Shown here one piece after another: positions 1 through 64,000 of a DNA stretch of 64,000 nucleotides. Below the pieces are notes generated by a model, which was given only the letters and a program-made list of their open reading frames with translations, searched no databases and was not told where the DNA came from. A program made the position numbers and the translations under genes. Each line of letters opens with the position of its first letter. Position 1 is the first letter of the stretch. This DNA comes from Hyaloraphidium curvatum (Eukaryota > Monoblepharomycota > Hyaloraphidiomycetes > Hyaloraphidiales > Hyaloraphidiaceae): NCBI GenBank assembly GCA_025558095.1, contig JAIVFI010000027.1:372001-436000 (forward strand). The letters run 5' to 3'.

Positions 1-392
1 GAAATCGGCCCCGTTTCCTCGTAAAAGTAGTCCATCTGCCGCGTGAAGGTTGCCGGGAGCTCCCAGTTGGGAAAGTCACGCGCGAAAGGCTCCTGAATCT
101 GCTTCAGCATGAGCAGCGCGGGAATCGGGATCGCACCCTTCCGGGGGGTAAAGAGCGACGTCGAGAAGTCCTTTTGCTTGGCCGGCGCGCACGCAACGCG
201 ATGAGGGCCTTCCAACGCCGTGGAAGCGGCGAACGCAAAGGCGGCACCGGCTGCGAAGGGGGCCCAACGCGGGCCCCGTGGAGCCCAGGCAACTCCTCCT
301 GCCCTGGGGCGAGCATTGAAGCCGATCGCTCTTCGCGATGGCGCAAGCTTGCGCGCCCTGAGGTGCCCGAAAGGCCGGGAAAACGTGTTCAT
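1..392 (-). CDS. N-terminal part of a mitochondrial protein, unidentified
   Basis: An uninterrupted frame runs from an ATG at 392 off the left edge (about 130 codons). The first 35 residues (MNTFSRPFGHLRARKLAPSR and on) are rich in Arg, Ser and Ala with no acidic residue, as in a mitochondrial presequence. A short hydrophobic Ala/Phe segment follows at about residues 45-62. The rest (KGAIPIPALLMLKQIQEPF, then DFPNWELPATFTRQMDYFYE) looks like folded protein and keeps the frame to the edge. I do not recognise the family. Rpt4 lies upstream in the same orientation. The mitochondrial location is inferred from N-terminal composition only. Confidence 0.6.
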   Translation of the reverse strand, partial: MNTFSRPFGHLRARKLAPSRRAIGFNARPRAGGVAWAPRGPRWAPFAAGAAFAFAASTALEGPHRVACAPAKQKDFSTSLFTPRKGAIPIPALLMLKQIQEPFARDFPNWELPATFTRQMDYFYEETGPI

Positions 393-584
393 TTGGCGAC
401 GTTCGACGGACAACAAGCGACACGGACGTGTTTCACGGCACAGCAGGCTTTATGGGGAAACACACCGGGCCAGAGATTTCTATCTTCGTGTCTCGTCCAC
501 GAACCACCGCCCGGCTCGCTTGGCAGCAACTGAGCCGACAGACCGACGATTGGGACGCCTCCTGCCCAGAGCTCCCCATCTCGC

Positions 585-2178
<1,594 letters not shown>

Positions 2179-2508
2179 GGCGACGCGTCCGCCGCGGCGC
2201 CGCCGATGCTCCGCCTCGCGCCGGCTCGCAGATCTCTGCGCGACACTGCTCGGTGGTGTGCGCGGGACTCGGTCGAGCTGGGTGATCGAGCGCGCCCCCG
2301 CAGAAGCACCCGCCGTCCCCTTCCTCCGAAGCTCAGGATCTCTCCCTCGGGCGCGGCCTGGAAAACACGCGTGTCACAGGCGCCCTTTTCATTGCTATCC
2401 CCGCCGTTTCTCGCGTCGTTTACCGCGGGCACCGCCGCCGACTCGGTCACCTGCCACCACCGGCCCTCGCACCGTGGACCCATCAGAACGCAAGCCACCA
2501 GCGCCATA
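2179..2508. promoter_or_regulatory. Divergent promoter interval between RPT4 and mtSSB
   Basis: These 330 bp separate two start codons pointing away from each other. No ORF here resembles a gene and I see no clear TATA box. It presumably holds both promoters (inference from layout only). Confidence 0.45.
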
Positions 2509-3214
2509 ATGTCTATCGCCCGCGCTCTTTCGAACAGGACGCTCCTCTCGCTCGGGGCCGCGAGGGGCGTGGTTGCCAGCCGCGGGTACGCTGACGGGCT
2601 GCCGAGGTGGGAGCTCCGTGCGCGTTCACACAGACGGAAGCGCTGAACACCAAGTGATCAGCATCAACAAGGTCCATCTCACCGCCGGTGAGCCAGCGGC
2701 TTCCTGCGTTGGCGCCCGACGGACTCGCTGATGCATTCCGCGACCGGGGTCCCAGAGGTCTACGCCGACCCGCAAATCCGCAAGTTCCAGAGCAAGGACG
2801 GCACCGACCGGACGGTCAGCAACCTCTTTGTTTCCAACAACGAGGAGCGGATGACCAAGGACGGCAAGCCCTACGTGCACCGGACGTTCTTCAAGGTTGG
2901 CTATTCCCGTCGATTCCGGTCCCGCTTCGAAGACGTTTCGCCGCCACGCACAGGTCCGGAGCTTCAACCCCAAGATCAACGAGCTCATCGACCAGCAGGT
3001 CAGCAAGGGGACCTACGTGATGATTGAGGGCAAGATCGTCCGCGACTCGTGGGAGAACAAGGTAGGCAGTTCCCTAGCCGGCACCCGCTGTTGCGCGTGC
3101 AAACATTCCGCACATATGCTGCAGGAGGGTGCCAAGGTCTACGAAACGTCGATCGAGATCCCCGAGAAGGGTAACCTGCAGATCATCTCGCAGCCCCAGG
3201 GTAACGCGAGGTAG
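2509..3214 (+). CDS. Mitochondrial single-stranded DNA-binding protein
   Basis: OB-fold SSB of mitochondrial DNA replication (SSBP1/Rim1 family). The ATG at 2509 opens a basic, Ser/Arg/Ala-rich presequence (MSIARALSNRTLLSLGAARG). After an intron come VISINKVHLTAG, then DPQIRKFQSKDGTDRTVSNL, DGKPYVHRTFFKV, QVRSFNPKINELIDQQVSKG and TYVMIEGKIVRDSW, which is the family's beta-strand order. The last exon (EGAKVYETSIEIPEKGNLQI) ends with TAG at 3214. At least three introns are needed. Exon edges near 2600-2720 are not fixed exactly. Confidence 0.88.
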
Positions 3215-3467
3215 ACAAAGGACGTACGACGAAGCTGTATCTTGGCAGTTGTTTGCTGGCATTGGTTCATATATGCCGTTGCACGACGTTCCTCGCGTTC
3301 TTCTTCCGTGGTGTGTGGGGGCGGCGGTCCCAACGCGGCTGGGTTAGGTGACATGCAAACTCCCGGGCACCGCATCGGTCGCTTGGTGCCCTCTGAAGCA
3401 CAAGGTCCTACGCTGTAGTGTCGCGGACTTTCGCGCTTCGGGCGCCGAACGGCCGGACGCTGCCGCG

Positions 3468-6400
3468 ATGGACGCTGAGGAGGCACCCGATGCGCGGGTC
3501 GCCAAAACCTACACCGTCGACCTTGCGGGCCGAACTCCCTTCAAGAGATTCGTCGAGCTCGTAGAGTCCATTGCGAGGCTCTCCAAGAGGGGTGGGAGCG
3601 CGGGGAGCAGCCCGGGGAACCTTCATGAACCCCTCCCTCCGGCGCAGACAAGAAGATTGCCAGATTGAGCAAGTTCATCGCTGAATGGAGGCATGTCGGT
3701 GGCGACTTCCACCCTGTCATGCGGCTGCTGCTGCCTGCGGTAAGTCGGACAGAGGGGTGCACAGTTGAGAGTCTCACGCCCCTTGTCCCGGTTCTGCAGC
3801 TGGACCGCGAGAGATCGGTCTACCAGCTGAAGGAACCGTCGCTGGCCAAAGTCTACGTCGAGGTTATTGGCATTTCGAAGGAGTCCGCCGACGCCAGTGC
3901 TCTGTTCAAGTTCAAGGACCCGGGGCGCAACAGAAAGGTCGGTCGAGACCTTGCTGCGGCGATTCGCGAGTTGTTGTAACATCCGGCCGCAGAAAAGCGC
4001 TGGCGATTTTGCGGAGGTCCTCGAAATCTTTCTCAACGATCGATCCACGGTTTCGGAAGGGACGCTCACAATTCGAGACGTCAACGAGAAGCTGGACAAG
4101 CTCTCGAGCACGGAAAACCCCAAGTGCGTTTCGGCGTTGCTTTCTCTTTCCTTGCTCTAACGCCCGTGTGATCGCCTTCTAGAGAAACGCAGAGGAACTT
4201 CGTCCGGGAGATCTTTGCGCAATGCACCGCCAGGGAGCAGAAATGGATAGCGCGCATTATCCTCAAAGGCGAGTGATGCATTCTCGGACGACGGTTGACA
4301 CCGTTCTCATTGTGTTGCACCTCCAGATCTCAAGATAGGCATGACCGAAAGGACTCTCTTTTCGGTGTGGCATCCGATGGCCATGGAGATGTGGTCCGTG
4401 ACGAGCAGCCTGCGCGCCATCTGCGACGACCTGTATGACGAGAACGCTATGCCGCAGGACCAGGTGCGCCGGAACGAGCCGAGTCCGGTCGAGTGCTTGC
4501 CTGAACTGTTGCCGTTTCACAGGAGGTGCAGCTCATGCACCCTTTCAAACCCATGCTGTCCGAGAGATTCACGGATTTCAAGCACATTCCCAAGATCATG
4601 GATGACAAGGACTTTTGGGTGGAGCTCAAGCTTGATGGTGGGCACCTACAGGAATCATCCCCAGCGGATGATTTGATGGCGCGTCCGCAGGGGAAAGGAT
4701 GCAGATTCACAAAGACGGTGACGAATATCGGTACTTTTCTCGGTAGGTGGTCGCCAGGTGGTCGCTTTGTTGCATCCCGGGGTTTGGGCTGAGCGCTGCG
4801 AAGGAACGGCAAGGACTACACCTACCTGTACGGCAAAGATCAGCATTCCGGAACCCTGACTCCCTTTCTGCACACGCTGATTCACCCGAACGTTGAGAGG
4901 TAACTGGATTTTGGCAATCTTTGGCGACGCTTGTGTTGATCTGCAATCCCAGTGCCATTTTCGACGGCGAGATCATTGTTTTTGATCCGGTGACGAACCA
5001 GTTCGACCGCAATTTCGGCCACTTGAAGACGGCGGCTTTAGGTTAGTTTGCGTCTGAGCTCCAAGCTTCGAGTGATGTTCACGCCTTCGTCCCAGATGCC
5101 CTGAGCGTTTCCGATTCCACGGCTAAGCGCCCGTGCCTCCGCATCTTCGACGTCGTCTACGTGAACGGAACTTCGCTGGAGAAATCGACCCTTCGGAAGC
5201 GCCGCGAGATCCTCCAGACGTTGTTGCAGGAGGACAAGGGGCGCGTCGAGTGGCACCCCTACAAGGTGTGCAGGACGGAAGCCGAGGTCATTGCCGAGCT
5301 CGATGATGCCATCATGAACAACGAGGAGGGGATCGTCATCAAGAACCCGCTCAGCGCGTACGTCCCAGGGCTGCGCTCCAAGGCCTGGATCAAGATCAAG
5401 CCCGACTACATCGAGGGCTTGAGCGAGCAGCCGGACCTTCTGATCGTCGGCGGATGGTACGGCTCCGGCCGCCGATCCAAGAAGGTGTCGCACTACTTGT
5501 GTGCCATCCGCGCAAGCGAGCCCTCCGCTGCTTCCGGCTCCAGCCAGGAATCACCCCAATACTTGACCATCTGCAAGATCGGCTCGGGATTCAAGTTCGC
5601 GGAATTGGATGCGATATCAGCGCTGCCGTGGAAACGCTTCAACAGGGACAAGCCGCCGAGCTGGTTGAAGATGGGCAGGAGTGCGAAGGTCACGCCAGAC
5701 GTCATTCTTGAGCCAAACAAGGACATGATCATCACGGTCCGCGCGGAGAAGCTTGTCGAGTCCGCAGAGTACACCGCGGGCTACACGCTGCGTTTCCCCC
5801 GTCTGGAGAAGTTCCGCGACGACTTCGGGCTTGAGGACATCTGGAGCCAGGACGACGTTCGAAAAGTGCTCGTGAGCCTTTGGGGCAGCCTTTGCTTGTT
5901 GCCGCTCACGTTTGTCTGCAGGACCGTGGCACGGAAGGCAGGTTGAACAAGAGGCTTGATGAGGACTCCGCCGGCTTGAGAAAGAGCAAGAAGCGGAAGG
6001 TCGGGCGAGGCGCGGCGATCGGCGTTATATCGTCCCACGCACTGCCCCGTCAAGGCGAAGGTTTTACCCCCGAAGGAGGCACGTTCAAAGGGAAGACCTT
6101 CTATGTCCTTCCCGCCATTGGTCCCGACGGTTCCGACGCCGACCTGCGGAAACTCACGGAAGTCATTCAAGAAAACGGCGGCGTGCTTCGCAACACCCCA
6201 AACGGCACGGATTACATCGTCGCGGACCTAGCCAAGAGTGAGTGTTGTTGCGGGTCGCATGGATGCGAATGCTCTTGACACGGTTGTTTGCACAGAGGCC
6301 AAAGTTGCCAACCTTATCAAGGCCAATCTACGTGACATTCACAAGTCGGACTGGGTGCACGCGAGCATTGCAGCGCAGCGGCTCTTGGACGATTCGCCGA

Positions 6401-7101
6401 GACTTTTGCTGCACGCGACGGCTGCGACGTCCAAGAGGCTCGCAGAAACTCACGACGGGTACGGCGACTCGTACGTCGAAGAAATAGGCAGCGTGGAGGA
6501 CCTGAAGAACTTGTTCGATCGCGTTGACGTCACGGTACTGCTCCGGAAGTACCAGGCGGAAGATGACGCTCTCGCAAAGAGGCAAAGGAAGGCTTCCGCC
6601 ATTCGGTTCAAGTGGCCTACGCTTTCCTTCCTGAAAAACGATGCGGAGATTCGCTACTTCGAAGATGAGAGGCCTCCCGGGAGCATTTTTCGCGGGAAGG
6701 TTGTATACCTGGACCTTCCTTCACTTCAAGACGAGGCGTCGTCGACCGGAGTGAAGAACGAAGGAAAGGACGACGGGAGCTCAATGTGAGGGGTTCAGTC
6801 GGTTATGTGGGTCCGATCGGCACTGACAACCGCGGACCGTAGCCTCCGCCTTGCACGAGAGCAGCTTTTGTTCTACGGGGCCGAAGTCGTGGAACGCCGC
6901 TTTCCTTCCGTTACGCACGTGGTAGTGGATCCGCAGAGGCCCGATCGGTGGACGACGTTTCTGCAAAAGACGGCGGACGCGGCTTTCGGCCATTGGCGGG
7001 TGGTGACACACGCCTGGGTCCAGGAAAGCATTTCTGTTGGGTACACCTTGGACGAAACGTCGTTTGCGCCGGCGTACAAGAAGGGTCAGCTGCTACGCTA
7101 G
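3468..7101 (+). CDS. LIG4: DNA ligase IV, ATP-dependent, with C-terminal BRCT domains
   Basis: Joins DNA ends in non-homologous end joining with its XRCC4-type partner. ATG at 3468. The N-terminal DNA-binding domain (about 3468-4500) includes SLAKVYVEVIGISKESADAS. The adenylation domain has the nucleotide-binding motif KLDGER (Lys near 4628), rebuilt across an intron after the first base of the Gly codon. Downstream are AIFDGEIIVFDPVTNQFD, LRIFDVVYVNG, NNEEGIVIKNP and AWIKIKPDYIEG, the family's motifs III-V. The OB region continues to about 5870. BRCT 1 (GKTFYVLPAIG, about 6090-6240) and BRCT 2 (ending HAWVQESISVGYTLDE, about 6850-7101) bracket a linker. Many small introns. The stop overlaps the ZNHIT2 stop on the other strand by 9 bp. 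Confidence 0.95.
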
Positions 7102-8516
7102 CGGATCCTCGCCTAGAAGTTCGATCTTTGGAGGCGACTTCTTCAGTTGCTCGCGAGCTGCACCGGCAAGAGCCAGCTCCTCTTTCAATTGCATTCTTTC
7201 TCGACGCTCATGCTTCACAGCGTGGTCAAGATCCGACGCAAGCGCGCGTAGAATCGGGTAGGGGTCGCCTGTAGCGTCTCCCGCGAGAGTTTTGTCGCTG
7301 ATCCAGCACGCAAACCACCAGCACTTCCGTTCCGTCCCCGAGACGGCCCTGAGGAACTTGGGTCGGCCGTTTCCCGGGGCAGACGCCTCGGTGCTGTGTG
7401 CTCCGAGTCGCGGATCCTCCACCGCGGCTTGCAGGACGGAGCGCATGTCGCTTAAGGCCGAAAGGACACGATGTTTGTCGCGGAGAATAGCAAGTGCATC
7501 GTGTGCCACAAGTTCGAGAACGTCCCCAGATATTTGGGCGTCTGTGTCATCGACACGCTTGGTCCGGAAAACTGCCAGCGTTTCCGTCACCGACTCGAAC
7601 CGCGCAGAGGGGTTGGAAGCAGTTTCGCTAATGCGCAGCAGATCCCTGGTGACGTCAACCGGGGTGTCGTGGATGGATCCGTCGTATCGACGACAGACGA
7701 AAGCATACACCAGGAGCAGATCCAGGATGTTGAAAGCCGCCGCGGGGTTCGGAGGGCCCTTGGAAACCTTGTGGAACGGAACCAGATCCCCTGCTATTGG
7801 AGGTAGATGATCGTTCCAGATCTTCGTCCTTCCTTTGCTTTGATCGTCGTGCGATGGGTCCAGTTCCTCGACGAGGACTTTATCTGCTTCCGAGTCATGC
7901 TCTTGCTGTTCCCACCACGGTGTCCAGGGCAGTACATTCTCAAGGAGGACGTTGTTTGCCTTGGCCGAGTCTCCGATGTGCTCGAGGAACTGTTGCTGCT
8001 CGGAAGGAGTCAATCTTGACCAAAGATCCTGCGCATCGGCGTTGTCTGCAGCAAATCGGACAGGTTGGAGAACGAATGGTTGGGCCCGTCCGCGACTTCC
8101 TGCTGTCAGCTCACCTATGTCCAGATCTCCGAACCGATAAGCGAGATCGTCCGCCTGACCAGTATCTCCGAAAGCTTCGACACTCTCATCGTCAGCGCGA
8201 GTTGACGCAGCGCGTTCCAGGATCTCGGCTATCTTCTTCCGGTCCTCGTCGTCTGCCCGTTCCCCGCGCAAGGCGGACGCGAAACTCGCGGCGTGGAACG
8301 CATTTTGGCAGGCACTGTGGGACTGCAAGGGTACCTTTTAATGCTCGCAAACGGTGCAGTTTGGTGCCGCCAGCTCACCGCGTCCTTGTAGCACGCCAGG
8401 GAGCAGTAGGGCAGGTTGCAGCGGGGGCAAGTGTACTTGCTCTCTCGTTCACGGCATCTTCGGGAGATCGTCAGCAAGGGCAAGACTCTCTTCCGAGACG
8501 CCGACGGACATTCCAC
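7093..8516 (-). CDS. ZNHIT2: HIT zinc-finger protein, ZNHIT2-like
   Basis: Family role: RUVBL1/2 (R2TP) adaptor in snRNP assembly. The HIT finger reads CRERESKYTCPRCNLPYCSL and on to ACYKDA, and after an intron SHSACQNAF supplies the last His and Cys. The long second exon (8328 to 7093) carries LWSRLTPSEQQQFLEHIGDS and a C-terminal helical region, as in ZNHIT2. The exon with the first cysteine of the finger and the true start codon are not resolved. An AG acceptor sits just before the first visible Cys, so the 5' limit given is approximate. Length about 430 aa, close to the family. Convergent with LIG4, with the coding ends overlapping by 9 bp. Confidence 0.82.
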
Positions 8517-8691
8517 AGCTCGGCATTCAGTGTGCGCAGTTCTGCACTAATAGCACGAGCCCGGCGATCGCCGGAGTGAGACGACTCAGTAGACGGATCG
8601 AGCGCCGGACAAAGGTAGATGCAATGCATTGTATTGTACAAGCCTCCACGATCAATCAGCGGTTCAGGACGATGCCTGAAAGAGCACCAGG

Positions 8692-9583
8692 TCAGCGGGC
8701 ATAATCAGACACCGGGCAAAGCCCCTCACCGTCGAACTTCTTCTTGAACCACGCGACCGTCTCGTCCTTCGTCACACGGTGCGGGTGCCCAACGCGGCCC
8801 CGAGCGTGTTTCCTCCGCGCAACACGGTATCCGGCCCGGCCCATGACGACGTAGAAGTCCATGCCGTAGATGCCTGGGAGGAGGCGTCAGCACGGTCCCG
8901 CCAGGGCAGACTCCCGTCTGAACCGACCGATCGTGGGGTCGTACTTGATGCCCAGATCGATGTGCTCCTGGATGCCAAAGCCAAAGTTGCCCGTGGCCGA
9001 GAAGTTGCTCTGCTTCAGCTCAAACTCCTTGACCTTCAGGCCCTGCTCCAGAATCTGCAGCGCCTTCTCGCCCCGGACGGTGCAGTGCACGGCAATCTTC
9101 TCGTTTCTCCGGATGCTGAAGGTCCTGACGGTGTACCGGGCCTTGGAGTAGACGGGCGTCTGCCCCGTGAGCTGCTCCAGCACCTTGGCCGCCCGCGTCA
9201 GCCTGTCGCCAGACTCTCCCACGCAGATGTTCAGGCAGAGCTTCTCCAGCTTCAGGTCCCGCATGACATTGTCCTTCTTGGACTTTGCCTCCTCAGCCTG
9301 CGGGCGCGATGCGCGAGTGGGCGGTCGGAGTGGTTAGCAGGTGCCTCCACAGAAAAGACCGAACCAAGGCGACTGCCGCGCGACGCCACCGAGCAAGTGC
9401 CCGGCCAAGGCGGCCGACACACAGCCGACCGCAAACTGTCCCGCGTCGGCCGGAGACAGCCCAACGTGTGTCCCGCCGACACGGTGCTCCGTCCCCACTG
9501 CGTGGCCCGGAGGGGTACGGGGCCTACAGAAGCCCAACATCCGAGCGACAAAGATGCGCCAACGCCAATCGATACGCTACCAT
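8692..9583 (-). CDS. RPL11: 60S ribosomal protein L11 (uL5)
   Basis: Cytosolic large-subunit protein of the 5S RNP. The main exon (9297 to about 8906) encodes [40 protein letters not shown] and [19 protein letters not shown]. The next exon reads [20 protein letters not shown] and ends WFKKKFDG plus a short tail, stop at 8692. Exon 2 opens with [15 protein letters not shown] and has no start of its own. An ATG at 9583-9581 followed directly by GTAGCG gives a first coding exon consisting of ATG only, with an intron of 283 bp (9580-9298) ending in CAG. The start assignment is inference. The ribosomal identity is certain. Confidence 0.93.
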
Positions 9584-9823
9584 TTTGGGTGCGGAGGTGG
9601 GGGAAGAGCGGGTGAGGAGTAAAGCGGTGAGGGGGACCGCGCGCGCGATTCCACCGGTAATTCTGGGTTAGGTCAGACCCACGACATCTCATGTTTTCTC
9701 GCGGCCCAAAACCTCCAACTCCGCATTCTCCCCTAGTTTGACGCCGGATCACACCACTGAAACATTTGGTGGCCAGCGTGGCGTGCCTCCCCTTCTTCTC
9801 GAGTGAATTTCACATTGCTGGAG

Positions 9824-10294
9824 CTACTTCACTATTGCCAGGACCTCCCCTCCCACGCTCTTCAACAGCGCTTCGTTCATATCCAGCACGCCGTAGGCCG
9901 TGTCCAGGATGGTGATCTGCCCCACGTCCGCCGGCTTCATGAGCGCGTGGGCGTTGCGCCTGCCAGCCGCGACGGCCTTGAGCTCGTCCACGGTGGCGTA
10001 AACGCGCCGGCTAGGCAAGCTGACGGCCTTCATGAGCCTAAGCACGGGCTCGTTGTCCCGGTACTTGAGCTCCAGCCAGAGTCGCCTGTGCGCGACGTTG
10101 TCCGGAGTGACGGGCACCTCGAACCCGCTCGCGTCAGGGCCGTGCACGTCCCCCTGGAGGACGGCCGAAACGAATCCTTCCCGGTACAGGATACCGCAGA
10201 CGGATCGGTTCTGTTTCGTGGCCGGGACCGCGGTGCGCCGCAATCCGGCGCGGAAGGAGTTGGTGATGTGCACGCACAGGTCCGGGATCGGCAT
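9824..10294 (-). CDS. Mitochondrial small-subunit ribosomal protein S8 (uS8m)
   Basis: Bacterial-type uS8 of 156 aa in one exon. ATG at 10294 (MPIPDLCVHITNSFRAGLRR), then GILYREGFVSAVLQGDVHG, LPSRRVYATVDELKAV and the C-terminal family signature ITILDTAYGVLDMNEALLK plus GGEVLAIVK. It lacks the features of cytosolic RPS15A and fits mitoribosomal S8. No separate cleavable presequence is evident, as for the yeast mitochondrial homologue. Divergent from the SmB gene. Confidence 0.85.
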   Translation of the reverse strand: MPIPDLCVHITNSFRAGLRRTAVPATKQNRSVCGILYREGFVSAVLQGDVHGPDASGFEVPVTPDNVAHRRLWLELKYRDNEPVLRLMKAVSLPSRRVYATVDELKAVAAGRRNAHALMKPADVGQITILDTAYGVLDMNEALLKSVGGEVLAIVK

Positions 10295-10643
10295 CGCGTC
10301 GCGCTCGAGGCAGTTTCCGATGAGCGATGAATCAGCAGAATGTCCCGTGGAGCAAGAAAGACTGATTTCGACGTGCGATTGCCGGTGCTGGGGAGGCTAC
10401 ACCTCGATGGGCCGGCTCCCCTCCCAGGCTTGTCGGACACAGTTCCAGGGTCCTAGCTGTGCGCGAATTACAACTTCAAGCCAACTCAGAGATAGCAACA
10501 GTTCGTCCTGCGCTCCACAGCGTAGAGGTTCGCGAGTACTGGTCAGTCAGTCCGGCCCGCCGCCGCGCGCCGCGAGCATCAAACGCCTTCGTGCACCCTT
10601 TTCCTGCCTCCACTCGACCCCCCGCGGGCGTACCGGCAGCAAA
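10295..10643. promoter_or_regulatory. Divergent promoter interval, uS8m / SmB
   Basis: This 349-bp gap separates two starts pointing away from each other. Long frames here do not look like protein. I see no defined element. Confidence 0.4.
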
Positions 10644-11720
10644 ATGGTACGCTTCACCACCTGCCGGCAGTGTTTTGGCCGGATGGGATTCCTGTCCGCG
10701 ATGCGCCGTGCTCACCGCGTCGTTTCTGCGCAGTCAATCTCGAGGACGTCCAAAATGCTCCAGTTTCTGAACTTCCGTCTGAGGTGGACATCATGAGTCG
10801 CTAAGGTGGCGGAGAATGTCTGACGCCCCGGGGCCGCGTCAGGGTCACCATCCACGACGGGAGGACGTTCATCGGCCAGATGATTGCGTTTGACAAGCAC
10901 ATGAACCTCGTTCTGGCCGAATGCGAGGAGTTTCGGAAGGTCAAGAACAAGGCAAAGACCGCTTCGGGGCCCGCAGAACGCGAGGAACGGCGGCTGTTGG
11001 GATTGGTTGTGCTGCGCGGCGAGATTGTCGTGAGCATGAGCGTGGAGGCACCGCCGCCGCCGAGCGACGAACAGAAAGCCAAGGCGGCTGCGGGTTTGGG
11101 CGGACCTGGCGTTGGGCGGCCTGCTGGAAGGGGTCTTCCCATCGGCGCTCCCATGGGTGTGCCCATGCCGGGTGGTGAGTTGCACAGGGCCGCCACTTCG
11201 ATCATGGCGTGACTTTTCGGGACAACAGCTTTGGGAGGACCGATCAGGGGTGTTGGAGGACCTGCCCCGGGGATGATGGCGCCCATGGGCGGGATGCGGC
11301 CACCCGTGTCGTACGGACGGCCTCCGATGCCCCCGCCTGGAATGGTTCGTGCCTGACGTTCTCAGGCTGCCGTCTCGTCTCACAGCTGTTCTCTCGGAAA
11401 GATGCCGCCTGCCAACTTCCGCCCCATGCCCGGTATGCCTCCCATGATGCCGCCTGCGATGCCCGGCGCCCCGCCGCCGGGCTTCCCCGGTGCTCCGCCC
11501 ATGCCGCCTGTGAGTGTTGGCCGGGAGAGACGGTCGCCAGGGGATGCACGGTTTATTTGCTACTTCGGACGCCTTCGGGCGAATGAGACCAACCAATCAC
11601 CATTTGTTTCTGATGGCGCGATCTGGTGGCGGGGACCCCGTGCCGAAGCTGGAGCTGACCTCTCCTCTGACTCAGGGCTTCCGACCTCCCTTCCCGCCGG
11701 GTCAGCAACCAGGCCGATGA
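10644..11720 (+). CDS. SMB1: Small nuclear ribonucleoprotein SmB/B'
   Basis: Core Sm-ring protein of spliceosomal snRNPs. Sm1 motif: [20 protein letters not shown], then [15 protein letters not shown]. Sm2 motif: [21 protein letters not shown] long Pro/Gly/Met-rich tail ([41 protein letters not shown]) ends with TGA at 11720, as in animal and plant SmB. The exon with [12 protein letters not shown] starts at 10734 after CAG. Upstream, an ATG at 10644 followed directly by GTACGC gives an ATG-only first coding exon and an 87-bp intron. At least four more introns interrupt the tail. Confidence 0.9.
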
Positions 11721-11831
11721 GGTATTGAACGACACAGAAACATGGGTATACTGCTACTTGTAAATACGATCAATGCACCAAGCAAATCTCATCTTCTCCC
11801 CGGTGACCACCGTGCCACCGCCTCCGCCATG

Positions 11832-13979
11832 TCAGCCAAGAATCTGGACGGAGAGAATGCTGTTAGCCGAGCTTGAGGAGCATGGAGCCAGAGCTGCATC
11901 CACGCACGATCTGGAGTTGTGAACTGTCGTTCCACCGAGCAAGAGCTTCAGTCCCGGATTCGACGCGTTCAACCGCGTCACCTCCCGCGCTTCCGCGTAC
12001 GTCGCGCCCCCGACGAAGAACACAATGACGTCCTGCGGTCTGCGATCGGGTGATGAGCTGGAAAGTACTTGGGACGCTAGGCCAGCTTACCGTTCCCTGT
12101 AAGCGGCGTCCACGAACGGATAGTTTTGCTCCTTCAGCTTTCCCTTCACCAGCTGATCGATGATGGTGAAGAGGTGCGGCCGGTGCTGCGTGTAGACGTT
12201 CTCTACGCCCTGCGGATGGCCAGTTGGAAGCCGTTGACGAGTTCCCGGTGCGGAAACCGACCTTCAAGCCCTTGAAGAGGTTCTTCGACTTCGCCAAGAA
12301 GTTCTCGTTCTCGAAAATGTCCTCCTGACGCTGGTCGGACCCCGCAAACTTGATCAGAGATGCTATCAGCTGTGCAGAGAAACCTCCATGAGCAAGGGCT
12401 GGATCCGGCAATTGCGAGCCCCAACCGCAATCTTCTTCTCGTTGACCCCGGCCTTGAACAACTTGTCGATCAGCTGGGGCGTCGAGTTGCCCGGCATCTT
12501 CTCGTAGCGGAGCGCGTACAGCATCGTCAGCCGCACTTTTGAATCCTCCGACACTTTGGGATTGTCAAGGAGAGTCATTAGAGCCTGGAGCGGCGAATCA
12601 GTAGCGCCCAATAGGGACCCGTACTCGACGCACTCTAAGGTCCTGTGAGTGGTTCTCCGCCACCGCAAGGTTCTGCTCGAGCTCGCCCACTTCCAGCAGG
12701 CAACCCTGACCGACGAGCCTACTCAGCTCCGAAACCAAGGTGACGTGCTTGCTGACGTTGCCGCCAAGCTTTTTGAATTCCGGGTATTCTTCGACGAAGC
12801 GCTTCATGTCCCCGATCGACTCCAGCTTGGTGGACGACTTGTGCTTCGCCTGGAACTCGTCCACGTAGACCTTTATGTTGTTGCCGAGCTCCCCCAAGTC
12901 GAGAAACATGTTCTTCTTGTAGAACGGATCGTGTTCGGGGTTGAGAACCACTTCCTGTTCCGCGGACCAGTGAGCCTCCGCGCAGATCTCGGACCGCGTG
13001 CCCGATTCACCTTGAGCTCGGGCTTGACGTCGGGTACCTTGGACAGGTCGACCCTGCCGTTGTTGATACCCAGCAGCTCGTGGACCATGGCTTGGTAAGT
13101 CCACTGGTTCAGCAGTGGAGACACGGGATCGGAGCGACGGTCCAGGATGAGGAGTATCGGCGGCACCTCGGTACGTCGAAAGTCGAAGAGGCTGCTTTCC
13201 TGCTGCATCTGTGCCTGCCAATCACGCCATATCAGAACGGCGCGATGGAGACCATTGGTTACAAAGACCGACGTGCAGCTCGTCCGCGAGGCGCTTCGCA
13301 AGACCCGACTGCTTGTCGTAACGTATGAGCGGTCGTTTCTTGAGCGAGAGTAGAACGGAGAGGACGCATTGGGTTGTCCTTTGCAGAGCACTGGGATTCC
13401 ATGATCTGGGGTTGTCTCCGTACACCGGCGGAGGGGGTTGAGGCCAGCCACAGGAGAAGAGCTCGGAGCTCAGCGCGAGGTAGTCGGCAAAATACTCCTG
13501 GGGCGGCCAGTACCCCCGGTCAAATCTCCCCAAATCACGTCGCGGTCGGCCGACAAAAACCTGGACCTCTTTGACGACCTCGTACTCGTCCGCTTCCGCG
13601 AGTCGTTCGATGCTCGCCTTGAGGACGGTGTTGGAAAAGAAGACGTAGTACTCGCCGTATCGCGGGCTATGGAGCTCTTGCACCAGAGCTTGGATAGATT
13701 CCGCGGTGGGTCTCAGGAAGCAGACGCACTTCAGGTGCTTCAGAGCATCCCGCGGCGACCGGATGTTGTCTATCAGGTAGACCTCGTGGGCAAGGAGGTA
13801 CGACTGGGTGACGACGACCGAAATGACGGGCGTCTGGAGTCGTCCTGCGGTTCAGCCGAGATCCAGAGAAGCTAGAGAGATGCCCGCACCGTCTCGTCAT
13901 CGAGGAGGAGAACCTTCATCCCCGGCACATCCTGGACCAGCTTGTCCACGTAGAACCGGACGGCTTTGACCAGGTCCAT
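11832..13979 (-). CDS. VPS45: Sec1/Munc18-family protein Vps45
   Basis: SM protein that chaperones SNARE assembly at the endosome/TGN. ATG at 13979 ([20 protein letters not shown], then [11 protein letters not shown]). Order matches Vps45 along its length: [117 protein letters not shown] and [20 protein letters not shown]. The last exon has [20 protein letters not shown] then [13 protein letters not shown], where orthologs end. The short extra tail to 11832 is of low certainty. At least six introns. Convergent with SMB1 (111 bp apart), divergent from NDUFA8. Confidence 0.93.
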
Positions 13980-14113
13980 CGCGCCCTCCCCTCGCGCCCC
14001 GCAAGCAGACGCGAGGTTCCAGGGGAGAGTCGCGTTCCAGTGTCATACGCGCAGTCGTCAGTTGGTCCAAACCCTTCCTCGCACCGAACTCGTTCGCTCG
14101 CCGGGCTGCCGAG

Positions 14114-14703
14114 ATGGCAACGCATCGGGATGCCATCTTCGTGAACCGCGTCTATGTCGAGAAGGCGCCGCTGCCGGACGACGTGCCGCACGTCTCCGAG
14201 GTCGGCGCGACCTCGGCGGCGCTCGAGACCGCCGCGTTCTTCATCGGGGCGCACTGCAAGGAGCTGAACGAGGACTTCATGCTGTGCAAGAGGGAGAGCC
14301 CGGACCCGCGGCATTGCCTCAAGGAAGGCCGGAGAGTGACGCGGTGCGCCCAGGACGTGTGGGTGCTGCCCGGGCGCCGCGAGCAGCGGTCCGTAGGGCG
14401 CCGGCTGACGGTGTGTCTTTGCGACAGCATCCGCAAGATCAAGGCCAGCTGCGATGAGGAATGGAAGGCGTACTACGAGGCCTTTGACTGGCAGAACCAC
14501 ATGTACCAGTCGGTGCGGAAGGAGGAGCGGGCCTTCAACGACTGCGTGCTGAAGAAGCTGGTACGTGTCACGCTCCACGCTCTAGTTCGCGAGAGAGATG
14601 TCGACTGACGCTGTGTTGTCTTTAGGGGCTCGAGAAGCAGATTCCCGGCACGCCGGAGAATGTCGTGCCGATCCACTTGCGAGAAAAGCACATGCTGCAC
14701 TGA
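14114..14703 (+). CDS. NDUFA8: Complex I subunit NDUFA8 (twin CX9C protein)
   Basis: Accessory intermembrane-space subunit of NADH dehydrogenase, imported by the Mia40 relay. ATG at 14114 (MATHRDAIFVNRVYVEKAPL). The CX9C pair is plain: CKELNEDFMLC and CLKEGRRVTRC. A second pair is completed across an intron with donor GT|GTGGGT near 14362 (CAQDV then IRKIKASC), giving the CX11C spacing of orthologs. After a second intron GLEKQIPGTPENVVP ends at TGA 14703. A typical fungal or animal length of about 150 aa. Mitochondrial gene with a compact divergent promoter shared with VPS45 (134 bp). Confidence 0.88.
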
Positions 14704-14847
14704 ACGATGTACAGATTGGATTAATGGACTATCGCAATTGAGATGCGGCGCAGACATCGCTCCCCTGGGGATGGATGGTCTGGACCGATAGGATGACACC
14801 TTCCCCCCACGTTTCCCTAGCACATCGAATCGCGTCGTTCATCGACC

Positions 14848-15237
14848 ATGGACCGCGTCTGTTGCGTCCGGCGGCATCGCACGATCTTCTTTGTCGAGTT
14901 TCGACCATCGGACACGGTCTCGACGATCAAGGGGAAGCTGTCCCGCTTGGTCGACGGGGAACGCGAGCCCAAGGACATGCGGTTGCAGCTGCAGAAGAAC
15001 GACAGCTACGTCACGCTCGATGACCTGATGAGCGCCGACGCGGCCGGCATCGTCGACGACGCCGTGGTCTTCGTGACGTTCCGCAAAGACTCAGGGGGTG
15101 AGAGCTCCAGACGCGACGCCGGGACCAACGTCACTGACACGCCTTAAGGTTGGGAGCCGGTCGAGGTTCCCGAGATGGAGTCTCTTGCGGACGATGTCGA
15201 AGAAGAGGTGGACGTGAAGGGAAAGGGACGGGGCTGA
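14848..15237 (+). CDS. ELOB: Elongin B-like ubiquitin-fold protein
   Basis: Ubiquitin-like adaptor of Elongin C/cullin ligases and transcription elongation. ATG at 14848: MDRVCCVRRHRTIFFVEFRP, then STIKGKLSRLVDGEREPKDM, RLQLQKNDSYVTLDDLMSAD and AVVFVTFRKDSGG. A short intron leads to WEPVEVPEMESLADDV, which matches the conserved Elongin B tail (aromatic residue, then a PELPDVM-like stretch). Stop at 15237. About 110 aa, as expected. Ends 52 bp from the converging proline-rich gene. Confidence 0.8.
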
Positions 15238-15289
15238 ACTTAGGCTCGGTAGCAAGATCTTTCTCATGGCAAGACACGGAGGCCAACGG

Positions 15290-16480
15290 CTAGCTTTTGT
15301 TCCATCCAAGCCGCCAGGAGTTTGCCGTAGGCGTTGGTGTCGGAGGCGGTTCCGAATCCTCGGCAAACGTCGACCTCCATTTGGCGCTGAACGTGTCCTC
15401 GCCACGGCTCCGCCCGTCCGGGTTCTCCGGCGCGGGTTCCGTGTTGATGCGGCGCAAGCTGCCTCTCTTCTTTGCAATCTCTGCCATCATTTTCTCCATG
15501 TCGATGCCTGGCACTGGGGATCTTGTGGTGGTCACCTGCGAGGTACGGGGTGAGCCCGGGGTCTGCTACTGGCGCCTGCAACCACCAACCGTCGACTTTG
15601 CAAAATTGACGCTGACAAAAGATGCCCCAATATTCATCAGACGAGAGCGCAGACCACGGCGACCGGCACCCACGTTCCAACCGCATCCGTGGCAGACGTG
15701 TGGGCCTGGCGATCGTGGCGGTACCCCGGCATGGACACAAAGAGCGGTGGCAGAGGCGGAGGCGGAGGTGGCGCGCTGTTTGGCAGGGCCACCATGTCCT
15801 CGTCCGCTTCTTCGGAGCTTGTTTGGGTCCGCAAAGGGGGCGCCGACGCGGCAGCCGCCTTCAAGCTCTCCATTTGCCCTGTTATCTCCGACCGGAGCTT
15901 GTGCAGGATCTCATGCTTCAAAGTCTCCTTCCACTGCTCGATATCGGCGGGAGAAGGCGACGCCGGAGCCTCCGGGGCCAGTGTTTCGTCCGTCCCAACC
16001 GCGTCCTCTTCGGAACCACGGTCCGCAGTTGCGCCCTTCACGGGCGTACCGTATCGCGATCCGGCCCGCGAGTACAGGTGATACTTTGTGTGCCGCTCGT
16101 GCTTCGCGCGCTTGATAATGCCCCGCGTGGTCGTGGGACGCGGCGCGACGGTTTGGCGCCGCTTCCCGCGGAACCGAGCCCAGAGGAAGGAAAAAGTGTC
16201 CCACAACCAGCTCGTCCACGTCCGTCGGTGCTCGGCGACTGCCAGCTGCTTCGCAGGGCCCACGGGTCGGCCCATTCCGTTGAGTTTCGAATATGAGTCT
16301 GATCCCTTGCGTCTCCGCGCACCGCCGGAGCACCACTTGAGCTCGTTTCGAGGAGCGGGCCCGCAAAGGTCCAGCCTCGCCGAAAGCGTACATATCGTAG
16401 TCTGCGAACGACTCCCTCGCACGCAGCTGCCACGGCCTGCGAGTACGTAGACCGTACCGAATCGGAGGAGGGAGGTTCGG
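15290..16480 (-). CDS. Proline-rich protein with WH2/MTFR1-like motif
   Basis: Not firmly recognised. The central exon holds RRTWTSWLWDTFSFLWARFR, a basic stretch (RGIIKRAKHERHTKYHLYSR), an acidic linker, an amphipathic helix (ADIEQWKETLKHEILHKLRS) and a poly-Pro run (SAPPPPPPLPPLFVSMPG). After an intron (acceptor CACAAG) comes SPVPGIDMEKMMAEIAKKRG then SLRRI, and the frame ends NSWRLGWNKS at 15290. Helix, poly-Pro, then a short hydrophobic/basic L-R-x-[IV] motif is the layout of mitochondrial fission regulator 1 and also of WH2 actin-binding proteins. Neither is proven. The 5' exon(s) beyond about 16420 are unresolved. Confidence 0.6.
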
Positions 16481-16625
16481 CGTGCCCACGGATCACCAGG
16501 GCCCGAACTGCTTGCTGGAGATTTGGATCACGTCCAACGGCTACAAAGCTTTGAACCTTGAGAGTCTGTTCTCGGCCAAATTTGATCGTAGGCGGCGCTG
16601 AAGGTGCGGCCGTGCGGCGAGTCCA

Positions 16626-17046
16626 ATGGTCTGCAAAACTTGTGAATCCAAGTTGTCTGCCGTAGCCGCACCGGTGAGATCGCCGTTTCCACCCGCGATC
16701 GGCATCGCTCACACTTGTCGGCCACCCCCTGTCTCCCAGGATCCATGGAAGACCGGCAGTAAGAACAGCGCCGCCGGGTCCTCGGGCAGGCCGATCGGGC
16801 AGAACAAGCTGCTCACGAAGAAGGCCAGGAACCCTATAATGGACTATTCCAATCATTGCCGGACATGGTGAGATCTGGCTCGTTTAAGCCCCGATCGATA
16901 CTGACGCGGCGTTCGGTGACAGCAAGACGCGGGTGTCACAAGCGGGAGCACATTTTTGTCAAAGCTGCGCCTACAAGGCAGGCATCTGCAGCATGTGTGG
17001 GAAGAAGGTGCTCGACACGACCGGTTACAAGATGTCGGCCAAATGA
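16626..17046 (+). CDS. CRIPT: CRIPT, cysteine-rich zinc protein
   Basis: Small zinc-binding protein, known as a PDZ-binding factor in animals and a minor-spliceosome component. Exons resolve to 16626-16673, 16740-16867 and 16923-17046. Protein: MVCKTCESKLSAVAAP, then DPWKTGSKNSAAGSSGRPIG, QNKLLTKKAR, CRTC (the second Cys codon is split by intron 2), KTRVSQAGAHFCQSCAYKAG, ICSMCGKKVLDTTGYKMSAK. Every conserved CxxC pair of CRIPT is present, in correct spacing. Introns are 66 and 55 bp. Confidence 0.93.
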
Positions 17047-17489
17047 GGAATGGACAAGACCCGGGGACTTCAGACCGCTTGGGCTCGTAGGACGCTCAGT
17101 CGTGCCTTTCGACTCCGTACCACTTGGGCTCGCGGACACTTCAGTGGTGCCGTCTGATGCGGTTGGCGTTCCATTCGCTGTCGTCTCGGGATAGTGCTTG
17201 CCGGTCCCGGCTCGGCAGCGGTTCGGCTGCTGAAGCTATCCCCGCTTCTGCTCCGTTGAAGCCACACTTGCGGCGTGCTTCGACGCCTTTGTAGCGGAAC
17301 GTCAAACCGTCGTCTGCTCCAGGATGGACTGGGAAAGTGTTGGGGAGGGCTCCCTGCCGTCTGCGGAATATTCGTGTCTGTGCATGGAGGGTGCTGTGGC
17401 AATTGCAACCCACAAGAAAACGTACATATCAATGATCCTCAATGTTCTTCGTCACGTCATAGCCTAGCCGGTGGTCACCGCGTAGAAAT
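17047..17489. other. Intergenic spacer with an imperfect 45-bp tandem duplication
   Basis: 443 bp between the converging ends of CRIPT and SDE2. At about 17078-17168 a 45-bp unit is repeated twice (unit start ACCGCTTGGGCTCG / ACCACTTGGGCTCG) and stays in frame as a 15-residue repeat (PLGLVGRSVVPFDSV / PLGLADTSVVPSDAV). I see no gene in it. Confidence 0.5.
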
Positions 17490-18408
17490 CAAGCCACCTC
17501 CACCGCCTTCCTCTTCACGCCCGAGTTCACGACCTTGTTCTCCACCTTTTCGCCGCTTGCAGAAGAGTGTCCGTTGTCCGACTCGTCCTCGCTGTCATCC
17601 CCATCGTCGTCCCTTGATGAGCAACAGGGTAAGCATGGCGAACATATCTACCACCCCGCCAGCACCCACCAAATCGCGCGCGCTGGTTTCACCGTCGCTG
17701 GAGCGGTCTTCGGCTTTGCATTTGCGGCAGACGTGGCTTTCTTGAGACCTGCAGGTCGATGAGCTTTGCCAACGTGCGACGCGCGAAGCACCCACCCTTC
17801 GCCACGGCATCTTTGACGTCCTCCCTGGCCTTTTCGTGGTCCGCAAAGAACTGCGAATCGTCGAAGCGAATCTTTTTCGCCTCCGGCTCCTTCAATCCCT
17901 CTGCGATCTTCTTCTCGATGCGCTCCTTCTCTTTCCGCTTTCGCTCCTCTTCCTGTTCAGCGTACTCTGCCATTTTCTTGGCTTCGTTCACGGTCTTCAT
18001 CCGCCGGCCCTGGAGATCCCTGCATGCGTCCTTGTTGTCCGTCTTTTGCGACGACATGCGGCCGCCTAGGGCGCGCAGGTTGCTTCCGAAGCCGCCCTTG
18101 CCGCCCCGCAGGCGGAAGGCCAAGCTCAGAAGCAGAGGGGAACCCGCATCGCCAGAAGCCGGGCCCGGCAAGGCAACGCAAGCCGATTGCCCAGCAAGAA
18201 GGTCCTCGTCCGCCAAATCCCAGCCGCTGGCTGTCACTATGCGCTGCTCCGCGGTAGGCACATCGATCTGGCCGGCCAACCACTCCTTCAAGTCCAGTAC
18301 GGTCGCCGCCCCCGCTGCGCGCTCGCCAGCGCAATAATGGAGCCGAGCAGCAAGTCCAGGAACCCTCACGTAAACCCCGAGAGGGGCATCGCTCGGTGGG
18401 CAGCCCAT
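17490..18408 (-). CDS. SDE2: SDE2-like ubiquitin-fold splicing/replication factor
   Basis: Sde2 is made as a ubiquitin-fold precursor cut after a GG, and the freed part acts in pre-mRNA splicing and genome stability. ATG at 18408 ([20 protein letters not shown]). The ubiquitin-like fold ([20 protein letters not shown]) ends [19 protein letters not shown], with the diagnostic cleavage motif GG|KGGFG. Then [40 protein letters not shown] and [19 protein letters not shown] match the Sde2 core. An intron follows near 17625-17755. The last exon is acidic and then basic ([24 protein letters not shown]) with TGA at 17490. Divergent from SET1 (149 bp). Confidence 0.9.
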
Positions 18409-18557
18409 GTCTGTGCGGTTGCTGCGCGACCACGGCGGGTGACTGCGGGTGATCAGCAGCGACGGTCGCGTACCCGCGCAGGACATCTCCGCAGAGGACA
18501 TCTCCGCAGGACGTCCGCGGAGGCCATGGTCCGGCGCGGCCGGCGCAGTGCTTCACC

Positions 18558-21223
18558 ATGACGCGGACTGCTGACGGCGATGGCGGGGCGGGCCCGGACC
18601 TGGCCGCGCTGCTCGCGCGGGCCCCCCTCGGGCAGGGAGACTTCCGCGTCACGTACGACCCCGCGCTCGCCTTCAAGAAGGGCCGCACCGAGGTGGAAAA
18701 GTCGACGAGTGGCCAGGTGCTTGCCGGGAAGGTGCGTCGAGCGGTGCCCGTCCGCGCGAGGAACGGGACTAGAGGCCCGGTCACCGCAGGGTGTGAAGCC
18801 TGGCGTGGATCCGCGGAGGAAGGCAAATCCCCGGGATCAGTCGCGCCGGAGCGTGGCTGAAAGGCTCCTTCCGGTTGCCTTCATGGTAGGACGCGTCGGT
18901 CCGCCGTGGACGAGGTTCCCGACGCCAACCGTTTTCGTGTCAGCCTGGGAAGGCCGGACCAGTACCGAACGGTGCATCGCATGGAGCTGCAACGCTTGGA
19001 CGGATACCTGGAGCTCCTAGGGATGTGCAGTCGAACGGTCGGCCGGCATTTGGTGCCATGGGACCCCCGTTGCCACCGTCAATGCACCCCGCAGGCAACT
19101 GGAAAGGAAACCCAGGGCCACTAGTCAACGGAGGCGCCTCGACACTGGCCCCGCTCGCTCCTTTGTCGACCGAGGCGGCCCAAGGGCGCGTCCGAGTGTC
19201 GAAGAAGCGGTTGCTGGAGGAAGCCGAGAAACTTGTTGTCGACGACCTGCTGACCGCCGTGACCCGGGACATCAAGAGCAAAGTCGTGGGCGGCATCGTC
19301 AAGGAGACTCTCGGCATTGGTGCGGGACGCGGACTGAGCGAGAACTACCGTCCGGATCCGAACAATCCCCTGGACGCACGGAGCCCCGCACCGTTACCGA
19401 ACGGCCCTTCGAAGAAGCTGCCGGCTTTCCGCAAATTGAACCCAAAAAAGACCGCACCTCCCGTCGTGAATGGACACAAGCTTGCTTCCCCTCATGCCGC
19501 GGGTTACAATGACCTCGTGCCTCTGGTGCCCGGGGGGAAGCGGCACCCTCAGAACGCTCTGAAAAGGAAGCGCCCTGCAAAGGCTGGCCCGGCGGACATC
19601 GCGTTTGCAAAAGGCGGCATTGTTTTTGACGGAGCGATCGGACCTCCGCCAAAGAAGAAATCTGCAAGCAAGCCTCGGGCTACCTTGTCCGAGGAGCAGA
19701 GGGTTGAGCCGGAGCCGAAGCCCGTGAAAGTGAAGGACAATTTGCGGGACGCCTTGGATATTTTGGCGGACGATGACTCGGACGTGGAGCTGGAGGGGAG
19801 GTTGTATGCTGCCGTCGCTGGGTATCGGTCCCGTTCGAGGGCACATGCGCGGAAGCAGGCGGTTGTGGCGCTGTGGAAAACGGCGATGAACGTCAGCACT
19901 CATGATGCCCTAGCGGGGAAGGAGCCGATCTGCACGGAGCTGGCTCTGTTTCCGGATATGGACGGCGATGAAGAGGACACGGCGTTTGCGCGCCACCTGT
20001 TGCAGACTTGGGTCGAAGCTCATGAAAGAGGTCAACCTTCACCGCTGAGTGAGTTACAGCGTTCCATCCGGTTGATGTGAGACTCATTAAGCCTCATGCG
20101 CGTTCAGCCAAGGTCGCGGGAGCTGGACAAGACGTCGCGGAGGACGAATTCGGCTTCCAAAATGGTCTTCGCCAGCACCTGACGGGATCCGCGAGGACGG
20201 AGGGCTATTACCAGATCCCGCCGCACATCAAGGCCATCTACCTGCCCAAGCAGGAGCCAGAAATCAAGCCTGCCGCGTCTACGACCGCGACAAAGAGCAC
20301 CAGCCGGACCCAGCGGAACGATTACCGCATCCTAGCCCGTGGAATGGATCCTTTGCGCATGGCATCAGGCGCCGCAGTCGAATCTTCGGATGCCTTCAAG
20401 TTCAACCAGCTCAAGACGAGGAAGAAACGTCTCAAGTTCGGGAAGTCTGCCATCCACGACTGGGGTCTGTTTGCCATGGAGAAGATCGAAGCCAATGGTG
20501 AGCCCAATTTGCGACTTCGCCTACGTGAACCTCATGTGACGCGTGCCCGACCTTTCAGACATCGTTATCGAGTACATCGGCGAAACAATCCGGCAAAAGG
20601 TGGCAGACCACCGCGAAAAGTACTACGAGCGCATGGGCATTGGAAGCAGTTACATGTTCAGGATTGACGACGAGTTTGTGGTGGATGCCACTCGGATGGG
20701 AAACCTCGCCCGATTCATCAACCATTGCTGTGACGTTGGTGCACTGTTGCAAAACCCCATGTGCTGTTTCTTACTTCTGCACCCCAGCCCAACTGCAATG
20801 CCAAGATCATCACTGTTGAGGGGCAGAAGAAGATCGTCATTTATGCGCGGGTTGATATCAACGAGGGTGAGGAGATAACCTATGACTACAGTGAGCTGAA
20901 GGCTGAGTGATCGAGCTGTCCTCTCTTCTCACCACCACCTAACCCCAGAGTTCCCCATCGAGCCCGATAAGATACCCTGCCTGTGTGGCTCTGCAAACTG
21001 CCGTGGCACCCTGTGGGACTCATGCCATTCTGGCTTGCAATTTTTGCTGACATATCTCCCGTCCTCAGGAATTGATTGCAGCCCACCAATCTGCAAACCC
21101 ATCATCAGTGATTCCGCATCATACCTATACCCAGTTATTGTAGTAGTGAGACCCAATGCACTGATTCGATTGACTGCATGGCGAGACCTTTCTTGTGCTG
21201 CCTCACATCGCTCGAGGGCTTGA
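18558..21223 (+). CDS. SET1: SET1 histone H3K4 methyltransferase with a mobile-DNA C-terminus
   Basis: Catalytic subunit of COMPASS. ATG at 18558. The N-terminus has [13 protein letters not shown], like the start of Set1/SETD1. A long Pro/Lys-rich middle contains the helical block [20 protein letters not shown]. The n-SET signature is [126 protein letters not shown] and EGEEITYDY. Post-[23 protein letters not shown]. One intron (20049-20107, donor GTGAGT) restores the frame before n-SET. Orthologs end CRGTLN-stop; here CRGTL continues WDSCHSG and on for about 71 foreign residues to TGA 21223. Confidence 0.92.
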
Positions 21224-21255
21224 ACTTCATGCCCGGCACCCAAAGCTACACGGCC
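21010..21255. other. Unidentified inserted DNA fused to the SET1 3' end
   Basis: From about 21010 the sequence is neither SET1 nor the LINE body seen in other copies. Both strands are largely open: plus as the SET1 tail, minus as an extension of the LINE frame ([20 protein letters not shown]). It is probably part of an unrecognised element or a rearranged LINE end. Confidence 0.45.
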
Positions 21256-22049
21256 CAGAGTTTCCAATCTGGTCTGCAGCTTCTGGCATCGCTCTGCATT
21301 TGCTGAACAGTAAAACTGAGAATGTTGTTCGTCTCATGTGCTCAGGGTTATGTTTTGCAGGTCCTTGGTGCCTGCCTGTCTCCACCTCCAGATCGTGAGT
21401 AGAGCAGAGCAGCTTCTGGACGTCCCTCCGGTGCTTCTCCACCCGGATCAGGGACGGTGCAATGTGACCAAAGGTCATGTCACACATCCTCCAGAAGTGC
21501 AGCTTATCGTTGTCCTTGAGCTTCTGGGCATTGATCTCCCTGAACTTGCCCTTCACAAGATTCTCCACAGTCTCCTTGGCCCATGAAAAAGTGTCCTTCT
21601 CCCACATCTCCCTCCCCTCATCTCCACCATAGAACACAAGTAGTTCCCTCAGGAAGGCAGCCCAGTTCCAGCACCCCTTCAGTGCCTCGATCTTGAGCTC
21701 CTTGTAGAGCAGGTACAATGCAGGGTCAGCTGTTTTGATGCGCATGAGGAACTTGAGAGCCGACTCATGGTCATGAACTGCAAGAGGGTACTGGCCAGTG
21801 ATCGCGTACAGACAAGCCAGGGAGGTAGACTTGGGCTGATGAGTGACAGCACGAAGGGCCATGCATGTCACTTTGTCCCTGGTGCTTTCCCCGGCAAGGT
21901 ACTCCTCCTTGCTTTGGCATCTCCACAATGAACGGGTTCCCATATTGGCCCACTGCCTTGACCTTCGTGTTGTAGAGCTTGAGCTGGAGGTCAGGACCCA
22001 TCCCAGGCTGCTCCCTGATGTTGCGGAGCCAGAGCCCATAAGCAGCGTC
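21256..22049 (-). mobile_element. LINE fragment, C-terminal part of the RT protein (copy 1)
   Basis: Same family as the copies at 27276-28791 and 36557-38032. It encodes EEYLAGESTRDKVTCMALRA, SLACLYAITGQYPLAVHDHE, ALKFLMRIKTADPALYLLYK, FYGGDEGREMWEKDTFSWAK and the beginning of the C-terminal His/Cys knuckle. It is cut at both ends: the 5' side stops at about 22049 after CATAAGCAGCGT, and the 3' side leaves the family sequence at about 21256. It carries the family's 4-nt frameshift near 21910. A dead fragment. Confidence 0.85.
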
Positions 22050-22505
22050 TTAAAAAGAAGGAATCACAGTTGTTCGCGCGGACATGGTTGATGTATGCCC
22101 GAGCGTGTTGAGCTTGAACCATGCCGCCGTCGATGTCCTCCCCCGAAACGGCGTTGGCCATCACGGTCGGCATCACAGCGGCCTCCCCGCCGCTATGTAG
22201 TTAGTAGTCGAAGCCGTCGCCGTAGGTTGCTGCCTCGCCGGGCTCGTGGTCGTAGCCGACATAGCTGAGATCGGCTCCCTCACTGTCACCATGCATCGAG
22301 CCGTATCCCAGGAAGCCGAAGGCTGTCAGGCAAGGCTGCGATGAAGATCGATCTGGGTGCGGGGCGGGTGAGTTGCCTTCGGCAGCGGCGTCGCCTTACC
22401 GAGATGAACAGAGAGGATACGAATCGAATCAAAATGAGATAGCGGGATAAGGAACGGAAAATCAAGTCAGTATCAGTCGCGGATGTTGTGAGATCCGAGG
22501 GGAGG
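22050..22505. other. Sequence downstream of the gag gene, small frame on minus strand
   Basis: No recognised gene. On the minus strand a frame of about 64 codons after a stop near 22400 ends at 22201 with an acidic, Gly/Tyr-rich tail (GYGSMHGDSEGADLSYVGYD, ending YGDGFDY). It may be a last exon or the tail of the gag protein, reached after a frameshift. Nothing else is supportable. Confidence 0.3.
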
Positions 22506-22549
22506 TTTTCCGGGTTGAGGTGCGGTCAACCCGGGAAAACATATATATA
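22506..22549. repeat. Near-perfect inverted repeat next to a TATA-like run
   Basis: TTTTCCGGGTTGA and TCAACCCGGGAAAA form a 13-bp stem (one extra G in the right arm) around a GGTGCGG-side loop, followed at once by CATATATATAG. It could be a promoter operator with TATA on the plus strand, or a hairpin at the end of the gag element on the minus strand. Confidence 0.55.
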
Positions 22550-22636
22550 GCGACTCCCGTCCCAACCTCCGTCACGCGGCACACAGTCACGCGCCAGGCC
22601 CGCGGCCCCTCCTGGTGCGAGGCAAACGCTGACGTC

Positions 22637-22965
22637 GAGCACCACGGCCCCTTCGCAACGCCGGGCCCACGGCCCATACTCTAGCGCCGGGCCCACGGCC
22701 CCTTCGCGGCGCCGGGCCCGCGGCCCACATTCCACTCGCGGGGCCCGCGGCCCCTTCACGGCGCTGGGCACCGCGGCCCTCTTCTTTAAGCGTCTGGCAC
22801 CTCGGCCCCTCGCGATGCGGGGCACCGCGGCCCTTCCCCTAGCCGCCGGGCACCGCGGCCCCTTCAGGGCACCGCGGCCCTTCGCGACGCTGGGCACCGC
22901 GGCCCTTATCAACGAAGCGCCGGGCACCGCGGCCCCTTCGCGGCGCGGGCACCTCGGCCCAGGAT
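22637..22965. repeat. GC-rich minisatellite
   Basis: About a dozen diverged copies of a 20-28 bp unit built on GGGCACCGCGGCCCCTTCG with variable spacers. It starts inside the last codons of the gag frame (minus strand AAKGPRCPALR) and keeps open frames afterwards. Units vary in length, so this is degenerate rather than a fresh tandem array, and there are no constant-length spacers as in CRISPR. Confidence 0.75.
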
Positions 22966-24237
22966 CCCCCCCCGATTCTCACCCCCGCTGTGTTCCATCT
23001 GGGCATCTGCCAGCATGGCGTACGGCTGCTGGGGCAGTGACGGGCACTCGCGCTGTACGTGCCCCTTGCCATTGCAATTGTGGCACTTCTTGTCGGGGCA
23101 CGCCGATGCCACGTGCCCCGGCTTGCCGCATTCGTGGCAGGTGATCTCACTGGTCACCGGAGCCGGCCTCCAAACGGCAGCACCAGCCGGGCGGTAGCTT
23201 GGGCCGCCCATCGGCCTCAGTGTCTGCACGGGGTAGTAGCCGCGGCCTCCGCGCATGCCGCCACGTGCCAACCCGCGGCCGCGCATCCGAGTATCATGGC
23301 CCTGGCCTTGGATAGGAGCCATGCCGCTCGGTCTGTAGCTGGGGTACGGAGCGTAGCGACCGTGCTCGTACCAGGGGCGCTGCGGAGGCCGACTGAGGAT
23401 GCCACCACCACGGAGGGCTTGTTGGGGCGGCTGATAGGCAGTGAAGCCGGGTCCGAATCCAGCAGGGGGCAGGAGCGTCGGGAGTGTCGCCGGAGCTGTC
23501 ATCTTGACAGGTGCATGCGACATCTTGTTTCCTTGGGCTGTGTTAGCCGCATCCCGCATGCCATTGAACGAGAATGTTATACTCTCGCTCTTGCCGTCGT
23601 CGTTGAAGTGCCCGTCGTCGTCAATGACTCGGCCCCAGAATCCTTGGAGTTCTGCGAACGGGAAGCCTTCGGTGAACGTCACCATCAAAGCCACGTCGTA
23701 GTCTGAGAGTGGTTTCTTGTGCGCAAGTCTCTCTGACTTGATACTCAGCAGCTCATTGAAGTTTTGGTCCACAGTCTTTGAAGCGTCCCACTGCCACTTG
23801 TTTATGCGGACTTGGGACGCGTGTACCAAGCGCGCCTTTCCAACTTTGAACTTCTTGTGAATCGCGATCCAGAGGTCGTAGGCCGTCTTGGGCTCGTCGA
23901 ACGCTTCCTGGAGGACGTCGTCGAGCATCAACATGAGCTCGCCGTAGGCCTTTTCGGCCGTCGTCCTGAACTTGTGTTCCGTGAGGATCGAGTGCGCGGC
24001 CTTCTCTTCCTCGGCAAGGATGGTCTGCCTCTGCCGGTCTGTGGTCTCTGGAGCGGCGCTGCGCTCAGCAGCCCTCTTGCGGGCCTGCTCGAGCTGCCAG
24101 TCGATGCTGAGGACGTTGTTGACGACGTACTCGTACACCCCGAGCTTGTTGAGGTAGATGGGGGCCTTGCGGTCCCACTGGACCATGTTTTCACCGGTGT
24201 TGAGCAGGATAGGCTTGTCGGCATCGTTGGCTGTCAT
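22909..24237 (-). CDS. Retrotransposon Gag-type protein with two zinc knuckles, no pol
   Basis: 442-aa uninterrupted frame, ATG at 24237 (MTANDADKPILLNTGENMVQ). The N-terminal half has copia-type Gag (UBN2-like) helices: WDRKAPIYLNKLGVYEYVVN, AYDLWIAIHKKFKVGKARLV and QVRINKWQWDASKTVDQNFN. A Gly/Arg/Pro linker follows, then two CCHC knuckles, CHECGKPGHVASAC and CHNCNGKGHVQREC. No protease, integrase or RT follows; the frame runs into the minisatellite. It is unlike the Gag of the copia at 29014-36551. Either a gag-only (non-autonomous or captured) unit or a truncated element. The open frame amid decayed elements suggests recent activity or selection (inference). Confidence 0.85.
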   Translation of the reverse strand: MTANDADKPILLNTGENMVQWDRKAPIYLNKLGVYEYVVNNVLSIDWQLEQARKRAAERSAAPETTDRQRQTILAEEEKAAHSILTEHKFRTTAEKAYGELMLMLDDVLQEAFDEPKTAYDLWIAIHKKFKVGKARLVHASQVRINKWQWDASKTVDQNFNELLSIKSERLAHKKPLSDYDVALMVTFTEGFPFAELQGFWGRVIDDDGHFNDDGKSESITFSFNGMRDAANTAQGNKMSHAPVKMTAPATLPTLLPPAGFGPGFTAYQPPQQALRGGGILSRPPQRPWYEHGRYAPYPSYRPSGMAPIQGQGHDTRMRGRGLARGGMRGGRGYYPVQTLRPMGGPSYRPAGAAVWRPAPVTSEITCHECGKPGHVASACPDKKCHNCNGKGHVQRECPSLPQQPYAMLADAQMEHSGGENRGGILGRGARAAKGPRCPALR

Positions 24238-25257
24238 CCTGTCGCGGGCGGGCTTCCAGGGGTAGCAGGCACGTGTCAGAGCAGTTGAGACTCTTAATCC
24301 TTTGTTCCCCTGGTCGCAGGCGCCCAGAGACAGGTGCAGATGAGGCAGGTGGCGTTCCTGGTGTTTGTTGTGTTATTCCCCTCTCCCTAGAGCCGCCCTC
24401 CTAGGTTATTGTCTAGCCAAGATCCACCCATCCATCCAAGTCCAACATCCAACTCCAGGACCAACTCCAACTCGATCCGACGGCTCCAAACACATCCATC
24501 CATCCCCAGCAACACTTGTTCCCCGACTTCCAGGCGCTAACAATCAGGCTGACGGCTCAGCCTGGAGATATCTGGAGCTCCTGGAGAGCGAACTGCGACG
24601 TGGCGTGCGCGTGGTGAGGGTTTTGGCCTTGGGATGGAGGGGAGCCACCCTGGAACCCGCCGTGGGGTATCACACGACAAAGCTTGGGGGAGGACGCTGG
24701 GGCAACCCAGGGGTTGGACCACCAAGCCGTTGCCGGTGCCATGGACGGATAAAGGCGCCGTGGATGTCTCGCAGACAAGCGGGCGCCGAGAAAGATCCCG
24801 CGCCGCGCAGGTGCATGCAGGTGCAGGGCTTTGGTGCGGTGTGTCACCGTTCCTGAACAATGTGCCTTTGTGCCAGGCATGGGCTTGCCGAGGCGACGCT
24901 GCAGGTTAGCACGCGGATGCTTGCAGAGGTCGGCGGATCGGAAATCGTCACTCGATCATCCGCAGATTGGCCTCACGTCCCAGCATACTGTTGTCAGTGA
25001 ACCTGCGAAGCCAAAGATGGGCAAAGATAATGAACATTGGATCTTTCTTTTCTTTGCCCTCCCATGATTCGTTCCTGGGATTCTGCCCTGCCAACCTCGC
25101 TGGGAACAAGTACTCTGTCCATGACTACGATGAAGGTACAGTATGTTGCAAGCGGCTGCATATTTGTGCTCTGCCCTTGCACTGACATCATGAAGCATGT
25201 ACCAGCATCGCATTTGCTAGGTATCGCGTGAGGCATTTGACCTGAAGCACAAGATGT
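24238..25257. other. Gene-free stretch upstream of the gag gene
   Basis: About 1 kb with no supportable gene. It includes short runs of CCATCCATCC-type repeats near 24425-24530. The part next to the gag ATG is presumably its leader. I found no LTR pair. Confidence 0.35.
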
Positions 25258-25466
25258 AGAAGTTCGAGCCCATGATCAAAGTGAGGCGGCAGAAGGAGAA
25301 GGCCCTAAACTCCATTGCCAGCTTCATCTCAAAGTCCATGAAGGACAGAAAACGGGGAAATGAAAAAGATGCACGACGACAAACTGCAAACTAGCAGCAA
25401 ACTGATGGCGTAACAGCGGCCAAGCCAGGGGCAGGTCCGGGTCACCAATACTGTTCTATTCTGTTC
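25258..25466 (+). mobile_element. LINE 3' end fragment (copy a)
   Basis: Encodes the end of the LINE protein (VRRQKEKALNSIASFISKSM, then KDRK) and the family 3' UTR, with GCCAAGCCAGGGGCAGGTCC and the tail ACCAATACTGTTCTATTCTG. It is nearly identical to copy b 600 bp downstream and in the same orientation. Borders on the RNase H part of the gypsy remnant. Confidence 0.8.
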
Positions 25467-25844
25467 AGGTCACAGAAATGGCAAAAGGCACTGTGCAGCA
25501 AGAAGCTTGCTTCTTGCCCCATGCACTCATTTTTATACAGGCCATGCAGGTTGTGGTGGTCAGAGTACACAATCGTCCTGTGCTTTTCTCCTTCCAGGTA
25601 TAGTGTCTCCATTCTGCAAATCCTTCCTTGATTGCAAGCATCTCCTGGTCAAGCATGTCGTATATAGACCCCTTCGGTTTTGACATTGCCCTTGAGAAGT
25701 AGCACACCGGGTGCAGCTGTTCATCCTCCCTTTGTTGCAACAGAATTCACTGATCGCAAAAGCAGAACTGTCCGTCTCCATCACGAACTGCTCGTTAAAG
25801 TCAGGGTGGAGCAACACTGGTGGTGTGAATGCGCGTTTCAAGTC

Positions 25845-26082
25845 ATGGAGACCTGGCTCTGGGCTCTCAGCATCAAGGAGTTTGAGCCCACGATCAAAGT
25901 GAGGCGGCAAAAGGAGAAGGCCCTCAACTCCATTGCCAGCTTCATCTCAAAGTCCATGAAGGACAGAAAACAGGGAAAATGAAAAAAGATGCACGACGAC
26001 AAACTTCAAATTAGCAGCAAACTGATGGTGTAACAGCGGCCAAGCCAGGGGCAGGTCCGGGTCACCAATACTATTCTATTCT
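25845..26082 (+). mobile_element. 5'-truncated LINE insertion (copy b) with 17-bp target duplication
   Basis: 238 bp, from ATGGAGACCTGG to the tail ATACTATTCTATTCT. It is flanked by AATGCGCGTTTCAAGTC (25828-25844) and AATGCACGTTTCAAGTC (26083-26099), one mismatch in 17. Removing it rejoins the gypsy RNase H start. This fixes the true 3' end of the LINE family. Confidence 0.88.
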
Positions 26083-26665
26083 AATGCACGTTTCAAGTCC
26101 TCACAACGCCTTCCTGCATTCCTTTGTCCACTCCCAAGCTTGCTCTTTCTTCAACAACTTGTAGAGGGGCATTGCTTTCCTTCAAACCCTTCCACATATC
26201 TTCGCAGGTAGCTGGCAAAAAAGCCAAGAAACGTCCTCAGTTCCTTTGCATTCCTGGGTTCTGCCCAATCCAGGATGGCTTGACTTCTTTCGGATGTGGC
26301 TGGTACCCTTTCTCCGTGATCAGGAAACCTGCGTAGATGACTTCCGTTGGATCCCAGACGCACTTGTGTGGCCTGACCTGCAAGTTGTTGTCCTTCAACA
26401 CCTGGTGCACCTGCTTCACGTGCTCTGCGTGCTTGTTTGGGTCCTTGTCGTAAAGTAGCAACGTAGAGCTCAAGGGAAGCAAGCTTCCCCCGCTGGTCCC
26501 TTTTGACAACTAGATGGGCGCAATGTGTCGGATCAATGGAGGGAAAAGTAAACTGATTATATATATGCATAGAGCATCGCAGCACAATTTACAAGTCCTC
26601 AAACGCCTTCCTGCATTCCTTTATTTGTTTACTGCAAGTCATCCAAGTAGATCACCAACCAATCG

Positions 26666-26949
26666 CCGTGTATTGATAGATTGAGTTGCGTTTGGGATAG
26701 ATCTTGCAACTGCATTATTCAGGTCAAGCAACTGAAAAACAACGTCAAGCAGGTAGACTGGATAGATCATGCAGCTGGAGGTGACATCGTGCAAATGCAC
26801 TTGCAAGATCTCACCCACTGACTTGCTTGATCTATACTTTGCAAAGTTGACCTCACCTTATAAAACCAAATCTCGCCATGTTATTGGCAAAATGTCGCCC
26901 CAATTACACGATATCACCGCTTGAAGAACATGATCAATACGGCATGCAT
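26666..26949. mobile_element. Possible MITE-like element inserted in the gypsy RT catalytic motif
   Basis: 284 bp, richer in A/T than its surroundings, between two copies of CAATCG (26660-26665, 26950-26955). Without it and one copy, the minus strand reads FPDDWLVIYLDD, the expected RT motif. The left end CCGTGTATTGAT resembles the inverted right end (GCCGTATTGAT, seven bases in). Inside are exact inverted copies of AGATCTTGCAA (near 26699 and 26800) and a TTATAAAACC box. No coding capacity. Confidence 0.7.
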
Positions 26950-27275
26950 CAATCGTCCGGGAACTCGATGAAAATCGTTTTCATGTAGCACTGAAAAGCA
27001 CTGGGTGCGTTCCTGAGCCGAAATGGCATCACCAAGTACTCGTAAATTTCGTGCCAAGTTTTGAATGCAGTTTTCCAGTTGTGGCCTTCAGGCTGCTGCA
27101 AGATTGTGAATTTTGGTGAAGATCTTTGCTCCTGCAACTCTGTCCAACAGTCCGTCAGCAACGGCAAGCTGTAGTTGTCAGGAACCATGATTGCACTGAG
27201 GCCTTGATAGTTTATCACAGGCCTGGGACCGACCCCTGCCCTTGCTTTCTGCGTAGAAAAAGGGAGCTCCAGCAG

Positions 27276-28791
27276 GACTGAATAGAATAGTATTGGTGAC
27301 CCGGACCTGCCCCTGGCTTGGCCGCTGTTACACCATGAGTTTGCTGCTAATTGCAAAGTTCATCGTCGTCGTGTGTCTTTTTCATTTTCCCAGTTTTCCT
27401 GTCCTTCATGGACTTTGAGATGAAGCTGGCAATGGAGTTGAGGGCCTTCTCCTTCTGCCGCCTCGCTTTGATCGTGGGCTCGAACTCCTTGATGCTAAGA
27501 GCCCAGAGCCAGGTCTCCATGTTCCACTCGCGGCCTAGTGCTTCCAATCTAGTCTGCAGCTTCTGGCGACGCTCCGCATTTGCTGAACAGTGAAACAGAA
27601 AGTGTTGTTCGTCTCCAATGTGCTCAGGGTCATGCTTGCACGTTCTCTGCTGCACCTCAAGTCCTTGGTGCCTGCCTGTCTCCACCTCCAGGTCGTGGGT
27701 AGAGCACAGCAACTTTTGGACATCCCTCCGGTGCTTCTCCACCCGGATCAGGGATGGTCTGATGTGGCCAAAGGTCATGTCACACATCCTCCAAAAGTGC
27801 AGTTTGTCGTTGTCCTTGAGCCTCTGGGCATTGACCTCCTGAACTTGCCCTTCACAAGATTCTCCACAGTCTCCTTGGGCCATGAGAAAGTGTCCTTCTC
27901 CCACATCTCCTTCCCATCTTCGCCGCCATAGTATACAAGTAGTTCCCTCAGGAAGGCAGCCCAGTTCCAGGACCCCTTCAGTGCCTCGATCTTGAGCTCT
28001 TTGTAAAGTAGGTACAGCGCAGGATCCGCTGTTTTGATGCGCATGAGGAACTTGAGTGCCGACTCGTGGTCATGAACTGCAAGGGGGTACTGGCCAGTGA
28101 TCGCATACAGACAGGCCAGGGAGGTAGACTTGGGCAGATGAGTGACGGCACGAAGAGCCATGCATGTCACTTTGTCCCTGGTGATTTCCCCGGCAAGGTA
28201 CTCCTCCTTGCTTTGGCATCTCCACAATGAACGGGTTCCCATATTGGCCCACTGCCTTGACCTTCGTGTTGTAGAGCTTGAGCTGGAGGTCAGGACCCAT
28301 CCCAGGCTGCTCCCTGATGTTGCGGAGCCAGAGCCCATAAGCAGCGTTCATCTTGGCCTCCCTGCCATGCACATGGTCCTTGCTCCGCCCAGTTGACGTG
28401 AGCTGGTACCCCAGAAGCTTGAAACTGTCGACCCTCTTTAGCTCCTGGCCCCTCTCCTGATCCTCTTCCTCCTCAGACACCATGCCCAGATCCATCCCTT
28501 TTGCACCATTGGCCTCCATGAAAGCAGTGATGTCGTTGATGAATAAGATGAAGAACAGCGACGAGAGAGGGTCCCCCTGCTTCACTCCGGTCAGGAACTT
28601 GATGAAGTCCGACTTGGTCCCATCTTCATCCCGGAGCCGTCCCCACACGCGCCCAAACGCCATCTCGAACATGTCAACAGCCTGTTTGGGCACTCCCATC
28701 TCCTCTAGCTTCTGCCATAACCTGGGGCGCTCCACCGTGTCAAAAGCCTTTGTGAAGTCTACAAACACCATGATCAGCTTCTCCTTGCGTG
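27276..28791 (-). mobile_element. LINE copy c, RT without the FADD box, frameshifted
   Basis: Begins within the RT (KEKLIMVFVDFTKAFDTVER), continues GVKQGDPLSSLFFILFINDI, then jumps from GAKGMDLGMVSEEEEDQERG to KRVDSFKLLGYQLTSTGRSK, missing the segment that should hold F-A-D-D. Next KMNAAYGLWLRNIREQPGMG, a 4-nt frameshift near 28205, EEYLAGEITRDK to WEKDTFSWPKETVENLVKGK (second shift near 27840), the knuckle CKHDPEHIGDEQHFLFHC, and the tail SIASFISKSMKDRK. The 3' end at 27276 is the inverse of ATACTATTCTATTC. It is inserted in the gypsy remnant. Non-functional. Confidence 0.88.
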
Positions 28792-28970
28792 GTACTCCTC
28801 CTTCGGCATCTCACCAATGAACGGGTTCCCATATTGGCCCACTGCCTTGACCTTTGTGTTGTAGAGCTTGAGCTGGAGGTCAGGACTCATCCCAGGCTGC
28901 TCCCTGATGTCACGGAGCCAGAGCCCATAAGCAGCGTTCATCTTGGCCTCTCTGCCATGCACATGGTCCT
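28792..28970 (-). mobile_element. LINE internal fragment (e) joined out of order to copy c
   Basis: Encodes KDHVHGREAKMNAAYGLWLR and on to FIGEMPKEEY, then joins directly to the RT start of copy c. It belongs downstream of that RT, so the order is permuted. It lacks the 4-nt insertion found in copies 1, c and d, so its frame is intact there. Confidence 0.8.
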
Positions 28971-29013
28971 TGACCAATACTATTCTAACGATGCACGCCT
29001 CCTGGGAACCTGC

Positions 29014-29237
29014 TGTTGGAGTGGCTATGGGGCGTGGGGAAGACGTAGCCCCAGTGGTCTGAACCGGGTCAGAACTCAGATGGACGGGATGGGGAGAGGG
29101 ACAGTTTCACGTTGACCCGTTGTCCATTCCCTTGTGATGACAAGTCCCTAGATGACCCCTCCGATCGTACCCAAGTATCCCCACACGCCAATAGACTCCC
29201 TATTGATACAGAATCGTAGCAACGATCCATTCCAACA
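29014..29237 (-). repeat. Copia 3' LTR
   Basis: 224 bp with TGTTGGA...TCCAACA ends, same sequence as 36328-36551. Being 3' on the element strand, it follows the purine tract. Confidence 0.95.
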
Positions 29238-29247
29238 CTCCCCCTCG
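29238..29247 (-). other. Polypurine tract of the copia element
   Basis: On the element strand GAGGGGGAG directly precedes the 3' LTR, the expected site for plus-strand priming. Confidence 0.75.
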
Positions 29248-29285
29248 TTGCAAGATTCCCAAGAAGTGTCCAGAAATCCCCAAAG

Positions 29286-32200
29286 CTAGTCACGAATCTC
29301 TACAATTCCCATAAGTGCCCTGAAACGTTGAAACTTCTCCCTTGGTAGCTGTTTGGTGAGCAGATCCGCAAGCTGGTCCTCTGTGTTGATGTACTCCAGC
29401 TGTATCTCTCCACTATCAATTTTCTCCCTCACAAAATGGTACTGCACTCCAATGTGCTTGGTACGTTCATGAAAGACAGGATTCTGCGCCAGCTTGATAG
29501 CCCCCTCATTGTCCTCCTTGATGACTGTTGGCCCTTGCTGAGGAAATCCCAATTCCTCCAATAAACTCCTTAGCCACGCAACTTGACGTCCAGCATAAGA
29601 TAGAGCCATGTACTCGGCCTCTGTTGTTGAAAGAGCCACCACTGGTTGCAGTTGCGACTTGTAGATGATAAGACCGTTCCCCATCATCACTACAACCCCA
29701 GTTGTTGACTTCCCAGTGTCAAGATCCCCAGCAAAACTGGCGTCTGCATATCCATGCAATGCTTTGGTCATGTCCAGATTCGGATCCCTCTTGTAAACCA
29801 AGCCAAAGTCAGCTGTTCCCTTCAAGTATCTGGTTGTCTTCTTGACTTGCTCCACTGCTTCACGAGTAGGTGCCATCCCATGACGGCTCTCCGTGATAAT
29901 AGGTAAGGCAATGTCCGGCCTGGTGAAGTTCATGGCATACATCCAGCTTCCCACCATTGATCTGAACGGAAAACGTCCGATTTCCTGCTCCTCAGCAGCA
30001 GACAACTCCGTCTTCCGTTTCCTGAGCTTCACCCCAACGTCCACAGGTACAGAAACTGCGTTGCAAGTGTCCATTCCGAAATCCTCCAAAGCCTTATTGA
30101 TGTATTTGGACTGCTTGATTGTGATTGTTCCAGCCTTCTCGTCCTGCTTGATTTCCAAAGCCAGGAACTTTTTCATGCGACCCATGTAACGTATCTTAAT
30201 CTGCTTTCCCAGCTCCTCAAGAAATGCAATCGTCCGTTTTTCGTCCGTTGAGCTACATCCAAAGTCGTCCACATGAATAATCATCAAAAGAAACCAATCA
30301 TCTTGCCGCAGAAAGTAGATGCAGTACTCCTTTGAGCAACGTATAAGCCCCATCTCCGTGAGTATCTCGTGCAGGTGTCTGTGCCAAGCACGTGCAGCTT
30401 GCACAAGTCCATAAACCGCGACTCCAGGTCGAATTACAGTAGGTCTTCCATCAGTAAACTCAGGTAAATCCATCCCTTGAGCTGGATACAAGTAAACTTC
30501 CTCGTTCTCCTGGAGCTTAGCCTGTAGGAATGCCGCGTTTGCATCTGCCTGATGTACAATCATGTTGTTCTGAGCAGAAAGCCAAAAGAAAAGCCGTACA
30601 GCAGCAGCAGAAGGTACAGGTGCAAAGGATTGACCAAAAGAAGATGGATCCTGCCAATCACCCCTTGCCACCCATCGAGCCTTGTAGTTTTCCTCCCCCA
30701 CAATGCTGCCATCAGCTCCAGGTTTGAGGTCAAATACAAATTGGCTTCCAACCGCGAATTTTTCCTTGCCCTCAGGCAAGCCCATGATGTTGTACGCATC
30801 TCTGCTCTTGAAGTTGCCAATCTCACGTTCCATTGCCTTGGCCCACATCTCACGATCCTCTGAACGCATTGCCTCTGCATAGTTCCGTGGTACACGTGCT
30901 CCAGTGCTTGCAGCAAAGATTCCATCCATGTGTGCCATGTCCTCCCAAGTCGGTAGGTGTCCCTGCCAGTCCAGGTGGTCCTGGACCTCCTCCATCAGGA
31001 AATTGATCGATTCCAGCGTGATCACGTTGATCTCCTTCTCGTTGCTCGTGTTGGGGGCTTTCCACCACTCCCCAGGAGGTCTTGGAGCTCTGCTGGATGA
31101 CCTTGTAGGTAAAGGTATCTTAGAGCCCGTTCCAGCCGCCCCAGCGCCTCCCTGAGCTCCGCTGCTTGATGAAGATGCTCCTCCAGGCTCCCCACGTTGG
31201 TCTGTGGCTTCCCTAGCCGCACGATCACCAGAAAGTTGCGATCCACCAACTGCCTTTCCTCCCCCTGGATCGCCACTTCCACTGTTCCCAGAGCCTCTTC
31301 CACGAGTCACCAGCTCGTCCTCACTTTCGCTCTGAGCTCGTTGATCGCGTGACAGACGTAAATCCGTTCCCTGGCTGCCAGAACTTGAAGATTGATGTTG
31401 AGTACCTCCAACTTCCAGTCTTTGACCTCCTCCCCCGGCCTCCTGGCGCTCAGGTTGACGCTGCACACGGTCTCCCTGTGTCCCACGATGCTCCTGGTTG
31501 CCGTCGTCGATTGGATCTGCGGAACGGACCCGCCGTGGCGTCTCCGATGACGCCTCCAATTCCTCAGGCTGCGCCGACTCCTCCACGGCAAGTCGACGGT
31601 TCAATACAGCGCTCGGGTCCGCGTCCTCAGGTAGTTTTTCGACCAAAACTCTGCTTTCCAGAACCCGCATGTAGCTCTTGAGCGTCTTGTTTGACCAGCG
31701 TTCCTCGAAAACGACATCACGTGAGTCAAAAATCCGCCCGGTCTCAAGATTCTGGACCGTAAATGCCTTCGATCGCGAGCTCATTCCCAGGTAGCGGCAT
31801 TGTACCGCCTTAGCATCCCATTTGCCGCGCTTATCCTTGTCGACGATCGCGTAACACGTTTCTCCGAAACGTCGGATGTGGCTAATGTTCGCCCGTCTCC
31901 CAGTCAGCAGTTGAAACGGCGTAGACCCTTTCTGCCACGTCTTTGTATTCGGCAAACGATTGCGCGTATTGATATGATGCTTCAATGCGTATCCCCAAAG
32001 CGGCTTCGGCGATTTCGAGTCGATCAGGATGGTCCGGGTCCCTTCCTCAGCCGTCCGGTTCCGCCGCTCAATGACTCCGTTCTGCGCAGGCCGATTCGTT
32101 ACCGACGATTCCAACTTGATTCCCTCGTTCTTGCAGTACGCTTCGAGCCGTTTTGACGAGAATTCACCTCCGGGATCGACCCGCATGCATCCGACCTTTA

Positions 32201-32395
32201 GGCTGAACTGGTTCTTCACCCACTCGGCAAAGTGCATCATCCAGTCCTCCGCCTCCGATTTGTGCTTCAATAGGAACGCAAACTCCGCAGAAGTGTACTC
32301 GTCGACTGCATGCAATGCCCAGCGTTCTCCATGCACCGTTGCAACGTCCGATTGTGTCAGGTCCCAGTGAGTCAGCTCAAAAAGCGCGAAGGGAG
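29286..32395 (-). CDS. Copia Pol, C-terminal part: integrase, RT, RNase H
   Basis: Open frame from the mtDNA junction to the stop at 29286. Integrase: APFALFELTHWDLTQ, then VDEYTSAEFAF (first Asp), MRVDPGGEFSSKRLEAYCKN (second Asp), PAQNGVIERRNRTAEEGTRT (Glu). The GKWDAKAVQCRYLGMSS region follows, then a Ser/Gly/Arg-rich linker. RT: YKARWVARGDWQDPSSFGQS, IVHQADANAAFLQAKLQENE and the catalytic IIHVDDFGCSS, with HVDD in place of the usual YVDD. RNase H: GYADASFAGDLDTGKSTTGV, LSTTEAEYMALSYAGRQVAW, DNEGAIKLAQNPVFHERTKH. All key residues are visible, so the enzyme part looks intact apart from being cut off from Gag. Confidence 0.93.
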
Positions 32396-33223
32396 CACGA
32401 CCCGTACTCCTTCCTCACTTATTAGGCTCTCAGAATATAGGAAGCCCTGAGTGCTACGGGTCGGAATACAAAGCAGCCTTCCAGAATCAGACGAGGAGGA
32501 TCAGGATGTATTCTTGGTGTTTCTCCTCTTAGTTCTATAGACTATCGTAATGCTCCATAGATTATCTTATAACCTCCTTAAATCTATGGCTCATTACTCC
32601 AGTCTAAACGCAAACCAACGTCTTATTATAGTACTGTTTAGCTTAATTTATTTCTATCTTATCTATTAGGTCTCTCTTTTTAGTACTGGGTAGTAGGTTG
32701 GTTATGTCAATAGAAGATTTGGTAACTCGTAATAGTTCAAGTAGAGAGAGGTTGTATAGTGGACAGGAGGTCTCTCTAAAGATCAGATGGAGGAAACTAG
32801 GGTTACTCTCAGGATTAGTCATGATACTAAAGCCCTACTTATGCTTTATGCGACTAGGAGACATAAAGCTCTACTCACTCGTAACTAGAGTAAGCAGGGC
32901 TTTAGTGTAGTTGCAGCCTCATAACTCATGAGTAGAGCTTTATAGCTACATTAAACTCCTATTCAATACGAGCTTTTGAGGCATCCCCTGCCTCACCTCT
33001 CACTACTTGTAGGGGTTTATGTGTCAGGTAGTATCAAACCTAAGTAGAACTTCAACAATAATTAATTGATGGTAGCTTTTATTAGCCTACTACTGCTTGT
33101 CGTAGTACTTCTGGTAGCCAGCCTCTACGAGTAATAGTGAGAGTAGGTACTCAATAGAAACATTTGAGAGAGGATTGTGCGTAGCCAGGGAGCTTAATCT
33201 CTTAGGGCTAAGTAAAAGGGGAT

Positions 33224-33786
33224 ACTAGCTTAAGCTCAGAGAGTAGAGCTTTACTTGGTTAGTAAATTTGAATAGATCCTCGAATTCGGTGAAAGGCTAC
33301 CAGTAGCGAGAGAGCTACGGCGCTTTCAGCTCCAGCGAGAACGAGAAGATAGAGACTAAAGTGGGCTCCCATCAAGTCATCGAACAGAAAACCAAAGTAA
33401 ACTAAGCGGAAAGCAGCTACAAATACCATAATCTCAATGGCTAGAAGCATCAGGATCAGTTGTCGAGAGGAGAAAACGAATCCCAGCATAGCCACAATAA
33501 AGAGAGCCAGTAGGGTGATCATCGATGAGTCATACTTAGATTAAAGTTCTATTGAGGCTCTAAGCTAGCTAGATCATAAACCTCTAAAGTCCTACTTATG
33601 CTTTAGTGCAGTTACAGTCTCATAACTCCCTGAGAGTAACCCTAGTTTCCTCTGAGTTTAACCTATTAGGGTTAGGAACAGGGGGACTAGCTTAAGCTCA
33701 GAGAGTAGAGCTTTACTCATTTATTGCTAACTAAGTAGGAGATTGATGTAGCTCTAGCTAGCTTAAACTCAGAGAGTAGAGCTTTA
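33224..33786 (+). repeat. Dispersed mitochondrial repeat, three copies in the NUMT
   Basis: A 32-bp unit (core CTCAGAGAGTAGAGCTTTA) is identical at 33224-33255 and 33686-33717, and a 29-bp variant lies at 33758-33786, abutting the atp6 stop. Shorter and inverted cousins (TAAAGCTCTACTC, GAGTAGAGCTTTAT) occur near 32865 and 32930. Confidence 0.8.
33259..33522 (-). pseudogene. nad4L: NADH dehydrogenase subunit 4L (mitochondrial, transferred)
   Basis: 87-codon intact frame: MITLLALFIVAMLGFVFSSR, QLILMLLAIEIMVFVAAFRL, and the family ending AGAESAVALSLLVAFHRIRG plus SIQIY, TAA at 33259. Three membrane helices and the conserved Glu of the IEIM helix are present. Length is slightly under the usual 90-100. 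It lies in the nuclear NUMT, so it has no mitochondrial expression here; undamaged coding implies recent transfer. Confidence 0.88.
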
Positions 33787-33788
33787 AA

Positions 33789-34205
33789 TTACAAGAAGTC
33801 TTTGATGGTAATCATGCAGATGAAGGTATAGATGTAGGCTTGCAGATAAGCGATTAGTACTTCCAAGACGAGGAAAACAGTGAGGAGTACCATAGGAAGG
33901 ATGAGGATCAGAATGTTGGTTCCTCCCTCAAAGGCTTCCCACAGAAATCCACCGATTACTTTTACTAGAGTGTGTCCAGTAATCATGTTGACACTAATAC
34001 GGATACCAAGGGCAATAATACGAGTAACGTAAGCCAGCATTTCTACCACAACGAGCATAGGAATGAGGGGCAGGGGAGTTCCAGATGGAATGAAGAGTCC
34101 CATCATGGCGTATCCGTAGCGACGGAATCCATTGGCAATGGCAGTGACCAGAAGGAATACAGCCAGGTTAAAGGTAATGATGCTTATTTTGTGTTGGTTA
34201 GTTGG
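33789..34205 (-). pseudogene. atp6: ATP synthase subunit a (atp6), C-terminal part
   Basis: Open frame of 138 codons after a TAA at 34206-34208: ITFNLAVFLLVTAIANGFRR, SGTPLPLIPMLVVVEMLAYV, TRIIALGIRISVNMITGHTL. It includes the essential Arg of the ALGIRISVN helix and ends at 33789. About 100 N-terminal residues are absent. The truncation point lies in a GT-rich tract (34190-34240), between this and trnY. Confidence 0.88.
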
Positions 34206-34306
34206 TTATTATGAGGGGGTGTTGGTGTTGTTGTTTTATGTGTATGCGTTATAGTAGGGCTGCAGGTTTTGGCTGAAAGATCTAGTGCTAGTAATATAAA
34301 GGGTAT

Positions 34307-34358
34307 TGAGGCGGGTAGGAATCGAACCTACTTTAGTACAGGACCTCAGAGTTACAGT
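34307..34358 (-). tRNA. trnY: 3' part of mitochondrial tRNA-Tyr(GUA), truncated
   Basis: Reads GACTGTAAC (anticodon GTA in a CTGTAAC loop), 3' anticodon strand TCTGA, a longer variable arm, T-arm GTAGG-TTCGATT-CCTAC, and acceptor CCGCCTC plus A. The D-arm, 5' acceptor strand and most of the 5' anticodon strand are missing because the NUMT junction falls there. The long variable arm fits tRNA-Tyr of organelles. Confidence 0.8.
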
Positions 34359-34362
34359 CACG

Positions 34363-36153
34363 CTCCGACTCCGGATAGGGCAACTGATGCATCTTGCCCA
34401 TCACGCACTCCTTACAGAAGTTGTTGAGGTTTCCAGCAAACACGTACTCCTCCAATCCATCCACAATCCCAGCCTGTTGAACCTTCCTGAGTGCCGCGAT
34501 CGGGTAGTGCCCGCAGCGCCCATGCGCAATCTCCGCGCTCAAATCCCCTTCCTGAGCACTCAGCATGATCTGTTCGTCATGCTCGTTGAGGATTTCCGCG
34601 TTGAGATAGTAAACGTGACGATCTATGCGGCAAGTGCCCCGCACGTCGCCGCCCTTGGTGATGGCCCCTCCATCCGGACCCAGAAGCGTGTAGTATCCCA
34701 TCTGCCCTAGTCTCCCAATCGAAATGAGCGTTGCAGGAAGATCTTTGATGAAAAGCACATCTTCCAGGGTGACGATGTCGCCAGAATTGGTGAGCTTGAT
34801 CTTGAGCTTTCCGACTTCGATCGCACGCGCGATCCCTTTTCCCATTCGAACATCAACTGCATCGCACGGCTTGATGCCGTAGAGCAGTTCCCTGATTCCC
34901 GTCGCGTGCACGGACGCGCCGCTATCCCCCATCAGCCTGCCGCGCATCTCCTGGCCCGTCTTCGCCGCGTGCACGACGTGTTCCGGGGTTTTTTCGTATC
35001 CACCGTCCCCCGTCGTCTCCCCATCGTTTCCCTCGATTCCGCCCTCCATCATGAACAGGAACGCGCCGAATCGATCTTCCAGATCGGGGAGATCGCCCAG
35101 GGTGAGCGTGTTCTGCTGCTCTCGTGCCGTTTTCCCATCGTCCTTCCTCCAGCACACGGCCTCGAGATGACCGTCCTTTCCGCACTTGTTGCAGGTTTTG
35201 TCACGATGGGTGCAGTCCTTCTTGACGTGTCCACCCTTCCCGCAGCAGAGGCACGTGATTCCCGAGCCGTTTTCGCCCTCCGCCGTGGCCTGCCGACCCC
35301 CGCGATTTCCGAATCCTCGCCCGCGACCCCTTGAACCCCCGCGGTCACCTCCATGGCCACCCCGTGATCCTCCGCGACCCCTGCCACGGTTTAGAGCGTA
35401 CATCAACGTGTTTGGAGCGGGATTCACGGTTATGTTGGCTGCCCCAGGTGAGTACGTATCACCATTTTGCTCAGCTCGCTTGATCATAGTCTCCTCTTCC
35501 ATCTCCATCCTCTTCTGAAGGTATGCAACGTTCAAGATAGGGTGTTTCTTCACTCCATTTTCAGTCTTCCACTCGTGTTTGGTCTGTGCTCCCAGCCAAA
35601 TGCCGTCAATCTCGGCCCGGACTTGATCAAACTCAGGTAGGTCCTTCAGGACTTTCCTCCAGATGCTCATATCATCGTCATCTCCCTTCAGCTTTCCCAG
35701 TGCTTCAACTTCCATCTTTTTCTGCATGAAGCGGGTAAAATTCGGAGCCACCCGGTCGGTTTTGATGAACTCAAAGCTGTAGTACTGGACCTCGGCGTTC
35801 CCTTGCTGCGCCACATTTTCCGTCACGAAACGCTCCTCTAGGTAGTCCCAGATGTCCTTAGCAGTGTCCATCCTGCTGCAGATCCTTTTGAGACCAATAG
35901 AGAGTGATCCTACCAGGATCCCTTGAGCTTTCTGGTCCTTCGTGTTCCAGGCTGACAAATCATCTTCCGTCTTTCCTCCCTGCCCTACCACGGGCTTTGC
36001 CACCTTTCCAGTCACAATTTGCCAGTCACTCTCCCTCTGGAGCTTGGCCTTGATGTCAATTAACCAATCCTGGTAATTGGTTTGTGATCCGGTTTCCTCG
36101 AGCTTGGCCCCCCCAAACAATGCCACACGGGTTCCTCCGACCGAAATCTCCAT
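34363..36153 (-). CDS. Copia Gag-protease and start of integrase
   Basis: ATG at 36153 (MEISVGGTRVALFGGAKLEE). Gag: NYQDWLIDIKAKLQRESDWQ, RICSRMDTAKDIWDYLEERF. Arg/Gly-rich spacer, then two CCHC knuckles, CLCCGKGGHVKKDC and CNKCGKDGHLEAVC. Protease: RLMGDSGASVHATG with the DSGA active site. GAG-pre-integrase: RCGHYPIAALRKVQQAG and the zinc-binding FCKECVMGKMHQLPYPESE. The frame then hits the NUMT and stops soon after inside it. Together with 29286-32395 this was one polyprotein. Confidence 0.93.
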
Positions 36154-36313
36154 CCCGGCCGCCGCAGCACCTCTAGTGCTTCACGCGCTCTTTCTAGCGC
36201 CCACTGAGTCCACCCAGGCGGTCCTGGAGACCAGACTCAGCTGGATGCGGTCCCCTCGGCTGGTTGCGCCACACGCAACTTCAAAGCCGCGCAAAAGTGT
36301 TCTGGACACCCTT

Positions 36314-36327
36314 TGGGCTCATAGACC
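36314..36327 (-). other. Copia primer-binding site, initiator tRNA-Met half type
   Basis: Next to the 5' LTR the plus strand reads GGGCTCATAGACC, sharing GGGCTCATA with the anticodon arm of eukaryotic initiator tRNA-Met. The element strand is thus complementary to the interior of that tRNA, as in Drosophila copia and Ty5, rather than to a tRNA 3' end. Confidence 0.65.
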
Positions 36328-36551
36328 TGTTGGAGTGGCTATGGGGCGTGGGGAAGACGTAGCCCCAGTGGTCTGAACCGGGTCAGAACTCAGATGGACG
36401 GGATGGGGAGAGGGACAGTTTCACGTTGACCCGTTGTCCATTCCCTTGTGATGACAAGTCCCTAGATGACCCCTCCGATCGTACCCAAGTATCCCCACAC
36501 GCCAATAGACTCCCTATTGATACAGAATCGTAGCAACGATCCATTCCAACA
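36328..36551 (-). repeat. Copia 5' LTR
   Basis: 224 bp, same as 29014-29237. On the element strand it precedes the primer site; 36154-36313 is untranslated leader. Confidence 0.95.
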
Positions 36552-38217
36552 CCTGCTGCGCCCCATCACCCTCAAGGAGCTCGAGAAGGTCCTGAAGAAG
36601 GCTCCTAACGGCAGGGCAGCGGATGAGGATGGGATCAGGCTCGAGTCCGTCAAGTACGGGACCACTGTGCTGAAGCAAGCTGTTGTCGATCTGCTCAATG
36701 ACGTGCTCAATGGGGTCGACATGCAAGACTGGGGCCAGACACTCCTGGTGATGCTGCACAAGAAGGGGCCCAAGAACGTGGCTGGCAACTACCGGGGCAT
36801 CAGCATAGAGAGGACACTGGAGAAGGTCTTCTCCCTGGTCTGGAACGCTCGGCTAGCTCCCTGGGCTGAGTGCAACAAGTTGCTGGAAGGCTCGCAGTTT
36901 GGATTCCGGGCACGGAGGTCCACCCTTCATGCAGTGTTCCTTGCTGTGGCGCTCTTCTCCTTGGCCAAGGCACGCAAGGAGAAGCTGATCATGGTGTTTG
37001 TAGATTTCACAAAGGCTTTTGACACGGTGGAGCGCCCGAGGTTGTGGAGGAAGCTGGAGGAGATGGGTGTACCCAAACAGGTTGTTGATATGTTCCAGAT
37101 GGCGTTTGGGCGGGTGTGGGGAAGGCTCCGAGATGAGGACGGCACCAAGTCGGACTTCATCAAGTTCCTAACTGGAGTGAAGCAGGGGGACCCCCTCTCA
37201 TCGCTGTTCTTCATCTTGTTCATCAACGACATCACTGCTTTCATGGAGGCCAATGGTGCAAAAGGGATGGATCTGGGCATGGTGTCTGAGGAGGAAGAGG
37301 ATCAGGAGAGGGGCCAGGAGCTAAAGAGGGTCGACAGTTTCAAGCTTCTGGGGTACCAGCTCACGTCAACTGGGCGGAGCAAGGACCATGTGCATGGCAG
37401 GGAGGCCAAGATGAACGCTGCTTATGGGCTCTGGCTCCGCAACATCAGGGAGCAGCCTGGGATGGGTCCTGACCTCCAGCTCAAGCTCTACAACACGAAG
37501 GTCAAGGCAGTGGGGCAATATGGGAACCCGTTCATTGTGGAGATGCCAAAGCAAGGAGGAGTACCTTGCCGGGGAAAGCACCAGGGACAAAGTGACATGC
37601 ATGGCCCTTCGTGCTGTCACTCATCAGCCCAAGTCTACCTCCCTGGCTTGTCTGTACGCGATCACTGGCCAGTACCCTCTTGCAGTTCATGACCATGAGT
37701 CGGCTCTCAAGTTCCTCATGCGCATCAAAACAGCTGACCCTGCATTGTACCTGCTCTACAAGGAGCTCAAGATCGAGGCACTGAAGGGGTGCTGGAACTG
37801 GGCTGCCTTCCTGAGGGAACTACTTGTGTTCTATGGTGGAGATGAGGGGAGGGAGATGTGGGAGAAGGACACTTTTTCATGGGCCAAGGAGACTGTGGAG
37901 AATCTTGTGAAGGGCAAGTTCAGGGAGATCAATGCCCAGAAGCTCAAGAACAATGATAAGCTGCACTTCTGGAGGATGTGTGACATGACCTTTGGTCACA
38001 TTGCACCGTCACTCAAGCCGCCCGGGGCAGGTCTGGGTGATACTATTCTTTCACGTTTTTTGCATCATTCCGGAAACCTCTCTGGGTCACTCTGGAAACA
38101 CCCTCCACATGCAACTGATGGCACTTGCATTTTCTCCACAGAAAGAAGCGAGTACAACAGTACAACCAGCATGGTATCATCGGTATACGATTGCAGTCCC
38201 TTTCACGTACAATGCCA

Positions 38218-39672
38218 CTAAAAGTCATCATCATCGACTCCATCAGGAGCAAAATCATCGTATGCAACAAACCGCTCAATAACGGACAGAAGGGGATTCT
38301 TTCCTTGGCCCAACTAGAGGCATGGTGAGCAGTGGGCAACCTGAGCCGTATATGCCCTCCTACCGAACCAGCAACGGCATCACAGCATGCTGCAAAGTCG
38401 TCCTCTGATCGGCACACGAAACCAACGACTAGACTAGGATCCAATCTTGCTATTGGTATTGTCTGGAGCCCTTGGAAATGGTATGTTGCAAAGTCCTGGT
38501 GAAAGTGCGTCAAGAAAAGACACATCGAGGTCTACGTGCCTGTCGAACCTGTGGCAAAGAACCTCCAGCCCTCATCTCGACAGCTTCGAGAAGGGCAAAT
38601 GGATCAGTGAAACGCGGCCACCGGTCCCTGGTCGAAGTCAGACCTTGCTGGGCCGTGTGGGGATCAAGCAGGATACCATGGTCGGCAATAGTCCCCAACA
38701 AGAAGAGTGATGAGTTGGGTTTGCCTCTGCCCAATCATCGCGGTTAGCAGATAACCAACAATCCAGTCAAAGGCAACTCACCCAGCAATGCCCACACAGT
38801 ACGGAATGCGGAAGCACGCCTGCAATGGCGTCAATCATCAACGGCAGTTACCCATCTGCTCGTCGCGCACCTTGATGCCCTGGTAGTAAACTGGATTGAT
38901 CGAATCGATACCAAGTCTCAGTGGAACGAGGATAAGGAGTGGCGTCCACCCAGCCACAGCATCCTTTGCCACAGCCAGAGCATCCGCCTTGCACAACGTC
39001 CCATCCATAGCCACGTAGGTACGCATTGCCAAAGGTCCATCGCAATGATTCAAGATAGCTCTGGCAGAGAACCAACATTGGTACACCTCAAGTCGAGCAG
39101 AACGAGCTCACGTACTTGACAGCTTGTGAGACAGTGGAAGGTCCGAACCAGTTCCCGATGGAGATTCCCAACTGATCAGCGCCTTGCTTAGCAATGTTGT
39201 GTAGAGACAGGGGAGAGGAGGGCCCGTCGCAGTCCAAGAACAACGACAGAATCTGAAACCTCGTAGATCAGGGCCGGCCACGTCCAGGTGGTCCGGAGGT
39301 TGAGCTCACTCGACAATACGAATCGCGCGCCCGTTCATCTCGGTCGTTGTCTTCCAACCTCCATTCCCGGCCGAGGAAACATTGCACCATGGCGTTCGCC
39401 ACCATCATCTGCCCGGAGCGGACCATGCAGCCCCAGCCCACATCGGAAGTGTAGTTTGACGGGGCAAGGGCCTCAAAGCCCGTCCGATAGCTAACCCATA
39501 TCCGGCTCCGGAGGTCCCGGCGGAAAGCAGCGTCGCGGTGTGAGGCGTAATGGAGTCCCAGGAGCCACGCTTCCAGCGGCGGACCCGCTTCGCTCAAGTC
39601 CAGCCCCGAAAACCTGATTCCGTCCATCATTGCCCTCCAAAGCCGCTCAACAAGGTCCATTCCCGGGGCCAC
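38218..39672 (-). CDS. ATG4: Autophagy cysteine protease Atg4
   Basis: Processes Atg8 and removes it from lipid. ATG at 39672 or, in frame, 39660 (MDLVERLWRAMM). Exon 1 has FRRDLRSRIWVSYRTGFEAL and the catalytic Cys in TSDVGWGCMVRSGQMMVANA. Next exons: SLHNIAKQGADQLGISIGNW, FGPSTVSQAVKY, WTPLLILVPLRLGIDSINPV, ACFRIPYCVGIAG, then PNSSLFLLGTIADHGILLDP plus H (catalytic Asp and His in LDPH), and SYHFQ-like ATYHFQGLQTIPIARLDPSL followed by VVGFVCRSEDDFAACCDAVA. The last exon is the acidic tail DDFAPDGVDDDDF, TAG at 38218. About seven exons. LINE copy d ends about 190 bp downstream. Confidence 0.9.
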
Positions 39673-39788
39673 GGGCCTCTAAAGATCCCAGACGGGCTCG
39701 TCCGGTTCGCCCGTGGAGACAGGTGACTACTGACGCGACGACGCGCGCGTCCTGCACCCGACTACCTTGATCAGTCGCCGTGGGGAGA

Positions 39789-40275
39789 ATGTCAGTCAAC
39801 CAGAGCCTGCTTGAGGGTCTGACGGAGGCGGATCAGGTAAAATTCGTCGCCTGAACGCTTTGGTTCCGGGCTGAAGAGGGCCACTAGCGGGATCTGGCCA
39901 AGTTCCTTCAGGACGAGCAGCGTCGGGCGGACTTCCAACAACAGGTGCAGGAGCTGATGCTCGGCGATGCCTTTGCTCTTACTCAGATCGGTTCCACGTC
40001 TTCCTTCTGGTGATCGCCCACGTTTCGGGCTGCGGATGCCTCCCATCTTCCTGGGCACATGGCGGATGCCTCCCCACCTTCCTTCCCACGCCTTGCGGCC
40101 GGGGCGTCTCCCCCTGAAGGTTCATTCATACACGGACGTTTGCTTCGAAAAATGCGTGAAGGGAGTGAAGGCGAAAGGACTGGACAAGTCCGAGGAGGCC
40201 TGCGTTGCAAATTGCGTCGAGCGTTTCCTGGACTTGAGTGCAGTGATTCAAACGCGGCTTCAAGAACCGAAATGA
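39789..40275 (+). CDS. TIM8: Small Tim chaperone Tim8
   Basis: Intermembrane-space chaperone working with Tim13 on inner-membrane precursors. Exons 39789-39836, 39888-39944 and 40120-40275 join in frame to give about 86 residues: MSVNQSLLEGLTEADQ, RDLAKFLQDEQRRADFQQQ, VHSYTDVCFEKCVKGVKAKG, LDKSEEACVANCVERFLDLS, ending RLQEPK. Twin CX3C: CFEKC and CVANC. Introns are 51 and 175 bp. Divergent from ATG4; ends 47 bp from the converging clathrin gene. Confidence 0.9.
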
Positions 40276-40322
40276 ACCCGACGAAGTACCATGTTCCACG
40301 AGTCACTACACGATCAATCGCT

Positions 40323-43300
40323 CTAGAAGGTGCCGTACACGCCGTTGGGCACAGAGGGGTTCGGCGCGCCCTGTCCGCCGAACGTCAGCATCAGAGGGGC
40401 CGCCACAGCGCTCTCTGCGAACGCCAACGATCAGACGGTGGCGCGGAGCTCAGGCAACGCAGTGCACCCACCTTGCTTCTCCTTTTGCTCGTCCCTTTGT
40501 AGTCGTTCGTTGTGGGCCTTCTCCAGCATGTCCAGTTTAGCGAGCGAATCCCGCACGACCTGGATCAAATAAGGATAGACATAGTCCTGGATCCCGCTGC
40601 GCCACGCCATTTCCAGAACCACGTCTGGTCGGATGAGGTCCTGCGGCGTAAACCGGTGTCAACGGCAGAGCCTCGCAGAACAATGAGCCACGCACGTAGC
40701 AGGTCAACAGGCAAGCCGCAAAGCCCTCGTGGTTCCCCGAGTCCAGGAAGAAACGCAACATCTCCTCCGCGACTTCGGTGTCCTTCGATTCGGCGGCGGT
40801 CTCCATGGCATCCCGGTAAAGCTTGTCCTGCTTCGAGAGAGCGAGTGATTGCTTCCACTTCTTGTTCCTCTGTCGCGGTTCAAGCAGTTAGAAATCTTTA
40901 CAGGCATGTCGCCGCGTCTCCAACCTTGTAAAGGACGGCGGCGATTCGCCGGAACTCGAGGAGCTCGTGCTTCTCGAGCCGTTGTGCAAGGGCAATGTTG
41001 TCGAAGTTGTCAAAGTGGTCTATCGAGTCCCGCAACGACTGGTAATCTTGCTCCTCAATGAGCAGATCGTTGTAGGCCGTGTTCACGGAAGCGTTGTTGG
41101 TCTGCGCTTTCATCAGCTTCGGTCGCCTGGACAAGCTTTTCTACCCACCTTCTGGACCGCGATGAGGTAAGGCTTGATCAAGGGAAGGTGGCCGTTCTTC
41201 TGGAACATTTGTACCACTCGGGTGTGGTCGATACGAGAAGACAGGGCACTCAGAAGGTCCGTTAGGAGGAGAGGTTGTTCGTTGACGTAGAATTGCAAGG
41301 CCTGGGACCGCATCAGCCAGCTCACTGGGCAACGCGCACGCACGACGATACCTTGTAGAAGATCTCCTGGTTCGCCACCTTGACAACAACATCCTTGAAC
41401 GGGTTGTGCTCCCATGCGTCGGCCGAATGCGTCATCATCGTCAGAGCGGCGTTGTCGTACTCGTCGTAGTGGGTATAGAGGAACACGAGCTCGGGCCAGA
41501 GGTGCGCCTGCTCGCACGTGCGAATGACCTTGGGAATGTTGACGCGCGACCAGTACAGCTTGAGGTGGTCCATCAGGCGTTCCGGCCTGTATTTGGCGTA
41601 GAGGATGGCGAGCTCCGTGAACATGCCCATGTGGGCCCTTTCTAAGCCAAGTCCGGATTCGAGAAGCTGGATCAGCTCCTCAGTGTATCCACGGCTCTCG
41701 TAAGCCCGGATCAGCTCCTACAAAGGGTGCATGCATGAGGCCGGCACGTAAGACATCCACCGCGAAGCAACGTACCACCAGCTCGTCCGCATGCACAATG
41801 AGGTTCAGGCCACAGATCTGGGCAAGCCTGAACTCCTTGTTCTCGATGCATGCCGCGTTGACTTCCTTCCAGACTCTGCCAGAGTTGAGGGCTGGTGAGC
41901 ACACCGCCGCATAAGCGCTTCGCGCTCACGCACTTGGTCGAGCTGGCCTTGCGCGCGCAATCCACCGCGTTCTGGTGTTCACCAAGGTACACGAGGGTGG
42001 TAGCGAGGCGGGCCCAGTTGTTGACGTTGCTGAAAAGAATCTTGGCCGCTTGGTACATCCTCTCTTCGAAGCAGCGCTCGCCCACGACTTGGATTTGGGC
42101 AATGTTGGGCGTCGAGATGAACTCCTCGAGCTCGGCGAGCTGCCCAGTCTTTGCGTAGGCAAAGAGAAGCTCGCTTTCAATGACGGGTTCGCGCGCCTTC
42201 TTGCGGGCGGCGAGCAGGTAGCGGATGAGGTCCTCGTAGTTACGCTCCTTCTCTGCGATGCGTATAACTTCCGCGTAGTTGCTCGGATCGTCGGCCTTGA
42301 TGTACGAGTCTGAGGGCGGCATCGCGCACCGACTTAGGCCCTTGCAAACCCGGAACCGACGAACCACCCACTGATGGCATCCTTCACTCGGGAGAGCTCC
42401 AGCTGGGCCTTCCCCAGCCTGCTCCAAACTTCGGGAACATCGACCCGTTCCGCATACTCGAAAGCGCGGTCCACGTCCTTGATGTTCTCGATCAAAACGC
42501 GGGCGGCGTTCGCGTGCTGGTCGTACTTCTTGTATATCGTGAACGCCTCCTCGAAGAGACCGGCACCGATCGCGATGTTGGCGATGTCGGGAGCGTCGAA
42601 ATTGCCGAGGCGCGTCACGTAGTCCATGACGCGGCCCTTGTCCGCCTGGCCAAATGACAACGTAAGTTCGGCCTGCTCCACAAACCAGCGAGACGGGTGC
42701 CATCGCACCTTGATGGCGGTAAGGATCAGCAGGTTCTGCAGGTTGCGATTCTCCGCAAAAGCAGTGTTCTCCAAGACGAGCTTCTCCAGGAGCTCAATGA
42801 GCTCACTGGCGTCAGCCGCCATGAAGGCCTTGACCGTGACCGAAACGTCCTCGGGGTCCTGCGTCTCCGGCAAAGCGGTGGCAATGACCTGGAAAGCCCG
42901 ATCAGCGGCAACACAAGCACAACGGTCTCTGCGCCACGCACCTGGTCAATAAGCTGTCGCCTGTAGGGATTCGACTGGTTGAGGACTTCGCCCCACAAGT
43001 CCAGGTTCCGCTTCTTGACCAAGTACCGGGCCTGCTGCTTGAACATGGAGTTTTCATTCGTGATCCTGATGAGCTCCGCATCGCAGCCGCCGCGCTCGTA
43101 CGCGATGAAGGCGAGGTACGGGTCACGCTTTTCGCAGTAGTGTCCGACGACCCTGGAATCATAGACCTGCGGCAACACAAGGGGGTCAAGGAAAGTCGGA
43201 TACATGGGCAGCGATACGCACCGTGTTCGTCTTCAAGAACTGTTCCGGGTTGTTGTTCGTGTCGATGTAGATCTTGGCGATGGCGTTGAAGACGTTGACG

Positions 43301-46300
43301 TCTCCCGATCCTTCGCGGATCTTGTTCTCGAGCCACGGCAGCAGTAGCTTGAGCCTGTTGCGCTGCTCCACCTCCGCAACGAGGGCATCGACAGCGACAC
43401 TCCCGCGCGCAGAAGATAGCAGGTCCTTGATGACCTGCTCGGGACAATCGACGTCCAGCAGCGCACCAATGACCTGAGGCGTGCGGCTCGGGTTCATGTT
43501 CTGAACGTAGATCTCGATGTACTTGAAGAGGTCGTTCTGGTAGAGGTACAGCACCAGGTCGTGCACGAAGTCGAAGCGGTCGCAGACAGTGATGAGAGGA
43601 ATCTGGTCCGTCAGCTTGGCCTCCTGCCATTTGACGGTTGAGCAAGGTAACTTGTCTCGGCACGAAGGTTGCCCAAACCTTGAGGAAGTTTTTGACCTTC
43701 TCCGGGTCATAGTACTTGCTCTCGCGCGCGATGCGCTCGACCTCCTTCAGCTGGCCCGTCCGCACCGCCGCTTCGATGTACTTGAAGTGCACATCGGGGT
43801 CCGTGCTGTAGTTGACGATGGATCCCAGGTAGTAGTACAGGCCTTCGAATGTCTTAAAAGACTCAAAGAGCTGGATGAGGGTGCCGGGCCCGAGCTGCTC
43901 CGAGTACTTTGTGGCGATCTGGACCACGATTTGGAGGTTTTGGCGCAAGTTGCTGTTGAGTAGCTCCCTTAGACAGTCCAGGGACTGGTCAACGGAAAGG
44001 TGACCAAAGTAGCTGACGATCCACTGCGGATGAACGGCCTCATCACCTTCGGGGACGCACCGCTCGGCGGCCCATAACCTACGTCCGGGTTGAGCAGTTG
44101 CGTCTGAACGATCACACGCTTGATGTCGGCGATGTCCGTATAGTGCTCGAGGGCCTGCCGAGCGCGTGCGTGGCAACATGAGCTGGCGGATTCAACCCAC
44201 GAGATTCCGCGGAGCACCCACCCTCTGGTACAGTCCCGCCTTCTCGCACAGCTGCGCAATGTACGACCGATCGTAATGTGAAAACATGTTGTTCCCCAGT
44301 ATGGCATCCGCCACCTGGGGCGCGTGCATGAGATTCATCTCCAAAAGCTTCGTCTGGAGCGGTCCTTGATCGGGCTTGTTGTCCTTGAGGGCATCAAGCA
44401 AGAAGGCCGTGCACTGTTGCACCAGGTTCATCTGCATGAAGATGTTGACGACCTGCTCCAAGTCGACCAGTGGCTCCTGATTGTCGCCAACGAGCTTCTG
44501 CGCGAACTCCAGGCCCTTGTCGGGATCGAGGCGCAGAATGTACTGGAGCAGGTAGAGGTAGTCGGGCTGGTAGCCGACCTTCCGGGCATAGAGCACGATC
44601 TTGTCGTACTGGCCCGTCTCCGCAAAGCAAGCGACGACCTGCAGGCGGGCAAATCATTCCGTAAACTGTTGGCAGGACGACATTCGAACCGCGTCACCTT
44701 GCTAGGGATGTTGGCACGCAGGTAGACAGAAAGGGCAAGAGTAGCATCGTAACTCTTGACGATGTCGCCGAGCTCTTCGCTGCACTCGAGCTTTCGGACT
44801 CAAGCGTCAACCACTGTCGATGGTCGCCCCGACGGCCCGTACCTTGTCCTCCTTCAGCCATTTCTCCAGCAGCTGCTTGCGGCCCTGCAGCAGCACGGGC
44901 CGCGCGAGCTCGAGCGACTCGTGCTTGTTCAGCTGTCCCTTCTCAAGCAGGATGCCAAAGTACTGAAGGATCGGTGACATCTGTCCTGGCTGAACCGGAA
45001 CCTGCTTGAAGCGTTCGATGGTCTCGGGCGTGCGGAGGATCCCCTAAACGCAGGTGAGCGAGACGAACCATGCCACAACGTGTATATCACCTTGGGCGAC
45101 GTGGCCGCGACTTTCGCGGCTTCGTTGTACTGAGCAGTAGCGAACAGCTCCTGGAACCGCTGGATGAACAGCTGGTCGGCCCCAGGCAGGTTCGTCCGCG
45201 CCGCCAGGCGGAAAGCCAGGTCGCGATCGTTGAGATTGCTGATGATGTAGGGGATGATCGTGCTCTCATCGATGCTAACCGACAAGACCTGCAAGACCAG
45301 TGGTGAATGGCGGACGCCTTTTGGGCGGGGCTCAAGCCCACCTGGCCTTTCCGATTGACGCCGATGATGCCGCTCGTGGCCTCCAGCTCCGCCGTCACAA
45401 AGATGGTGTCGCCGCTGATCCGGTTCATGTAGATGCAAGTGCCGGTTTCCAGGTCGTAGACGTGTATGAATCCGTACTTGGTGACCAGGAAGATGACGTC
45501 GTATTTCTTGCTGACCTGCATGGCGACGGGGAAGTCGTTGACGGCCTCCGGAGGGAAGAACACGTCCACCGCGCGCTTCTGAAAGACGGGATTCTGATCG
45601 TTGTGATCGATTTCCACGATGTGAAGCTGGGCAACGACGGCCGTGAGACGCTTTCCGGCTGTGCCGGTTGCAGGTGTCTGCCTACCTTGGCAGCGCCGCT
45701 GGCCGTCCGAACCGCGAAGGTAAAGAGCTTTGTCGGAAACGGGGCCCCGTCCATCCGCATTTCGGCAAAGGCGGCCGCGTGGCCCTCGAGGGGCTGGCTC
45801 CGGTCCTTCGAGAAAAGCTGCATGTTCCCGACCACTCGACCTTGCTGCGTTGCGGATAGGGTGGTCGTTACTTTCAGAACCGCTTCCACGCGGCTGCAAG
45901 GCCTCCAACCTGAGCAGAGATACCAATGAGAAGCAGCCACTTTCCATCGGAATTGACGCGGTAGTTGATGATCTGCGAGCCCACGAGACTCGCGTGCCGG
46001 TCAAACATTTTGGTCGGCTGACTCTCCCCTTCGATCGACCAGTGGTACACCGCGGTCTCGGTTACGATGCCGACGACTGTCGGGCTGATCCATTTCCAGA
46101 AGACCACGTCGTCGTTCATCGTGTGCGATTTGATCTTGGACTTGAGCTCGATGTTGAAAATCTGCAGCTGGTGTCCCGCTGGGAACCACTTGGCGTCAGA
46201 AGGAGAACTGACGAGGCCCCGAACCCCTGAGTACCTTTGAGCGCGATGATCTTGCTGACCGGGTTCATTATGGCCGAGTCTGCGGTAATGGGGCGACGAA

Positions 46301-46678
46301 TGACGTTGTTGGGATCGTTCATGTCGATTATGACGACCTGGCTCTGTTCTCCGACTTTCTCGCGAACGCAGATGAAGCGGTCGGACTCCATCGTGAGGGT
46401 GTTGAACCTGACGGGAGGAAACGCCGAGGAGGCAGATCGATGAGATGCGTCCATTCGTCCAATGTCGTGCGACGACGTACCCAATGTTGGCGGCATTAAT
46501 GCCCAGAGCTTGGAGCTAGTTGTCGGCGCGTCCAGGAGCGCGAGTGCGGTCGAACAGAAGCCAGGAGCGAGCAAGACGCGTGCGGAACATTGAATGAGCT
46601 CCCTGCGCCCAAGAAGAGACTGAGTACACCCAGTCCCACCTGGAGATGCTCCTGGAACTGGATCGGGATTGAAGCCAT
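40323..46678 (-). CDS. CHC1: Clathrin heavy chain
   Basis: Coat protein of endocytic and TGN vesicles. ATG at 46678 ([13 protein letters not shown]), then an intron. N-terminal propeller: [80 protein letters not shown]. Leg repeats (CHCR) follow over about 4.5 kb, e.g. [47 protein letters not shown]-type helices, [20 protein letters not shown] and GYFEELINLLE-type units. C-terminus: [37 protein letters not shown], then after an intron [20 protein letters not shown] and VYGTF, TAG at 40323. About 15 small introns. Size fits roughly 1,680 aa. Confidence 0.95.
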
Positions 46679-47160
46679 GGTGTCGGTCTTCAACGGAACG
46701 CGCCAACAGGCCTAGTCCAAGATGCGTCCCAAAGGGTGCCCACGCCGAAACACGCGACTCTAGTGGCCCGGTCCACGACTCTCACGATGTCCGCCGAGCC
46801 AAGAGTTTGCCGCGCTCCGACCGCGCTGGCGAACCAGTTCGTACCTCGCCGACGGCGAGACCGCAGCGCCCCGGCGCCGGCGCAACAGACGCAGCGTCCG
46901 CGGAACTTCCGACAGCAACGTGCCACCGCGGGCCGTTCCGTGGGGGAATGAAAACCCGCGCGGGGCGAAGAAGGTTGTCGTGAAGACGGCAGCGCGGCTC
47001 AAGACCCAACCTGCTCAAGACCCCAGCTGGCGCCCTCGCACCGCCCCAATCATTTCGGCAAAGAGTGTAATGAAATTACGTAACACAATTCAGACTACCG
47101 CTAATCCAGGAGCGATCCTTGAGGCGGTCTCTGAGGCGGCGGGTCTGCCGGGGGGGTCCG
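46679..47160. promoter_or_regulatory. Gap between clathrin heavy chain and the CUE-domain gene
   Basis: 482 bp, with both neighbours on the minus strand. It should hold the clathrin promoter and the 3' UTR of the CUE gene. Overlapping frames here look like GC-bias artefacts. Confidence 0.4.
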
Positions 47161-48168
47161 TTAGCGGCCGATCTCTTCCAGTACACAGATCGCCAACCTA
47201 CCGCCAGGATTGAGCGGAGCAGCAATATCCCCCGCGCTAGCTTCGCTGGTCTGCGATGGATGTTGAGCGGCCGGCGTGTTGCTGGGTGTTCGTCTCCGTT
47301 CTGCGCTAACGTGAGACTTTGGCCACGACACAAGCGGGTTCCACCCACCCAAGGGGGCTTCCTCCTCGTGCTCATCGGAAAGAACGCTATACCCAGCGCT
47401 ACCCGGGGCGCTACCGGTCGCCGGCTTCACTTCCTTCTTCTTGAAGAGACCGCCGAGACCGGCACCGATCTTGTTCAGGACATTCCCACCAGAGGGCCCT
47501 GACGTCTGCTTGGCCGCCTGTTGCTGCTGTGCCTGCTGTTGCGCCAGAAATGCCTGCTGCTGTCTGTAGGCGATCTCCCGAGCTTGAGCATCCTCCTCCG
47601 CCTGCGTGACAAGGTTCCGCGTCAACAACAGCCCTCCAGTCGGTACAACACAACAGACTTGCAACTGTCGGGCAAACTCCTCATCTTGCATATCTAGCGC
47701 CATCTTCCTGGCAGTCTCCTCGTCGTCGACTGTTGCTGGTGGCCCGTTACGAGGCGATTTGAACAGTGAGGAACTGCACGGGCTCCTGGCCTGCTGACTA
47801 CGAACCCAGAACTTGCTGTTGCTCGTTATCTGCTCCAGCAAAAGGGTCTGCGACAGGAGTGCCGCCCCCGGGATCCGCCATGGCCAAGAGCACATTGGTT
47901 GCCCGTTCGACGTTGCCGCCTTCCTGCTGGAGGATGAGGCTGCGGCCGGACCATCAAAACACGGATAAAATGGCCACGAAGACCCCAATGTGGCGGTTTC
48001 CGCGCCGTCCCCGACCAACAGCGCCCTAGTCGGCCTGTCGCCGGCTTCCTCCCGCGTGCCGTGCTTCGAGCCGCGCTCATCGTGGCCTCTTGGTCGGCTC
48101 ACGAACCTTAGTGTGTCCTCCGGGATGTCGCTGAAAACCTCCTTCAGCACTGCCACGCCTGGGTCCAT
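47161..48168 (-). CDS. CUE-domain protein, Cue5-like
   Basis: CUE domains bind ubiquitin. Start MDPGVAVLKEVFSDIPEDTL at 48168; after an intron, ILQQEGGNVERATNVLLAMA completes the CUE helices (the GGNVERATN.LL pattern). Then a Pro/Gly linker, VDDEETARKMALDMQDEEFA, a Gln-rich coiled coil (EIAYRQQQAFLAQQQAQQQQ), and a basic/Gly block (NKIGAGLGGLFKKKEVK). The layout (CUE followed by low-complexity sequence) resembles fungal Cue5, an Atg8-linked ubiquitin receptor, but no Atg8-binding motif is proven. The exact C-terminus (exon to 47161) is uncertain. Confidence 0.75.
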   Translation of the reverse strand: MDPGVAVLKEVFSDIPEDTLRFVSRPRGHDERGSKHGTREEAGDRPTRALLVGDGAETATLGSSWPFYPCFDGPAAASSSSRKAATSNGQPMCSWPWRIPGAALLSQTLLLEQITSNSKFWVRSQQARSPCSSSLFKSPRNGPPATVDDEETARKMALDMQDEEFARQLQVCCVVPTGGLLLTRNLVTQAEEDAQAREIAYRQQQAFLAQQQAQQQQAAKQTSGPSGGNVLNKIGAGLGGLFKKKEVKPATGSAPGSAGYSVLSDEHEEEAPLGGWNPLVSWPKSHVSAERRRTPSNTPAAQHPSQTSEASAGDIAAPLNPGGRLAICVLEEIGR

Positions 48169-48250
48169 TTCTCGCGGTTGGTGTGCTGGATGAGCGCGGC
48201 GCCGAACAGCAACGCGATCGGTTCGCGATCGACTTCGAGCACGTCGCTAT

Positions 48251-49221
48251 CTATCTGTTCGGCCGAAGCGATACAGGAACCATCTTCGGCCCCACGGAAC
48301 ACATAATTGTGTCTACAGGGAACGTGCACGACGCCAAGTCGTCACGAAATCGGTCCCGCAGGCGTTCCAGCAGGCCTCGGTCCAAGTCCTGGTCTCCGCA
48401 GTCCAGAAAGGCGAAGCTGACGTGAAATCTGGGTTCCTCGTAGTACTTGGGTTGTCTAAAGTGCTCCAGGATGTCGTCCATGGCCTTGACAAGGCCCGTG
48501 AGCTGCGGGAGAATCGATGATTGTCGATGAACACAGATAAGCGGCCCGATCAGACCAACCTGAGCCGAACCGGGCCCTATATTTGCGCTGAGAAAAGTCC
48601 GTTCTCCTGTTTCGCTGACATAGCGGCCCGGATCGGAAAATCCGACGTTGAAGCTGAATGGAGGGGGAGTTGCAGCGGACCTCCGCCAAACCGAGAGGAA
48701 TCCCGACCGTTTGACTCTCTTCATCTTGTCCTCTACCATGCGCAGGAACCCGTCCCATTGAAAGGACCTCAGAAACGCGGTCCTTGTCAGGCTGATGTGC
48801 AGGCCCTTGCTGGACGCCGTGGCCTCCTCACCCCCCACGGCGCGGATGCGGTCGTCCGATTGCTTGGCGAACTCGAACATCTCCTCCAGCAGGTCGTGCG
48901 GCCTGGATCCACGAGGCACGGGGACGAAGACGAACGACGGCCTGTGGGAAGCTGGAGTTCGTAATCCTCCGTGGAAATCGGAGACCAGCTGGTACCATGT
49001 CCGTTCCTCCGTGGCTTTTACGACAGCTCTGCCGGGTACAGGCCTAGGATGTACTCTCGATAAGCCGGCGTCGCCGGTCGGCTGTCGAAAAGTACGCGCC
49101 TCTTGTCCTCTGTCCGGGGAGTCACGTCCTCCGTCCGCCGCCGTTTCCGCCGCGCCGCATGTTCCGCGGAACTTGCGTCCTCGTCATCCGAAGATGATCC
49201 ATAGCTTCGCAGCAGCTCCAT
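48251..49221 (-). CDS. USB1: U6 snRNA 3' phosphodiesterase Usb1
   Basis: Trims and caps the U6 snRNA 3' end. ATG at 49221 (MELLRSYGSSSDDEDASSAE), echoing the acidic Ser-rich start of human USB1, then TPAYREYILGLYPAELS and an intron. The main exon has both catalytic H-x-S motifs, GLHISLTRTAFLRSFQWDGF and EPRFHVSFAFLDCGDQDLD, and ends CSVGPKMVPVSLRPNR at 48251. Length about 290 aa, as in the family. 75 bp from the divergent exchanger gene. Confidence 0.88.
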
Positions 49222-49296
49222 GGAAACGCAACCGAGGGGCGGCCGGAGTTTGAATTGAGACGACTCAGCACGCGCACTCGCGTCCGGGTGGTCGCG

Positions 49297-51748
49297 ATGA
49301 GGGGGAGATTGCCATTGCTCCTTCTTGTCGCGTTGGTTGCTTGCGCCAGCGGCTGCGATGCCTTTCGGTCCTCGGCGGAAAACTCCGTGGCGGTGGATCT
49401 CGGGACCTTCGAAGGGCCCCCTGGACAGCTCCCGCATAGCAACGAGGAGGATTGCAGCAACATCGGATCTCACGACGATCCTTGCGCGTTCTTCCGCGAG
49501 CACTGCGGGAACCTGGATGCCGCGAAGCCCTTCCTGAACATGTACTATTGCTCCCTGGCGGGGCACAGCTTCGTGGCAATCTCCCTGCTCGTGGGGCACC
49601 GGCTGGGCGTGCCGCTTCCGCGCTGACCCGGCCTTCGCATCAGACCGTAGCCATGGTGGTGCTCTTTGCCGTTTTCGCGACGACCGCGTCGCAGTTCTTT
49701 GTTCCCAACATCAACGGGATCACCACGACTTTGGGGATCTCGGAGACCGTTGCAGGTGCGTAGGTCACTTGCTCCATGTCCAAGACCGTAACCTTGGACG
49801 CAGGTGTAACCTTCGCCGCGTTTGGCAACGGAGCGCCAGACATCTTCTCTTCGCTGGCGGCCTTCGCCAACAGCGAGTCCGGGGGACTTGCCTTCGGAGA
49901 GCTGCTGGGTGCCGCAATGTTCATTCTGACGGTCGTCATGGGAGCTGTGGCCTTCATATGCCCAGTGGGTGGAGCGTTGTTGCGAAGGCGGTCTCGTTCT
50001 CAGCTTCGTCGGTCGTCCAGTTCAGCGTGTCCAGGTTTCCGCTTTTCAGAGACGTCGCATTCTTTGTGGGAGCGCTGGTCATTATCCTTGCGATGCTTGC
50101 GGACAAGTCTGTAACTCTTGCAGAGAGCATCGTCCTGGTGAGCATACTCGTCACCGCGAGCCACCTTGTTGATGACCACGGGACACAGGTTGTCTATTAC
50201 TTCATCTACGTTTCTGTCGTGGTCTTCTCCCATGCTTTGCCCAACGTTTTCAAGCGCTTCGAGAGCCGCGTCCACCTCGTCGGTAAGCACGCTGCAGCAG
50301 TTGGCATCTTCCCGGAGCTGAACCTGCGGTGCAGAGAACCCCATTCTCGGGGAGACAGGGCTGGCGTCGCCCACGGAAGGGCCAAGACTGGGTCATTCCG
50401 GAACCTGGTGGAGCAGCCCGCAGATCCTTGCGGATGGCGCCAATGAGCCGGTCCCGCCGGCTACCGCGGAAATGAGCACCGCTATGGATCTTCAGAGGTC
50501 GCTCATCCGACCTTCGCTCGGCATGGCAGGATACGTTTCATCACTGCCGATTGTGGCGGACAGTGTTGCCTTGGCCGAGGATGGCGACACGAGCGAGTAC
50601 CCGTCCCTCGGCGTGTCGCACAAAACGGTGGACCTGTTGTTCCCGTGGGCGAGGAACTTTGCATCACTGAGCCTCTTCCGGAAAGCCATCGGCATTGTTT
50701 CGTCGCCGGTGTGGGTCGCACTGCGACTCACAGTGCCTGTTGTGGACCAGGCCACCATGGACTCGGCAGGGCTTGCGGACCCCTGGTCAGACGGCGGCCA
50801 TCTCGCCGTGAATGAGGATCAACATCCGATTGCGGAGGACGATGACGTGGCAGCACTGCCGTCTTCACCATCAGACGGCCGACCCCTGGTATGGCGGATG
50901 GTCACGCGGGGACCGCTCCGGTGGCATCGTTGGTTATCGGCGATCAACGTCCTTCTCTTCCCGAGCATCGTCACTTTCGGCATTTCTGGTCTGGGTGCCT
51001 CGGTTGGCAGCTCGAACCTGCCAGCAGGCGTTCTGTCTGCTTTGCTCGGACTGTTAGCGTCCGCAGCATTCGTAGCGGTCACGCGGAACGACCGACCGCC
51101 GCGGTGGTACGGTTTATTGGCCTTTGTTGGCTTCTCAGCGGGTATTCTGTGGATCTACCTCATTGCCAACCAGCTTGTGGGGCTCCTCCAGGTCTGTGTC
51201 CTTCCATGCTCCATAGCGTCGTGCGCCTAAATGCCGTTTCCAGACGATGGGCCTCATATTTGGAGTGAGCGAGGCCTTGATGGGGTTGACGATATTTGCG
51301 TGGGGCAACAGCATGGGCGATCTGATGGTACGTTGCGCCGACAACGTGCCCGTGGCGCTAGCCAACCAGAGAACCGCGCCAGACGGACATCTCCCTGGCA
51401 AAGATGGGGTATGCCGAACTAGCCATGGGCGCCTGCTATGGAAGTCCAATGCTAAGTCCGTTCGCGTGCGTCTTTCGACTGTATCTGGCCTTCTGACGCT
51501 CCTCTTCGGCAGATATCGTCCTCGGAGTCGGCCTCGGTGGGCTCGTTTCGACGTTCAAGACCGGCTCCCGCCAGATAGAAGTCGGCGCTTCCCTCTGGGC
51601 ATCCGCTCTGGGACTGCTGGCCGCACTGCTGACATTGCTGACCATGATACCTCTGCAAGGATACCGTACTACCCGTGCCACTGGCATCGTCTTGATCTGC
51701 GTCTACGCGGTGTACCTCGTCATCCAGCTTTCTCTCTCCAAACTGTAG
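49297..51748 (+). CDS. Cation/Ca2+ exchanger (NCLX/CCX type)
   Basis: Na+/Ca2+ (or K+) exchanger of the CaCA superfamily, membrane. ATG at 49297 with a signal peptide (MRGRLPLLLLVALVACASGC), a lumenal Cys-containing segment (DDPCAFFREHCGNLDAAKPF), then membrane helices. Alpha-1 repeat: VTFAAFGNGAPDIFSSLAAF (GNGAPD). Middle helices include FFVGALVIILAMLADKSVTL and a cytosolic loop (50480-50900). Alpha-2 repeat: LMGLTIFAWGNSMGDLM with GNSMGD, then AKMGYAELAMGACYGSPML. The last helices end VYLVIQLSLSKL, TAG 51748. The GNGAPD/GNSMGD pair marks the SLC8B1/CCX branch. Several introns, the junction near 49630 being the least certain. Confidence 0.88.
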
Positions 51749-51797
51749 GACAAAATGTAGCACCCGGCAATGGAGCAATGGAACCGAGCGAACCGGC

Positions 51798-52451
51798 TCA
51801 GCTCCGTTTCCCCCCCGACCGTTTCGGTGACGCCCAGTGACCACGTGCGAAGCCGTTGCCGACCGAGTTCTCCCCGATGCGATAACCCCAGCCGTACTGC
51901 CTCAAGTCCCGGATCCCGAGCACGAACGTGGCCAGGAACAGCCCACAGCACACGTAGCCGAAAGCCATGCAGAGGTTCCACGACAAGCAGCCCGAGCTCT
52001 TCTGCGGCGGGTGGGCGGTGTCGCGGGGGCATTCCCCGAACCAGGCGACGACCGACGATGCGCCGACCCAGAACCCGAGGAAAAGCACGTCGATGACGAC
52101 CTCCACGCGGGAGAAGCGCTTGTGCCTGGAGGGAGGCACCCCGAGCAGCACCGGCGCCGAGTAGAGGAACATGCAGGAGAAGGACTGCATCATCGAGGCG
52201 ATGCACACCGTAGTCATGAACACGATCCCGGAAGAGGCGATGACGGCGCTGTTGTAGTTGACCTCGAACGAGGAGACCATCAGGGCGGCGAAGCACGTCG
52301 CCGCCGCCAGGAACTGCAGCAAGCGTGCGAGGAACCGCCGCTCGCGCCAGGTCTCCAGGAGGGGTGGCGGCGGGACGGGCTTGGTGTAGAGCAGCAGTCC
52401 GTCAATATCGCCGCCGAGACGCGCCGGAGCGCCCTCGGCTTTGGGCTCCAT
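51798..52451 (-). CDS. Four-TM MARVEL-like membrane protein
   Basis: 217 aa in one exon, ATG at 52451 (MEPKAEGAPARLGGDIDGLL). Four hydrophobic segments: FLAAATCFAALMVSSFEVNY, AVIASSGIVFMTTVCIASMM, VVIDVLFLGFWVGASSVVAW and AFGYVCCGLFLATFVLGIRD, with a Cys-bearing loop (FGECPRDTAHPPQ, SGCLSWNLC) between TM3 and TM4. This is the shape of fungal MARVEL proteins; family assignment rests on topology. Divergent from the TilS-like gene (89 bp). Confidence 0.72.
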   Translation of the reverse strand: MEPKAEGAPARLGGDIDGLLLYTKPVPPPPLLETWRERRFLARLLQFLAAATCFAALMVSSFEVNYNSAVIASSGIVFMTTVCIASMMQSFSCMFLYSAPVLLGVPPSRHKRFSRVEVVIDVLFLGFWVGASSVVAWFGECPRDTAHPPQKSSGCLSWNLCMAFGYVCCGLFLATFVLGIRDLRQYGWGYRIGENSVGNGFARGHWASPKRSGGKRS

Positions 52452-52540
52452 GGCATTCTCCGTGATCCAAACGGAGGCTGTAGGGGGCGGGGGGCCGGTT
52501 CGATCGTCACGCAGGCCGCGCGAACCGTGCTCAACTCGCG

Positions 52541-54228
52541 ATGCTCCCGATAACTCCGGCCGAGTTCGCGGCCGTTTTCAGGCGGCTAGCAGTTCCTCAT
52601 AACCCTGCGGCGCGAATCGGTGCGCTTCCCGCCGCGTCTGCTCGTGTCGGCGTGCCTTTGACGCGTGGAACGAGCCCTCCGCCTCGCCGCGAACCCGGAG
52701 AGCGTCCTGCTCCTCCACCTCGTGCGGCAGACCGTGGATCCGAAGAAAATCGTCGCGTTTACTCCGAATCCGGAGGGGTTGGGGAACGATGACCTCCGGA
52801 AGGTCGTCCGCTTCCTCGCGGACTCTGGTTGGATGTCCCGTCGCGTTCGGCTGGCCGATCCTGACTCTCGGATCCCGATCACAGGTGTGGAGCACCGTAT
52901 AACGGATTCCACGCCGCCAGGCCGGCCGCCGGACGCGTCCGGAGGCGGCAGGATGCCGGGCGGCGAGGCCGCGGCGGACAACCTGGACATCCCTTCGCTC
53001 GCGCAGCAGGCGCGCGCGGCATCGGCGCGGTTCGTGGTGCTGCCCACTACGCTGACGGAGCAAGCGGAGAACGTTGTGTACAGGCTGGCCCGGCACAGCG
53101 GGATCGACGGCCTGGGAGGGTACAGGGACGCGGAGGACGTGGTGTTGGACAGGCTCGGGGAGACGCGGATGAAGGTCATGAGGCCGTTGCTGGGGTTTTC
53201 CAAGGTTGGACCGCGGGCGTGGTCGGCCCCGATCGCGTCACGCTCGTTCTGACGGGACGCTCAGGCGCGCGTGGTCGCGACCTGCGAAGAGGCAGGCTTG
53301 CCCCAGATCCCGGACCGCAACGGCGCCCACGCCTCCGAGGTAGCGTTACCCGAGGAGGAAATCCAGGCTTTTGCGACGCGCATGCAGGTCCACGCGGCGA
53401 AGATCCGGGAGAAGAGTGAGTCCTGCGCAACGGTTGGGGCCTCAACCAATCTCTTGCGCAGCGCTGGCAACGGTGAAGAAGCACACGCGACAGGATACCC
53501 GCACCGGCGCCAGCGCCATCTTTCTCAACGTCGACCCCGACTCTCACTCGGACCACTGGTTCGCCGACCCCGTCGTCGCCCTGCGCGTCCTCCGCGAGCT
53601 GGTGCTCTATTCCTCGGCGCTCCAGACCAAGCCGCACCTCGCGGCCCTGCGGAAACTCCACGGCCACATCCTGGACCAGCTCGCCAGGCCGCCCGCGATG
53701 AGGACCAACGTCACGGTCGGCGGGACGATGTTTGCACCCCACCCGCGGAGCGACCTCTGGTTCGCCCTGCGGCAGCCGCCGTCGCGCACGGAGCTGCCGC
53801 AACTCTCGGTCCCGGTCCGTTTCGGCGACCTGACCATGTGGGACAACCGATTCCTGGTGCAGATCCGCAAGGCGCCCGGCGGCTTTGGCGGCGACGTCAA
53901 GGGCGGGCTGAGCTTCCTCATCCGGCCTGCGGAGCTGGAGGACTACCGGGCCATCCAGAGGAAGCTCCGGGGGAGGAAGGACCCGAAGCAGACGGATTTC
54001 GCGCAGCTGCGGGCCATGACGCAGGTCCTGGTGCACCTGCCGCAGCACGCGCGCAACCTTGTGCCGGCCGTCGTGCTGGTGATCGACGGCAAGGCGGCGA
54101 ACCGCGCGTTCGCGCTGCCCAGCCTCGACGTCAACGTGCTGCCCTCGATCTGCGAGGTCGCGGCGGCGTTCGTGAACCGCCGCATGTTCGACGGGCCGCG
54201 CGAGGCCGGCGAGGCCCTCAGGAAATAG
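52541..54228 (+). CDS. TilS-like (tRNA-Ile lysidine synthetase family) protein, degenerate PP-loop
   Basis: Exon 1 from ATG 52541 (MLPITPAEFAAVFRRLAVPH). A 55-bp intron (52620-52674) joins it to give RIALRLAANPESVLLLHLV, which lines up with TilS RIALxVSGGxDSMALLHL. The ATP-loop SGGxDS is AANPES here. Later TilS landmarks remain: VLPTTLTEQAENVVYRLARH, SGIDGLGGYRDAEDV (cf. RDDQAETVLLRLLRGSGxDGL), MKVMRPLLGFSK, VVATCEEAGLPQIPDRNG. The C-terminal exon (about 53470-54228) is long and globular (PVRFGDLTMWDNRFLVQIRK) and resembles the TilS C-terminal half. Not typical of an active enzyme. The stop overlaps the converging neighbour by 11 bp. Confidence 0.75.
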
Positions 54229-54982
54229 ACGACAGGGTTTCAAAGAGCGCGGCCTCTTCCGCCAGCCGGCGCCGCTCCTCGGCCTCGAGCCGCTCTCGCT
54301 CCAACCTCTCCCGGCGTTCAGCCTCTTCCACCCTGCCGCGGAGCATGGCCGACTCGGCGAGGAGCAGCGCCCGGGTGCGCGCCTCGGCCCGCAGCGAGTC
54401 GGGCGTCACGGGCTCCACGGCGCACTCCACGATCCCGGCGCCAGCGGAGTCCGTGCTCCCCGTAGCGTTCAACGAGACGATGCAGGCCAGCACCACTGGC
54501 TGATTTCGCGGAAACGAGGCCGCCCGGTCGGCGATCCTGGCCAGGAAGACGGTACGGTCCGCGGGAGGCGTTTCAGGGTCCCACGCCACCTGGGCCTCGA
54601 GGTACGTCCCGCTTCCGGCAGCATTCGCGTCCTGCCGCGTGCCAAAGAGTACGATGCAGCCCGCGGCCACGTCCTCGCCCGCCACGGTCAGCTGCGCGGC
54701 GGCCGAGGTGCTGACGCGTCCGGAATCCTCAAGCGCGCCCTCGATCTCTGCAGCCGCGTCCGCGATGCGCGACAGCAGCAGCCGCGGCGACGCCGGCGAT
54801 CCGGGCAGCGCGGACGTGTCCCGAGTCGGGGCATCGGGCCGGAGCAGGCCGCGAATGCGATCCAGCGCGGCGAGCGCCTCGCCGACAACGTCCTCGAGCT
54901 CCTCGGCGCGCCGCTCGGCGGCCTTCAGCCCAGCCAGCGTGGCCCGGCGCTCGTCCTCCGCCTCCTGCGACCGGCCAAACAT
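54218..54982 (-). CDS. Hypothetical coiled-coil protein
   Basis: 254 aa, one exon, ATG at 54982: MFGRSQEAEDERRATLAGLK, AAERRAEELEDVVGEALAAL. An N-terminal coiled coil, a central globular part (AAGCIVLFGTRQDANAAGSG, DRTVFLARIADRAASFPRNQ, PVVLACIVSLNATGS) and a C-terminal Arg/Glu coiled coil (EEAERRERLERERLEAEERR) ending ETLSSIS. I do not recognise it. The frame continues upstream of the ATG, but that part is antisense to the acyltransferase N-terminus and reads as low-complexity bias. Confidence 0.6.
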   Translation of the reverse strand: MFGRSQEAEDERRATLAGLKAAERRAEELEDVVGEALAALDRIRGLLRPDAPTRDTSALPGSPASPRLLLSRIADAAAEIEGALEDSGRVSTSAAAQLTVAGEDVAAGCIVLFGTRQDANAAGSGTYLEAQVAWDPETPPADRTVFLARIADRAASFPRNQPVVLACIVSLNATGSTDSAGAGIVECAVEPVTPDSLRAEARTRALLLAESAMLRGRVEEAERRERLERERLEAEERRRLAEEAALFETLSSIS

Positions 54983-55114
54983 CGCTGCCGGGCCTGGACA
55001 GGCGAGGCCCTCTCCCGCTCCGGCGAGAATCCCAGCCCGTTGGGAATCCCTTGCACCCCGAACAGGCAAACATCTGCTCGGGCCTTCGTTGTTGTCGGGG
55101 CCACGGATCCCGCG

Positions 55115-57036
55115 ATGCCGTCGCCGGGCGCAGCACCGCCGGCGTCGGCGGCCGACCGGTCGGATTCGTCGACGGCGAACGAGTCCGAGACGGACAACGC
55201 GAGCCAGTCCACCGCCAACTCGCGCGGGCTCTACGCGGACGGCGACTCGCCCAACGCCGACCCGGGCCTGCCGCGGCCGCTCGACCGCTGGGGCACGCAG
55301 GCGACGATGCTGGACGGCAGGGGCGCCGCGGCCCCCGCCCCGACGGGCAGCCCCGCAAAGGCCAGCCCCAGCAAGGGCAGCCCCGCGCAGGCCAGCCCCA
55401 GCCCGCACGGCAGCTTCATGGACGAGGGCGACGCGATCATGCTGGCGTCGTTGCGGCCGCCGGACCTCGAGGGCCAGGACGCCAAGGCGGCCGGTGACGC
55501 AAAGCCACCCCTCGTGACCGTCCCGACGCTCGAGGAAAGCGTGCCGCGGGACTCGACCTCGCCCGTCATCACGAATCCCGCCAAGAAGAAGAAGCTGCTG
55601 TATCTCGAGGGTATCCGGGGCGTCGCCGCGCTCGTCGTCGCCGTGCACCACTACAAGCAGGCCACCTTCCGCGACGTCGGCTTCTGGTGGGCCGAGGAGT
55701 CGTTCCACCGCTACCTGTGGCACCTGTTCTGGGACGGCACCTTCTCCGTCACCGTGTTTTACGTGCTCTCGGGCCGCGTGCTCACCGCGGCCTTCTTCGC
55801 CAAGAAGGGGCCCATGAAGGCGCTCTCGTCGGCCGTCATCCGCCGGCCGTTCCGCCTGGGTGTGCCCATCGCCATGATGATGGCCGTGAACCTGATACTC
55901 GGCGCCATGGGCGCATACAACATGACCGACCAGGCCGGGCGCGTGATGCACTCGGAGATGTGGCTGGACAACGCAAACAACTGGAACCTGATCAAGAACG
56001 CGGGCGACTACTTCATCATGCTCGTCAACATGGTGGGTTCTTCGCCGTCCGTGGCTTGCTAGAACCGCTGACGTTGGTCCCGATCAGTTCCAAATGCCGT
56101 TCAAGGTCCTGCCGGTGCCGTCGGTGTACCCGTGCGGGGTCATCTGGACCATCCCCGTCGAGTACCTGGGATCCATGTTCGTCTACCTGGTCTCGTTCAT
56201 GATGGTGCACATCCCGCAAAACCGGTACTGGATCTACTTCGTGCTGTGGTTCTGCCTGTGGTGGCAGATGGACTGGAACGGCGTCTTCCTGCTCGGCCTC
56301 GTCATCACGGACCTGTCCACGGAGGGGTACCTCGAGAAGTGGCGCAACTGGAAGTACATCTGGATCGTGCAGATCCTCCTCTTTGCCATCTTCCTGCTTA
56401 TGCTGACGGTGGAGCCCGTCAACGCGGCCATCGACCGGTGGACCCTGTCGTGGCAGATCCAGTACGGCCAGCTGGGGGGCGAGGCGCCGTGGAACGAGCC
56501 CAAGACGACCCTCATCGTCGCGGCCCTGTGCGAGATCCTGCTCATCGAGCTGAGCACCTCGCTGCAGTGGTTCTTTTCCACGTGGCCGTTCGTGATGCTG
56601 GGCAAGTACTCGTTCGGGATCTACCTCGTCCACGGGCTCGTGCTGTTTGCCGTCAACACGTGGATATGGGTCGGCCTGTTCAACGCCGGTCTGACCTACT
56701 GTGGGTCCGCCGCAGCACGTGCACGCTGTCGGCCGTTCTCTGACCCACCGCCGTCCTGCAGGGGGAATCGTCGTCGTCGGCTTCATCCCCTACATCCTCC
56801 TCGTCTTTTTCGCCTCGTGGCTCTTCTACTACGCCTTCGACAAGCCCGCGATCGCGCTGGGGCAGGCGGTCTACCGCTGGGGCTTCGTCGAGGAGCTCAC
56901 GTGGCCCAACGTCAAGAAGGGCCTGGGCGAGTACGCCGAGGGGTGGCGCGCGTGGGGCCGGGAACGCGCGGAAGAGTGGCACAGCTTCTGGGCGTGGCTG
57001 GGGTCGTGCGGGAAGAAGAAGGAGCAGACGCTTTGA
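55115..57036 (+). CDS. Acyltransferase-3 family membrane protein
   Basis: O-acyltransferase fold (AT3, PF01757), integral membrane. ATG at 55115 after a gap; the N-terminal 150 residues are Ser/Ala/Pro-rich and disordered (a 12-bp-type repeat, SPAKASPSKGSPAQASPSPH). Then YLEGIRGVAALVVAVHHYKQ, the family's first helix with its conserved His, FWDGTFSVTVFYVLSGRVLT, VIRRPFRLGVPIAMMMAVNL, YPCGVIWTIPVEYLGSMFVY and further helices to KYSFGIYLVHGLVLFAVNTW. After a second intron, GFIPYILLVFFASWLFYYAF and a Lys/Trp-rich tail to TGA 57036. Two introns (near 56035-56090 and 56700-56765). The form common in fungi; substrate unknown. Confidence 0.87.
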
Positions 57037-57136
57037 ATCGGGCGGCGGGAAGCCTCTCTTTATGGGACTGTCGTAATTTGCATGGTGTTTATTGCTGCTG
57101 CGAGCACGATCATAGAACATCGAAAGACAAAGGGAA

Positions 57137-58655
57137 TCATGCCAAGAGTTTCCGCGTCGCCTCGTAGAAGAGGTAAGCCAGGCTGTTCGAAGGAAGAACC
57201 TGGAAACGGCAATCAGCTTGATCCAGGATCCAGATCCGCAAGGGCACGGCCCACCTTCATCAGAGAAACGCCGAGACCCTGGTAGAAGCCGCGGATCCCC
57301 AACCGCTGGTACGTCTGCGCCACGCAGTGCAGGAATCCCTCGTAGGCGTGCGGATGCAGAGTCGTGTTGGAGGCCTGTAGACGAGTGCGTGTAGCATTCA
57401 AAGGGAACGTCACGCTGGCAGCGAAGCCGCCTGCGACCGATCCGATAGCCATGGTCTCCCACGAGGTGAGAGACTCCTTCCCCCGCAGCCTCAGGAGACG
57501 GAGCTTCAACGTCTCAAAGGCACTGAGGTTCAGTCCCGAGTAGGGGAAGATGCCGAGCGTAGCTGGAAGCCACCCGCGGAAGAAGGCCGGAAGACCGGCT
57601 GATGAAAGCTCCCTGAAGCTGCGCACGAACTCGCCCCGTATCGTGGCTTCCCCCGGGCCGACGTGCGATAGGTTGGCCATCATCCGGCACCGGAGCGAGT
57701 CCACGGGGTACATCACCGTCTGGCTCACCACACCAGATAGTCCGCCCGCGAGAAACTTGCCGAAGGGTGTCAGCTTCGCGGGATCGTCCACGCCTTGGCC
57801 TTTCGCGATCATCTTCTTTGATGTTTCGAAGAGGCCAAAGAGTAGCGCGGTTTCCGGTATGATTTTTGCCACGTTGAGTCCGTTGCCCTTGAAGAAAGCC
57901 ATCGCGCCGGCTTCCTCGTAGACCTGCTTGACCGCGCTCGCGATCGTGCTGCCTGTTGCTTTGGGCGACGACACCTGCAGCACGATCCGGATGCGGTCGA
58001 TCGGCGCCGTGGCCGTCCGTGACAGGGCCCCGGACACGCCTCCGGCCACGAAGTTGCGCCAATCGAAGGCCGAATGCCGAGGGACGGGGTCCAAGTGGAA
58101 GTTGGGCTCCCAAAGCTCGATGACGAACCCCGAGAGGTCCGTCAGCGTCGAAGCCCCCGGTATCAGGAGTGCAAAGCGCAGCAGTTCATCCAGCTGGATC
58201 TTCCGGTCGTGGTTCTCGTCCAAGTGATCGATAAAGGCCTTCACGAACTCGTCCCGCGCCCGAAACCCTTCGGTTGCGAGCCGGGTCCGGAGCTCTTTCG
58301 CGTCCACGGAGTTGTCGTGGTCCAGGTCCATCGATTTAAACAGCTCCGAGAGCTCCGACACCCGCCGGGTGACGATTTCGTCGAACCGCTCAAATGGGAC
58401 AACGTCCCCAGAGAGGGCCCCGCGTCCCCTGTCCTCCGACATCTCCCGCATCACCCGCTCGGCCGCCGACTTGAGCACCGCGTCGTCGGCCTTCACCTGC
58501 CCGCGCTCCCGAACCGTTGCGCGGATCCACCGCTCCAGGTCCGACCTCGAGATGCCTTCGGACTCCCCGCTACGGATCGCGTCGAACAGCTTCCGCGTGT
58601 CCGGTGCCGCGCGGGAGGACCCCGGAGGGGGCTCATCGGACGCGCTGCCGTCCAT
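57137..58655 (-). CDS. EF-hand mitochondrial carrier, SCaMC (ATP-Mg/Pi) type
   Basis: Ca2+-regulated inner-membrane carrier (SLC25A23/24/25, yeast Sal1). ATG at 58655 (MDGSASDEPPPGSSRAAPDT). EF-hands: a degenerate one (SGESEGISRSDLERW), then MDLDHDNSVDAKEL and LDENHDRKIQLDELLRF. Three carrier repeats follow with P-x-[DE]-x-x-[RK] signatures: APIDRIRIVLQ, YPVDSLRCRMM, FPLNATRTRLQ; the last has Asn where Asp/Glu is usual. A final exon, VLPSNSLAYLFYEATRKLLA, ends at 57137 after an intron of about 65 bp. About 490 aa, as expected. Converges on the acyltransferase, 100 bp apart. Confidence 0.92.
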
Positions 58656-59001
58656 GGACGCGACGGCTATGCCCTCAACAGCCCTCAACGCGGGTTTGGG
58701 CGATCAGCAACCTGCTCGACGCGTGTCGATCGTTCAGGGTGCAGGGTCCACTTCTCAAACTTACTTCCCGCCGCGGCCCGCCTACACAAGGCTGAAAGTC
58801 GATCGTGGGCAAGCGAGACATGCAGCATCGTTCATGGAATCCATTCCGAACTCAGAAGGGATCGCGATGACTGCTGGTGCACTTCGTATAGGCGGCCCAA
58901 CTACATCGGATCTGTCGCGCACAAGAGTAAGCGCAAGATTTCCACCAGGTCATTCCTGTTCCAGTCAATACAGGTTTTGCCGTGTACCGACTGCAAATTC
59001 A
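58656..59001. promoter_or_regulatory. Gap between the carrier start and the SH3-gene end
   Basis: 346 bp between two minus-strand genes, presumably the carrier promoter. No motif that I can defend. Confidence 0.35.
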
Positions 59002-60333
59002 TCACGCGGAACGGAGCTTGTCTAACGGCACAAGACCTTCTTTGCCGTCGGTCTTTCGCACCGCGATCCCGTAACCATCTGCGCGCACGGGTGAGCCGCG
59101 ACGACCACCGTCCTGCGCAAGGGACACCCACCTGATCTTGCCTCTTTGAGGACGACGACATCGCCGGCCTTGAGGTCCAGATCGTCGTCGAACTCAGCCT
59201 CCAGATCGTCGACCGCGAAGCACTCCCTGCCCACTAGATCCTTGGCGCTTTCTTCCACCTTGGGCGGCCGCGCTATCGTCTGCGGAAGGTCGGGGACCTC
59301 GGGGAGCGAGGCAAAGGGGACCGTCTGCGGCTCGGGCGGTTCCGGGGCGGGCGCAACCGGGCCCGGCGGCGGCGCGGCGCCGTAGAACCCGGTCCCGGCT
59401 TTGCCATCCGGTACCATCGCCGCATTTGCCATCTCGGTGTCCTTGGCATCCGCCGCTGCAGCCGCTGCCGCCCGCTCGCGCTTCTTTTTCTTGTCGACGG
59501 CGTAGTAGGTCCCGCCCCCGACCGCGGCCAGCGCCACCACGCCGCCGACGACGCCCCCGGCGATGGCTGCGACGTTGGTGGTCGACGGCATAGGGGGGAT
59601 GGGGCAGGGTGCTTGGAGGGAGCTGTAGTAGACCTGTCGGGCGGCGATGGGGCACCACCACTCGCCTTGCGGCCAGGGCGCGATCCATCAGGGGTGGCGA
59701 CGATAGGGCCCACGAAAGGCCTACCGGTAAAGTTGACAGGCGCGCATCCTGCGCCGACGGAGCCGTTGGAGGAGGGGATGGAAAGAGGGGCGAGGACGGT
59801 GCAGTCGGCCGAACGGTACTGGGGGCCGAATCCACGTCAGCGTCCCGCGGCAGACAAGTGATGGGCAAAACAATGCCCACCCATGTGCAGATGGTGCTGT
59901 TGGGCCCCTGGCACACGACGTTGGACGCCGGAGTCCCGAACGTGCCCGTCCCGAGGATCTTGACAAAGTCGCCCCCGTTGTTCCCGCAGCTCTGCATGCA
60001 CACCCATTCGGTGCTGGGCTGGCAGTTCGGACTCGCGGTGAGGCCGTTGAAAAAGTAGTTGTAGCCGGCCTGGCAGAGGGGCGAGTCCGTGGGGGCTGCG
60101 CACGGCACGGAGATGTTCGTGCCCGGGGCCGGCGAGCCGGGGGCGAGGACGGTGCAGTTGCCCGAGGTAAATCGGGAGCACGCCCCGCCGGCGCCGCGAC
60201 AGCCGTACGCCTGGCCGGAGGTGATCACGTCCCCGTAGAAGGGCGAGCCGCAGTCGCGCAGGCAGGCCGCCGAGGCCCCGGCGGCGAAGATTAGGGGCAG
60301 GAGGAGGGCGAGCAGCATTTTTGGAGCCGGCAT
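59002..60333 (-). CDS. Secreted/TM protein with cytosolic SH3 domain
   Basis: ATG at 60333. Signal peptide MLLALLLPLIFAAGASAACL, then a Cys-rich exterior (CLRDCGSPFYGDVITSGQAY, CQAGYNYFFNGLTASPNC, WVCMQSCGNNGGDFVKI). An intron lies around 59590-59830. One TM helix, VAAIAGGVVGGVVALAAVGG, is followed by KKKKRER and a Pro-rich linker. The SH3 fold (CFAVDDLEAEFDDDLDLKAG, DVVVLKEA) continues after an 18-bp gap or intron with ADGYGIAVRKTDGKEGLVPL and DKLRSA, TGA at 59002. It looks like a cell-surface sensor coupled to SH3 ligands. The ligand is unknown. The small last intron should be checked against RNA. Confidence 0.75.
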
Positions 60334-60508
60334 CTCGCTGCTCCGGGCGGGGATGGCCGCGGGAAGCCAGTCCCCCAAGGCGTGCCTGAGACCGAACCGC
60401 GCGCGCGGCGTCACGGGGGTCAGCGCCAACTGCGACACCGTCTGCTCGCATGCAGCGGCACCGCGGGGCCGGCCGCTCCCCGCGATCGATCGGCGGCGCT
60501 CGGCGCCC
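60334..60508. promoter_or_regulatory. Divergent promoter interval, SH3 protein / alpha-kinase
   Basis: 175 bp between start codons pointing away from each other; shared control is possible. Confidence 0.4.
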
Positions 60509-62189
60509 ATGAGCGCGGGGCCGGAGATGCCGGCGGGGGCGGCGCCCAGCGCGGCCGAGCTGGATGCGCTCGAGGCGCAGCTGCAGGCGGCCGAGGACGC
60601 CGTCGAGGCGCTCGAGGCGCGCTATGCGGCCGAGGCGGTGCCCGCGCTGCGGCGGCTGGAGGCCGTGCGTCACCGCGAGCGCGTGGCGCGCGACGAGGCG
60701 GCCGCGCTCGCGGCAAAGGCCGCGCAGACCGCCGCCGAGCTGTCGCGCGTGGCCGCCCGCGTGGCGGCGCTGGAGGAGCTGGCCGCGCAGGCCGCGAGGC
60801 TGAGGACGCTGGTGGCCGCGCAGCGCCGCGCGATCGTCGCCGCGTGGGTCAAGCTCGAGTACAACCGCAAGGCGCGCGCACACGCGGAGCACAAGATCGC
60901 GCAGACGGACGGCCGCGTGGAGCAGCTGCTCCAGATCATCGAGTTCGTGGGCCAGGACCTCGAGGGCCTGGTCGCGAACCAGCGGGCCGCGCGGGCCGCA
61001 CACGCCGCCCAGCTCGCGGCGCTGGGCAAGGCCAACGAGCAGGCCGCCGAGGATCTCGAGGCGCACTTTGCCGAGCTGGAGGAGGCCGAGCGCATCGCGG
61101 AGCTGGAGAAGGTCGCGGCCCAGAAGCGGCTCGAGGAGATCCTGCGCGAGACCGAGGAAGTGAGGGGCATGGAGGAGGAGTTCAGGAAGCTCAAGGCGGA
61201 ACAGGAGGAGCGGTACGTCAAGCTCGCGGACGCGCTCATCCGCGGCCACGTCAACGACATCATGTTCGAGTGCGAGGAGGCCGTCAAGGACTTTGACCGG
61301 ATCAAGTCGGACGACTGGGCGCCCCCGGTCTTTGTCAACCGGACCCAGTTCATCTCGGTCGAATGGACCGACTTTGACAGCCCCATGCGCAGGATCTCCA
61401 AGGAGAGCTCCAACGTCCCCCTGTACCTCCTCCCCAAGCCCTTCAACAAGGGCACATTCCGCGTGGCGCACTACGCCAAGGACAACGAGCGCGAGTACGT
61501 GGCCAAGAAGTTCCACGCCTCGTGGCGCAAGGAGCTCCTGGACCTGCTCCCCGGCGACCGCACCGACGAAGCCGGCAGGCGCAAGGACAAGGAGTCGGTG
61601 GAGAAGGTGATCCAGATGAACAGGCTGTGCCAGCGGGCGCTGGAGGCCTTCGATGCGGCGCTCAGGAAGGCCGGGCACGAGTACGAGCTGAGCTTCGTCG
61701 ACATCTGGCTCGCCGAGTGGGTTCCCCGCACCGCGACTCATCCCGCCCGGGCGCTCACCGTTCCTTGGCCCGCGCGGAAGGGAGAACGCGTCGGGCACGA
61801 TCTGGTTCCTCGAGGAGCCTCTGCCGTCCTTCGAACGCTTCACCAACAACGGCGACTACGGCGGCGACGAGAACACGGTCGCCGGCCGGCTCATGGGCTG
61901 CTTCGAGCACCATTCGTTCGAGCACTACGGCCGCAAGTTCATCGTCACGGACCTGCAGGGCCACCACGACGGCGCCAAGGTGTTCCGGCTGTCGGACCCG
62001 GCCCTGCACATCCTCGCCGAGAACAGGATGCTGGCGGACCTGCGGCACTTCATGGACGGGAACCGCGGGCTGGACGGGCTGGTCGACTTCCTGGGGAAGC
62101 ACAGGTGCAACGAGTTCTGCGCGGACCTGGGGCTGCCCGCGCTGCCGGCCGTTGACGAGCTCGTGGGACGGTACTCGGGACGGAAGTGA
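60509..62189 (+). CDS. Alpha-kinase with long N-terminal coiled coil
   Basis: Atypical Ser/Thr kinase (eEF2K/MHCK/VwkA fold). ATG at 60509. Residues 1-250 are an Ala/Glu/Arg coiled coil (LDALEAQLQAAEDAVEALEA through MEEEFRKLKAEQEERYVKLA). Kinase: FNKGTFRVAHYAKDNEREYV then AKKFHASW (catalytic Lys), and an intron near 61725-61800. WFLEEPLPSFERFTNNGDYG and GRLMGCFEHHSFEHYGRKFI lead to VTDLQGHHDG, the D-L-Q-G motif. LSDPALH follows, and the zinc site KHRCNEFCADLGLPALP (H-x-C-x3-C). TGA at 62189. The Gly-rich loop is replaced by the alpha-kinase layout, as usual. Faces the VWA gene tail to tail with 43 bp between. Confidence 0.9.
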
Positions 62190-62232
62190 TCGCCGTGGAT
62201 GTACTGCTCCTTGCAACAATGCCATCGTGGTG

Positions 62233-63647
62233 TTAGAACCCCGCGCTGCGCATGGACGACCGCGTCGCCGTCATGATCTTTTCCAGGAACTCGGCCTTGT
62301 CGTCCGAATCCAGCGAGAGCACGTCGAACCTGCACGAGGGAAAGTGCCGCCGGAAGATGTTGTCGCGGACCTCCTTCTCGAACATCTCGGTGCACGGGTG
62401 GCACTGTGTGTGGGGCGTGTTGCGGCCTGCGGTGAGGCGTCCCGGTGCCCCGGCCAGCGCCCGGCTGCCACCCACCCGCAGGAAATAAACGTCGATCTGC
62501 TTGTTGACGATCTGGCGCACCACACCCTCCCAATCCTCGGGCCTGCGCCCGTTGGGATCCGCCTTGTCCGCGAACCGGTCCGTGTACTTCCCCCCGTGGA
62601 ACCTCCTCCCGTGCGGCGGCGCGTCCGCGATGACCAGCATCACCCTGGCCCTGGCCTGCCAATCCAGCCCCGGCACCCTGCACAGCCCCCCCAGCATGTC
62701 CTCCGCGACGTCGTCCCCGCCGGACGCCCTGACGGAGAGGATGCGCTCGCGCAGGTACTCGGGCGCCATGAACTCGACCACCTCGTACGAGGACTGGTCG
62801 GCGTCCTTGGGCTCGAAGTCGCGGTAGCCCACGAAGGCGGTGCGGAGCTGCGTGTCGGGGTAGAGCGCGCGGATGCGGTCGAGGATCTCGGTGACGGTCT
62901 CCTTGACCCTGTCAACTTGGGGGTGGCAGGGGATCAGCACGGGAGGTAGGGGCGGGTGTGGGGGGGACGCACTCCAGTGCTGCATGGAGCCGGTGCAGTC
63001 GATCACGAAGCAGATGTCGACGCTCTGCACGCGCTTGCGGGCCTGCTCGATGCCGGACATGTTGCCGCGGACTGCCCGGAGCAAATCGTTGGCGCGGTTG
63101 CTTTTCCTGGCGGTCAGCACGGGCGAGCGGGGGCGGGAAAAAGAGCCCACTTGATCTCTGCGGGCTTCTCGGGCATGGCGTACGCGGGGGCGGCCGGATG
63201 GACGTTGCCGTAGGCGGCTCCGGCGGGGAAGGCCGGCACGGCGACGTCGCGGTACTGCGGGGCGGGCTGGTATGCCGCGGCCGGGGCCGGGTTGAACGAC
63301 GGCGGGAGGGGGGCAGCGGGAGCGTAGGCGGCCGGCGACGGCACGGGTGCGGGCTGGGGTGCCGGGCGGGCGTAGGCGTCGGGCGGGGGGACCGCGGTGT
63401 TTGCGGGGTAGCTCGTCGGGTAGGCCGCGGTGTACTCGTACGACGGCGGCGGTGAGATGGGCGGCTGTGGGTCGGCAGCGGGGCTGCGTCCGCGGGGCAC
63501 GTCCATCGTGGGGAAGGCGAGCGTGGCGGCCGAGTCGGGCATCGCGGGCGGCGTCGCGGCGATGTCGCCCGTCGCCGATCGCTGTGCGGCGCGCGCCTTG
63601 AGCGCGGCCAGCTTGGCGGCGAGGGCGTCGGACGGCTGCCGCTCCAT
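62233..63647 (-). CDS. Von Willebrand A-domain protein with Pro/Ala-rich N-terminus
   Basis: ATG at 63647 (MERQPSDALAAKLAALKARA). The first 170 residues are Pro/Ala/Tyr-rich (SYEYTAAYPTSYPANTAVPP). After an intron, RKRVQSVDICFVIDCTGSMQ gives the MIDAS motif D-x-T-x-S. A second intron precedes VDRVKETVTEILDRIRALYP, LRTAFVGYRDFEPKDADQSS, GGDDVAEDMLGGLCRVPGLD, RVMLVIADAPPHGRRFHGGK. It ends FLEKIMTATRSSMRSAGF at 62233. DCTGSM plus FVGYRD is the VWA subtype that is fused to alpha-kinases in VwkA-type proteins. Here it is separate and adjacent. Confidence 0.87.
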
Positions 63648-63742
63648 CGCGGGAGGGGGTTGCGTTGAGAGGGGTGTCGCAGAGCGGGTGCCTGGTGGCG
63701 GCTGGAGCGCGTGATGACTGCGACGCCCCCGTTGCGGCCTTG

Positions 63743-64000
63743 ATGGCCAGCTGTGCGTTCTGCGCGGGCGGGCGGTCGGCCGCGCGGTACCTGGAGGATC
63801 GGCGCGCGGCGCTGGGCGCGGCGGGGCGCGCGGTGGCCGCGCCGGGCGGGCGGGAGGCCGACGCCGACGGCCCCACGCTGCTGCCCTTCGGGAACGCGGA
63901 CGACCGCGGCGCGTTCGCGGCGGCGCTCTCTCAGCTGCTGCCGGCGGGGGCGGCTGGGGCGGGCCCGCCCGACGCGGGGTCCGCCGTCGACGCGGCCCTG
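63743..64000 (+). CDS. N-terminal fragment of an unidentified protein
   Basis: Frame open from ATG 63743 to the right edge: MASCAFCAGGRSAARYLEDR, later TLLPFGNADDRGAFAAALSQ. Ala/Gly-rich, with one CxxC near the start. Divergent from the VWA gene (95 bp). It may be a real gene start, but GC-rich DNA gives such frames by chance. Confidence 0.4.
   Translation, partial: MASCAFCAGGRSAARYLEDRRAALGAAGRAVAAPGGREADADGPTLLPFGNADDRGAFAAALSQLLPAGAAGAGPPDAGSAVDAAL

Follow-up and report, generated by a model that had tools for sequence, protein, structure and literature searches.

Mitochondrial DNA within a copia element within a LINE copy, in a repeat island that is a candidate centromere

The window, a 64,000-nucleotide stretch of contig C27 (C27:372001-436000) in a eukaryotic assembly of 31.9 Mb and 55 contigs, contains a LINE copy split by a complete copia element, which is itself split by a segment of nuclear mitochondrial DNA (NUMT). 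The explanation that best accounts for this arrangement, with a probability of roughly 0.85, is a series of nested insertions in which mtDNA was captured by end joining in a copia element that had already integrated. The nested insertion is real and its mechanism is ordinary; the surroundings, an island of LINE and copia sequence, are of greater interest than the object itself. An initial annotation of this DNA had named all three layers and their nesting correctly, and its borders for the copia element are exact. The borders that it gave for the other two layers, and several of the conclusions that it drew from them, are revised below.

The copia element occupies exactly 29014-36551 on the minus strand. 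Its two 224-bp LTRs (3' LTR, 29014-29237; 5' LTR, 36328-36551) are identical and have TG..CA ends, and the element is flanked by a 5-bp target-site duplication, CCTGC, at 29009-29013 and 36552-36556 on the plus strand. The coding sequence lies in two parts, both on the minus strand. The part upstream of the insert (34361-36153) encodes gag, zinc knuckles, the protease region, and pre-integrase sequence (Pfam Retrotran_gag_2, 6.6e-16; Pol_BBD, 2.4e-12; gag_pre-integrs, 1.9e-4) and is 99.5-99.8% identical to six full-length sister copies elsewhere in the assembly. The downstream part (29286-32381) encodes the integrase core, an SH3-like domain, and reverse transcriptase (RT) (rve, 1.6e-4; SH3_retrovirus, 6.2e-21; RVT_2, 2.8e-39). 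The six domains thus follow one another in the Ty1/copia order, with the integrase upstream of the RT. Before the 3' LTR, where a polypurine tract would be expected, the sequence is GAGGGGGAG; no tRNA is assigned to the primer binding site expected after the 5' LTR. Domain order, TG..CA LTRs, and 5-bp duplications, which in sister copies on C35, C32, C3, and C22 read TGTCG, AGAGC, CATCT, and TGAGG, are those of the Ty1/copia elements of fungi, from which the window family differs in its short 224-bp LTRs and its near restriction to one island per contig.

The sister copies also supply the empty site of the NUMT. Seven sisters and one diverged copy (L063-L069 and L071) carry the site intact, reading CAGCTCAAA-CGGCCGCGAGACTTTC-CGCTCCGACTCC, where the right flank starts with CGCTCC. 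The window copy retains the outer parts of this site, and the middle 16 bp, CGGCCGCGAGACTTTC, have been exchanged for 1,979 bp of mtDNA at 32382-34360 (minus strand). The copia match to the sisters stops exactly at 32381. The junctions show no target duplication, and neither end carries more than 1 bp of extra sequence. Mitochondrial DNA had been recognized inside the copia element, but its borders had been placed at 32400 and 34358; the first ∼18 bp that were then assigned to copia are mtDNA-like, and the same bases occur in a NUMT on C32. At 7,538 bp, the copia element of the window exceeds the 5,575 bp of most sisters (five measure 5,574-5,575 bp) by 1,963 bp, a number not divisible by 3. 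It had further been claimed that removal of each layer restores the layer beneath in frame. Across the NUMT site, the sisters translate as PESERKVSRPFELTHWD, whereas after excision of 32400-34358 the frame is shifted and runs into a stop (...PESERACSLRAF*), and the split LINE copy is itself frameshifted and lacks 62 RT codons. The claim fails because 16 bp of copia have been lost, the net change is 1963 bp, and the LINE copy is out of frame.

The insert is identified as mitochondrial by its genes, and its GC content is 42%, compared with 54% in the surrounding copia. On the minus strand, it carries an intact 87-codon nad4L frame (33259-33522; Oxidored_q2, 3.5e-10), whose top PDB hit is chain L of the fungal structure 7zm7 (E = 7.9e-19), and the 3' part of atp6 (33789-34189), which covers positions 118-214 of the 217 of the ATP-synt_A profile and lacks the N-terminal half; the atp6 reading frame extends upstream, beyond the profile match, to about 34189. 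At 34309-34359 (minus strand) lies the 3' part of a mitochondrial tRNA with a perfect 5-bp T stem and a 7-nt TTCGATT loop. This is probably a tRNA-Tyr whose sequence breaks off on the 5' side of the anticodon loop; ARAGORN reports no whole tRNA there, and an Rfam search of the insert gave no match. The NUMT may be a composite of two joined fragments because the N-terminal half of atp6 is missing and 34190-34300 carries no assignment. Three copies of a 37-bp repeat lie in the mitochondrial spacers around nad4L (33219-33788).

The full mtDNA segment occurs once in the 31.9 Mb. Further mtDNA-like pieces are present on C35, C32, C19, and C5, and a copia element within LINE sequence recurs on C3 and C36, so that the description of the object as rare finds no support. 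The first bases of the window NUMT, AGCGCGAAGGGAGCACGA, also open the small NUMT on C32: window positions 32382-32400 and positions 1613-1649 of that locus (L003) belong to separate NUMTs that share their first mitochondrial base, AGCGCGAAGGG; mtDNA may end or break preferentially at this point. The C35 and C32 NUMTs (L002, L003) are without short segments that are found in the window NUMT at 32382-32701. Such segments could be mobile hairpins that inserted into mitochondrial spacers.

That a LINE copy is split by the copia element is likewise upheld, with borders at 28994-29013 and 36557-38049 in place of the 28971-29013 and 36557-38032 given earlier. When the two flanks are joined, they align with a LINE copy on C40 (L010) from CACGCC at 28994 through CCTGC and into 36557 onward (218/224, 97%). 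Because this relative reads uninterrupted across the empty site, the copia element landed in a LINE. The 5' end of the split copy (28994-29013, plus strand) closes with the 5 bp of the copia target site; upstream of about 28994, the copy has been truncated. The remainder (36552-38049, plus strand) carries an RT domain (Pfam RVT_1) that abuts the right border of copia, a 186-bp in-frame deletion at ∼37309, a frameshift further on, a second deletion at 38013/38014, and then the 3' tail ATACTATTCT at 38040-38049. The 186-bp deletion removes 62 RT codons, including the FADD catalytic motif, which the sister copies retain; the window copy thus has no intact catalytic RT motif. A spliced intron was considered for this gap and rejected, as its borders are not GT-AG; the missing bases were deleted at an AGG repeat. 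The LINE was inactivated before the arrival of copia or independently of it. The assignment to LINEs draws on RVT_1 in the window copy, on the joint presence of Exo_endo_phos_2 and RVT_1 in a more complete C2 copy, and on the tail and the 5' truncations. Genome-wide, the LINE 3' end reads GGGGCAGGTCCGGGTCACCAATACTATTCT followed by (ATTCT)n.

The occurrence of ATACTATTCT at both 28977 and 38040 might be read as a 10-bp LINE target duplication. We rejected this reading, as the sequence is the LINE's own 3' terminus throughout the genome. The 15 bp at 28972-28986 (plus strand), GACCAATACTATTCT, are what is left of the tail of another LINE, ending as LINE copies do genome-wide, and belong neither to the split copy nor to a target duplication. 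Next to it lies an inverted LINE copy (27280-28972, minus strand), with its 3' tail near 27293-27280 and a LINE match at 27434-28972, in which a 182-bp segment is repeated (28791-28972 repeating 28211-28382). The two full LINE copies of the window, 27434-28972 and 36552-38013, have the same 62-codon FADD deletion, so either a defective LINE sublineage copied itself or there was a local duplication.

The order of events had been described as directly readable from the DNA. For the two outer layers this is correct, as the CCTGC duplication and the sister LINE make the LINE older than the copia element. It is also clear that mtDNA entered copia sequence, since the sister copies carry the empty site. 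The insert itself does not show whether entry came before or after integration of copia at this locus. We infer that the NUMT is likely the later of the two because no second NUMT-bearing copia is present in the assembly. In our account, a LINE that tends to insert into its own older tails built a repeat island on the chromosome, and a copia element integrated, with a 5-bp duplication, into a 5'-truncated and internally deleted LINE copy. End joining at a later double-strand break in the integrase region of copia would then have patched in a 1,979-bp mtDNA fragment, with the loss of 16 bp of copia, and left the pol gene permanently broken. The small target deletion, the absence of a duplication, and the blunt or near-blunt joins fit end joining, the accepted route by which mtDNA is captured at breaks (PMC2820518). 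Ordinary double-strand-break NUMTs share with this one an mtDNA fragment, a small target deletion, the lack of a duplication, and a single copy per event (PMC2820518); the window NUMT differs in lying in a young retrotransposon copy, with an empty site that is given by its sisters.

We weighed this account against others that would place the mtDNA in copia by a different path. The mtDNA could already have been present in a parent copia, or could have entered the copia cDNA when reverse transcription switched templates to mitochondrial RNA, so that a chimera integrated in one step. As expected of a chimeric cDNA, nad4L, atp6, and the tRNA have the same sense as copia, and a lost parent could account for the single copy. 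However, the assembly holds no second copia with the window NUMT, and two switches would be needed, leaving and re-entering the copia RNA just 16 bp apart. Intergenic sequence is also present in the NUMT, as is a tRNA remnant that is unprocessed; both are more like DNA than like what mature mitochondrial RNA would provide, and we regard the one-step chimera as unlikely.

A misjoining of mitochondrial reads into a copia copy during assembly is a further alternative. Mitochondrial DNA is abundant in any library and copia is repetitive; but both junctions lie in one copia copy, 16 bp apart in sister coordinates, there is no long common sequence at the junctions to mislead an assembler, and other mtDNA-like pieces are present in the nuclear contigs, all of which makes such an artifact very improbable. 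The version of the initial annotation, in which a precise NUMT at 32400-34358 can be removed to restore the copia frame, has in its favor that the joined protein appears copia-like by eye. With the sisters setting the borders at 32382 and 34360 and the join running into the stop noted above, we give it practically no credence. Capture of mtDNA by end joining in an integrated copia remains the reading that we prefer.

The nested object, a NUMT in a nearly new retrotransposon, had also been presented as datable. This is overstated. Zero differences in a single 224-bp LTR pair bound the age only loosely, and an absolute date needs a rate. The near-new appearance is a trait of the family as a whole because all seven sisters examined have 0-1 differences between their LTRs; youth is a property of the whole copia family and hence a weak clock for the window copy. 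The assembly, in which a search for a mitochondrial contig found none (COX1 is absent), likewise provides no mitochondrial genome against which the NUMT could be dated. Against all seven sisters, the window copia has 13 private differences in about 5,559 sites, and 7 of the 13 are clustered at 30044-30105. The copia sequence within LINE sequence on C36 (172952-184549; L063, L069) is a dimer with two internal regions, three LTRs, and GATCA flanks, and a tandem duplication is common to both of its internal regions.

The nested insertion lies in a LINE/copia island at 21248-38049 (about 21.2-38.0 kb), which contains several LINE fragments and the copia element; LINE matches fall at 21248-22046(-), 25258-25313(+), 25844-25931(+), 27434-28972(-), and 36551-38013(+). 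To count such islands, we scanned the assembly for exact patterns of the LINE RT motif, which gave 70 sites, and of the copia LTR, which gave 51, and added the LINE matches. The two families form 43 tight clusters on 40 contigs, compared with about 100 clusters expected from 121 independent random sites; almost all of the large contigs carry one such island. Exactly one cluster is found on 37 of the 40 contigs, in keeping with the one nested cluster per chromosome of Zepp-type elements; two are found on C1 and C8, where they are well separated, and on C35, where they are close. This once-per-contig context did not figure in the initial annotation. Insertion into the tails of older copies is seen as well: 12 of 26 distinct LINE tails are joined directly to other LINE sequence, a proportion that is biased upward as the loci were fetched for their LINE/copia content. 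At L012, L017, L021, L022, L025, L074, and other loci, the LINE terminates in (ATTCT)n, and a younger copy often starts right after an older tail. The right end of C27 (L060) carries a telomere-like (TTAGG)n array with a 5-bp unit.

In the green alga Coccomyxa, the Zepp element inserts into its own tails and forms single clusters that probably mark the centromeres (PMC3446292, PMC8226300). The islands described here resemble those of Zepp and ZeppL in green algae in their nested clusters, tail insertion, 5' truncation, and approximately one cluster per chromosome, and differ in the (ATTCT)n tail, in also holding copia and gypsy elements, and in their non-photosynthetic opisthokont host; the likeness described here is one of behavior (PMC3446292, PMC8226300). 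In other fungi, candidate centromeres are enriched in copia (Ganoderma leucocontextum) or in LINEs (Tricholoma matsutake) (PMC10817607). The elements there are different ones; in the present assembly, LINE and copia share their islands. By analogy with these systems, it is plausible that the C27 island is a centromere, and we treat it as a candidate.

As to the host, a photosynthetic (algal) organism was considered and rejected: a search of the assembly for light-harvesting proteins (LHC) gave no match, the mitochondrial proteins encoded by the NUMT are closest to fungal chains in the PDB, and C25 has an exon of elongation factor 1A with an opisthokont-type insertion, which we take to be a marker of that group. 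We take the host to be a non-photosynthetic opisthokont, probably a fungus. We see an even chance that the window lies in a fungal regional centromere, the product of a self-nesting LINE joined by copia and gypsy elements, Zepp-like but of independent origin outside the green algae, and that the mtDNA capture records a break in that centromere.

These results highlight that sister copies of copia can reveal the exact junctions of a NUMT and the 16-bp loss at its target, correcting a claim that was made by eye. The LINE/copia family marks about one island per contig, and the islands are directly testable. If they are centromeres, self-targeting LINEs would have made centromere-like clusters in a lineage that is distant from green algae.
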